From positions 1-39,444 of IMG/VR virus record IMGVR_UViG_3300032213_000629: a stretch of DNA of 39,444 bases, one strand, 5' to 3'. This document shows positions 1 through 39,444 of this stretch, piece by piece. Position 1 is the first letter of the stretch, and each line of letters begins with the position of its first letter. A program made the position numbers and the translations under genes. This DNA is from a virus. The notes under the pieces were generated by a model that searched no databases, had not been told where the DNA came from, and was given only the letters and a program-made list of their open reading frames with translations.

Positions 1-1143
1 AAATATCTTGTCATCAACTTTAAGTGCTAATGCAAGTAACTCTGTAAAGGCACGGGCAAACATTGAGTGAGCAGTTTTGATTTGTGTATCAAATCCACCC
101 ATAAGTGCTTGAACACCACGGCCTGTAATAATTGAAGCATCTGAATTACCTGTACGAGTTTCTGGAAAACGAGAACCTAAACGGAGTTCGCTTTCAAGAA
201 CTTGTGACTGTGCGAACACATTATTAGGTAGTTCAAGCGGAACTCTACGAATTTCATTAGGCTTTGAGGAACGCATAACTGCATCTGGTCCAAGGGCTAA
301 CTCCTGTGTATCTTGAGGCATTGCTATAGGTGCCTGAACGGATTTAGTTGCTGCTTCTAGGGAAAGCAAAGCATAGCGAGCCTTAGCAACTTGAATTGCC
401 AATACATCATCAAACTGTCCACGGGAGATACCATCAATAGATGGGCGTTGAATAACACGCATTAACACTTCACCCATTGGGTTCTTAGCACGGTCAAGAA
501 TTAAATTACTACGATTAGGTAAGAATAAAACATCTTGGTCTTTATCATGGAAACGAACAATCTCTGTCATAGTTGACTGGTTGTTCTTATCGTAAATTAA
601 ATGAGCAATCTCTGGATACTGCGCCATAAGTTCTTCAGTTGATTTATTCATTCTCTGGAAAAACATTTGTACACGGCCATAGCGGTCAACTACTGGATAT
701 GAACCAATAGAATCTAAGAAACGAATGCGAGGCATTTGAGCATCTACATCAATTTCAACTTGTCCTACAACAAAACCGTAGGTAACATATCGGTCAGCAG
801 CAGTAAACATTTGAGTTTGTAGATTTGAAAAGTCAACAATACCGTTAACAATTTCTTCACGCTTGTCCGCTTTTCTACGAGCAGTCTCAGACACCATAGA
901 TGTTGAGTTACAGTTAAAAGCAGGTAATGGTGCAATTACTTCAGATAAATCTCGGGCAGCAATATCAACCATATTTGCAACGATTGGATTTTCAAATGGG
1001 CCGTCTGGGAATAAATCTGGGTAGACATCACGCATCTTGCCTTGGCGAACTAATAAAACTTGCTCCATGCGATTATCTCTGTCATTGGCATCACGGCGAT
1101 AACGGTCATAGATTGTTTTAATTTCGTCAATGGAAAGTGCCAT
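1..1143 (-). CDS. Portal protein (N-terminal part; gene runs off the left edge)
   Basis: The frame is open from an ATG at 1143 to position 1 with no stop, giving about 381 residues. The start has a near-perfect ribosome site, AAGGAGGTGGATATG, a strong match to the 16S tail expected for an abundant virion protein. The product begins MALSIDEIKTIYDRYRRDAN and continues with a mixed alpha/beta region and a segment FDTQIKTAHSMFARAFTELL near the cut edge, as in portal proteins that form the dodecameric ring at the capsid vertex through which DNA enters. It follows the terminase by 14 bases on the same strand, the usual packaging order. The C-terminal part is outside the window. The portal call rests on position, size and general resemblance. 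Confidence 0.72.
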   Translation of the reverse strand, partial: MALSIDEIKTIYDRYRRDANDRDNRMEQVLLVRQGKMRDVYPDLFPDGPFENPIVANMVDIAARDLSEVIAPLPAFNCNSTSMVSETARRKADKREEIVNGIVDFSNLQTQMFTAADRYVTYGFVVGQVEIDVDAQMPRIRFLDSIGSYPVVDRYGRVQMFFQRMNKSTEELMAQYPEIAHLIYDKNNQSTMTEIVRFHDKDQDVLFLPNRSNLILDRAKNPMGEVLMRVIQRPSIDGISRGQFDDVLAIQVAKARYALLSLEAATKSVQAPIAMPQDTQELALGPDAVMRSSKPNEIRRVPLELPNNVFAQSQVLESELRLGSRFPETRTGNSDASIITGRGVQALMGGFDTQIKTAHSMFARAFTELLALALKVDDKIF

Positions 1144-1157
1144 ATCCACCTCCTTCT

Positions 1158-3020
1158 TTAGTTAAATGCAAGGTCCCCGATTGGGATGTTGACTTGCTGG
1201 GATTTATCATATTTAGTATGAAACATACTTGCCCTTGCATGTGTACGAGCAAAGTAGTTTGCATTTGAAACTCTGTCTCTTATTGCCAATTCAGTAAACC
1301 AGAAAGCCATAACGCAGTCAGTCTTTTGGGACTTAGGCGCATCTGGATACCAGGTTACTAATTGTTCTATTAAAGCCTTTAAACCTTCAGACATGTGGGT
1401 GGAAGGAAACTCAATTAAATTATTACCTTCTTCATACCCATGAAATAATGTAGTGAGGGATGCAACTCCAAAGTCAGTATCCCATTTATTATTTCCTGTA
1501 TGGTGTTCCTTAAGTGTTGCACCCCTCATTGATAGGTATTCCCGTACCTCACGGTCCTGGGTAAGCATTGCTTGAAATGCATTCTTTTCAACACGCCACT
1601 CAGAAACTTGGTATTTGTCTGTCCAGTCTTTAATCAATTCTCGTATCGCATCAGGCTTCATACCTGGCTGGTTGGATACATCTAATAGATAACGCTTTTG
1701 AGTTGCTATATCTACGGCAATACAAACTGCTGCGGTATACCCTGCCATGGCTGGGTCAAGTCCTGCTACAACAATAAGTCCATCCATACCATAAGTACGG
1801 TTACCCGCTTTACCTTTAGGTATGATGCCAATGTTTCTAGCACCGTTAATTACACCCTTGATAGCCTCGGCTGGAAATACAGAATCTTCATGTACATGTT
1901 GTTGTTGATAAACCATAGCCCACAAATTTGGAGACATACGGCTACGCTTTTTAGATAAAGCCTCACCATCCCACTTAACATAGAAACCATCTTTATCTGG
2001 AATACCTCTACCTGATACGGGAGGCATATTGGTTTTAGGCCAAAGGGTTACCCAGTCTTTATAGTCATCAGCAAACTCTAAAACCGCAGGCTGAGCAAAG
2101 TATGTCCATGGGGACTTCTCATCTGGGTAGCGCATTGGTTCACGCAATTCGGAGTATAAATCTTTTGGCCGTAGACGAGTACCTACAACTAGAAGTTTAC
2201 CTCCGTCATTGTCAATACGAGACATAACTTCAGATTGAATCCAGTCAATTTGCTTTTCATATTCATGGGCGTTGGTATGGTCAACACAGTCATCCATAAT
2301 AATTAAATCAGCACGGGCACCGTAAATATGGCCACGAATACCGATGGCTTGTACGGTAGGGTCCTTTTCACCAGAGTCTCTTGCTTCTGATGATAAGTAA
2401 ATTAGGTCCTGCTTCCACGAATCAGAGTTCTTTTGAAAACCGCCTGGAGGTCCAAAGGCGAGATGTAAGTCCTGATAACGAGGATGAGTGAGTCTGTTCT
2501 TGATGGAGAGCAGGAATTTCTGTGCCATAGCCTGTGTCTTGGATACAACCAAGATACGGATGTTTGGGTTACGGCAAATCTGATACAACGCATAGTTCAC
2601 GGTAATGGTTGTAGACTTAGCATGTTCTGGGGGAGTATTAACAATAATTAAATCAGGGTCCCCAGGCTCATAAATAATTGAGGGGTGTACTTCGGAAGGG
2701 GTGGTACCTTCCAATAAATCAATCCAGTGTTTTTGATGGGTAAAGACATTTACCCCTAGGTACTTGGATGAAAACTCTGGGAAGGGTGGTAGTTCAATGG
2801 CACCAGTCTGTAGTTCACCTCTGGCGGTCATAGACCTAACCTTGTCTATTTGTACGGCGAACTCGGGGTCCACCTTACGATAGTATTCATAGGTCTTAAC
2901 ACTTCGCCCGACAGCATCACAGGCTTTGACTACTGAGTAGCCTTCCATTAAAAATTCTATTATCTGCTTTTTAATTGCATCCGACTTATGGGATGCAGCA
3001 GTAGTTCTTTTTCTTTCCAT
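1158..3020 (-). CDS. terL: Terminase large subunit
   Basis: This is the ATP-driven DNA packaging motor and genome-cutting nuclease, about 620 aa. After an N-terminal helix-turn-helix-like region (about residues 20-55) comes the ATPase domain: a Walker A-like segment VNTPPEHAKSTT near residue 128-138 and a Walker B segment ADLIIMDDCVD near 237-247. The C-terminal RNase H-fold nuclease starts at GLDPA near 420, followed by VEKNAFQ. An ATG at 3020 (MERKRTTAAS) and a TTG at 3032 are both possible starts; neither has a clear ribosome site, and the ATG is preferred. No separate small terminase subunit was seen next to it, so the N-terminal helix-turn-helix may help DNA recognition (inference). The portal gene follows directly. 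Confidence 0.92.
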   Translation of the reverse strand: MERKRTTAASHKSDAIKKQIIEFLMEGYSVVKACDAVGRSVKTYEYYRKVDPEFAVQIDKVRSMTARGELQTGAIELPPFPEFSSKYLGVNVFTHQKHWIDLLEGTTPSEVHPSIIYEPGDPDLIIVNTPPEHAKSTTITVNYALYQICRNPNIRILVVSKTQAMAQKFLLSIKNRLTHPRYQDLHLAFGPPGGFQKNSDSWKQDLIYLSSEARDSGEKDPTVQAIGIRGHIYGARADLIIMDDCVDHTNAHEYEKQIDWIQSEVMSRIDNDGGKLLVVGTRLRPKDLYSELREPMRYPDEKSPWTYFAQPAVLEFADDYKDWVTLWPKTNMPPVSGRGIPDKDGFYVKWDGEALSKKRSRMSPNLWAMVYQQQHVHEDSVFPAEAIKGVINGARNIGIIPKGKAGNRTYGMDGLIVVAGLDPAMAGYTAAVCIAVDIATQKRYLLDVSNQPGMKPDAIRELIKDWTDKYQVSEWRVEKNAFQAMLTQDREVREYLSMRGATLKEHHTGNNKWDTDFGVASLTTLFHGYEEGNNLIEFPSTHMSEGLKALIEQLVTWYPDAPKSQKTDCVMAFWFTELAIRDRVSNANYFARTHARASMFHTKYDKSQQVNIPIGDLAFN

Positions 3021-3060
3021 AGGCAGTAGCAAACGCGGAAGTATTGGAGCGTTGCCTTAA
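3021..3060. other. Hairpin over the terminase start
   Basis: GGCA (3022-3025) and AACGC (3032-3036) can pair with GCGTT (3049-3053) and GCC just after, forming a stem at the 5' end of the terminase gene. It overlaps the possible TTG start at 3032 and could limit terminase translation (inference). Confidence 0.35.
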
Positions 3061-3066
3061 TCCTTT

Positions 3067-3110
3067 CCTAACCGTAGGCTGAAGCCCCAAGGCGGAAGCC
3101 GTAGGTTAGG
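3067..3110 (+). other. 44-nt nested hairpin with symmetric G-A internal loops (candidate structured RNA)
   Basis: CCTAACC (3067-3073) pairs perfectly with GGTTAGG (3104-3110). Inside it are a GTA/GTA internal loop, a GGCT/AGCC stem (3077-3080 with 3097-3100), a GAA/GGA internal loop, a GCC/GGC stem (3084-3086 with 3091-3093) and a CCAA loop. On the plus strand both 3x3 internal loops would form sheared G-A pairs in RNA (GA, UU, AG and three consecutive GA). On the minus strand they would be pyrimidine-rich and weak. This favours a plus-strand RNA or a single-stranded DNA form. No gene overlaps it. Confidence 0.55.
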
Positions 3111-3122
3111 GCTTATACTAGG

Positions 3123-3207
3123 GACACCCCCATAGGGGTGTCTTTGCTTAAGCGTAGGGCTCCCATTGTTTTGCCCTACAGTATACTATTAGGTGTCCGC
3201 AGGACAC
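3123..3207. other. Three tandem hairpins upstream of terminase
   Basis: GACACCCC (3123-3130) pairs with GGGGTGTC (3135-3142) over a CATA loop and is followed by TTT. GTAGGGC (3154-3160) pairs with GCCCTAC (3173-3179). GTGTCC (3193-3198) pairs with GGACAC (3202-3207). All are perfect stems. The first and third share GTGTC/GACAC words. They could be transcription ends, a packaging site or part of an origin; the sequence alone does not decide. Confidence 0.55.
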
Positions 3208-3585
3208 TTATTGGACATTTATTTTAAAAGTTTTTTTATATATTTTTACGCCATCGGTAAAACCAGTATAAGACAATACTTAATGACCCCTAGCAAACTT
3301 ATGTGGGTAGATACACACTCACTCATTCATACGCATATTTAAAAACCCTGGGTCAAAACATTTGTCGTTCACTCCTTTATATAACCAAATGCAAAGCAAG
3401 CAGGGGGCAAGCAGGCAGGCAAGGCAGGGGCTGGGCTGGATTAGATTGCAAGCAGGCGACAACTAGCCCCCGCCCCCTTAATCGCTACGGGGAGCAGGGC
3501 AGGCTAACCATCAAGCAAAGGTTGAGAGTTATGCATCGCAGGGCTGGCATCTCATTATGTGAGACAAGCGCAGGCAAAGGGGGCT
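3208..3585. other. Non-coding region with an AT tract and GCAAGCAGG repeats
   Basis: About 380 bases hold no convincing gene. A very AT-rich tract lies at 3221-3250. Three exact copies of the 9-mer GCAAGCAGG occur at 3396-3404, 3407-3415 and 3448-3456, with further GCAGG words between them and C-rich runs at about 3465-3478. TCTCA-N5-TGAGA forms a small palindrome near 3550-3566. AT tract plus short direct repeats is a layout seen in replication origins, so this is a candidate origin, not a proven one. Confidence 0.4.
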
Positions 3586-3605
3586 TTATAACACTTTCGT
3601 TATAA
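3586..3605. promoter_or_regulatory. Candidate operator, TTATAAC-N6-GTTATAA
   Basis: A perfect 7-bp inverted repeat with a 6-base spacer ends 24 bases before the -35 of the first early promoter. Its right arm overlaps a TATAAT at 3601-3606. The placement fits a repressor or activator site for the rightward block (inference). Confidence 0.45.
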
Positions 3606-3629
3606 TTCAAAATAAGCGGGTTTTGGTAG

Positions 3630-3659
3630 TTGACAATCGGCAACTGTCGGATTTATGCT
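3630..3659 (+). promoter_or_regulatory. Early promoter P1 (sigma-70 type)
   Basis: TTGACA at 3630-3635 is separated by 18 bases from TATGCT at 3654-3659. It lies 45 bases before the SprT-like gene and is the best promoter in the large non-coding gap. The leader then forms TATGAAA (3665-3671) with TTTCATA (3681-3687), a hairpin just before the ribosome site. Confidence 0.65.
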
Positions 3660-3684
3660 CAGCCTATGAAATCAAATCGGTTTC

Positions 3685-3700
3685 ATAAGACAGGAGAAAT
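3685..3700 (+). promoter_or_regulatory. Start-associated sequence / ribosome site of the SprT-like gene
   Basis: ATAAGACAGGAGAAAT sits 3 bases before the ATG at 3704. It is the first copy of the repeated early-gene motif (consensus ACTTAAGACAGGAGAAA); here CTTAAG is CATAAG. The left arm overlaps the right arm of the preceding hairpin, so folding could affect ribosome access. Confidence 0.7.
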
Positions 3701-3703
3701 AAA

Positions 3704-4339
3704 ATGAAATCAGCAGTTAAGACACCAAAGGCCGTAAACGGTGAGGCTTTATCTTTAATCACCAAAGCAATGGAGAAGGCTCACCAAATCATCAAAGAAG
3801 AAACGGGAGCCCCTTCTGCCACAATTTTGATAACCCGCAATTTAAAAAATGCAAAAGCACACTTTACCCCTTACACCCCATGGAAGAATGGCGACATTAC
3901 ATTTAATGAAATCGCCTTCAATGCTGAATATTTCAATGATGGAGCGGTTAATGTTTTGCGCTCCTTATTGCATGAGGTGGCTCACTCTCTAAATTGGCAA
4001 AATGGGATTAAGGACTGCTCATCAAATCAATACCACAATAAAAACTTTGCGCTGACAGCAGAGGCTTTGGGACTTAAGACAGAGAAAGCCCCAAAAATTG
4101 GATTTACTGCCACAGGCATCACAGAGGAAGGCTTGAAACGATGGGATAAGGCGCTGAAAGTTATTGATTGCGCCCTTAGCATTTCTGCCCTCTCAGCAGG
4201 TGAGGCAAAGCCAAAAGGCAGAAACACCAATTTAATTAAAGCGGAGTGCGGTTGTGGAAATGTAATCCGCCTAAGCCGTGGAGTTCTGGAAAGTGGCGTA
4301 ATTTGCAAAGCGTGTGAGGAGGATTTCCAAGAGGCTTAA
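3704..4339 (+). CDS. SprT-like zinc metallopeptidase
   Basis: This 211-aa protein has the zinc-protease motif HEVAHS (H90, E91, H94) and a likely third ligand H111 in QYHNKNF, as in SprT/Spartan-type peptidases. The C-terminus carries a zinc ribbon, with CGCG at 182-185 and CKAC at 201-204, a common partner of the SprT fold. In cells, Spartan proteins cut DNA-bound proteins; the phage target is unknown. It is the first gene after promoter P1 and has the motif ACAGGAGAAAT as ribosome site. A copy of ACTTAAGACAG lies inside the gene at 4072, where it encodes LKT. Two more CTTAAG words overlap and follow the stop. Confidence 0.78.
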   Translation: MKSAVKTPKAVNGEALSLITKAMEKAHQIIKEETGAPSATILITRNLKNAKAHFTPYTPWKNGDITFNEIAFNAEYFNDGAVNVLRSLLHEVAHSLNWQNGIKDCSSNQYHNKNFALTAEALGLKTEKAPKIGFTATGITEEGLKRWDKALKVIDCALSISALSAGEAKPKGRNTNLIKAECGCGNVIRLSRGVLESGVICKACEEDFQEA

Positions 4340-4340
4340 G

Positions 4341-4422
4341 ACTTAAGACAGAAAGCCCCCCGCCCGATTTAATCGGCACAGGCTTACGACCTACGGGGGG
4401 CACGGTGTGATTAACCTCACAC
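4341..4422 (+). terminator. Hairpin cluster after the SprT-like gene, possible terminator
   Basis: ACTTAAGACAGAAAG at 4341-4355 directly follows the stop. GCCCCCCG (4355-4362) pairs with CGGGGGGC (4394-4401), enclosing a second perfect hairpin CCGAT-TTA-ATCGG (4364-4376). GTGTGA (4405-4410) pairs with TCACAC (4417-4422) and is followed by GGTTTGG. There is no long T run, so termination is possible but uncertain. It separates the first gene from promoter P2. Confidence 0.45.
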
Positions 4423-4432
4423 GGTTTGGTAA

Positions 4433-4462
4433 TTGACAACTGCCAGCCGTAGGAGGAAAATC
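4433..4462 (+). promoter_or_regulatory. Candidate early promoter P2
   Basis: TTGACA at 4433-4438 sits in the same context as P1 (GGTA/GTTGACAA). The -10 is weak: GAAAAT at 4456-4461 after 17 bases. A near-perfect inverted repeat, GATTAGGAAA-G-TTTCTTAATC at 4481-4501 with one G-T pair, lies between it and the next ribosome site. Confidence 0.4.
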
Positions 4463-4503
4463 AGCCACAGCAGGAAAACAGATTAGGAAAGTTTCTTAAT
4501 CTG

Positions 4504-4520
4504 ACTTAAGACAGGAGAAA
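4504..4520 (+). promoter_or_regulatory. Start-associated sequence before the 101-aa gene
   Basis: ACTTAAGACAGGAGAAA is an exact consensus copy ending 4 bases before the ATG at 4525. AGGAG provides the ribosome site. Confidence 0.75.
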
Positions 4521-4524
4521 ACAA

Positions 4525-4830
4525 ATGAATACAATCAAGCAAATGGCAGAAGAAATACGCCTTGATTTATTTAGTGGCAGGGCGTTGGAAGATGTCAAAG
4601 ACAGAGCAGGCGAAATTGTAGACGGGTATCTACCTATTTACAATAACCAAATCGTAGAAGAATGGCAAAAAATGCCTATTGAATACGACAACAGAGGAAG
4701 CGCAGAGTTAGGTTATAGCGGTGAAATTAACATCATTAACTTAATGAGCCTTGACCTTTATTTATATTATACAGATTTATTTTATGAAGCAGTTAAAGAA
4801 GTTGAAGCAACATTAGAGGAGGCTATCTAA
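4525..4830 (+). CDS. Hypothetical acidic early protein, 101 aa
   Basis: No family was recognised. The protein is acidic and probably mostly helical, with no cysteine motif, signal peptide or membrane segment. The start at 4525 is fixed by an exact copy of the early-gene ribosome motif. The stop TAA overlaps the ATG of the next gene (TAATG), so the two are translationally coupled. It is the first gene of the P2 group of four overlapping small genes. Confidence 0.7.
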   Translation: MNTIKQMAEEIRLDLFSGRALEDVKDRAGEIVDGYLPIYNNQIVEEWQKMPIEYDNRGSAELGYSGEINIINLMSLDLYLYYTDLFYEAVKEVEATLEEAI

Positions 4831-5051
4831 TGAGACTTAAGACAGAATATGTCCACGAGGTGGAAATGATTTATGAAACCACGGGCGATTATATGAGTTT
4901 CAAATTCAGGGCTGACGAAGAAACCGACCCCATGGAAATCTTCAAACAGTTTACAGATAACTGCTCCATCGTTGTCCTCAGCGTGGAGGAGGAAGATGTA
5001 GAAATTGAAGAAGAAGAAACAGGACTTAAGACAGAAGTGGGGGCTATCTAA
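4830..5051 (+). CDS. Hypothetical very acidic early protein, 73 aa
   Basis: The ATG overlaps the previous stop and the stop overlaps the next ATG, both as TAATG. The repeated DNA motif occurs twice inside this gene, at 4835 and 5024, both read as LKT, near the N-terminus (RLKTEYVHEV) and near the C-terminus (GLKTEVGAI). The middle is rich in Asp and Glu (VEEEDVEIEEEE), like small DNA-mimic or inhibitor proteins, but no function can be assigned. Confidence 0.65.
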   Translation: MRLKTEYVHEVEMIYETTGDYMSFKFRADEETDPMEIFKQFTDNCSIVVLSVEEEDVEIEEEETGLKTEVGAI

Positions 5052-5215
5052 TGAGAGACGACATCACAATCGCAAGCGTTAGGGTTCTAACTATTGCCCG
5101 ATTGTTGGAGGAGTATGCCAACTCTGAGGCTGAGGGTGCATTACCTACAAGCAAGCGGGAAGCGTGGAATGTAGCACAATATTTAAGACTTAAGACAGAG
5201 GAGGTGAACGCATGA
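5051..5215 (+). CDS. Hypothetical early microprotein, 54 aa
   Basis: The ORF runs from the ATG in TAATG at 5049-5053 to the TGA at 5213-5215, which overlaps the next ATG. The product begins MRDDITIASVRVLTIARLLE and is probably helical. The repeated motif at 5188-5204 is read as RLKTEE near the C-terminus and, at the same time, its GAGGAGG tail is the ribosome site of the next gene. No family recognised. Confidence 0.55.
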   Translation: MRDDITIASVRVLTIARLLEEYANSEAEGALPTSKREAWNVAQYLRLKTEEVNA

Positions 5216-5379
5216 TTGACTGGGAAAACTTTTTAAATGTAGGGCTGAATGATTACGGCTTTACATTAGAGGGCTACTTTGGAGATATTTATATCCCTTG
5301 GCGCACTCTTATCCTTGCAGGTTTAATCTTTGCAGGATTTAAAATTAAATCATGGCTTAAGACACGAAAAGGAATGTGA
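5212..5379 (+). CDS. Small membrane protein, 55 aa
   Basis: The ATG overlaps the previous stop (ATGA). After a polar N-terminal half comes one probable membrane segment, RTLILAGLIFAGF, followed by a basic tail that includes the motif-encoded SWLKTRKGM, which suggests the C-terminus stays inside the cell. It is the last gene of the P2 group; a TGTGA/TCACA hairpin (5375-5390) covers its stop. Function unknown. Confidence 0.55.
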   Translation: MIDWENFLNVGLNDYGFTLEGYFGDIYIPWRTLILAGLIFAGFKIKSWLKTRKGM

Positions 5380-5401
5380 TGTAATTCACAGCCCTAAACC
5401 A

Positions 5402-5430
5402 TTGACAGGTGGCAGGTGTTCGCGACACCA
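5402..5430 (+). promoter_or_regulatory. Candidate early promoter P3 with hairpin
   Basis: TTGACA at 5402-5407 has no good -10 at the right spacing. A perfect hairpin GGTGT-TCGCG-ACACC (5415-5429) lies where RNA polymerase would bind and may be an operator. CAAGG (5443-5447) can pair with CCTTG (5461-5465) just before the next ribosome motif. Confidence 0.35.
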
Positions 5431-5467
5431 TTAGGGCACTAGCAAGGCGGGAGATACCTACCTTGTG

Positions 5468-5483
5468 AATTAAGACAGGAGAA
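5468..5483 (+). promoter_or_regulatory. Start-associated sequence before the 83-aa gene
   Basis: AATTAAGACAGGAGAA ends 4 bases before the ATG at 5488. It differs from consensus only at the left end. Confidence 0.72.
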
Positions 5484-5487
5484 CAAG

Positions 5488-5739
5488 ATGGCTAAATGGA
5501 CTAACGCAAAGGGCGACACCATCACCACAAGCGGGACTATTTATACGATTACAAAGAATGGCTACGCCTCTCATTGTGATGTTGCAAGATGGAGCATGAC
5601 GGCTGAGAAGTGGATTAGAAACGACATAGCCTCAGGTTATTACAGCGATTTTACTGAGGTAGTAGAACAGTCTGACTTAAGACAGGAAGTTTATTGTGGC
5701 GATTGTTTGGTCAGCATTAAGGAGTGTGCCCACGCATGA
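5488..5739 (+). CDS. Hypothetical early protein with C-terminal cysteines, 83 aa
   Basis: The start is set by the motif ribosome site. The N-terminus looks like a small beta-rich domain (KWTNAKGDTITTSGTIYTI), and the C-terminus has CGDC and a further Cys (KEC), a possible zinc site. An internal copy of the motif at 5675 is read in a different frame from the earlier genes, as DLRQE. The stop overlaps the next ATG. No family recognised. Confidence 0.65.
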   Translation: MAKWTNAKGDTITTSGTIYTITKNGYASHCDVARWSMTAEKWIRNDIASGYYSDFTEVVEQSDLRQEVYCGDCLVSIKECAHA

Positions 5740-5894
5740 ACCTAACTAAGCGAGGCCGTAGAGTTAGGGCGGGGCTACTGACCGCTCTACTGCTGGCTAT
5801 TATATGGCTACTAAATGACATGACCACACCCGACCAATGCAAGGTTGAGTTTGAAAACTTATCTCAATTTTGCCTTGACCTACTATACAAATAA
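5736..5894 (+). CDS. Small membrane protein with basic N-terminus, 52 aa
   Basis: The ATG overlaps the previous stop. The N-terminus MNLTKRGRRVR is basic and is followed by one hydrophobic segment, AGLLTALLLAIIWLL, so the rest, which has two cysteines, is expected outside the membrane. A TKRGRRVR-plus-anchor start is typical of small anchored actinobacterial cell-wall proteins, which supports the host assignment. Function unknown. Confidence 0.55.
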   Translation: MNLTKRGRRVRAGLLTALLLAIIWLLNDMTTPDQCKVEFENLSQFCLDLLYK

Positions 5895-5915
5895 TGTATT
5901 AAGACAGGAGACAAA

Positions 5916-6050
5916 ATGAACTGCAATTTATGTGGGTGTGATGGAGCATACTTGGCACACAAGATTGGAAAAAAACTTGTTTCAATCTGCGGTGATTGCT
6001 GGTATCAAGAAACTAAATATGTATTAAGACAGGAGGATAGCAATGAGTGA
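5916..6050 (+). CDS. Zinc-ribbon microprotein, 44 aa
   Basis: Five cysteines in the pattern CNLCGC ... CGDC suggest one bound zinc. The start follows ATTAAGACAGGAG (5898-5910) by 5 bases. The C-terminus YVLRQEDSNE is encoded by the next motif copy (6023-6036), so the same bases serve as coding tail here and as ribosome site for the following gene. Likely an adaptor or inhibitor that binds protein or nucleic acid; partner unknown. Confidence 0.55.
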   Translation: MNCNLCGCDGAYLAHKIGKKLVSICGDCWYQETKYVLRQEDSNE

Positions 6051-6195
6051 GATGTCTATAAGTTGGGGCGAGTTAGCACAATTAACCCACGCCACACAAG
6101 TAGCACAATTTAATTTCTGTATGTGTGAGGATAATGAAAGCAACGAAAATCCTTACAGCGATTGTCCAAGTAATGACTTAAGACAGGAGGCATGA
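6043..6195 (+). CDS. Cysteine-containing early microprotein, 50 aa
   Basis: The ATG at 6043 follows ATTAAGACAGGAGG (6023-6036) by 6 bases and overlaps the end of the previous gene. CMC and a later C could be a partial metal site. The tail NDLRQEA is again encoded by the repeated motif (6176-6190), which is also the ribosome site of the next gene. No family recognised. Confidence 0.5.
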   Translation: MSEMSISWGELAQLTHATQVAQFNFCMCEDNESNENPYSDCPSNDLRQEA

Positions 6196-6314
6196 TGGCA
6201 TACGGTAAGTGTTGGGTATGTGGTTCGGTAATGACGGGCGACAGCCAAACAATGGAAGGCAAAGTTAAGTGCGATAGATGCGGTTGGATTTCGCACAAAG
6301 ATGGAAGTTATTAA
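6195..6314 (+). CDS. Zinc-ribbon microprotein, 39 aa
   Basis: Two CxxC pairs (CWVC and CDRC) about 17 residues apart form a minimal zinc ribbon. Two ATGs are possible, 6192 and 6195; the second leaves 4-5 bases after AGGAGG and is preferred, while the first leaves about 1. It closes the P3 group. A weak motif copy, TTAAGACGAG, starts at the stop codon. Confidence 0.5.
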   Translation: MAYGKCWVCGSVMTGDSQTMEGKVKCDRCGWISHKDGSY

Positions 6315-6337
6315 GACGAGGTTGTCTTAAGACATGA
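6309..6337 (+). repeat. Tandem motif pair with palindrome GTCTTAAGAC
   Basis: TTAAGACGAG and GTCTTAAGACATGAG lie end to end between two gene groups. GTCTTAAGAC (6324-6333) is a perfect 10-bp palindrome. No ATG follows at ribosome distance that opens a real gene, so these copies are not acting as a start site and may bind a protein. Confidence 0.5.
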
Positions 6338-6360
6338 GACTAACATCACATCAAAGATAG

Positions 6361-6388
6361 TTGACAACAGTTAACTGGCAATGATAAT
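6361..6388 (+). promoter_or_regulatory. Early promoter P4
   Basis: TTGACA at 6361-6366 is followed after 16 bases by GATAAT (6383-6388), or after 18 by TAATGT (6385-6390). It lies 34 bases before the ATG at 6422, whose ribosome site CAGACAGGAGAAATACA (6404-6420) lacks the TTAAG half of the motif. Confidence 0.55.
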
Positions 6389-6421
6389 GTTCTACCAACA
6401 CCAACAGACAGGAGAAATACA

Positions 6422-6748
6422 ATGGCAACAATAACAATGCAGGTTGATGATAAAGAGTTATGGAGTGCAGTATTTGGTGCAAGCCCTTTCTCTTTCGGAG
6501 ACCATTTTATTGAGGCTGAATACTTAGATGATGCCAACTGGGAAACCGTGGGCCGTATCAAAGTAGTAGCCCTTGATGAAAACGATGAGCGAGTTGAAAA
6601 GATAATTGGCATAGATGATTTAGCCAAGGCTCTACCAATCGCTAACCAACAGGTTTACATGGACCTGTTTGACTTTGACAATTACGACAGCATTTGTGCT
6701 GATGCAGTGATGCAGGTGGCCGTGCTTGGCAAAGTAATCTACGGATAA
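6422..6748 (+). CDS. Hypothetical acidic early protein, 108 aa
   Basis: The start follows GACAGGAGAAATACA. The protein is acidic with beta-strand-like segments at the N-terminus (MATITMQVDDKELWSAVFG) and a helical C-terminal half; no catalytic motif, signal peptide or membrane segment was seen. The pattern resembles small structural or inhibitory early proteins, but no family was recognised. It heads the P4 group that runs to WhiB. Confidence 0.65.
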   Translation: MATITMQVDDKELWSAVFGASPFSFGDHFIEAEYLDDANWETVGRIKVVALDENDERVEKIIGIDDLAKALPIANQQVYMDLFDFDNYDSICADAVMQVAVLGKVIYG

Positions 6749-6753
6749 ATCGG

Positions 6754-6770
6754 ACTTAAGACAGGAGAAA
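6754..6770 (+). promoter_or_regulatory. Start-associated sequence before the 76-aa gene
   Basis: ACTTAAGACAGGAGAAA is an exact consensus copy, with the ATG at 6775 four bases later. Confidence 0.75.
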
Positions 6771-6774
6771 TATA

Positions 6775-7005
6775 ATGTTAGTTAAAGATGCACTTGCAAT
6801 ACTTAATGACTTACCATTAGATGCTGAGATATGTGCTCAATGGTATGAAAAAGAAGATATGGAATACTCAGATGAAACTATTTCTGATGAAGTATGGAGT
6901 GAGGCTAATCGTTTAATGGATAAGTGGGAACTAACAGACCTACGCTACCAATTAGATGATGCCATAAGAATAGCAAGAGACAACTTAGCAAAGGAGAAAA
7001 TATAA
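6775..7005 (+). CDS. Hypothetical acidic early protein, 76 aa
   Basis: The start is fixed by an exact motif copy. The N-terminus MLVKDALAILNDLPLDAEIC resembles small phage proteins of the form in which a short helix precedes a beta-hairpin; the rest is acidic and helical. The stop directly abuts the ATG of the next gene, whose ribosome site (AAAGGAG) lies inside this gene. Function unknown. Confidence 0.62.
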   Translation: MLVKDALAILNDLPLDAEICAQWYEKEDMEYSDETISDEVWSEANRLMDKWELTDLRYQLDDAIRIARDNLAKEKI

Positions 7006-7230
7006 ATGGGAGCATCACCGATATACAAAGTCTATGACCCACTTGGTGGGTATGTAGCATCATGCAAAGATACAGAGGGGGCATCACTATTGATGGACCT
7101 ATACGGAGAAGGTAGCACTATCCGTTATGACCATCGCCTTATTGTGTGGACAGAAGGTAAAGATGGGCGAGCCTCCAACTCTTACGATGAAACCCGTGAG
7201 AAAATTACTCAACGATTACTACAACGGTAA
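7006..7230 (+). CDS. Hypothetical early protein, 74 aa
   Basis: The ATG immediately follows the previous stop and has AAAGGAG 9 bases upstream, which lacks the TTAAGAC half of the motif. The sequence has an aromatic, glycine-containing N-terminus (YKVYDPLGGYVASCKDTEGA) that suggests a small beta sheet, and a basic C-terminus. No family recognised. An exact motif copy follows at 7236-7252. Confidence 0.58.
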   Translation: MGASPIYKVYDPLGGYVASCKDTEGASLLMDLYGEGSTIRYDHRLIVWTEGKDGRASNSYDETREKITQRLLQR

Positions 7231-7235
7231 TCATT

Positions 7236-7252
7236 ACTTAAGACAGGAGAAA
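7236..7252 (+). promoter_or_regulatory. Start-associated sequence before the 57-aa gene
   Basis: ACTTAAGACAGGAGAAA is an exact copy; the ATG at 7257 follows after 4 bases. Confidence 0.75.
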
Positions 7253-7256
7253 TACA

Positions 7257-7430
7257 ATGCTCGGATATAAGAATGAAGATATACAGAAAATGGGGGGAGC
7301 AATAAACATTTCTCTCCGTTATTTTAAAGATGGTTCAGAAGTTCAGAAGGGTTTGTTAATGGTTCACGATTTACTAGATGGACTATTGGCAGAAGGATAT
7401 GTAAGTGATGAGGTGAAGCCTCATGTCTGA
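7257..7430 (+). CDS. Hypothetical early protein, 57 aa
   Basis: The start is given by the exact motif copy at 7236-7252. The protein has a charged N-terminus followed by a likely amphipathic helix (EVQKGLLMVHDLLDGLLAE). It overlaps the next gene by 8 bases. No family recognised. Confidence 0.52.
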   Translation: MLGYKNEDIQKMGGAINISLRYFKDGSEVQKGLLMVHDLLDGLLAEGYVSDEVKPHV

Positions 7431-7557
7431 GCCACAATGGATACATGGCGACCCGATAGCACTGAGCCTAAACAACTGCGAGAGTTGTGATAATGCTGAG
7501 TGCTCATGCGGTGAGCCTGACCCCGACACTATGTATAACGAGATGATGGAGGGCTGA
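7423..7557 (+). CDS. Cysteine-rich acidic microprotein, 44 aa
   Basis: Four cysteines (NCESC and CSC) form a possible zinc or iron site in an acidic chain. The start codon overlaps the end of the previous gene, and TGAGG/GAAGCC upstream gives only a weak ribosome site, so translation is probably coupled. No family recognised. Confidence 0.45.
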   Translation: MSEPQWIHGDPIALSLNNCESCDNAECSCGEPDPDTMYNEMMEG

Positions 7558-7558
7558 C

Positions 7559-7801
7559 ATGGAACTTGAAGTTGGTTCAATACTTAAGACAGAAACCGCC
7601 TTTGATAAAGACATGACTATCACCCATGATGGTAAAGAATACAGAGTTGTCTTGCACTGGGACTGGCATGATGGCTTTGAGGCTACATGGTTAGATGATG
7701 AAGGTAGGTTTGTATCAACACCCGACTGGGTAGATGATGAAGATGATAACTTTCTCTGCAAACTTAACGCAGTTAAAGAACACAGTAAGGCATCAATCTA
7801 A
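7559..7801 (+). CDS. Hypothetical acidic early protein, 80 aa
   Basis: GGAGG precedes the ATG by about 7 bases. The protein is strongly acidic and rich in tryptophan (HWDWHDGFEATWLDDEGRFV), like a small beta-sheet DNA mimic, though this is only a resemblance. A motif copy at 7582 encodes LKT within SILKTETAFD. The stop overlaps the next ATG. Confidence 0.58.
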   Translation: MELEVGSILKTETAFDKDMTITHDGKEYRVVLHWDWHDGFEATWLDDEGRFVSTPDWVDDEDDNFLCKLNAVKEHSKASI

Positions 7802-7974
7802 TGGAAACTAGAATGGAATGCCTTAAATGTGGTGGCATAGTTGTCAACCCAAGGGTAATTAACTTGATGACTGAGCGATGCACGCCTTGTGAAATAAAGT
7901 ATAGAGAGATGGCAGAGTTTGCTATTGATACATACTTACATAACATAGCCGAACAAAAGGAGCAGAATGCGTAA
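7801..7974 (+). CDS. Zinc-ribbon microprotein, 57 aa
   Basis: CLKC near residues 7-10 and CTPC near 27-30 form a four-cysteine zinc ribbon, followed by a helix. The ATG overlaps the previous stop and the end overlaps the next gene by 8 bases. It is one of several zinc microproteins in the early block. Confidence 0.55.
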   Translation: METRMECLKCGGIVVNPRVINLMTERCTPCEIKYREMAEFAIDTYLHNIAEQKEQNA

Positions 7975-8413
7975 GGTCTTAAGACAGATACACCCTCATG
8001 CTAGATTGTGGATACTTTCAACCTTTACCTTAGGTGCACTGTTGGTTGTCAATACACCCATCATTAACATTAACCATCAGCCAACGGGTAAGGTAGTTGC
8101 TTACTACAATAATGAATACCAAAAGTATGCAATAGATAAATTAACCAAGATGAATATGGTTGAGCAGTATCCATGTCTCTTTGAATTGTGGACTGAGGAA
8201 AGCAACTGGCGACCATTGGCTCTTAATAAATCAAGCAAGGCATCGGGCATAGCACAACTTATGCCTGCTACTTGGGTAAACATAGGTATCAAACCTACTA
8301 CTAATGGCTATGCTCAGGTTGATGCTGGCCTTGTTTATATCCAACAACACTATGGTAAGACGGGTGCAATATGTAGAGCATACGCACACCACTTAGCAGT
8401 TGGTTGGTATTAA
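7967..8413 (+). CDS. Membrane-anchored lytic transglycosylase-like protein
   Basis: This 148-aa protein has a basic N-terminus, one membrane segment (about residues 13-30), and an outward domain with the soluble-lytic-transglycosylase pattern: ESNWRPLA with probable catalytic E78, then ASGIAQLMPATW (92-103). Such enzymes cut peptidoglycan glycan strands. The domain is short, about 80 aa, so it may be reduced. It lies in the early block, far from the lysis genes at 16-18 kb, so a role in wall remodelling or superinfection control is as likely as lysis (inference). Its ATG is preceded by AAAGGAG. The repeated motif at 7977 encodes VLRQI right after the start. Confidence 0.7.
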   Translation: MRKVLRQIHPHARLWILSTFTLGALLVVNTPIININHQPTGKVVAYYNNEYQKYAIDKLTKMNMVEQYPCLFELWTEESNWRPLALNKSSKASGIAQLMPATWVNIGIKPTTNGYAQVDAGLVYIQQHYGKTGAICRAYAHHLAVGWY

Positions 8414-8416
8414 GAC

Positions 8417-8755
8417 ATGAAACCACAGTTCCATACAGTGTTAGAAGAAACATCGCTGGCTGGTAGACACGGCAGAAGATTAATCCGTTATGTCTTAAGA
8501 TATAATTGGAAATTGTTTTCTAAAGGTGCATGTCAAGGGATAGACACAGAAGTTTTTTATCCAGTCAAAGATGTGTTTACTATCCAAGAAGAAAGAATGA
8601 TTGAAAAGATGTGCATTGATTGCCCCATTATGATGGCTTGCCTAGAGTGGGGTCTAGCCCATGAAACATACGGAGTATGGGGTGGCACTACACCCAATAG
8701 ACGGAAGGCAATTCGTAGGAACATAGGCTGGGCGGTGAGCGACCCTAAGATATGA
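8417..8755 (+). CDS. whiB: WhiB-family iron-sulfur regulator
   Basis: The 112-aa protein has four cysteines, C39, C66, C69 and C75, in the WhiB spacing (C, CxxC, C), the lead CQGIDTEVFYP, and the GVWGG turn (86-90) followed by a basic RRKAIRR tail. WhiB proteins hold a 4Fe-4S cluster and bind the primary sigma factor of actinobacteria to alter promoter choice; phage copies are known to change host transcription and superinfection immunity. It is the last gene of the early block. The ATG overlaps ATTAAGACATGA, a motif copy with no AGGAG, so it is probably translated by coupling to the previous gene, which ends 3 bases earlier. Confidence 0.9.
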   Translation: MKPQFHTVLEETSLAGRHGRRLIRYVLRYNWKLFSKGACQGIDTEVFYPVKDVFTIQEERMIEKMCIDCPIMMACLEWGLAHETYGVWGGTTPNRRKAIRRNIGWAVSDPKI

Positions 8756-8760
8756 TAGGG
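8743..8760 (+). other. Hairpin over the whiB stop codon
   Basis: CCCTA (8743-8747) pairs with TAGGG (8756-8760) around the TGA, followed by TTTGAAG. Weak terminator or 3' end structure. Confidence 0.35.
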
Positions 8761-8770
8761 TTTGAAGTAT

Positions 8771-8820
8771 CTAGTGCATCTGCTTCTATAAAGGGGAAGT
8801 GTAGGAGCAGGTGCATTTAG
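8771..8820. other. Long hairpin between converging gene blocks
   Basis: CTAGTGCATCTGCT (8771-8784) pairs with AGCAGGTGCATTTAG (8806-8820) through about 14 pairs including two G-T, with one bulge. The loop has about 21 bases. It lies between whiB and the minus-strand dNMP kinase gene and could be a two-way terminator or the 5' domain of a small RNA. Confidence 0.5.
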
Positions 8821-8826
8821 AAAAGT

Positions 8827-8852
8827 CTAGCAATTCTCTCCTGTCTTGCTAG
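8827..8852 (+). ncRNA. Hairpin exposing the complement of the early ribosome motif (candidate antisense RNA)
   Basis: CTAGCAA (8827-8833) pairs perfectly with TTGCTAG (8846-8852). The loop and first stem bases read TCTCCTGTCTT (8837-8847), an 11-base perfect complement of AAGACAGGAGA, which occurs just before the starts at 3704, 4525, 5488, 5916, 6775 and 7257. On the plus strand this would be an antisense loop against those ribosome sites. On the minus strand it would be a decoy copy of them. No clear own promoter was found; it would be made by read-through from the early block or as a processed 3' end. Confidence 0.45.
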
Positions 8853-8876
8853 GCTTCTCTATTTGTCCAAGCCTAG
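8849..8876. other. Alternative hairpin overlapping the dNMP kinase stop
   Basis: CTAGGCTT (8849-8856) pairs perfectly with AAGCCTAG (8869-8876). Its left arm shares CTAG with the right arm of the hairpin at 8827-8852, so the two stems exclude each other. It covers the stop codon of the dNMP kinase gene. This resembles a terminator/antiterminator switch (inference). Confidence 0.5.
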
Positions 8877-9398
8877 ATGTTTAGCCAACATAAATACTTC
8901 ATCGCTTAAGTCATCAAGAGTTCCATCGTTATAGACAACATGATTAAACATATAGTTATCCATTGCATGTTCGGAAGGGTGTCCATTAACTGCGCTGTGG
9001 TTGTGTCTATTGATGCGCCATATTGAACCGCCTAATTTCTTTATTGCCTCAGCCTCATTAGGAAATCTAACATCGCTAATAACTACAAGGCTTGTGCTAT
9101 CTAAATCTTTTAATGCCATGTCAATCCAAAACTCTGAACCAAATTGTTTGCGACCAACCTCAGTGCCAAAGACTTGTAATAGTCTGCGAACCTCAGGGTT
9201 CTGCTTGGCTGTGTCCCAACCATAATCATCTACATACTCTGACAATCTTGTGATGCCATCTACCTTAGGACTTAAGACATATAATGCTTGTCGCATTGGG
9301 TCTGCAAATGAAACTCTTTTGTAATCGTAATTAAGACACAACAATTCTGCAACTGTATCTTTACCACTACGGGCGTATCCACTTAAACCTATTATCAT
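8859..9398 (-). CDS. Deoxynucleoside monophosphate kinase-like
   Basis: This 179-aa P-loop kinase has GLSGYARSGKDT at residues 4-15, and SFADPMRQAL and SDVRFPNEAEAI later, the pattern of phage dNMP kinases that phosphorylate deoxynucleotides for DNA synthesis. The start at 9398 has GGGAG upstream. It is the last gene of the leftward replication block and overlaps the sigma-like gene by 4 bases. A motif copy ACTTAAGACATATAATG occurs at about 9270 inside it, on the opposite strand, where it is not a start site. Confidence 0.82.
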   Translation of the reverse strand: MIIGLSGYARSGKDTVAELLCLNYDYKRVSFADPMRQALYVLSPKVDGITRLSEYVDDYGWDTAKQNPEVRRLLQVFGTEVGRKQFGSEFWIDMALKDLDSTSLVVISDVRFPNEAEAIKKLGGSIWRINRHNHSAVNGHPSEHAMDNYMFNHVVYNDGTLDDLSDEVFMLAKHLGLDK

Positions 9399-10096
9399 TG
9401 TTGCTCCCTATCTTTCTTTCTATATCTACGGTTATTCCATTGAGGTTGCTCTCCACCTATGCGGTCTTGAAGTTTAGTAAGGGCACGAGACACACGCTTA
9501 CGCAACGCTTCATCGCTAATAGAATACTCAATAGCAAGAGCATCTACATCTGTGCCACCAGCAGAAAACCTACGCTGTAGTAGCAACTGGTCTTGCTCGT
9601 TTAGTTTCTTAAGACCGAAAGATACATCAGACAGCATAGCCTCACGGTTCATACCCTCATTAGGTTTGCTTGACTTCTGAATATACTCATCTTTAGGGGC
9701 AGAAGATTGTGTCCAATGTTCATAATCCCATACATCTTTAAGCAACTCTTGCAGTATCTCATGCGTGTAATAGAAAGCATCTGATGGTGTGGACTTGGTG
9801 CGGTGTGCCCTCTCTTTGGCCGCAAACTTTTGCGACTCGTTGTTAAAGGTGCGCTTAAGTTTAAATACTAAACTGTGTTGTCCATTCCATTCTTCTATTT
9901 TGTGCCAGTGTTCTAACGCCCAAAGGTTAAGGTGTTGGAATACATCATCAGCAGATATTAAATTGCGATGGATACGCACACATCTAACAGCAGATAGCCG
10001 TGCTACTTTGTATACTTGGTCCCAAAGTTCATCACGCTTTTCTAACTCTTTGTTCTGTGCGTTTAGTTCTTCCTTTGATAATCGTTCTTCACTCAT
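9395..10096 (-). CDS. Sigma-70-like transcription factor
   Basis: The 233-aa protein has a region-2-like part (ISADDVFQHLNLWALEHW followed by a basic helix with KLKRTFNNE) and a region-4-like C-terminus (GLKKLNEQDQLLLQRRF, then LAIEYSISDEALRKRVSRAL), the helix-turn-helix that reads the -35 box. It could redirect host RNA polymerase to phage promoters. A poorly conserved linker lies between the two parts. The start is preceded by GAGGAAACTTAAGA, which contains ACTTAAGA. It overlaps the upstream gene by 8 bases. An anti-sigma or non-sigma DNA-binding role remains possible. Confidence 0.65.
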   Translation of the reverse strand: MSEERLSKEELNAQNKELEKRDELWDQVYKVARLSAVRCVRIHRNLISADDVFQHLNLWALEHWHKIEEWNGQHSLVFKLKRTFNNESQKFAAKERAHRTKSTPSDAFYYTHEILQELLKDVWDYEHWTQSSAPKDEYIQKSSKPNEGMNREAMLSDVSFGLKKLNEQDQLLLQRRFSAGGTDVDALAIEYSISDEALRKRVSRALTKLQDRIGGEQPQWNNRRYRKKDREQQ

Positions 10097-10478
10097 TCTT
10101 AAGTTTCCTCATCGCGTTTAGTAAATCATCTATCGTAATAAGGAAGCCTTTGCTTTTATTTGGTGGTATATCACAGGTAATTTCCCTGCCAAACTCTTTG
10201 ATAGCGTGCTTAACATGCGATGTCGGAACCATAAGCACACCCTTCTCTAATACGAACGCCCAATAATCTGCTTCAGTAACCATTATACCTGATGGCTCCC
10301 AAGATTTTGTCTTAAGAAACCAACATTCTATTTCAATGTATAAGTTGTTAGTAACCCACCATTTTCTGTCCCTCTTTACCTCTACGGTTTTGCCTTCGGT
10401 AAGCAGTTCTTCTACTAACTTTTCACCTTTTCTGCCAAAGCCAAAGTCTAAATCAAACGAGGAGTTTTTAGGACTCAT
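10089..10478 (-). CDS. Putative PD-(D/E)XK-type nuclease, 129 aa
   Basis: The order FDLDFGFGRKGEKLVEELL, then TVEVKRDRKWW and IEIECWF, with WEPSGIMVTEADYW later, resembles small restriction-endonuclease-fold proteins of actinophages in which the glutamate-lysine pair binds metal. It overlaps both neighbours in a run of nuclease and primase genes, which fits a role in DNA processing. The catalytic set is not certain, so the name is tentative. GAGGTAG precedes the start. Confidence 0.45.
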   Translation of the reverse strand: MSPKNSSFDLDFGFGRKGEKLVEELLTEGKTVEVKRDRKWWVTNNLYIEIECWFLKTKSWEPSGIMVTEADYWAFVLEKGVLMVPTSHVKHAIKEFGREITCDIPPNKSKGFLITIDDLLNAMRKLKNE

Positions 10479-10932
10479 TGACTACCTCATTAATCCAGTA
10501 TTGTGGAAACTCTTTAGCGTTTACATATACAACTAAGTCACGCTCTTGAGTATCCCACCGCACATGGAACTGAGGCATTAGATTACCTAATTCACGGGCT
10601 GGAATAATTGACAAGCCATCGGTAAATCTAAAACAGATGCGGTGATATACCTCTGCACCATCGGTATATGGTGGGGCTATCAGCAACTGTTGCAGTTTAT
10701 TAAACGGAAAAATTGCAGGCTTTTCGCTTTCTGACTTAAGCCACTTAATTTCCATGTCGCCTATGTAGTTCTCTCTACCAGCACCATGCAGTTTAGTTAT
10801 GTGATAGTCAGTAAAGTAAAAGCGTGGCGTGTCATAAAACTTCCACGGATACATCTCCGCAAGTCTTGTCGCCATTATCTTTTCTCGTTTACCATCGCCA
10901 TATACTTGGCGGATTGGTTCCAATTTATACAC
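10468..10932 (-). CDS. Hypothetical protein, possible nuclease fold, 154 aa
   Basis: The frame is open further upstream, but a GTG at 10932, 8 bases inside the end of the primase gene, avoids a long overlap and is preferred; a later ATG at 10875 is also possible. NYIGDMEIKWL looks like the metal-binding D/E-X-K segment of restriction-endonuclease-fold proteins, and the C-terminus is beta-rich. No family was recognised with confidence. Confidence 0.45.
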   Translation of the reverse strand: MYKLEPIRQVYGDGKREKIMATRLAEMYPWKFYDTPRFYFTDYHITKLHGAGRENYIGDMEIKWLKSESEKPAIFPFNKLQQLLIAPPYTDGAEVYHRICFRFTDGLSIIPARELGNLMPQFHVRWDTQERDLVVYVNAKEFPQYWINEVVNES

Positions 10933-11545
10933 CTGCTCTTTTATGTAATCCTTCTGTGCCCTCAGCCAAATAAATATCATTAACATCTTGTCCCTCAGGC
11001 ATAAAGACTGGGAACACATTGTCTAACTCTCTGCTTAAATGCTTAGCCATTTCTCTACCAGCATTGTCGCCATCGCACAATAAGATTATCTTGCTCCAGT
11101 CAGCAAGCACTCTTGAATAAAAAGATTTCCAGTTGTTTGCCCCTGGCAAACCAACAGCATTAAAACCTGCTTGTGTAGCAACAACAGTATCTAGTTCACC
11201 CTCACATACAACAAGAAACTCTGCATCATTATTCAATGCATTGATGTTATAGATATGAGTGGTTGCCCCAGGCCGAGACATATACTTAGGCCCGTTAGTA
11301 TCCTGACTTAAGGCACGAAACCTAATGTCTATTGTTCCAGCAGGGGTTAGATAAGGTATAGATAACTTACCAGCGTATGGCTCATGCCCAATCTCAGGCT
11401 CTCTTACGAAGCCGAGGCGAAACATACGAGCCGTTGCCTCCGTTATACCGCGACTCGTCAGATACGGAGTTATTTCCGCTAGGTTGTTTGCGTAGTTCTC
11501 CGTTGCTTTGACCAGTAATTCTCTCTGCGATTTGCTTAGCCTCAT
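10925..11545 (-). CDS. DNA primase, Toprim part
   Basis: The 206-aa product has the Toprim motifs EFLVVCEGELDTVVA and IILLCDGDNAGR, whose acidic residues bind magnesium in the primase active site. An ATG at 11545 has AAGGAG 9 bases upstream, inside the zinc-finger ORF, and is preferred to the TTG at 11554. It overlaps the zinc-finger ORF by about 150 bases in a different frame (+1 relative to it). Together the two ORFs make the parts of one DnaG-type primase that lays RNA primers for the neighbouring helicase. Confidence 0.82.
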   Translation of the reverse strand: MRLSKSQRELLVKATENYANNLAEITPYLTSRGITEATARMFRLGFVREPEIGHEPYAGKLSIPYLTPAGTIDIRFRALSQDTNGPKYMSRPGATTHIYNINALNNDAEFLVVCEGELDTVVATQAGFNAVGLPGANNWKSFYSRVLADWSKIILLCDGDNAGREMAKHLSRELDNVFPVFMPEGQDVNDIYLAEGTEGLHKRAGV

Positions 11546-11771
11546 TAAAACCAACTCCTTCTTTCTTCATTATGATTGAATAGACATCGCCTGCCATGTC
11601 GCAACCGAAGCATCTGAATCCACCGTTTTCTGTGTTGACACGAGCAGACTTAACTTTGTCACCGTGGAATGCACAACGCACCGTGACCCATCCTCTTTTG
11701 TCTTTAGGTATGTTGAATCCGTAATGTTCAAGGACCATCGTGATGTCATGTTTAGAGTTTTGCAATAGCAT
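11394..11771 (-). CDS. DNA primase, CHC2 zinc-finger part
   Basis: The 125-aa product has the primase zinc motif: CAFHGDK, then FRCFGCDMAGDVYSII, with the Cys-His-Cys-Cys set of DnaG-type primases that recognises template DNA. After this domain the chain becomes low-complexity and polar (rich in Ser, Asn, Gly, Arg), the part that overlaps the Toprim ORF. The ATG at 11771 has AAAGG 7 bases upstream. It overlaps the resolvase-like gene by 20 bases. Confidence 0.8.
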   Translation of the reverse strand: MLLQNSKHDITMVLEHYGFNIPKDKRGWVTVRCAFHGDKVKSARVNTENGGFRCFGCDMAGDVYSIIMKKEGVGFNEAKQIAERITGQSNGELRKQPSGNNSVSDESRYNGGNGSYVSPRLRKRA

Positions 11772-12114
11772 CACTAAGCCTTTGCACTACATAGGCTTCT
11801 TCAATTCCCTTGTTAGGGGCTTTGATAACTACCAATGGAGTTGGTGCCACCTTTAATCTTTTGGCTATTCTGTAGTTCTCTGCTTCAACAAGAGCCTCAC
11901 GAATCCAGCCTGATAAATCTATCTTGCCATCTCGCCTTGGTGCCTTGGCTTCAATGACATACATGTCGTTATTTGTAGGCAATGCAACATCACCAACATC
12001 ATTGCGACCAGCACGAGGTAAACGCTGTGCGTTATATCCTTTATCCATTAACCAATCAGCAAGGTCAATTTCAAAAGATGCACCTCTACGCTTATTGCTT
12101 TTCTGTAAACTCAT
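11752..12114 (-). CDS. Hjc-like Holliday junction resolvase / PD-(D/E)XK nuclease
   Basis: The pattern RRGASFEIDLADWL, then QRLPRAGRNDVGDV and MYVIEAKA, matches the E, D and ExK positions of Hjc-type resolvases, dimeric enzymes that cut four-way junctions before packaging. The ATG at 12114 follows AAAGGAG by 5 bases, so the further upstream extension of the frame is not used. It overlaps the glycosyltransferase-like gene by 23 bases. Length (120 aa) is usual for the family. Confidence 0.72.
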   Translation of the reverse strand: MSLQKSNKRRGASFEIDLADWLMDKGYNAQRLPRAGRNDVGDVALPTNNDMYVIEAKAPRRDGKIDLSGWIREALVEAENYRIAKRLKVAPTPLVVIKAPNKGIEEAYVVQRLSDAIAKL

Positions 12115-12832
12115 TTGCTCTCCTTTGTGCATCCATTGATGCGAATGACCAATACATTTTGTAATATCTTTCATCAAGGGCAAAGCGTTTCATGTGCTTA
12201 ACTCTCGCACTAGTATTAGCATGAACTTGTATGCCAGCCTTCTTAAGGTTACGGAAGAACACTATGTCCTCACTAATAAACTTATCTCCTTTGTTTTCTT
12301 TTTCTGCAAACAATGAGTAATCAGGGGATACCTCACGCAGTTTAGGAACGCATGACTTGTGCATAAGAGTTAAACCTAAGCCAGCATTATCTACCTGAAT
12401 AATTTGATTGTCAGGCAATGGATGTATGTATTGAATTAAATGTTCATCATCTTCATGCTCATTAAAGATTGCAGGCATAGGTTGCATAACCGATTGTTCA
12501 TTCTCTTTAGATATAAAGTAGACACCGCAAACAACTGGCCTTGCTATCTTATCTGCTGTGTCCCATAGTTTTTTAAGGACATCAACAGTTAAAACAATGT
12601 CGCTATCTACCCATAGAAGCCAATCAGTTTTAACATCATCGGCCCACTTATCAAGTAAGACTTGGCGTTGGCGACCTATCTGATTACCTTGCACTCTTAA
12701 TGCATTGTTAACTGTCATGCCATAAGAACTTGCTTGCATGATTGTATAAACAAGACCTTCGGTAAACTTACCGTCAGTCAAACCATTATCACACCAACCA
12801 ATAGATAGTGTTTCTTTAGAACTGTGTGCCAT
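12092..12832 (-). CDS. Glycosyltransferase-like protein (GT-A fold)
   Basis: The 246-aa protein contains TDWLLWVDSDIVLTVDVL with a DxD metal-sugar-nucleotide motif, after an N-terminal stretch ending in RQRQVLLDKW, as in small GT-A family glycosyltransferases. CGVYFI and a later GLGLTLMHK segment fit the acceptor half. It could modify phage or host surface sugars or phage DNA bases; its position among DNA genes makes DNA modification worth considering (inference). The ATG at 12832 is chosen over a TTG at 12853. Confidence 0.65.
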   Translation of the reverse strand: MAHSSKETLSIGWCDNGLTDGKFTEGLVYTIMQASSYGMTVNNALRVQGNQIGRQRQVLLDKWADDVKTDWLLWVDSDIVLTVDVLKKLWDTADKIARPVVCGVYFISKENEQSVMQPMPAIFNEHEDDEHLIQYIHPLPDNQIIQVDNAGLGLTLMHKSCVPKLREVSPDYSLFAEKENKGDKFISEDIVFFRNLKKAGIQVHANTSARVKHMKRFALDERYYKMYWSFASMDAQRRANEFTEKQ

Positions 12833-13133
12833 CCATTTCCCTACTCTCGTCAATCACTGTTAGTGCACCTTCGCCCATGTATTTAAACTCTTGAGCAAGG
12901 CTAACTAAGTTAACTGCTATTTCTTCTACACATTCTTCGCCATGGTTCTCTTGTAGATGCTTAGCAAACTGATGAACATAATCTGCAAACTGCATAGCCT
13001 CTAACCAAATAGTATTAGGGTCATAGATTTGCTTGACTGCATCATCAATCTGTTCTAAGACATCAGGTAACTCAGAGATTATTGCCTCCTGCATTTGCTT
13101 CGGAACTCTCATCTTCTTTAATATCTTTTTCAT
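12816..13133 (-). CDS. Hypothetical helical protein, about 105 aa
   Basis: The C-terminal part is acidic and helical (IDDAVKQIYDPNTIWLEAM). The frame is open to 13247, but that would overlap the next gene by 176 bases; the ATG at 13133 is chosen and still overlaps by about 60. No good ribosome site marks any start, so the N-terminus is uncertain. It looks like a small DNA-replication accessory protein only by position. Confidence 0.5.
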   Translation of the reverse strand: MKKILKKMRVPKQMQEAIISELPDVLEQIDDAVKQIYDPNTIWLEAMQFADYVHQFAKHLQENHGEECVEEIAVNLVSLAQEFKYMGEGALTVIDESREMDGTQF

Positions 13134-13422
13134 TTTCTCGGGTGTAAGAGACGATTCCTCCGTCAAGGTAAGAGTTGTATTCTTCCTCCGTGAGGTCAAG
13201 GAACTGACCAGTCTCTTTATTTTTCCAAACAAGTGCCCTCCATCCAACAGTAAATGTAAGTGTTCTAGGCACCAACATAAGTTGTGCCTTGCTATCAGTT
13301 AGAAGTGGGGCTGTCTTGGCTATTAACTCCTCGCCAACTTTATCTACTGGTATTTCTCCAGCATTTTCTACTACTGCTAACTCCCATGGGTTATCAAGTC
13401 TTTGTATATACATCTCTCCCAT
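13072..13422 (-). CDS. Hypothetical protein, 116 aa
   Basis: A clear AGGAGA lies 4 bases before the ATG. The product (MGEMYIQRLDNPWELAVVEN...) has a beta-rich middle (RTLTFTVGWRALVWKN) and an acidic tail. It lies between the helicase-like gene and the unknown 105-aa gene. The fold and position would suit a single-stranded-DNA-binding or accessory protein, but no diagnostic motif was seen. Confidence 0.6.
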   Translation of the reverse strand: MGEMYIQRLDNPWELAVVENAGEIPVDKVGEELIAKTAPLLTDSKAQLMLVPRTLTFTVGWRALVWKNKETGQFLDLTEEEYNSYLDGGIVSYTRENEKDIKEDESSEANAGGNNL

Positions 13423-13430
13423 TGCTTCTC

Positions 13431-14228
13431 CTAAAATAATTTAGTTGTTTCGTAAGACACAACATCTAATACCTGCATACTTGCAGGGTTGTATGAAAGC
13501 CATACAGGGCTTGAGCCAGTAGCATCGGCAGGACCGTAACGATTCTTAACTGCACACACACCCATTGTAGAAATTTGATTATGAACTGTAAGAATAAGTG
13601 ATGGTGTTTGTGCAACTTTACCGTGCAATGCTTTTTGTGGAGGACATGGATTTCCTGGCACGCCTTCGCTGGTGTGGTGACACACAACAACGGCTGCTCC
13701 AGTTTCTCTTGCCCACCATTTAAGTTCTTTCATCAGTGTGCGAAGTCCGCCCCACTCATCTTGAGAATCCATGCTCACATCTACTGCGTTATCTAAAACA
13801 ATTAAACGAACATCCTCACCTAGGCGTTCACGAGTTGCAAGAACTGCATCTTCAATATCCTTAAGCGTTGGTGAAGAATCAAACTCCCAATAGATGTGGT
13901 CAGCAGGCTTAAGCATTTGTGCTGCCCAATCTCTGTCTTGTTCCATCAATGGTTCAACTGCACCTTGTTCCTTGCCAGTAAGTAAAGCAAGTAAACGAAG
14001 GCTCATAGTATGTGAGTGTGTATCTGCAGAAATATAAAGAGTTGGAACATTTGCTTTAACAGCCAAGGACAAAGCAAGTGTGGACTTACCTGCCCCTGGC
14101 GGACCAGCAATCATGCTTACTTCGCCGTAACGGATTGCTATTTGTTGGGCAGCAAGTGAATGCCACACGACTGGAAGCGTGGCACCACCTTGTGATGCTG
14201 TCTTAATAGCACGGCTGAGTAAACGCAT
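13431..14228 (-). CDS. DnaB/RecA-fold ATPase (replicative helicase-like)
   Basis: The 265-aa protein has Walker A AGPPGAGKST at residues 41-50, a Walker B-like VRLIVLDNAVDV, and VVVCHHTSEGV near the sensor position, the RecA-core order of DnaB-type helicases and RepA-like proteins. It lacks the DnaB N-terminal primase-binding domain, so a separate primase (the two ORFs downstream) is expected to work with it. The start is coupled to the upstream gene, which ends 4 bases before it. Confidence 0.82.
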   Translation of the reverse strand: MRLLSRAIKTASQGGATLPVVWHSLAAQQIAIRYGEVSMIAGPPGAGKSTLALSLAVKANVPTLYISADTHSHTMSLRLLALLTGKEQGAVEPLMEQDRDWAAQMLKPADHIYWEFDSSPTLKDIEDAVLATRERLGEDVRLIVLDNAVDVSMDSQDEWGGLRTLMKELKWWARETGAAVVVCHHTSEGVPGNPCPPQKALHGKVAQTPSLILTVHNQISTMGVCAVKNRYGPADATGSSPVWLSYNPASMQVLDVVSYETTKLF

Positions 14229-14231
14229 AAA

Positions 14232-14639
14232 TTATGCAGACACCTTGTTCTGACACTGTGATGCCTGAGGTTTTGGACAACGATAGAACGCCTTGTATGG
14301 GCGACCTGTGCTCTTGCTAATTCCTGCAGCAATATAAGCCATTGCTCCACCACCGCATGAACAATCAGGCGCACCTGTTGGTGCTGGTTTGTATCCTGCT
14401 GGTGCTGACATTACCTGTGCATTTGGAAATGCATTAGCAACTGCTGATGGAACTGCTTGTGCTGGTGCAGCCATTGATTCAGTTGTTTGCTCTAAATCAA
14501 TTAGGACTGAAAGGCGTTGTGTTATTACATCAAGTAATGTATCTAACTCAACTGCATCGTTGGCACGAATGTTAATTAACATGCCATCTCGTTTTGTTTT
14601 CCAATTTATTTGAAGTGGTGATGTTTCGTTACTTGCCAT
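14232..14639 (-). CDS. Hypothetical protein with C-terminal zinc ribbon, 135 aa
   Basis: ATAGGAGAAACAAATG gives a good start. The N-terminal half is a small alpha/beta region (INWKTKRDGMLINI), followed by an Ala-Pro-rich linker and a Cys-rich end with CSC, then CPKPQASQC, a likely zinc site. The linker plus a terminal metal site is common in DNA-binding proteins. It lies between the ATPase and the RecB-like nuclease, so a single-stranded-DNA or recombination partner is possible, but not shown. Confidence 0.6.
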   Translation of the reverse strand: MASNETSPLQINWKTKRDGMLINIRANDAVELDTLLDVITQRLSVLIDLEQTTESMAAPAQAVPSAVANAFPNAQVMSAPAGYKPAPTGAPDCSCGGGAMAYIAAGISKSTGRPYKAFYRCPKPQASQCQNKVSA

Positions 14640-15471
14640 TTGTTTCTCCTATTTCTATTTCAGGGTATAGATGTGAGTCTTTTCCACCTACAGCATAACA
14701 TGATGAATTTACTGGGCATGTTCCACACATAAACCCAGGTGCTGGAATAAATATTTTATTAGTAACTGCTATCTCAAAGCCCTTAACCCATGACCCTAAG
14801 CGTGACTCAGTGTATCGGTCTAAGTTTACTGGTGTTGTTAACTCACCAGTTCGTGCCATGAAATAAGAACCAAGTTGTGGGCGAATACCAAAGGTTTTCT
14901 CCGCAAGTATGGCGTAAATACCAAGTTGGGTAAGAGCAGTTGGTGCACTCTTTCCTGTCTTAATATCTACAATTACTAATTCTCCAGTAGGTGCGACCAT
15001 AATGCGGTCAAGGAATGCTTTAATGTTTACACCTTTAATAGTTTGATTCATTTCAGTTTCAATAGCGGGTATGCCTTCAGGGGTATCCCATATTTGCCAT
15101 CCACTATCTGCTCTAAATTGAATCCAGTAATCAACCATCCTAGGTCCGTTATCTAACCACCATTGAGCATCCTCTTTGTTTGGATTCTTTATAGTGGCCT
15201 TGCCACCAGCACGCCAATTCATACCATTATCAGCCATCTTGAAATTTCTTGACCAAGCCTCAGTAAAGGCTTCCGTTGGGTCAAACCCCTCAGGTTTAAT
15301 ATCGTATAATTCAGTGCACTCATGGACAGCCTTGCCCCCCGCTAACCAATATGATGGCGCTTCAGGCACATGCTGGATGCGGGATAAGTAATACTGCCAA
15401 CCACATCCAAGCCATGTAGACATAGCCGAATGAGATATATAATTCTTACCCGTTACTTGTTCAAGTGTCAT
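14629..15471 (-). CDS. RecB/Cas4-like exonuclease
   Basis: The 280-aa protein begins ISHSAMSTWLGCGWQYYL and has GKAVHECTE, GELVIVDIKTGK (the D-x-K nuclease motif) and QLGIYAILAEK, the RecB-family exonuclease order. The C-terminus has CGTCPVNSSC, which with the early cysteine could bind an iron-sulfur cluster as in Cas4 and AddB. It probably trims DNA ends for recombination or packaging. AGGAGA precedes the ATG; the leader forms a long hairpin (see 15478-15533). The gene is first in the leftward replication block. Confidence 0.82.
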   Translation of the reverse strand: MTLEQVTGKNYISHSAMSTWLGCGWQYYLSRIQHVPEAPSYWLAGGKAVHECTELYDIKPEGFDPTEAFTEAWSRNFKMADNGMNWRAGGKATIKNPNKEDAQWWLDNGPRMVDYWIQFRADSGWQIWDTPEGIPAIETEMNQTIKGVNIKAFLDRIMVAPTGELVIVDIKTGKSAPTALTQLGIYAILAEKTFGIRPQLGSYFMARTGELTTPVNLDRYTESRLGSWVKGFEIAVTNKIFIPAPGFMCGTCPVNSSCYAVGGKDSHLYPEIEIGETNGK

Positions 15472-15477
15472 TGTTCT

Positions 15478-15551
15478 CCTTCGTGGCGGAGACTACTACA
15501 CAATGTCTCCTCTATCCTGCGACACGCCGAAGGAATTACATCATTGTAATT
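15478..15551. promoter_or_regulatory. Divergent control region: nested hairpin and palindrome
   Basis: Between the leftward RecB-like gene and the rightward island, CCTTCG (15478-15483) plus GCG pairs with CGC plus CGAAGG (15525-15533), enclosing GGAGAC (15488-15493) with GTCTCC (15505-15510). Its base touches the RecB ribosome site AGGAGA. AATTACA-TCAT-TGTAATT (15534-15551) is a perfect palindrome of operator size. Promoters for both directions should lie here, but no clear -35/-10 pair was found. Confidence 0.45.
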
Positions 15552-15562
15552 TGTTTTAAAAT

Positions 15563-15805
15563 GTGAGTAGACTCCTGTTCGTGTTCAACAGGTTAAATCT
15601 AGCGAGGCTCAAGAGCCGAGCAAAGCCAACAGGTATAGACCTCCGTGGCACTCCCATTGAAGTTTGTATTTGTGGCTCATTAATATTTAAAGTTACATGC
15701 ATGTTTGAAGATAAAGAAATATCATTATATTTTACTGATGCAGAGTGTGCATTGTGCGGGGCATTAGTAACAGTTCCAACTCCAGTAGATGTAGAGGTAG
15801 CATGA
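15563..15805 (+). CDS. Zinc-ribbon protein, 80 aa
   Basis: CICG at about residue 35-38 and CALC near 63-66 form two CxxC-like pairs of a zinc ribbon with beta strands between. A GTG at 15563 is the longest start; no ribosome site is visible, so the N-terminus is unsure. It is the first gene of a three-gene plus-strand island inside the leftward half of the genome, which ends at the terminator at 16144. Confidence 0.55.
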   Translation: MSRLLFVFNRLNLARLKSRAKPTGIDLRGTPIEVCICGSLIFKVTCMFEDKEISLYFTDAECALCGALVTVPTPVDVEVA

Positions 15806-15948
15806 TAGAAATAATTTTTACAGCAGTGTTTGCAATAAGCAACATACTAATGTTTCGCAAAGGTTTTAAATTAGGTATTAAGAAAGAACAACAGGCTCGC
15901 CTTTTTAGATTAAATACTTTAAGAAAGTTAATCAATAACCGTGCCTAA
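15802..15948 (+). CDS. Small membrane protein, 48 aa
   Basis: The ATG overlaps the previous stop. One hydrophobic segment at the N-terminus (MIEIIFTAVFAISNILMF) is followed by a strongly basic tail (RKGFKLGIKKEQQARLFR), so the tail stays inside the cell. Possible signal-anchor protein; function unknown. Confidence 0.5.
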   Translation: MIEIIFTAVFAISNILMFRKGFKLGIKKEQQARLFRLNTLRKLINNRA

Positions 15949-16117
15949 GTATGATTTTAAATGCAACTATTGCGGTATAGTTCAGGAAACTTTAGTGGCT
16001 ATCACGGCTACTGATAGCACGCCACCATGTGAACTATGTGGTGAGACGACAACTAGAGTTTGGACACCACCTGCAGTACATTTCAAAGGGCCAGGTTTTT
16101 ACAAAACTGGTGGATAG
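15941..16117 (+). CDS. FmdB-type zinc ribbon protein, 58 aa
   Basis: A GTG start overlaps the previous stop. The sequence MPKYDFKCNYCG, later CELCG, and the conserved end WTPPAVHFKGPGFYKTGG match the short FmdB-like zinc ribbons found in many bacteria and phages; two CxxC pairs bind zinc. Function in phages is not known. Confidence 0.75.
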   Translation: MPKYDFKCNYCGIVQETLVAITATDSTPPCELCGETTTRVWTPPAVHFKGPGFYKTGG

Positions 16118-16143
16118 ATTTCCTGCCTAGGGAAAAGCAAAAA

Positions 16144-16171
16144 AGCCCCCCGCTATAAAAAGCGAGGGGCT
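16144..16171. terminator. Bidirectional rho-independent terminator
   Basis: AGCCCCCCGCT (16144-16154) pairs with AGCGAGGGGCT (16161-16171), 11 positions with one mismatch. On the minus strand it is followed by TTTTTTGCTTTT, a strong U tract, ending the lysis and tail transcript; on the plus strand GATTTGTTT follows, ending the three-gene island. Confidence 0.82.
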
Positions 16172-16186
16172 GATTTGTTTAATTAC

Positions 16187-16378
16187 TTACTTGGAACCAC
16201 GACCAAATTCAGATTGTGATGGGTCAAGTGCCTTCAATACAGGACCAGCGATAGCAGCAACAAATGCTGTTGCCAATGCCTTAACATCCGTATTACCTGC
16301 TAAGTACATAGCAAGCACAGATGCTGCAGCAGCACGAAGGTAAGTGCCAACAACTGCAATTAGTTTCTTTTTATCCAT
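16187..16378 (-). CDS. Putative holin
   Basis: The 63-aa protein has a basic start (MDKKK) and two likely membrane helices (LRAAAASVLAMYLAG and ATAFVAAIAGPVLKAL) and a polar tail (PSQSEFGRG), a pattern seen in small actinophage holins. Holins open the inner membrane to release endolysin. It is the last gene of the lysis group and follows the endolysin. AAAGGA precedes the ATG. Confidence 0.65.
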   Translation of the reverse strand: MDKKKLIAVVGTYLRAAAASVLAMYLAGNTDVKALATAFVAAIAGPVLKALDPSQSEFGRGSK

Positions 16379-16390
16379 GTTATTCCTTTA

Positions 16391-16846
16391 CTAAGGGCGA
16401 GCAACGCCCATGATAAGGGAGTAGGCACGCTTCTTTAGATACACGCCATCTCCATTTGATTGACTTCCCTTGGTATCAGCAGAGGTATTACCCTCATAGA
16501 CCCAAAGAAACTTTTTCCCGTCATTACTTTCGCAAATACCAACATGGTCTGCTTGTGCATCAGCATCAAACTGAAAGAACACAATGTCTCCAGCCTGTGC
16601 TTTACCAACAGGAACTGTCTTATTATTTTTAATAAACCATTTAAGTCCTGCATCGCAGGAGGCAAAACCTTTTTTAGTTTGGGCTGCTACCTTTGACACT
16701 AATCCAGCCTGGTCAAAACACCAAGACACGAACATTGCACACCAAGGGTTGTTGTTTAAACCATACCACTTGCCATACATAGTGTCGTTATTACCAGTCT
16801 CTGTATAATTTAATTGAGATTTGGCTATATCTACAACGCTGCTCAT
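16391..16846 (-). CDS. CHAP-domain endolysin
   Basis: This 151-aa protein contains NPWCAMFVSWCF with probable catalytic C36, and DIVFFQFDADAQADHVGIC with H101, the cysteine-histidine pair of CHAP amidase/endopeptidases that cut peptidoglycan. The domain fills the protein, so no separate cell-wall-binding domain is present. AAAGGA precedes the ATG. It lies between membrane protein genes, as expected for a lysis cassette. Confidence 0.85.
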   Translation of the reverse strand: MSSVVDIAKSQLNYTETGNNDTMYGKWYGLNNNPWCAMFVSWCFDQAGLVSKVAAQTKKGFASCDAGLKWFIKNNKTVPVGKAQAGDIVFFQFDADAQADHVGICESNDGKKFLWVYEGNTSADTKGSQSNGDGVYLKKRAYSLIMGVARP

Positions 16847-17094
16847 TTATTTTCCTTTGCTTTTTTATCAACGGCAGCAAATGCTGCATTGATTTCTTGC
16901 ACGGATAACTTACCATCGTCAAGGAATCCACGGGCTAGGCGTTCAACTACAGTTGCAACTCCCAGTGTACCCGCTAGAATTACAGCCTTCGCTGTGCTTA
17001 TTCCCACTACTGCACCCGCACCGATTACCGATAGTCCCGATGCTGCAAATACTGCAACTATTCTCATCAAGATATTCCATATATTAGTTACCAT
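16843..17094 (-). CDS. Small membrane protein, possible second holin
   Basis: Three consecutive ATGs start the frame at 17100-17092; the third (17094) is spaced best from AAAGG. The about 83-aa chain has two hydrophobic helices (about residues 5-40) and a polar, charged C-terminal tail (DDGKLSVQEINAAF). It overlaps the endolysin gene by 4 bases. Holin, antiholin or pinholin are options. Confidence 0.6.
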   Translation of the reverse strand: MVTNIWNILMRIVAVFAASGLSVIGAGAVVGISTAKAVILAGTLGVATVVERLARGFLDDGKLSVQEINAAFAAVDKKAKENK

Positions 17095-17242
17095 CATCAT
17101 CCTTTGGGTTTCTCACAGGGTAAGTAACAGCCCAAGCAATTAAAGTTCCAACGATTGCATAGCCAACTACTGTCTTTGCTGAACCATCTAGTACAACCCA
17201 GGCAATAAACATGCCAAGCAAAGTCCATAGTTGGTCAATCAT
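17084..17242 (-). CDS. Small membrane protein, 52 aa
   Basis: Two hydrophobic segments (LWTLLGMFIAWVVL and VVGYAIVGTLIAWAVTY) are joined by a short polar turn, with an acidic tail. It overlaps the next membrane protein by 11 bases, so the two may be made together. Typical of holin-like pairs, but no family was recognised. Confidence 0.5.
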   Translation of the reverse strand: MIDQLWTLLGMFIAWVVLDGSAKTVVGYAIVGTLIAWAVTYPVRNPKDDDGN

Positions 17243-17256
17243 GTCTCTAAATATTT

Positions 17257-18444
17257 TCAAGGTTTTCTCCTTCTTGCTGCCCTAGGTTTGTCATTGCCTG
17301 CTGCAGGTCCACCTACTGGTGCACTTGGCGTTGACGGTATTCTTGTTGCATGTCCTGCTGCCATAGTTGCTGCATTAACTGCAGCCTGGCCAGCAATAAC
17401 AGAGGCAATAATAACTTTCTCTGATTCATCTCTTTGTTCTTCAGACATATCAGCACCAATATTTGATATAGCAGTTAACACTTGTGTTGGATTATCAAAG
17501 ATTGCTGAGATTAATTCTGTTGGATTTTCTAATAACTGAAGTGCTACTACTGTGCCAGCCTCAAGCACTACACCATTCTCTAATTGAACTGGTGTTTCAG
17601 GGGCTAATGTTTCTAATTCAACTTCATTTGCTTGCACAACTTCTTCTACTGCAGGAGGTTCTTCTTCTTCGGCAGGTGGCTCCTCAACTGGAGCAGGTGG
17701 TTCTTCTGCTTCAACGGGTGCTTCTTCTACTACCTCGGGAGGTTCCTCGGCCTCTACAGGAGGCTCTGTTGCCTCAGTAGGGGGTTCTTCTGCTATGGGT
17801 GGTGCTTCCTCTACCACAACTGGAGCCTCAGGCTCTATAACAGGTGGCAAAATAACAACTGCAGGTGGCAACTCTGCTGGAGCAGGAGGCTCGGGTGCAG
17901 GGGTTGGTGCTACTGGGGTACTGGTATCTACAGTAGCAGTAGTGCCATCAACTGATGCTGTGTTGCTATCCATTGTTGCAGTAGTTGTATCCACAGGGGG
18001 TGGTATTAAATTACTACTTAAGACATAAGTTCCTATGGGTCTTTGATTTGCAACTACATAGTCATAAGAAGTAGCACGAATTGTATAAGTATCAGCCGTT
18101 AATATTCCAGTAAGTTTAGATGCATACCAATTATCTTGAGCATGGTTACTATCATCATCACCCCTTATAGGGTTGGCAGTAGTGCTGTCAGCAACGCCAC
18201 GGTATAACCATAGCCAAGAATCTACCCACTCTACACGCTCTACGGTTCTTGAATCAACAACTTCAAAGCGTGGGCCAGTGGTAGTAGTAATTGTATAAGC
18301 AGTAGTTGTGTCTACTTGAACAACAACATCTACATAAGCAGTGTTTGCATCAAGATTAACAATGACATCATCAGCCTGGGCTACAGGTATAGATGCAAAT
18401 ATTAAACTTAATATCATTACTGCGAGGGGGCGCAGTGGATTCAA
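17257..18444 (-). CDS. Secreted protein with Pro-Glu repeat stalk
   Basis: The 395-aa protein starts with a signal peptide (about residues 1-24, ending VAQA). A beta-rich domain follows (to about 150), then a Thr-rich stretch and a long stalk of EEPP/EAEEPP repeats (about 175-275), and a helical C-terminus ending in basic RAARRRK. A TTG at 18444 is chosen because GGAG lies 6 bases upstream and it directly follows the previous stop. It sits in the lysis and tail border. A secreted wall or membrane-spanning protein (spanin-like stalk) is possible. No homologue recognised. Confidence 0.6.
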   Translation of the reverse strand: MNPLRPLAVMILSLIFASIPVAQADDVIVNLDANTAYVDVVVQVDTTTAYTITTTTGPRFEVVDSRTVERVEWVDSWLWLYRGVADSTTANPIRGDDDSNHAQDNWYASKLTGILTADTYTIRATSYDYVVANQRPIGTYVLSSNLIPPPVDTTTATMDSNTASVDGTTATVDTSTPVAPTPAPEPPAPAELPPAVVILPPVIEPEAPVVVEEAPPIAEEPPTEATEPPVEAEEPPEVVEEAPVEAEEPPAPVEEPPAEEEEPPAVEEVVQANEVELETLAPETPVQLENGVVLEAGTVVALQLLENPTELISAIFDNPTQVLTAISNIGADMSEEQRDESEKVIIASVIAGQAAVNAATMAAGHATRIPSTPSAPVGGPAAGNDKPRAARRRKP

Positions 18445-18660
18445 TTACTTCTCCGATAACATTAAATAGATTTGGTCTACTCTGTTTTCTACTCTTGAAA
18501 GTCTTTCGGTATTAACATCAACTTTATCTCTGAGGCTTGAGCCACTATTAGGGCGAAGTTCTTGTAAATAATTTTTAACCATCCAGCGTGTTGTTGCTGC
18601 AAGGCCACCCATTAAAGTTACAACGGCTACTAATAAAGCAGCCCAGTCTTGTGCGGTCAT
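18445..18660 (-). CDS. Membrane protein with coiled coil (holin/DUF2746-like)
   Basis: The 71-aa chain has one N-terminal membrane helix (WAALLVAVVTLMGGLA) and a C-terminal coiled coil (LRDKVDVNTERLSRVENRVDQIY). This order resembles actinophage proteins of the DUF2746 type, which are annotated as membrane or tail-associated proteins near lysis genes. AAGGAATT precedes the ATG. Confidence 0.55.
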   Translation of the reverse strand: MTAQDWAALLVAVVTLMGGLAATTRWMVKNYLQELRPNSGSSLRDKVDVNTERLSRVENRVDQIYLMLSEK

Positions 18661-18669
18661 AGTAATTCC

Positions 18670-20880
18670 TTATACGATAGTACGGGCTATGACATTGACA
18701 ATGCCACCGAAGCCTGTGTAGTTACGGGCAGAAGGGGTAGAACGAGTAAATGTTATTTGTTCAATGGCAACTTCAAGTGGTGAACCACCATTATTAAAGT
18801 CTTGAAAAATTACTGTTTGGCCTTGGGCTTCAATTTCTTCTAGCATATCTAAACGCTGTTTAGCATAGCCTTCAAAGCCTACTAAGTTACCAGTCTTATC
18901 AGTTTCTTTATCATATAAGAATACTGGAATTTGTAATACACGAGCACGGGTAGGTGTAGGTAAAGCCTTAATAGATATACCATTAACTATGGTGCTAGTT
19001 GTAGCATCAGTTGAATTTGGATACAAAATAAGTTTAAATGCAGCATCTTGTGTTGCTTCATTAAACACGCTTGATAAATCAAAGTCATATTCTGATGAAT
19101 CACCTTCGTGAATAGTAGTAATAATTTCATCAGCAGTTTCACCGATTCTATAAATTTCTACTTCACCAACTACTTCTTTAGGTGTACGAATACGGATACG
19201 CTTCCATGCTTTATTCTCAAGGGTGTCATAACGGATGCGAGCAAAACGAATCTGACCCTGAGGAACTAGGTCAGTAGCGTGCTCAAGATATACACCAACA
19301 CCATTGATTGCAAATACTTTGCGGTCTGTTTGTGAATAGATACGAACAGATTGAACAGTAGCGGTAGAGTCAGCAGCAAATACATCTGCTGCCCTAGCAT
19401 AGTTACCAGTAGCAACTGGCTGAGCATAACCAGATAAAGTAATAGGTTGACCTAAGTTAATGCGGTATAAACCAGATTGGGTATTAATAGCAGCAGTAGC
19501 AGTGCAATATAAATATTCATTTCGTGCTTCAAAATCAAGCACTTCATTGGTTGTAGTAAAAGTAATTGGGCCATAGGCTATGTTGCCGTTAATGTCTGTT
19601 GTGCCAATACGCACACCCTTATTAGTGCCAATGGCTACATAATCTCCAAGGTAGCAATATAGTGCAGTTACATACTCACCACGAGGTAGGGTTGCTACGG
19701 TAATAAGAGTTCCTAAAGCACCAGTATTATCTACTGTTAATTTGTAAATGACTGAATGTTCACCCGAATAACCAGCAAGATAAATAGCAGCAGGTCCTTC
19801 AGTTATGCCAGTCCATACCCAATTAGTAGGTACTGTAGTAGAACCACTTATAGCAGTAAGTGTGCTTACATTGATAGTGCTACCTGTGCCCTTGTTGGGG
19901 AAGGTAAGTTCAAAAGATTCAGCATCACCATCTGTATATAAAACTGCAGCAATAATACGGTTTTTTACATATTTTAATTTTATATCTGCTGGTGTTTTAG
20001 TGTTCCAAACATAGTCAGCACTAACCGTGCCAGTGGTTAAATTAATGTCATATACTTTTTCAGATGTAGAAACATAAAGTGTTTGACCATCAGAAGTCTG
20101 TCCTAAAATAGCCTTATAGTTAAGGCTGGCATAGGTAACAAAGTTAGTAACGCTAGAACTTAAATCAATTTTATACATTGCATACACTGGCATAAAGGTA
20201 ATAGCAGTAGCAGTAGCCATAGTTCCCGCACCTGAGCCAGCACTAAGAGTTACCGTGCCTGTGCCAATAGCGGTTACTGTTTGACCTGCCACAATATGTG
20301 TTGCTGCAAATACTTTGTAACCAACAACTATATTAGATGTGCTGGCTACGCTAATAACTGTAGAGCCTGAGGCAGCAGAGGCTGTAGTAGTTGTAGCAAT
20401 TACTGGTTGTTCATCAACAGCAACAATAATATTATTATCTGCATTATTACCAGTAGCAAGGGTTGTCTTACCACGCATTGCTTTAACATTAGTAGTTTTT
20501 CTAAGTAGGCTTAATTCACCTGGAGTCCATGGGTTTACGCCATAACCATCACGATAGCGGAACTTAACTTCATCCATATTACCTTGCAATGGCTCGCTAA
20601 ATAGGATGCCTTCACCATAATGAAATGATGACTGGCTTCTAATCCAATAGCCTGAACCTGAAAGGGTGTGCTCTCCTGGGTCTCTTAATTGGTCCACACG
20701 CTGTGAACGAAACTCAGCAGTCTGTCTTTTGTATGGAGTATTATCTGTAATGGCCATGATGAATGGCATACCAGCAATAGCACAATCAAAAGCGTTAGTG
20801 GTTGGGTCATAGTAAACACCTTGACGACCAGTTAAATCTATATACGGGCGTTCGGTAATATCGGGGGCACGACTAGCCAC
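18670..20880 (-). CDS. Large beta-rich tail protein (nozzle/tail-tube candidate)
   Basis: The 736-aa protein starts at GTG 20880, with a modified copy of the start motif (CTTAAGACATAAGGAGACATAGTG). It is rich in beta strands with repeats of about 60 aa after residue 240 that could form a propeller. An Ig-like insert (about residues 162-230, motif SGSTVISVASTSNIVVGYKV) interrupts the N-terminal part. It lies between tail fibres and lysis genes. Size and place fit the tail nozzle of short-tailed phages, but a baseplate-type protein is also possible. Confidence 0.55.
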   Translation of the reverse strand: MASRAPDITERPYIDLTGRQGVYYDPTTNAFDCAIAGMPFIMAITDNTPYKRQTAEFRSQRVDQLRDPGEHTLSGSGYWIRSQSSFHYGEGILFSEPLQGNMDEVKFRYRDGYGVNPWTPGELSLLRKTTNVKAMRGKTTLATGNNADNNIIVAVDEQPVIATTTTASAASGSTVISVASTSNIVVGYKVFAATHIVAGQTVTAIGTGTVTLSAGSGAGTMATATAITFMPVYAMYKIDLSSSVTNFVTYASLNYKAILGQTSDGQTLYVSTSEKVYDINLTTGTVSADYVWNTKTPADIKLKYVKNRIIAAVLYTDGDAESFELTFPNKGTGSTINVSTLTAISGSTTVPTNWVWTGITEGPAAIYLAGYSGEHSVIYKLTVDNTGALGTLITVATLPRGEYVTALYCYLGDYVAIGTNKGVRIGTTDINGNIAYGPITFTTTNEVLDFEARNEYLYCTATAAINTQSGLYRINLGQPITLSGYAQPVATGNYARAADVFAADSTATVQSVRIYSQTDRKVFAINGVGVYLEHATDLVPQGQIRFARIRYDTLENKAWKRIRIRTPKEVVGEVEIYRIGETADEIITTIHEGDSSEYDFDLSSVFNEATQDAAFKLILYPNSTDATTSTIVNGISIKALPTPTRARVLQIPVFLYDKETDKTGNLVGFEGYAKQRLDMLEEIEAQGQTVIFQDFNNGGSPLEVAIEQITFTRSTPSARNYTGFGGIVNVIARTIV

Positions 20881-20911
20881 TATGTCTCCTTATGTCTTAA
20901 GATAGAAAAAT

Positions 20912-20945
20912 TAGATGAGCAGTTTAAACACATGCTCAGGTGTTT
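20912..20945. repeat. Dispersed hairpin repeat, copy A
   Basis: TGAGCAGTTT-ta-AAACacATGCTCAGGT forms GAGCA (20917-20921) with TGCTC (20933-20937) around a GTTTAAAC palindrome. A near-identical element lies at 39324-39344. On the minus strand ATTTTTCT follows, so it may end the transcript upstream of the 736-aa gene. Confidence 0.55.
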
Positions 20946-20947
20946 TA

Positions 20948-21334
20948 TTAAGCAGAAGGTAGTTCTATTTTAATCCACTCTTGATTTATTTCAGACCATC
21001 TCCATACAAAACCATCTTCAAATGCAGGTTCGGAAATTGGTGGAACCCATTGATAAGTTTCATAATTTAATTTCCAAGTAGGACTTGGTTTTGGTGGTAT
21101 AAAAGCATCAAATGCTTTATCGTATGTATAACCAATTCCAGCAAAATTTTTACGAAATGGTTTACCGCCAGTCTTATGTTTATTTGCCAAAGTGTTATAT
21201 GATGTTTGAAGCCATTTTCCACCCATACCAAGTTCATTTGCAAGGTAATCTTCGCCTCTATTTTCAACTTCATCGGGTACAACAACAACATTGATTACTA
21301 TGTTGTTTTCATCTATTTTTGCAAAGTGTGCCAT
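20948..21334 (-). CDS. Tail-associated protein of a widespread marine-phage type, 128 aa
   Basis: The start MAHFAKIDENNIVINVVVV, then GKWLQTSYNTL, RKNFAGIGYTYDKAFDAFIPPKPSPTW and EDGFVWRW match a structural protein family common in cyanophages and other aquatic phages, where it sits beside tail fibre genes. Function unknown; a fibre assembly or tip role is likely. AAGGAAATAAC precedes the start. Confidence 0.7.
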   Translation of the reverse strand: MAHFAKIDENNIVINVVVVPDEVENRGEDYLANELGMGGKWLQTSYNTLANKHKTGGKPFRKNFAGIGYTYDKAFDAFIPPKPSPTWKLNYETYQWVPPISEPAFEDGFVWRWSEINQEWIKIELPSA

Positions 21335-21344
21335 TGTTATTTCC

Positions 21345-22886
21345 TTACCATGTAATACTGCCAGTAGCAGTAAAATCGTAGATGTAATATGAACCTGATG
21401 TTGTGACTGTTGGTGAGCCAGTTGTTGAAGAAGCCTGTGTTAGTGTTTTAAGAATAATTCTTCCTGAACCACCAGTACCACCATTGTAAGGACCAGACCG
21501 AGCAGCACCACCACCACCACCAGTATTTGCAGTTCCAGGGTCGCCATCATTACCACCACCGCCACCACCAAATGATGTAGCACCAGTACCTGATTGACCA
21601 ACATTGTTACCACGACCACCACGACCACCACCACAAACACCAATAGATTTAATTGCATCTGTGACTCCAGCACCACCATTACCACCACCGCTTGCAGCAG
21701 TTCCAGCAGCACTCATACCACCACCACCACCACCTGAACGATTTCCGCCAGCGATAGCACCGTTGTAGCCTACGGAACCTACACCGCCAGAACCAGTTCC
21801 TATTGCGTCACCAGAATCGCCACCACCGCAACCACCATTTTGTCCTTCGCCATCATTACCGCCACCGCCACCACCACCTACAACAGTAAGTGTACTAACG
21901 GTAGTTCCGCCTTGATGGATTCTTGATAGGTTTCCAGGGTCGCCATAACCAAAACTTCCAGGTGAGCCAGGTTGTCCAGCACCACCTGCGCCAACTTGAA
22001 TACTATATGTTCCTGTTGGCGCAGTATATGCACCAGTAATATAACCACCAGCACCACCACCGCCACCACCGTCACCAGCAGGGTTAGATTCTCCCCCACC
22101 ACCACCGCCACCACCTGCAAGTATTACATAGTCAAAAGTAACTAAAGTTGGCACAGTTATAGAATTAGTTGCAGAACTTTCTGCACTAGTTCCATTTGCA
22201 TTAGTGGCTTTTACTTTAAATGTGTATGCATTACCAGCAGTAAGTGCACTTGCTCCAGTAAATGTGTATGAAGTAGAACTTGTTGTTGCTGCAGTTCTTG
22301 ATGTTTGTGCTGTAGTTCCATTTAAATATGGTGTAATTGTAATAGCAGAAAGATTTTTGCCACCAGTGGCACCAAGTGTCCAAGTTACCGTAACATCAAC
22401 AGTTGTACTTGAAGTTGATGCTGTTCCAATAGTTGGGATTTGTGGGAGAGTTGTTACTGTAACTGCTGGTGCATTAGGTGTATTAACAGTAGTACCAAAA
22501 TTGTTTTGTGCATTACCGTAAACAATAAAAGATGTTGCTGGTGTTAAACCAGCAACAGTTACTGTTGTGCCAGAACTATTTCCAGAAAACCCACCTGTTG
22601 TTGTATAAGCATTATATCTAGTAGGTGTTCCCCCGCCAGAACCTGGCGTAAATACAACCGTTAATGAACCACCACTTTCATAAGCAACATTTCCAACATC
22701 AGTTGGTGTTGCTATAGATGGCGTTGCTGGTGGTGCAGAGGATGCTACCCATTGTGTACCATTGTAAATCTCAAGGATTTCAAGTTGACCATTGTAATAA
22801 GTATCGCCAATTATTGGACCAGATGGGCGACCAGCAGTATTACCTGATGGGATTCCGCCTTTTTGAGGAAATTGTTGAATTGCCAT
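21345..22886 (-). CDS. Glycine-rich tail adhesin with fibronectin domains
   Basis: The 513-aa protein has a short N-terminal module ending YNGTQWV (about residue 47), two fibronectin-III-like beta domains (about 55-150 and 150-250) and a glycine-rich C-terminal domain (about 255-480) made of GGGG and GGAGG stretches, then a beta-rich end. Glycine-rich tips of this kind bind host receptors in other phages. The ATG overlaps the stop of the upstream small gene as TAATG. Confidence 0.72.
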   Translation of the reverse strand: MAIQQFPQKGGIPSGNTAGRPSGPIIGDTYYNGQLEILEIYNGTQWVASSAPPATPSIATPTDVGNVAYESGGSLTVVFTPGSGGGTPTRYNAYTTTGGFSGNSSGTTVTVAGLTPATSFIVYGNAQNNFGTTVNTPNAPAVTVTTLPQIPTIGTASTSSTTVDVTVTWTLGATGGKNLSAITITPYLNGTTAQTSRTAATTSSTSYTFTGASALTAGNAYTFKVKATNANGTSAESSATNSITVPTLVTFDYVILAGGGGGGGGESNPAGDGGGGGGAGGYITGAYTAPTGTYSIQVGAGGAGQPGSPGSFGYGDPGNLSRIHQGGTTVSTLTVVGGGGGGGNDGEGQNGGCGGGDSGDAIGTGSGGVGSVGYNGAIAGGNRSGGGGGGMSAAGTAASGGGNGGAGVTDAIKSIGVCGGGRGGRGNNVGQSGTGATSFGGGGGGNDGDPGTANTGGGGGAARSGPYNGGTGGSGRIILKTLTQASSTTGSPTVTTSGSYYIYDFTATGSITW

Positions 22887-23200
22887 TATACTATCTCCAC
22901 TCCGCTAATGTGAATTGATACTGCAGTAGTTGATGCAAACCCAGTAATTATTTTAGGTGTTGCATTAGCAGGTATAACTTGCTTAAGGTCAAAACCTATA
23001 AGCGAGTTAGCAGGAATTGATACCGCAGGAACAATCGTTACGCCATCAATAGCAATGGTTGCTGTTGATGCTGAGGTTGCTGCATTAGATAACACAATGT
23101 TTGAAACAACAGTTGTAGTAGTTGTTGTTGGCACTGTATATAGTGTTGCACTTGAAGTGGCTGCTGCTGTTCTAGCAAGAGCCTTAGTTGTTGTAGCCAT
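22886..23200 (-). CDS. Small beta-rich virion protein, 104 aa
   Basis: The chain is rich in Thr, Ala and Val with alternating strands (TTTTTVVSNIVLSNA) and resembles short head-decoration or fibre-associated proteins of aquatic phages. It lies between the fibre and the glycine-rich adhesin. AAAGGTAG precedes the start. The exact role is not known. Confidence 0.55.
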   Translation of the reverse strand: MATTTKALARTAAATSSATLYTVPTTTTTTVVSNIVLSNAATSASTATIAIDGVTIVPAVSIPANSLIGFDLKQVIPANATPKIITGFASTTAVSIHISGVEIV

Positions 23201-23218
23201 TAGTTACTACCTTTCTTT

Positions 23219-24892
23219 TTAGAGAGCGCCCATGAGATTGAGCGTTTGATAATCTTTAATACTTCCAAAAGCACCTGCTGCAGATAAGTTAATGTCTCCG
23301 CTGGCAGTTACCGTTCCAGTTAATGTTGGGGCTGTACCAAATACTAAAGAACCAGAACCAGTTTCATCTGAAATAATACCAGCAAGTTCAGTAGATGTAG
23401 TTGCAGAAAATACTGATAATTTATCTGATGTTTTAGTAAGAGTTGCAGATGAAGGTATAGTAGTTGAGTTAATAGTCAAGCCAGCAATGTTGGTATATGT
23501 AGTACCAGATGCAATAATTTGACTACCAAGAGTAGGTGCTGAGTATGCGCTTGTAGAGTTAATTGCTACCCAAGCAGAACCTGACCATACAGACATAATT
23601 CCAGTTACTGAATTAAAGTACATAGCACCAGTAATAAGTGCATTGCCATCGTTATCTACTGTTGGAGCAGTTGTCTTAGAACCTAAGTATCTATCATCAA
23701 AGTTATCATAGGTTGCAGCAGCATCTGTAGCACTAGAAGCAGCAGCCGTTGCGCTTGCAGAAGCACTAGTTGCAGAAGTAGCAGCAGCACTTGCTGAAGC
23801 AGCAGCAGAAGTTGCAGAAGTTGCTGCAGCGGTTGCTTGAGTAGTAGCAGTAGTTGCTGATGTTGCAGCAGCAGAGGCTGAAACAGCAGCACTGGTTGCA
23901 CTTGTGGCAGCAGCGGTTGCACTAGCAGCAGAAGCGGTTGCAGAATTTGCTGAAGAAGTAGCAGATGTGGCTGCACTAGTAGCACTTGTAGCAGCAGCAG
24001 AAACACTTGCAGCCATTGTGCTGGCTGAGGTGGCTGCTGAATTAGCACTAGTTAAAGCATTTGATGCTGATGTTGCAGCACTTGATGCTGAGGTAGCAGC
24101 AGAGGCTGCGCTAGTAGAAGCAGCGGTTGCTGAGCCAAGAATAGAATCTACATAATCTTTAGGCGCAGCAGATGATGCTGACATACCTGCAGATGAAAGA
24201 CCAGTAATAACTGGGCTGCCTGAGATAGTAGGGCTAGTTAAAGTTTTGTTAGTTAATGTTTGAATAAGAGTGTCAAGAACAACTGTACCTGTAGCGTTAG
24301 GTAAAGTAATAGTTCTATCAGCCGTTGGGTCAGTTACTGTTAATGTTGTTTCATAGGCATCTTCAGTAGCACCTTCAAATACAATGCTTGTAGCAATACC
24401 TGGAGTTCCTGTAATAGTAGGAGAAACCAAAGTTTTGTTGCTAAGGGATTGTGTCTTAAGAGTTCCAACTACTACACCTTCGCCAGTAACAATACCGTGA
24501 ACATGGGTTTGATTAGCCAAGTCCATAATAGTTTGGTCTGCATCATAACCACGGGCTGCTTCGTGAGTTTTTGTTTCTTTAAAATCACGGCCTGATACAG
24601 CATGGCGAACAGATACACCAGCAGAGTGTGCTAATGCTTGAGTGTTATCTTGGCCACGGGTTACTGTAAGAGTAGTGCCTGAGGTAGCGGTAACAGTTAT
24701 TACTTCTTCACGAGAAGTGTCTGGTTCAAGAACTAATGTATATGGAGTAGAAGATGGATAACCTGCTACTGAGCCAACAATAATAGTTCCACTGGCACCT
24801 TGTGAGGATGCTGAAATGGATGCAGTGAGTGTTGTCTCAACTGCAATAGCGGAATAATTCCGCTGTAATACGCCTGGGTCGCCTGCTGCCAT
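23219..24892 (-). CDS. Tail fibre with Ala-Ser coiled-coil stalk
   Basis: The 557-aa protein starts MAAGDPGVLQRNYSAIAVE. An N-terminal beta domain (about 25-105) carries a strand-rich unit ending TVTRGQDNTQA. Repeats ending NKTL...SPTI follow (about 150-235). Then comes a long stalk of AATSATSA-type repeats (about 255-400), expected to form a trimeric coiled coil, and a C-terminal module starting DDRYLG. A short-tail side fibre is the best fit. Confidence 0.78.
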   Translation of the reverse strand: MAAGDPGVLQRNYSAIAVETTLTASISASSQGASGTIIVGSVAGYPSSTPYTLVLEPDTSREEVITVTATSGTTLTVTRGQDNTQALAHSAGVSVRHAVSGRDFKETKTHEAARGYDADQTIMDLANQTHVHGIVTGEGVVVGTLKTQSLSNKTLVSPTITGTPGIATSIVFEGATEDAYETTLTVTDPTADRTITLPNATGTVVLDTLIQTLTNKTLTSPTISGSPVITGLSSAGMSASSAAPKDYVDSILGSATAASTSAASAATSASSAATSASNALTSANSAATSASTMAASVSAAATSATSAATSATSSANSATASAASATAAATSATSAAVSASAAATSATTATTQATAAATSATSAAASASAAATSATSASASATAAASSATDAAATYDNFDDRYLGSKTTAPTVDNDGNALITGAMYFNSVTGIMSVWSGSAWVAINSTSAYSAPTLGSQIIASGTTYTNIAGLTINSTTIPSSATLTKTSDKLSVFSATTSTELAGIISDETGSGSLVFGTAPTLTGTVTASGDINLSAAGAFGSIKDYQTLNLMGAL

Positions 24893-24901
24893 AGGGTTGC
24901 C

Positions 24902-25816
24902 TTATCTCTGGTGGTGTGAACGAATTGGATATTGACGGCGTAAGTTATCCGCCACTTCATTTAAACGAGTTGTATAAACATTGAACAAGAAGCGTGCTGC
25001 GTTTTCACCACTTCGTGCTCCACGCTGATTGTCAAGCACATCTGCTTCTGCAGATAATGGACCCAAGCGTGAGGGGTCTAAGAAGGAAACCATACGGAAG
25101 GCTGCGCCATATACAACGACATCCTCAGCGTATGAAGGTAATCCAGTTACTGTTACAAAATCTTGTGAATTAGTTGTTGTTAAATCAAATAATGTTGGGC
25201 GCTTTGCATAAACCACATTGACTGTTCGCCCTGGAACAATAGGTGAGAATACTGAAAGTGTTTTACCTAAGTTGCCATCAGTGCCCCATGTTGCTGCATC
25301 TGCTGCACGGTCTAATTGCCATGCACGAACAGGTAGCCATTCACGAGATGGGCCAATGGTATGGTGTGTAAGGTTTAAAATTTGTTCTACTGTATCTGGC
25401 ATATCATAAGTTGTACGGGCTGCAACATAACTAAATGTTGTATGGCCTACGCCAAATATCTGAGGATACATAGCATCAAGAGTATTGTTAATAGCCTTCT
25501 TAACTTCACTGCGAGGAAACACAGGGGCTACAGTAATCTTAGCGTTAGCAGCATGAGTAACTACAGAACTACCACGGGCACCACGGCCCCAAGGTGAAAT
25601 AGTAACTGTGTTATCTACATTGCTAGTGTTATGAACATACATAAGTTCATCATCTACTTGAATAAAGCCACGGCTAATAACAGTAGCATCATGCACATAT
25701 AGCGTAGTGCTAGATGTAGTTGCACTTGATGTTAGCCAAGTAGTTGATTCTGTATTAAGACTATAACCATGAAGGAGTGTATCAACTCGTTGCGTAATTT
25801 CTTCAAATGAACTCAC
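24902..25816 (-). CDS. Head-tail connector / tail-tube A-like protein
   Basis: The 304-aa protein starts at GTG 25816 with AAGGAG upstream. Its N-terminus is helical (FEEITQRVDTLLHGYSL), followed by a beta domain (DDELMYVHNTSNVDN) and a helical-beta end (YAEDVVVYGAAFRMVSFLD). Position after the capsid genes and before fibres suits a tail-tube adaptor of short-tailed phages. Not firmly recognised. Confidence 0.5.
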   Translation of the reverse strand: MSSFEEITQRVDTLLHGYSLNTESTTWLTSSATTSSTTLYVHDATVISRGFIQVDDELMYVHNTSNVDNTVTISPWGRGARGSSVVTHAANAKITVAPVFPRSEVKKAINNTLDAMYPQIFGVGHTTFSYVAARTTYDMPDTVEQILNLTHHTIGPSREWLPVRAWQLDRAADAATWGTDGNLGKTLSVFSPIVPGRTVNVVYAKRPTLFDLTTTNSQDFVTVTGLPSYAEDVVVYGAAFRMVSFLDPSRLGPLSAEADVLDNQRGARSGENAARFLFNVYTTRLNEVADNLRRQYPIRSHHQR

Positions 25817-26088
25817 AGGTCAATGCTCCTTAAGGCTGATACTGCTGATTTGTTGGTAGTGCCTGCAATTTCATTGCATACTGCGTTTAAACCTTTAAAG
25901 TCTGCAGGTGAACGAGTTGAACTTGCCTTATAGTTAAGGGCAGCAACAAGGCTTTTATTAGTTGTACCAGCCCAAGTATTAGCAGCAGATTGTGCTTCTT
26001 TAAAAGCGGTACGGTCTGGATATGTTCCTGAATTAGCAAGTCTATTTAGTTCAGCAACAAATGTTGAACCATCATAACCTGTAGCCAT
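25813..26088 (-). CDS. Small protein with internal duplication, 91 aa
   Basis: Two halves repeat the pattern WAGTTNKSLVAALN and IAGTTNKSAVSAL, about 40 residues apart, so the protein arose by tandem duplication. It overlaps the connector gene by 4 bases. Possible neck or completion protein; no family recognised. Confidence 0.6.
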   Translation of the reverse strand: MATGYDGSTFVAELNRLANSGTYPDRTAFKEAQSAANTWAGTTNKSLVAALNYKASSTRSPADFKGLNAVCNEIAGTTNKSAVSALRSIDL

Positions 26089-26090
26089 AA

Positions 26091-26390
26091 TTATTTACCT
26101 TTATTTCTTTTAGATATTGCTGCTGCTTTACTTTTAGCATCTGATTTTGAACTTGCACCCCAAGCCTGTAAAGATAAAAGAAGTCTTGTTGGCTCACCAT
26201 TTGGTTTGCGTTCAGGTCCTGAAGCACTACCCATACGGGCTAAGAATGAGGCTCTACGAGGGTTATCACCGCTTTTAACGGGTGCTTTTAGGTTCATACC
26301 TTGCTTTTTTGCAGAGGCTCTACCTTTGGCATTTAAACCACCTTTAGGATTTTTACCTTCTTTGCGTTGCCATGCTGCACTTGCCATCAT
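26091..26390 (-). CDS. DUF6321-like basic protein, 99 aa
   Basis: The pattern GGLNAKGRASAKKQGMNLKAP, later SFLARMGSASGPERKPNGEPT, matches the DUF6321 family of phage proteins, small basic proteins found beside head and tail genes. The chain is rich in Lys and Arg, so it may bind DNA or RNA. Two ATGs, 26390 and 26387, are possible. The start overlaps the stop of the preceding gene. Confidence 0.65.
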   Translation of the reverse strand: MMASAAWQRKEGKNPKGGLNAKGRASAKKQGMNLKAPVKSGDNPRRASFLARMGSASGPERKPNGEPTRLLLSLQAWGASSKSDAKSKAAAISKRNKGK

Positions 26391-26530
26391 TTACCTGCCT
26401 TAATAATTTCTTTAGTCTTAGGGTCAAGGCGTGTTTTTTCAGTGCCGTTCTTTCTAAGAATAACAATTACTCCATCACGCATAATAGATTTATTAAATCC
26501 ATCATGGCGTTTGCGTTGACCCGATGACAT
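26387..26530 (-). CDS. Basic microprotein, 47 aa
   Basis: Reading from the ATG at 26530 the product begins MSSGQRKRHDGFNKSIMRDG and ends KEIIKAGK. The middle predicts two short strands (GVIVILRKNG). Stop and start overlap with both neighbours as ATGA-type junctions. Likely a conserved phage microprotein; function unknown. Confidence 0.5.
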   Translation of the reverse strand: MSSGQRKRHDGFNKSIMRDGVIVILRKNGTEKTRLDPKTKEIIKAGK

Positions 26531-26679
26531 TACTTTTTCTTCGCTTTCTTTGCTTCGCTCATAGCAATGGCTATGGCTTGTTTGCGAGAAGTTACCTTTG
26601 GTCCTTTTTTAGAACCTGAATGTAATGAACCAGATTTAAACTCTTTCATTACTTTGGCAACTTTCTTTGCAGACTTCAT
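26530..26679 (-). CDS. DUF6496-like basic microprotein, 49 aa
   Basis: The pattern VMKEFKSGSLHSGSKKGPKV, then RKQAIAIAMSEAKK, matches the DUF6496 family of short basic phage proteins. Nearly a third of the residues are Lys or Arg. It lies in a run of overlapping basic microproteins between the proteasome-like gene and the connector genes. Confidence 0.65.
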   Translation of the reverse strand: MKSAKKVAKVMKEFKSGSLHSGSKKGPKVTSRKQAIAIAMSEAKKAKKK

Positions 26680-26810
26680 TAGTTCTTGTTACCTTTTACT
26701 TCAACAGGTGCCGAACCAACTTCACGCCCCCCAATGCCATAAGGGTTAATTGTTCCAAAGTTGTCGTCTTGGTTAACTGTCTTTGTTCCACATCCACATT
26801 CTTTACACAT
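26679..26810 (-). CDS. Cysteine-rich microprotein, 43 aa
   Basis: CKECGC at residues 2-7 is a possible metal site at the extreme N-terminus; the rest is Gly- and Asn-rich. It shares its stop with the start of the next gene (TAATG). No family recognised. Confidence 0.42.
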   Translation of the reverse strand: MCKECGCGTKTVNQDDNFGTINPYGIGGREVGSAPVEVKGNKN

Positions 26811-26811
26811 G

Positions 26812-26976
26812 TTACTTGCCCTTCTTTTTCATAAGAATTGACATGCCTTTTTTTACTTCCTTTTTAACCTGAGCCTTTGATTCACCTTTTTTGCGCTCTA
26901 ATGCTTTTTGAACTCTTGATTCAGTTTTTTCGTATGCTGCGTATGCTGCTTTTTTGCTTGGCTTTTTTGCTGCCAT
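26812..26976 (-). CDS. Lysine-rich microprotein, 54 aa
   Basis: The product begins MAAKKPSKKAAYAAYEKTE and is about one-third lysine with a helical pattern, like small DNA-condensing proteins. The start has AAAAGGAA upstream. It overlaps the proteasome-like gene by 56 bases in another frame; both frames look genuine. Confidence 0.52.
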   Translation of the reverse strand: MAAKKPSKKAAYAAYEKTESRVQKALERKKGESKAQVKKEVKKGMSILMKKKGK

Positions 26977-27538
26977 TTTGATTCCTTTTCTGTGAGATTA
27001 CCTTGATGTCTCCACCGACACTTATGTTGTAATCAGCGGAAATTTTGATTGCTCTACGGGCTGCAAACTCTGCGCTCTTAATTGAAGTTTTGCTAAAGCC
27101 TGTTGCTAACGCACCTAGGGCTAAACTGCCACCGCTACCTACAGCATATAAACCACGGTCATCTCGTGACCAAAGGTAATCATGGTCAACTTCATAAATA
27201 ATACCGTTCAAACATATTAGGGCATCAAACCCTGCTTCTTTATCTTCTTTACTAGCACCATGATAACCATTATCAGACATCACTTCTCTAAGAGAAGGTA
27301 AGACTTTGGTTTGCATAAAAATATCTATTGGCATTGTTTTAATTAATTTAGGAGGGTTCCATAAAAAGTTTGCTATGTTGCCAGCGATAGCATCTCCTGA
27401 GAAGGCAAACACATAGTCGCCCTTCTTTACAACTTTATCTTGTCCTTTGGCATAATACGGTTTATCATCGTAGGTAGTCACAGAATCTGCAGCAATTAAT
27501 GCCCAGTCTTTTCCTTGGATACCAACAATGGCAGTCAT
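26921..27538 (-). CDS. Proteasome beta-subunit-like Ntn hydrolase
   Basis: The 205-aa protein starts MTAIVGIQGKDWALIAADSV. Counting from the threonine after the initiator methionine as residue 1, an aspartate falls at 17 (AADS) and a lysine at 34, close to the Thr1, Asp17, Lys33 catalytic set of proteasome beta subunits; AVGSGGSLALGALATG matches the conserved GSGG turn. There is no propeptide, as in HslV-type enzymes. It sits two genes from the capsid gene, so it could process the prohead or degrade host proteins (inference). The C-terminal tail is basic and poor in structure. Confidence 0.78.
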   Translation of the reverse strand: MTAIVGIQGKDWALIAADSVTTYDDKPYYAKGQDKVVKKGDYVFAFSGDAIAGNIANFLWNPPKLIKTMPIDIFMQTKVLPSLREVMSDNGYHGASKEDKEAGFDALICLNGIIYEVDHDYLWSRDDRGLYAVGSGGSLALGALATGFSKTSIKSAEFAARRAIKISADYNISVGGDIKVISQKRNQNGSKKAKQKSSIRSIRKN

Positions 27539-27540
27539 GC

Positions 27541-27813
27541 TTACCCCTTAAATCCACCTGTATTTGCATTGTAGGCTTTGCCAGCCTTGTCGGACTTATC
27601 TATTGCTTCTTGAACTTTCTTCATTGTAGTACCAGCAGGCTGTATGCCTTGCTCTCTGGCTTTCTTATAGGCTGATAATTCGCCATCCCACTTTTTTGAG
27701 GACATTGTGCGTTTACTATTAGCATCGCCAGTACCTAGTTCTAAGGTTCCCAACTTGCAACCAAAGCAACCTTCTACAAATTCTGGATGAGTTCTTTCTT
27801 GATGTAATGTCAT
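27541..27813 (-). CDS. Conserved actinophage protein with cysteine pair, 90 aa
   Basis: FVEGCFGCKLGTLELGTG near the N-terminus gives a CxxC pair with an upstream His (HPEF), a possible zinc site; later SSKKWDGELSAYKKAREQGI resembles a conserved actinophage protein of unknown function. It overlaps the next gene by 4 bases and lies between the proteasome-like gene and the capsid. Confidence 0.55.
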   Translation of the reverse strand: MTLHQERTHPEFVEGCFGCKLGTLELGTGDANSKRTMSSKKWDGELSAYKKAREQGIQPAGTTMKKVQEAIDKSDKAGKAYNANTGGFKG

Positions 27814-28082
27814 AGTTCAGTTATATAATCTCCGAATACCCCACCGATAGAAGGGTTAGTTAATCTATCTTTTGTTGCTTGGTCAATAATGTAAGCATGT
27901 CCACCAAGATAGTATTCACTGGCTTCTGCTAATTCTGTTTGTGCTGGGTATTGAGTTGTTGTGTAATAATTATTAATCATAAGGACTGATTGGCCACGGT
28001 CTATGCCGTATCTTACCATAAGTCTGTTCCACGCCATAGGGGTCTGTTTAACAGTGGGTGGTACAAAACGATATTCAGCCAT
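27810..28082 (-). CDS. Hypothetical protein next to the capsid gene, 90 aa
   Basis: The start at 28082 (MAEYRFVPPTVKQ) is chosen because AAGGAG lies 5 bases upstream; the frame is open further. Aromatic-rich helical chain (WNRLMVRYGIDRGQSVLMIN). Similar small proteins beside capsid genes serve as head completion or decoration proteins; no firm match. Confidence 0.55.
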   Translation of the reverse strand: MAEYRFVPPTVKQTPMAWNRLMVRYGIDRGQSVLMINNYYTTTQYPAQTELAEASEYYLGGHAYIIDQATKDRLTNPSIGGVFGDYITEL

Positions 28083-28098
28083 ATAACTCCTTATTAAT

Positions 28099-28128
28099 GT
28101 AGAGGGTGAGCCAAAGCCCACCCCCTAC
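28099..28128. terminator. Hairpin after the capsid gene
   Basis: GTAG (28099-28102) with CTAC (28125-28128) and GGGTG (28104-28108) with CACCC (28119-28123), one mismatch between. There is no U tract, so it may protect the capsid mRNA 3' end more than end transcription. Confidence 0.42.
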
Positions 28129-28135
28129 TAATGAA

Positions 28136-29308
28136 CTAAGCAGAGATTGAAGAACTTGTTTCAATTCTGTATAGAGCAGCCTCACGGTAGCGAGAGAAGC
28201 CAAGTACGCCGTACCAACCGATTGGTCGGAAACGCATCAACTTATCAATGACTGGTCCTACAACTACACCTGGCTCCTGTGCAACTGCCTCAGCAAGTGC
28301 TTGCTTTCCAGCAAGAATTGTGCGGTAGACAGAAGTTTCTGGAGTTACTGTTACAACTGTTGTTGCTGTAACTGCAGCAGTGTTTGCTGTATTAACGGTA
28401 ATTGTTGCAGTTGAACCTGATGTCACGATTGATGAAATCAATGCACCAGTTGCAATACCTGTACCTGAAATCTTATCTCCTGCTTCTGCAGAAGTAGCGA
28501 TTACAGATGAAGAAGCCACACCAAAGGTGAAGCCTCCTGATGTTCCAGCAACTGTTACTGCTGTAGTAGCAAGTGTTGACTGGTCAGCACCATCCATACC
28601 ACGGTACATACGAGGAGTCTCAACGAAGTAAGCACCCTCAAATGTTCCAATGGTTCCTGGCCAGAAGTTTCCTTGACCAGTCTCTGCATACTTGTGCATT
28701 GAGTTCCAACCTAGTTCGCCTGTCTCAGCGCGAAGGTCGTGTGAAACTTCTGGGTGGATACCACACCAGTATAGGCTTCCCTCACGAGGAACAGCCTTGT
28801 TAGCACGAAGTTTAGCAACAGCCCTACGGATGTTTGCTGCAGTGATTGTGTCGCCTGCTGCAATAGTTGCAGTTGAAGTACGGCTTCCACCGTAAATCAC
28901 ATTTGTTCCCTGGCGAAGGGTCTCCATAGCAATTCTGTCAAGTGAGTCTGCCATGTTGTAAGCGATGATGTCAGCAACTGCTGGGTCAACATCTGAAAGT
29001 GCAAACAACTGCAACTTGCGAGTTACTAGTGATGCGTTTCCGTACTCATTTAGAGTTACAGAAACTGGAGTTACATCGGATAATGCTACTGCATCAACAT
29101 CTGAAGTTTCAGATGCTAATGTAGATGTTACTGCCTGCAAGTCGTTGTAGATTGAGAATACAACGCTTGAACCTGGCATTGCTTGTTGTGCTGGGCGCTT
29201 GTCTGCCACTGAACGAATCAATGGTTGAGAACGAAGTGCAAACTCAACATAGCGGTCATAAGCAGTCTTAATCAGGCCTGCGAGGGCTGAGGAATCTGTA
29301 TATGCCAT
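28136..29308 (-). CDS. Major capsid protein, N4-gp56-like, with inserted Ig-like domain
   Basis: The 390-aa protein starts at ATG 29308, 8 bases after AGGAGG, better placed than the GTG at 29317. The N-terminus (IKTAYDRYVEFALRSQPLIRS) and SIYNDL resemble the N4-gp56 capsid family (HK97 fold). An Ig-like beta insert with the AGDKISGTGIATGALI motif occupies about residues 243-322, likely exposed on the capsid surface. It lies downstream of the scaffold gene, the usual order. Confidence 0.78.
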   Translation of the reverse strand: MAYTDSSALAGLIKTAYDRYVEFALRSQPLIRSVADKRPAQQAMPGSSVVFSIYNDLQAVTSTLASETSDVDAVALSDVTPVSVTLNEYGNASLVTRKLQLFALSDVDPAVADIIAYNMADSLDRIAMETLRQGTNVIYGGSRTSTATIAAGDTITAANIRRAVAKLRANKAVPREGSLYWCGIHPEVSHDLRAETGELGWNSMHKYAETGQGNFWPGTIGTFEGAYFVETPRMYRGMDGADQSTLATTAVTVAGTSGGFTFGVASSSVIATSAEAGDKISGTGIATGALISSIVTSGSTATITVNTANTAAVTATTVVTVTPETSVYRTILAGKQALAEAVAQEPGVVVGPVIDKLMRFRPIGWYGVLGFSRYREAALYRIETSSSISA

Positions 29309-29342
29309 GTAGTTCACCTCCTGGTGATTGGTAGTTTATTGA

Positions 29343-29810
29343 TTAATATGCAGTTACACCAAGGATTGTATTTAAGTCCGCTGCTGATTTAGCATTAAGA
29401 ATCTTAGACATAGTATCTTCATCAACTCCTGGAGGAGTTCCTGTTGATATAACATCATTGATTCTTTTTTGCGCTTGTAGCGTTGGGTCTTGAGCCTTAG
29501 CACCTTCTGGTGCTTCTTTAGTCGTAACTCCAAAGACATCGCCATATTCAGTAAGCCAGTTAGAAACTGCTTCCTCAGAGATTTCTATGTCTTGAGGTAT
29601 AAATGCGGCAACCTTTGGATTAACTCCTTTGGCTGTTAGTACATCCTTTACGGTGCGTTGACGAGTCTGACTCTTAAGAGTGTTAGCCTCTGTCTCCAGT
29701 TCTTTCAAACGCTTTTCAAGCGTTCTATTAACCTTACGCAGTTGTTTAACGACATCCTGAGGCTCATTGTCCTCATCTAAGAAATCGTCATCGTCATAAT
29801 TGGTAGCCAT
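29343..29810 (-). CDS. Capsid scaffolding protein
   Basis: The 155-aa chain is highly charged: an acidic start (YDDDDFLDEDNEPQDV), a long coiled coil (VKQLRKVNRTLEKRLKEL) and a helical end. This composition and the place directly before the capsid gene are typical of scaffolds, which shape the prohead and leave before DNA enters. No protease motif is fused to it. Confidence 0.72.
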   Translation of the reverse strand: MATNYDDDDFLDEDNEPQDVVKQLRKVNRTLEKRLKELETEANTLKSQTRQRTVKDVLTAKGVNPKVAAFIPQDIEISEEAVSNWLTEYGDVFGVTTKEAPEGAKAQDPTLQAQKRINDVISTGTPPGVDEDTMSKILNAKSAADLNTILGVTAY

Positions 29811-29932
29811 CTACCTATCTCCCTTTCGTTTGTTGTATTCGCAATCCTCGTAATAATTCGGGGAAACTATTACGGCTATTGCTCCTGGTCTTTTACGCCC
29901 CCCTGGGCCAGTAGGTCAGGGTTGGGGATTCT
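29811..29932. other. Gap upstream of scaffold with a perfect hairpin
   Basis: About 120 bases without a gene. CGTAATA (29849-29855) pairs perfectly with TATTACG (29868-29874) over a 12-base loop. It may mark a promoter or RNA processing site before the scaffold-capsid transcript. No clear promoter seen. Confidence 0.42.
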
Positions 29933-31084
29933 TTATATTGTTGACTCTTTGCGGAGTGATGCGGTTGTTACGCCACTTTGTCCAGCAAAGCGTGCTTGTT
30001 CACGAAGTGCACGGCGTTGTGATTCCAGTTGTCGCTGTTGGTCTTGACCAAGTTGTGCAGCAACTGCTTCAAGTTCGCTATATTGTGTGCCTTCAATTTG
30101 AGATAAACGGGTTTGTGTATCAGCAAGGATTCTTGCTTTACCAAAACTTTCTTTAAGTGCATTAAGGTCTGAGGTTCCAGATACATTAATGTAACTTTCA
30201 GCAGCAGCCTTAGATAAATCAAATTGATACATTTGTGCAGCAGCACCAAGTTCAGATGCACGGATTTGTTTCTTAACAACATCCATACCAGTCTTAGGGT
30301 CAAGAAGATAAGAAACAGCGCCAGCCAAATCAACACCATAGTATGTATTAAGTGCTGCAAGAACATCTGTATTCTTTTGAACTTTGTCTGTAGCCATTTG
30401 AACACGGTTTTCAAATTCAGTAACTGATACTTGGTTAGCAATTACATCGCCAAGTTTTTCAGTAGTTCCAAACACCTTATCATCAAGGCCATAGGCTTTA
30501 AGAACGCTTATCATGCCTCGTTCCATAGAAATATATGTAGCCTCATTAACTGCTTTACCTGCAGCAGATAGAGCAGCCATGCCAGGAAATCTATTCTTAT
30601 ATGCAGTAGTTCCTAGAAGATTAATTTTAATTTGAGATGCAGTTAAATCTTGTTTAATGTAATCATCAATAGTAGATGCTAATGTTCCAAGGCCAGCAAG
30701 ATTAAGGTTTGATTTAAAATCTTCTAAGGCAGTAGTTGTAGCAGTACGATTAGCCTCAGTTTGTTTTGTAGTTAAAGCATCAAACTTAGCCTGCCATGTA
30801 GCATTAAGGGCTGTGATTGCTTTATTAACTGCTTCTTCTGTAGTTAATTGAGGAGTGCCAGTTGTGTTAGAACTGCCATCGCTATAATAATTGGTTACGG
30901 TTCCATTGGCATTAGTTACACTTCTTACTAATGTTTTACCACCAAAAGTTTCAAGTGTTACTTTAGGGTCTGGTTTATTACCGCTACCAATTACAACCTG
31001 ATTGTATTGTGCAAGTTTTTGTGCTGGAGTTAAAGGTACGCCTTCGTAAGTAACTTCACCAAATTCACCTGTGGTTGGTCTCAT
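29933..31084 (-). CDS. Large helical virion protein, 383 aa (candidate ejected protein)
   Basis: After an N-terminal polar part with NANGTVTNYYSDGSS the chain is almost wholly helical (AKFDALTTKQTEANRTATT and many similar stretches). Helical proteins next to one another upstream of the scaffold suggest internal virion proteins. The stop of the upstream gene overlaps its start. No homologue recognised. Confidence 0.52.
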   Translation of the reverse strand: MRPTTGEFGEVTYEGVPLTPAQKLAQYNQVVIGSGNKPDPKVTLETFGGKTLVRSVTNANGTVTNYYSDGSSNTTGTPQLTTEEAVNKAITALNATWQAKFDALTTKQTEANRTATTTALEDFKSNLNLAGLGTLASTIDDYIKQDLTASQIKINLLGTTAYKNRFPGMAALSAAGKAVNEATYISMERGMISVLKAYGLDDKVFGTTEKLGDVIANQVSVTEFENRVQMATDKVQKNTDVLAALNTYYGVDLAGAVSYLLDPKTGMDVVKKQIRASELGAAAQMYQFDLSKAAAESYINVSGTSDLNALKESFGKARILADTQTRLSQIEGTQYSELEAVAAQLGQDQQRQLESQRRALREQARFAGQSGVTTASLRKESTI

Positions 31085-32556
31085 TAGCCCATGAATCCAA
31101 ACTGCTTCATCAAATCTGCAGCCATGTTGCTGTAGGTTTCTTTAGCGTTTTTTGTATATTGCCATAGTGGGTCTTGCTTAACTTGCTTAGTAAAGTCTGA
31201 CAACATGCGAGCATTACCAGTGGTAGGGTCAATAACCTTTCCCATCATGTCTTTCCATGAAACATTATCTGGGTCAACCTCTAATAATTCAGACATCTTT
31301 GTGCGATAGTTATTAGTTATTTCATAAAGAGTACGGCCTGATTTGATTGATTCAGCAAATGGCTTGTATAAATCCATGGCCTGATTTCTCATTTCATTTA
31401 AATAATATTGGGTATCACGGCCATCGGTAGCATCAAGTAATGATGTTTGAATGGTATTAAGATAATTCTTATCAAGATTAATGCCGTAGTTTAAAGCAGC
31501 ACTTCTAATTTGACTTACAGAACTACCAATGGTTCCACCACCAGTAAATAATAATTGGGCGTTATCGCCAAGGTGTTGAGTTAATTGAACATCAGTCCAA
31601 CCATTTTGAAGTTTAGACATAGCAATGCCCTGAATGGTTGCACTATTGTCATAAACTTTACCAGTAACTGGGTCTACTTGTTGTGTTCTAATACCAAGTT
31701 GTTCAAGTTTAGCAGCAACATTAGCGGTTTCAATTTGTAGTTTTTCTGCAAAGTTTGCTTGATTTCGTGGGTCATTAGTTTCAAGGAAAAAGTTACGAAG
31801 GCTTGGTAATGTTTGTTGATACCATTTAGTTTGTTGAATAGCCTGATTAAATGTATCTTGAGTCCAGCCACTGTTTGGTGCTAAAGCCTGTTCAAAGATT
31901 TTATCAATTTCATTCTTAAACTCTTGAGGTAAAGTTTTAAATGTAGCCTGAAGGTAACCAATCCATGCTGTCTTAGGGTCAACGGTTGGGGTTTTAACCT
32001 TACCGCCTCCAGTTGCCACACCAGATGTAGCGCCACTAGTTGTGCCACTAGTCACACTACTGGTTACACCGCTGGTAACAGTAGATGTAGAAACTTTAGT
32101 TTTTCCAGTCTCGTATGCAGCAGTGCCAGGAACCAAAGATTCACCCGATGGACCAAAACGAAGTTCAGAAGGTGGTTTAAGTTCTGGATTTTTACCATCA
32201 AATTTATCTAATACTTCTTGTGCTTTATCTACATCGGCTTGAGTACCAAGTTTGGAATTTAATTTATCTTGAGCACGCTTTAAATTATCAGCAAGTTTTT
32301 GGCGCTTACTAGTAGTTTCTTTTGTTTTCTTTTCAGTAGCAGCAGTTTTTTGTTTTGCATTAATTGTATCTACTTGTGCTTGGAGTCCTTCAAGTTTACT
32401 TAAAGTTGTAAGATACTCTGTGCTTCCTGGTTTTTGGCCATCAAGCGTTTTTGATAATGTATAAATTTGAAGATTTAAATTTGCAAGGGTTGCTGCATCT
32501 CCAGTAAGTCCATAAAAACCATTACCTTGTGCGCCACCTGCTCTTGGGTCTGCCAC
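31084..32556 (-). CDS. Large helical virion protein, 490 aa (candidate ejected protein)
   Basis: A coiled coil near the N-terminus (about residues 60-120) and a Thr-Ser-rich linker (SVTSGTTSGATSG, about 165-190) lead to a long helical C-terminal part. The layout matches the next helical proteins in the block. Start and stop overlap both neighbours by one base, so the genes are probably translated together. Confidence 0.52.
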   Translation of the reverse strand: MADPRAGGAQGNGFYGLTGDAATLANLNLQIYTLSKTLDGQKPGSTEYLTTLSKLEGLQAQVDTINAKQKTAATEKKTKETTSKRQKLADNLKRAQDKLNSKLGTQADVDKAQEVLDKFDGKNPELKPPSELRFGPSGESLVPGTAAYETGKTKVSTSTVTSGVTSSVTSGTTSGATSGVATGGGKVKTPTVDPKTAWIGYLQATFKTLPQEFKNEIDKIFEQALAPNSGWTQDTFNQAIQQTKWYQQTLPSLRNFFLETNDPRNQANFAEKLQIETANVAAKLEQLGIRTQQVDPVTGKVYDNSATIQGIAMSKLQNGWTDVQLTQHLGDNAQLLFTGGGTIGSSVSQIRSAALNYGINLDKNYLNTIQTSLLDATDGRDTQYYLNEMRNQAMDLYKPFAESIKSGRTLYEITNNYRTKMSELLEVDPDNVSWKDMMGKVIDPTTGNARMLSDFTKQVKQDPLWQYTKNAKETYSNMAADLMKQFGFMG

Positions 32557-32957
32557 TATGCCCTCGCTCTCTGGACATCTTTAGCCATCATGTTGTAAAG
32601 ACCATCAAGGAATTGGTTTTCTTGACGAGCCTGATACTCAGGTGTTTGCATTACAAAGTTAGCCACAGCCTGGGCACGGCCAGTACCACTGGTATCTTGT
32701 GATTGATTTAAATAAACAGCAAGTGCTTTTTTATATTCAACACCTAAAGCATTACGGCCAAGTATCTGTTGGTATGTAGCCTGTACGCCAGCATCTGCTT
32801 CTTGTTGAGTATAAACAACTCCACTTGCAGCATTACCACTATTGTTTGCTTTTAGTGTATTTAAAATATCAGCAAATTGAGATGCTACTTTTGGGTCTAC
32901 TTCTGGCGTAGTTGCAGTAGCATCTGGAACTGTTATTTTAGTTGTATCTTTACCCAT
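32556..32957 (-). CDS. Helical virion protein, 133 aa
   Basis: A short helical chain, with QQEADAGVQATYQQILGRNA in the middle, lying between the two largest helical proteins. Weak ribosome site (GGTGGTAG). Likely part of the same virion complex; no family recognised. Confidence 0.5.
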   Translation of the reverse strand: MGKDTTKITVPDATATTPEVDPKVASQFADILNTLKANNSGNAASGVVYTQQEADAGVQATYQQILGRNALGVEYKKALAVYLNQSQDTSGTGRAQAVANFVMQTPEYQARQENQFLDGLYNMMAKDVQRARA

Positions 32958-35900
32958 TTATACTACCACCGTATCATTTGAGAAGTAACGATTAAGGAAT
33001 TTTTCCATTTCAGGGCTTCCAACAATTAAGTTGTCTCTGAATAATTGAAAAGCATCTGCTATATCTGAATTGCTTTTAGCATCTAAACTGCGAGAACCGC
33101 CTGCTGAATTTCTTTGTTCAAGAAGTTGAGCAATTACTTTGCGGGTTTCAAGATATAGTGCCACGCTTTTAACTACTGCACGCTCACCATTTTGAGTCAT
33201 CCATTTTTTATCTTTTAAAGCAACATCAAGGATTTCTGCACGGCGTGCATACTTTGCCCTATCTGGAGATACATATTCTGAATACCAATCAAGATTTTCT
33301 TTAGCCTTTGTTTGAACCCAAAGCGACTTAGCCTCTTTAACTACCTTCATTTGTGGGTCATTGTCAGAGGTAATACCATTTTGAATTTGATATGCCTTGA
33401 TAAGTTGTTGTATCTGTTGAAACTCTGCCCAACCACGCTTTACATTTGCATCTTTTAATAACTCATTAGATGTTCTGTTTTGGCGGTATGTGCTGCCAGC
33501 GCCTGGTGTAGCACCGTGGGCATACTGCCATTGGTAAGCAGCCTGGCTAAATGTATATTTGTCATCTCCGTCATCGGCTAAGAAACCAATTAATTCTGGG
33601 TCTCCCTTACCTTGGGCTAATGCCATAAGGTCGCTATGTTTACGAAGATTACGAACTGTTTGAATGCTTGGCTCTATTCCGCCTACATTCCTTGAAAGGC
33701 TTACAGTTGCTTCAAAGAAATCTGGATATTGCTTAAGGAACTCAGCCTCTGCCATACCGTATACACGCTTACCAGTTGTTGGGTCTACATAATCAGCGTA
33801 TTTATTTTGCAGTTGGCGGAAAGTTTGAGCATAAAAATCTACTTCTGGTGCTATAGCAAACGGTGCTGAAATAGAAGTTAATGCACGAAGGAAGAAAAAC
33901 TTATTAGTTTTGCTTTCAATTTCACTTGGCATTGGAGCATCTGTGCGTTTGCCTTGGTTATATAAATATGTTTCATAACGAAGCATTTGATTGTATGTAC
34001 GAACATACATTTCATCCTTGCTCCATACTGTGTTAAGACGGCGAATAACGCTAGGTGTAAAAATGTCTGTTACTGACTGAGGCACGCCTACTGGGAAGAA
34101 TGGTTTTAAAGCATCTTCTAACTCTGGCTTTTGTTTAACAATCAAATATGTTGGAAGTGTAGCAAATGGACCAAAACCTGGGTTACCAACATTGCCTTGA
34201 GTAATTACATCTAGGCTTCGCAAAGGTATGTTAATAGTTTTAAATGAGTTTTCTACAACCTTTTGCCACTCACCAGGCAATGCCTTGATGAAAGCCTCTG
34301 GCACTCTAACCACAAGGTTTGCTGTGCTGCTATCACCCTGTAATTGTTGTGCATCTGTAATCTCATTACCATCTCTATCAACAACCATTTGACCATTAAC
34401 TACTTGAGCAATGGTACGAGCAGAGGTTGAAACTATAGATGGGTTATTCATAGCCATGCCACCCCAACGCTTTAAAGTGTTTTCGTAGGCTGCATAGAAT
34501 GGGAATAACAACTTCATTGTTTGACTAGATGAAGCACCAGTTCTGCGAACAATAGTAAACAGTGTGCTTTCTACTTCTTGGCGTGCTCTCTCACGAGAAT
34601 TTCTTACAGCACGATTAATTTCATCTGGGGTAAGTCTATCCGCACCCTTAGCCTCTGCCATAGCAGCCATGTTAAGGCGTAGTTCCTTTTCATAAACTGC
34701 AACAGTTAATGGGTGCCGAGCAAATATATCTTCAGGCATTGCACCAAGGAAACGCATTACACGCCGTTGGAAAGTATCAATTAAACGCTCTTGGTCTTTA
34801 TACTCTTTAGATGAAGTAACTAGTAAACCATTAAGCGGTTGAAGTTTCTCTGGAGTTTTGCCAAAGCGTTCTGTTAAAAACTTTTGAACATCTCCACCTG
34901 ATAGTGGCTTGCCGTTTTCTTTGGCAGCACTAAGCATTAGTGATGTTTCATTATCTGGAATATAGGCTCCAACAGCAGAGCGAGTTTCATTTAACTTACC
35001 AAGTAAGTGTTCATCAAGTTCGCCACCCATTAATTTGGTTGCGCCTTTGCCTTCGCCTACAAGTGTATATGCTTCTTTTGCATAAAGCATACCTTCGTGT
35101 TTGCGGAACCATGCAAGAATTTGTTTATCTGTTTCGCCGTCAAGAATCTTGCGAACTACTGGGTCCATTACGCCAGTCTCTGGGTCACGGAAATGGAGAT
35201 TTAAAATGTTAGCCCAACCCTCAAAATACTTAGGGTCAGATGGGTCAATAGTGCGAACTGTACGAGAACCAACACCAGCAGTAAACGCCATTTCATGGGT
35301 TCCTACTAATGAGTTCCAAGTTTGGTCAGCAGATGTGCGACCTAAGAACCATGATGCTTCTTCAAATGCCTTAGGCAATGTGTAAGAATGTCCACCTGCA
35401 TCAAATGACATAGTGCCATAACCAATGCGTTGTTTAACTGAAGTTGATTCAGCACGGTCAATAGTTACATTAAGTCTTGAAAACAAATCATCAAGATGTG
35501 CGTGAGCCTGTGCATATTCTTGTGACAACCTAGCAGCAGCATCTTCAACACCATTGTTAATCATGGCATGAACATTATCTTCTGTGTAATAAGGAGATAC
35601 CGAATATTCTTCTTTTCGTAAACGGGCTTTTTTGCCAAGTTTTTTAAGAGCAGCACGGCGTTCTTCTGGAGTTTGCAGTATTCCAGTTTCTGGTAATGCA
35701 CCAGCAGGAACTTCTGCTTCTGTTATTTTACGCTGAATTACACCAGTACGGCCATCTTTACCAATGCTTTCAGGTAAAGCAATATGACTTAAGCCACCAG
35801 CACGGGCATCATCTGCAACAACTGCACGACCATAACCGTTCTCACGCATGTATTTAAACACTGGGTCAGATGGATTATTCCACCCTTTTGTCTTAACCCA

Positions 35901-38804
35901 TGCTTTAAAGTTAGATTTTTTACCACCAAAGGCTGCATCACGCAGTTCTAGTGGAATGTCAGACCATTGCTGCAAGTAAATAGGTTTACCGTATACACGG
36001 ACAGATTCAACATTACCTTTACCAGCACCTACACGGAATACTGAGCGTTGGAACTTCTCTGGCGTAAATTGTAATTCGCCTTCTTCAGCCAGTTTAACAT
36101 TATCCATAGTAAGAGATTCAACTTTACGCCAACCTTTAGGTGTGCGTAACTCTACTGTTTTGCCAGTATTTACAGCATTAATCATGTCTGACAAAAGATT
36201 AGTTGTGGCTTCTTCAATAGTTGCAGCACGCTTAATACCTGTGCGTTCTGCGGATTTAGCAGATTTAATTTCTGACTTAAGACTTGCAATAGTTTGTTTA
36301 AGTAATGGAACATCCCATTGAGTCTTGCCAGTATTTGCTAAATCTTTTTGAGCCTGAGCAAGATTTTTTTGTTCTGTTGCTAACTTTGTTTGTGCTTGCT
36401 CTAATTTAGATGCATCACCTAATTTACCAGGGCGACCTGATGGTGTTGCTATGTACTGCTCTGCGCTATGAATAGTTCCTGTGCCTGTATAACGGCGAGC
36501 AATGCTTGGAGAAGCAGAGGCTGCTAATGCACGGCTCTTATCTAAGGCTAATGGGCCAGCAGAACCATGATAAAGAGTTACTGACTCTAAATCTGCAAGT
36601 ACACCTTTGAGAGTATTTAACTCATCTTCAACGGTAAGTGGTCCAGTATCACCAGTTAACCGTAATCTAAATCTATCTCGCTCTATTTCACCAATGCGTT
36701 GGCTAACAGCCTTAGCAAGTTGCTGTCTGCCCATATCAACTGAGCGAAGCATGTCGGTGGCTGAACCAATTTCATGTTGTAAGACATTAAAATCATCGGC
36801 TTTACCAGCCATAACATTAACTTGGTCAATTAAGCGATTAAATCCAACCTTGCGATTGTTAAAGAAACGCTCCATACCCGCTTTACCATTGGCTGCAACC
36901 ATTGCTGGAAGGGCAATACCCTTGGCCATCATAGATAATTGGGCTTCTGTAAGGTTACGAACGGTGTAACCAAAGCGCATAAGTACAGAAGTTTTAAAAA
37001 TACTGTTAACTGTATCTAGTGCAGCCGATGTTTTGGCTGAACGGATAGCAAGATTGTCTACATCTAGCCCTTGTAACAGGGTTGGAAGCACTCTTTCGTG
37101 GGCTTTTACACCTTGTGCAAGTCTACCAATGTCCATAATTACAACAGTATTAGCACCTTGGCGTTGTAATAGTGGAGATGTCATGTTAACAAACTGGCCA
37201 TTATCAAAATAACCAAGAAAACCTTGATTGTTGTGTCTTTCAATTAACGAAGCACGGCGTGCATCGTAGATTCTATAAATTTTATCAAGTGTTTCAGTGT
37301 CATAGTTTGGAAACAAGTCATTAATTGCTAGGCGTTCTGCTTTTTTAATTACATCTAAACGCTCATTTGGGGTTATTGCAGCCAAATACTCATCAGCCAA
37401 ACCTTTAGATGTATTATTAAATTTGCCTGCTGATAAATCATTTACTTGACGAAGGAAAGTGCTAAATTCTGTGTATGAATTTGCATCATTAACATTAAAT
37501 ACACCACTTGGTAGTTCTTCTGAGAAGAAATGACCAACTTTAATTAATGGATGTAATGATGTCTTAAGAAAGGTTACATTTTGTGCTTCGCCAAATGTAC
37601 GAGCAGTGGCTTTTGTGGCTTTATTAACAGTACCAAAGCGTGATTCTTGTAAAAACTTCTTTTCAAACCCATAAGTAAATGGGCGACCAGTAGCAACTTC
37701 ATTGTATTTCTCAAGAAAGGCTGGGTCTGTTTTCTTTAAATCTTCAATTATTGAACCAACAGCATGGTTATAGTCAGTAGATGTAAGAACATCTCCATCT
37801 AATTTACCATCAAGTAATTGGCGGTTAGGATGTGAAACATCTAATGTGTTATCTAGCATTATTGCAAATTCAGAATCTTTTTCTGCAAGTTCAGCCATAG
37901 CCTTTGGCTCTTTGTTCATAAGAGCACGGAACAATCCAACTACATCTTGTTTATTATCAACTTTACCAAACATGTAGGCCATAGCATCTGGATTTGTAAC
38001 TTTCTTTTTCTTCCAGTATTCATACTGACCTTTAGCATCTGTTTGTGCTAGGAACTCAACATCTTTAGCAGCCTGACCTTCGCCTTTAATAGCACGGTCT
38101 AAAAGATTATCCATTTTATCGTTAGTCATTGCGTATCTACCAAAGACTGCACGAGATAATTTGCCGTTAATATTTTCGTATTGCAAACCTTTAGAGATAA
38201 TTACTGCACCTTTGCCAAAGAAACCAGCAAAAGTCAATGGGTCAATAATTGTTGATGCAACTAAATCTTCTGCACCGCTAAGAAACTTTCCTGTATATTG
38301 GTCAGAGAAAGCAGTCTTACGGTCCTCAGCATCAAACAAATCAAAACCAGCAGATAAGAATTTAAGGTTGTTATCAAGAGCATCAGCAAACCAACCGCTA
38401 CGCTCTGCTACATTTTTGCCTGGAGATAAAAGTGAAAGAGTTGCTTGGCCTAGAGAAATTTGGTCTTTGTTAGCAGCAACACGCTCACGGTAGGCATCAA
38501 ATGTTTCACCAGTATTTTTAAACTTGTTATACATTAAAGGTGTATCAAGGATGCTTTCTTCCATTTTTTGGCGAACAACGCCACCTGCTTCGTAAGACTT
38601 TTGACCTACAGCAAGTAAACCTTTTACACCAGCACGAACTGGAGTAGTTCCAATTTTGGCAACATCTTTAACAAGATTAATTCCATCCACATACCATGGG
38701 TCATCGTTAGATAACACATTAGACATGTCGTGAACAAGTCCTGAGATACCAGTAAAGTCAACAACATTTTTTGTTACTTTACCAACGGTGTCAGTCCATG
38801 ACAT
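32958..38804 (-). CDS. Giant multi-domain virion protein, about 1948 aa
   Basis: The ATG at 38804 overlaps the upstream stop (TAATG) and is preferred to a TTG at 38822. The N-terminal half is helical with hydrophobic stretches. A central part includes ESVTLYHGSAG (residues about 740-760), like the start of ADP-ribosyltransferase-type folds, with a later SHIALPES, but key residues are not certain. The C-terminal part has MKLLFPFYAAYENTLKRWGG (about 1440), then more helices. Size and location suggest a protein packed in the capsid and ejected with DNA; a tape measure is less likely since it precedes the capsid genes. No confident family. Confidence 0.6.
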   Translation of the reverse strand: MSWTDTVGKVTKNVVDFTGISGLVHDMSNVLSNDDPWYVDGINLVKDVAKIGTTPVRAGVKGLLAVGQKSYEAGGVVRQKMEESILDTPLMYNKFKNTGETFDAYRERVAANKDQISLGQATLSLLSPGKNVAERSGWFADALDNNLKFLSAGFDLFDAEDRKTAFSDQYTGKFLSGAEDLVASTIIDPLTFAGFFGKGAVIISKGLQYENINGKLSRAVFGRYAMTNDKMDNLLDRAIKGEGQAAKDVEFLAQTDAKGQYEYWKKKKVTNPDAMAYMFGKVDNKQDVVGLFRALMNKEPKAMAELAEKDSEFAIMLDNTLDVSHPNRQLLDGKLDGDVLTSTDYNHAVGSIIEDLKKTDPAFLEKYNEVATGRPFTYGFEKKFLQESRFGTVNKATKATARTFGEAQNVTFLKTSLHPLIKVGHFFSEELPSGVFNVNDANSYTEFSTFLRQVNDLSAGKFNNTSKGLADEYLAAITPNERLDVIKKAERLAINDLFPNYDTETLDKIYRIYDARRASLIERHNNQGFLGYFDNGQFVNMTSPLLQRQGANTVVIMDIGRLAQGVKAHERVLPTLLQGLDVDNLAIRSAKTSAALDTVNSIFKTSVLMRFGYTVRNLTEAQLSMMAKGIALPAMVAANGKAGMERFFNNRKVGFNRLIDQVNVMAGKADDFNVLQHEIGSATDMLRSVDMGRQQLAKAVSQRIGEIERDRFRLRLTGDTGPLTVEDELNTLKGVLADLESVTLYHGSAGPLALDKSRALAASASPSIARRYTGTGTIHSAEQYIATPSGRPGKLGDASKLEQAQTKLATEQKNLAQAQKDLANTGKTQWDVPLLKQTIASLKSEIKSAKSAERTGIKRAATIEEATTNLLSDMINAVNTGKTVELRTPKGWRKVESLTMDNVKLAEEGELQFTPEKFQRSVFRVGAGKGNVESVRVYGKPIYLQQWSDIPLELRDAAFGGKKSNFKAWVKTKGWNNPSDPVFKYMRENGYGRAVVADDARAGGLSHIALPESIGKDGRTGVIQRKITEAEVPAGALPETGILQTPEERRAALKKLGKKARLRKEEYSVSPYYTEDNVHAMINNGVEDAAARLSQEYAQAHAHLDDLFSRLNVTIDRAESTSVKQRIGYGTMSFDAGGHSYTLPKAFEEASWFLGRTSADQTWNSLVGTHEMAFTAGVGSRTVRTIDPSDPKYFEGWANILNLHFRDPETGVMDPVVRKILDGETDKQILAWFRKHEGMLYAKEAYTLVGEGKGATKLMGGELDEHLLGKLNETRSAVGAYIPDNETSLMLSAAKENGKPLSGGDVQKFLTERFGKTPEKLQPLNGLLVTSSKEYKDQERLIDTFQRRVMRFLGAMPEDIFARHPLTVAVYEKELRLNMAAMAEAKGADRLTPDEINRAVRNSRERARQEVESTLFTIVRRTGASSSQTMKLLFPFYAAYENTLKRWGGMAMNNPSIVSTSARTIAQVVNGQMVVDRDGNEITDAQQLQGDSSTANLVVRVPEAFIKALPGEWQKVVENSFKTINIPLRSLDVITQGNVGNPGFGPFATLPTYLIVKQKPELEDALKPFFPVGVPQSVTDIFTPSVIRRLNTVWSKDEMYVRTYNQMLRYETYLYNQGKRTDAPMPSEIESKTNKFFFLRALTSISAPFAIAPEVDFYAQTFRQLQNKYADYVDPTTGKRVYGMAEAEFLKQYPDFFEATVSLSRNVGGIEPSIQTVRNLRKHSDLMALAQGKGDPELIGFLADDGDDKYTFSQAAYQWQYAHGATPGAGSTYRQNRTSNELLKDANVKRGWAEFQQIQQLIKAYQIQNGITSDNDPQMKVVKEAKSLWVQTKAKENLDWYSEYVSPDRAKYARRAEILDVALKDKKWMTQNGERAVVKSVALYLETRKVIAQLLEQRNSAGGSRSLDAKSNSDIADAFQLFRDNLIVGSPEMEKFLNRYFSNDTVVV

Positions 38805-39289
38805 TACTGAGCATCCGCCCAACGAGTGAAGTTACGAAACGAATTAGATGCATAAGGAGATTCTGCATACGCTTTGTAAATTGGAAGAACTGCTTTTAAT
38901 TTTACTAAATCTTCATTGTTTTGCATTTCTAACATTGCTGTAGATGCAAGTGCTTCAGGGCCTGCGCCATCACCATATAGTGCGCCATTAGAGCCTGGTT
39001 CATCTGGAAATTGTGTAAATGCTCCAAGTGGGGTAACTTCACCACCTGCTCTTAAATTACTCATTGTAGGTGCATTTTGTCCAACACCTTTAGGAGTAGT
39101 AACTCCTGATTTATTCATTGGTGCCTGTGTTTGTAATTCTAAAAAGTCTTGTGCATTTTCAATGCCTGCTGCATAACGAGCAGCCTGACCATCTGTACGG
39201 GCTGAACCTGCTCCTGGATTAGACACGGGTGCTGGGTTAGACGGAACTCTGTCTCCGCCACGATTATCTTTTGATGGTGTAGTTATCAT
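38804..39289 (-). CDS. Hypothetical virion-region protein, 161 aa
   Basis: AAAGGA precedes the ATG. The N-terminus is Pro-, Gly- and Ser-rich and disordered (KDNRGGDRVPSNPAPVSNPG), the C-terminus helical (EDLVKLKAVLPIYKAYAES). Its stop overlaps the start of the giant protein as TAATG. It may help to load or guide that protein. Confidence 0.55.
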   Translation of the reverse strand: MITTPSKDNRGGDRVPSNPAPVSNPGAGSARTDGQAARYAAGIENAQDFLELQTQAPMNKSGVTTPKGVGQNAPTMSNLRAGGEVTPLGAFTQFPDEPGSNGALYGDGAGPEALASTAMLEMQNNEDLVKLKAVLPIYKAYAESPYASNSFRNFTRWADAQ

Positions 39290-39323
39290 TTTTTTCCTTT
39301 GCTATAAGAGCATTATTGTTGTT

Positions 39324-39344
39324 GAGCAGTTTTGAAACATGCTC
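39324..39344. repeat. Dispersed hairpin repeat, copy B
   Basis: GAGCA (39324-39328) with TGCTC (39340-39344) and GTTT with AAAC inside, one bulged A, followed on the plus strand by AGGTTTTT. It matches copy A at 20912-20945 at about 20 positions. On the minus strand it lies between the partial gene and the 161-aa gene. Confidence 0.55.
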
Positions 39345-39355
39345 AGGTTTTTAAA

Positions 39356-39444
39356 TTACTTGCTTCCGCGAGTACCGCTAGGTTGCTTACTTAGCATTGT
39401 TACGGATGCGCCAGGCTTTGAAGCCTTTGGCATACCATCTTTGC
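39356..39444 (-). CDS. C-terminal end of a basic protein cut by the right edge
   Basis: The minus frame is open from the edge to the TAA at 39356-39358. The visible tail ends KQPSGTRGSK and is basic and disordered. If the genome closes through a short unseen piece, this gene follows the portal. An internal ATG (MPKASK) is present, but nothing shows whether it is a start. Confidence 0.4.
   Translation of the reverse strand, partial: KDGMPKASKPGASVTMLSKQPSGTRGSK

Follow-up and report, generated by a model that had tools for sequence, protein, structure and literature searches.

Genes and Hairpins at the Locus

The window (the whole stretch of viral DNA that was analyzed, an IMG/VR record of 39,444 nucleotides) was found to contain two tandem hairpins, A and B, which are both placed between two convergent gene blocks (Table 1). 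The initial annotation had put a hairpin directly after an early block, and the block on the plus strand does end with a WhiB-like gene, after which the hairpin follows. The minus-strand block begins with a gene for a dNMP kinase. The terminase of the window is closest to those of Streptomyces phages (~48% identity), and no isolated phage with DNA similar to the window was found. The G+C content (41%), the presence of a WhiB gene and the affinity of the terminase together suggest an uncultured freshwater actinobacterium as the probable host; a scan of genome contigs for prophage or host copies gave no relative of the neighbor gene. The SprT-like gene (3704–4339) and the WhiB gene are early genes that are also common to the early arms of cluster K mycobacteriophages, hinting at an old early module common to these phages and the window phage.

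Hairpin A, which precedes hairpin B, is seen in most relatives. It is an accessory element, as its loop is not constant and one subgroup is without it. The loop sequence AGGGGAA is kept in many relatives of both clades (see below) and replaced in others. Kissing of loop A (through AGGGGA) with loop B was rejected as a general feature, since among relatives with loop B preserved, loop A can be GAACGCGAAA or CCAAGCG.

Table 1. Features of the intergenic gap and of the early start sites in the window. Early genes are named by their start position; duplex energies with the loop of hairpin B are in kcal/mol.
Feature	Coordinates	Strand	Basis
WhiB-like gene, last of the plus-strand block	8417–8755	+	Pfam PF02467, E 8e-15
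Hairpin A, 18-bp stem, purine-rich loop with AGGGGAA	8773–8817	+	Fold; relatives
Hairpin B, 16-bp imperfect stem, 12-nt loop	8818–8861	+	Fold and compensatory changes among relatives
Loop UUCUCUCCUGUC of hairpin B	8834–8845	+	Core CUCUCCUGUC invariant across the window's clade
Anti-motif TCTCCTGTCTT	8837–8847	+	Perfect complement of AAGACAGGAGA
dNMP kinase gene, convergent neighbor, first of the minus-strand block, ending at 8859	8859–9398	-	phrog_139, E 2e-53
Start motif AAGACAGGAGA of SprT-like gene 3704	3687–3697	+	Duplex -18.1
Start motif AAGACAGGAGA of gene 4525	4508–4518	+	Duplex -18.1
Start motif of gene 5488	5472–5482	+	Duplex -18.1
Start motif of gene 5916	5901–5911	+	Duplex -17.8
Start motif AAGACAGGAGG of gene 6043	6026–6036	+	Duplex -17.4
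Start motif AAGACAGGAGG of gene 6192	6180–6190	+	Duplex -16.9
Start motif CAGACAGGAGA of gene 6422	6405–6415	+	Duplex -17.6
Start motif of gene 6775	6758–6768	+	Duplex -18.1
Start motif of gene 7257	7240–7250	+	Duplex -18.1

Hairpin B had been described as a 7-bp hairpin. This inner stem (8827–8833/8846–8852) is present, and its extent was understated, the arms running in fact from 8818 to 8833 and from 8846 to 8861 with 88% complementarity. The minimum free energy of the plus strand is -18.9 kcal/mol (z = -5.3); the minus strand of the region folds too (-17.6 kcal/mol). Judged by fold and comparison, the exposed apical loop displays an anti-Shine-Dalgarno sequence. The 11-base perfect complement claimed for this site is there, with nine of its 11 bases in the loop and the final two (8846–8847) belonging to the stem. 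Seven exact copies of the 11-mer AAGACAGGAGA occur in the window, six at plus-strand starts and one inverted within hairpin B. Dinucleotide shuffles of the whole window expect 0.04 copies per 39 kb. Searches with the Rfam covariance models, 6C RNA included, gave no match at gathering score and just chance hits (E > 1).

Early Start Sites and Predicted Targets

The motif had been reported at six or more early starts; the exact 11-mer is found at six, and nine carry it with no more than one mismatch (Table 1). Start-like GACRGGA sites in the window number 10 on the plus strand and one on the minus strand. When the loop was paired with gene leaders using RNAduplex, a check proposed in the initial annotation, early leaders were favored, with a median of -14.0 kcal/mol (n = 20) vs. 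-6.9 kcal/mol for late leaders (n = 39; p = 1.3e-5). Nine early starts reached -16.9 kcal/mol or better, and shuffled loops performed equally well in 1/300 cases for early leaders and in 115/300 for late leaders. Cofolding a leader with the hairpin kept intact gave a net gain of just 0 to -4.4 kcal/mol, a low value that arises because the model forbids contacts into a closed hairpin loop.

The early region also contains 39 copies of a CTTAAG palindrome and 31 copies of a TTAAGACA repeat, spread over positions 3717–10308 and densest at 4000–9400. The TTAAGACA repeat forms the 5′ part of many start sites, occurs partly inside genes and has no complementarity to the loop. Relatives have GTTTAAAC or GTTTAGAC in place of these repeats, which resemble an operator or stoperator system specific to the clade.

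Conservation of Hairpin B Among Relatives

Hairpin B was present in 29/29 loci retrieved via the neighboring WhiB protein (first eight, then further loci), a set that is unbiased in being independent of the loop pattern. More than 60 distinct elements were found overall in related IMG/VR phages, about 50 copies having been added by a pattern scan. One pattern match (L112) was discarded as the start site of a minus-strand gene with no hairpin. In 17 aligned copies, 92.7% of the stem cells were standard pairs and 6/17 pairs were altered on both sides; none of 500 shuffles scored as high, and slid registers gave 34–45%.

The strand was indicated by the 11 inner stem pairs of 24 distinct copies, a set that included one quite different stem type. 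On the plus strand these showed 26 G-U cells vs. 0 A-C cells, which argues that the plus strand is the functional RNA. The 10-nt loop core CUCUCCUGUC was unchanged across all 24 copies while the stems differed; some of the copies had been picked by their loop pattern, unlike the loci retrieved via WhiB. Mimicry of the 16S rRNA tail (CCUCCUUUCU) was considered for the loop and rejected, since that tail is matched neither by the G that is fixed in CUCCUGUC nor by UUCCAGUC in the second clade.

Joint Change of Loop and Start Motif

A further 154 loci were retrieved by a conserved neighbor gene (129 aa, phrog_13596). They included a second clade without AAGACAGGAG, in which the hairpin loop is instead UUCCAGUC and gene starts carry GACTGGA, not GACAGGA. 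Start sites were counted by loop type from 72 deduplicated elements, two of which (L046 and L028) were rejected as chance stems, the variable loop base being left free in the search. With U in the loop (the window's clade), GACAGGA was found 261 times, GACGGGA 15 times, GACTGGA seven times and GACCGGA not at all; with A in the loop (the second clade), the counts were 52 for GACTGGA, five for GACAGGA and zero for the C and G variants. Start-associated sites were nearly absent downstream of the hairpin element.

Independent divergence of loop and motif in relatives had been named as a refutation of the proposed link, which withstood this check. Loop and motif were concordant in 113/113 locus records (two or more informative sites in each), several of these records overlapping on one contig. 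Trees of a sigma-like gene and of the 129-aa gene each placed seven joint switches of loop and motif, which never switched separately. Independent switch pairs on well-supported branches numbered four on the sigma tree and two on the 129-aa gene tree (p = 0.125 at best). Because the hairpin element and the early block adjoin, some joint switches may reflect one transfer of both together as a linked cassette instead of repeated co-evolution.

In certain relatives a start motif was seen but no hairpin to match it. Clade 4 (L262, L264, L268, L275, L276, L285, and L286) showed 3–12 GACRGGA starts per locus and no complementary hairpin in the DNA searched. This speaks against a universal pairing of motif and hairpin, and the start motif is probably useful in itself, for instance in serving the ribosome beside the TTAAGACA repeat. 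Early starts in clade 3 (L216–L260) have AGAGAGGATA in common, and no hairpin complementary to it was seen in the loci checked. A clade 3 hairpin with the loop AUGGGGAAGC, resembling hairpin A, was rejected because it falls within coding sequence and is not accompanied by a second hairpin.

Comparison with Cluster K Mycobacteriophages

Start-Associated Sequences (SAS; GGGATAGGAGCCC, asymmetric and containing AGGAG) lie upstream of many non-structural genes in cluster K mycobacteriophages and are conserved beyond the needs of 16S pairing (Pope et al., 2011, PMC3203893). In four K1 phages, one SAS copy is inverted and lies away from gene starts (PMC3203893). In Anaya this copy was located to the gp96–gp97 gap, where it makes up the apical loop (CCUCCUAUCC) of a hairpin; just ~1.5% of the Anaya right arm falls in such hairpin loops, so its placement there is unlikely to be due to chance. 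The loop seen in Anaya recurs in differing stems in Angelica, Peanam, Amelie, and Adephagia, and the K1 anti-SAS hairpin is the second of two tandem hairpins. In Anaya (L296, 29759–29999) and its relatives, a terminator-like hairpin precedes it. Gene 92 of Angelica is annotated across the gap, an annotation which may be spurious. The corresponding gap in Adephagia, with the hairpin near position 58,680, lies between genes 92 and 93, where late transcription is reported to start (PMC11373665).

The window motif resembles the SAS in standing at non-structural gene starts, nearly all in one orientation, and in having one opposite copy, which as in K1 occupies a hairpin loop, the hairpin being the second of a tandem pair. 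The likeness is one of role only, as AAGACAGGAGA fails the 13-bp SAS consensus. Unlike the window's clade, where the loop is fixed, cluster K includes phages with a degenerate anti-SAS loop (Amohnition, Unicorn, Bryler, and Shandong1) and others, of K2/K3, in which no anti-SAS loop was found (Pixie, Keshu, and ZoeJ); the SAS was read in Pixie and ZoeJ and is unchanged there. With clade 4 and the K2/K3 phages keeping their motif and no matching hairpin seen in the searched DNA, these comparisons do not support a motif that exists solely for the hairpin.

Proposed Role and Alternative Explanations

Comparison of the relatives shows, at the level of sequence, a conserved plus-strand hairpin with a constrained loop tied to the phage's early start motif, and a predicted target set confined to early genes. 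We consider it probable that this is an early 3′-end RNA which uses an anti-Shine-Dalgarno loop to repress the phage's own early regulon. The gap would encode a structured plus-strand RNA produced at the early block's 3′ end, where hairpin B probably also assists termination of the early transcript. The apical loop would present an anti-Shine-Dalgarno sequence extended to fit the phage-specific start motif and would pair with some nine early leaders, blocking ribosome binding and perhaps triggering cleavage. Completion of the early transcript would then bring about feedback shut-off of the early regulon, from which late genes, having no motif, would escape. The initial annotation had suggested that one orientation could block at least six early genes at once; that orientation is well supported by the strand preference in G-U pairs, the fixed loop, the co-variation and the early-only duplexes, and from these we infer repression itself, together with a free RNA, action in trans and the timing.

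The hairpin might instead act in cis, its loop pairing with Shine-Dalgarno sites on the same polycistronic early mRNA and controlling decay or translation with no free small RNA. The early block holds every target and has the hairpin at its 3′ end, which suits such an element, and loop-motif co-variation fits cis action as well as trans action. However, many targets per loop suit a diffusible RNA better, and the K1 loop lies in a gap where it is late, not early, transcription that reportedly starts (PMC11373665), and we regard cis action as unlikely. An ordinary terminator between convergent operons, the loop match being incidental or kept for some other reason, seems somewhat less likely again. 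The position between convergent blocks is what would be expected of it, as are the GC-rich stems that several relatives, L210 among them, have ahead of T-rich tails. A terminator needs no fixed loop, yet the 10-nt core is fixed across differing stems and switches with the start motif, and the site in the window is not called terminator-like.

A DNA-level operator or stoperator site common to the starts and the gap is very improbable. The TTAAGACA repeat, beside many start motifs and also in genes, looks operator-like, but the hairpin is without the TTAAG part, has the opposite orientation and shows G-U pairing of the RNA type. Least credible is the other option raised in the initial annotation, a minus-strand decoy or sponge whose loop would show AAGACAGGAGA and titrate the ribosome or an RNA-binding factor. 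The minus strand does fold (-17.6 kcal/mol), but the 26 G-U cells of the inner stem would be A-C mismatches on it, and the strand test disfavors this orientation.

The repression of early genes by a plus-strand RNA, as preferred here, has partial parallels. Staphylococcus aureus RNAIII and Escherichia coli CyaR use an unpaired loop rich in pyrimidines to bind several mRNAs at their Shine-Dalgarno regions (PMC2837412). The loop in the window is likewise complementary to several such regions, early more than late (p = 1.3e-5); those RNAs are bacterial with diverse targets, whereas the candidate RNA is viral and its targets share an extended motif that changes with the loop. The c4 antisense RNA of phages P1 and P7 carries complementary bases in loops and blocks a ribosome-binding site (PMC12197685), but it acts on one mRNA (ant), whereas the RNA from the window is predicted to target a regulon of about nine early genes. 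In phage T4, RegB aids the shift to later genes by inactivating early phage mRNAs at Shine-Dalgarno sites that read GGAG (PMC3014915); RegB is a protein endonuclease, in contrast to the RNA proposed here.

We tentatively suggest a more general actinophage switch, in which SAS-type sequences, those of cluster K included, would be the targets of a phage anti-motif RNA that shuts the early regulon, with the code between loop and motif diverging between lineages; this broader reading is possible, and we hold it with clearly less confidence than the role proposed for the window phage. If the proposed role is true, this would be the first case known to us of a phage RNA controlling its own early regulon via one shared extended Shine-Dalgarno motif, and base-pairing would do here what RegB does in T4. 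It would also offer a concrete, testable partner for the SAS, and so address a question that dates from 2011, in mycobacteriophages amenable to culture and engineering.
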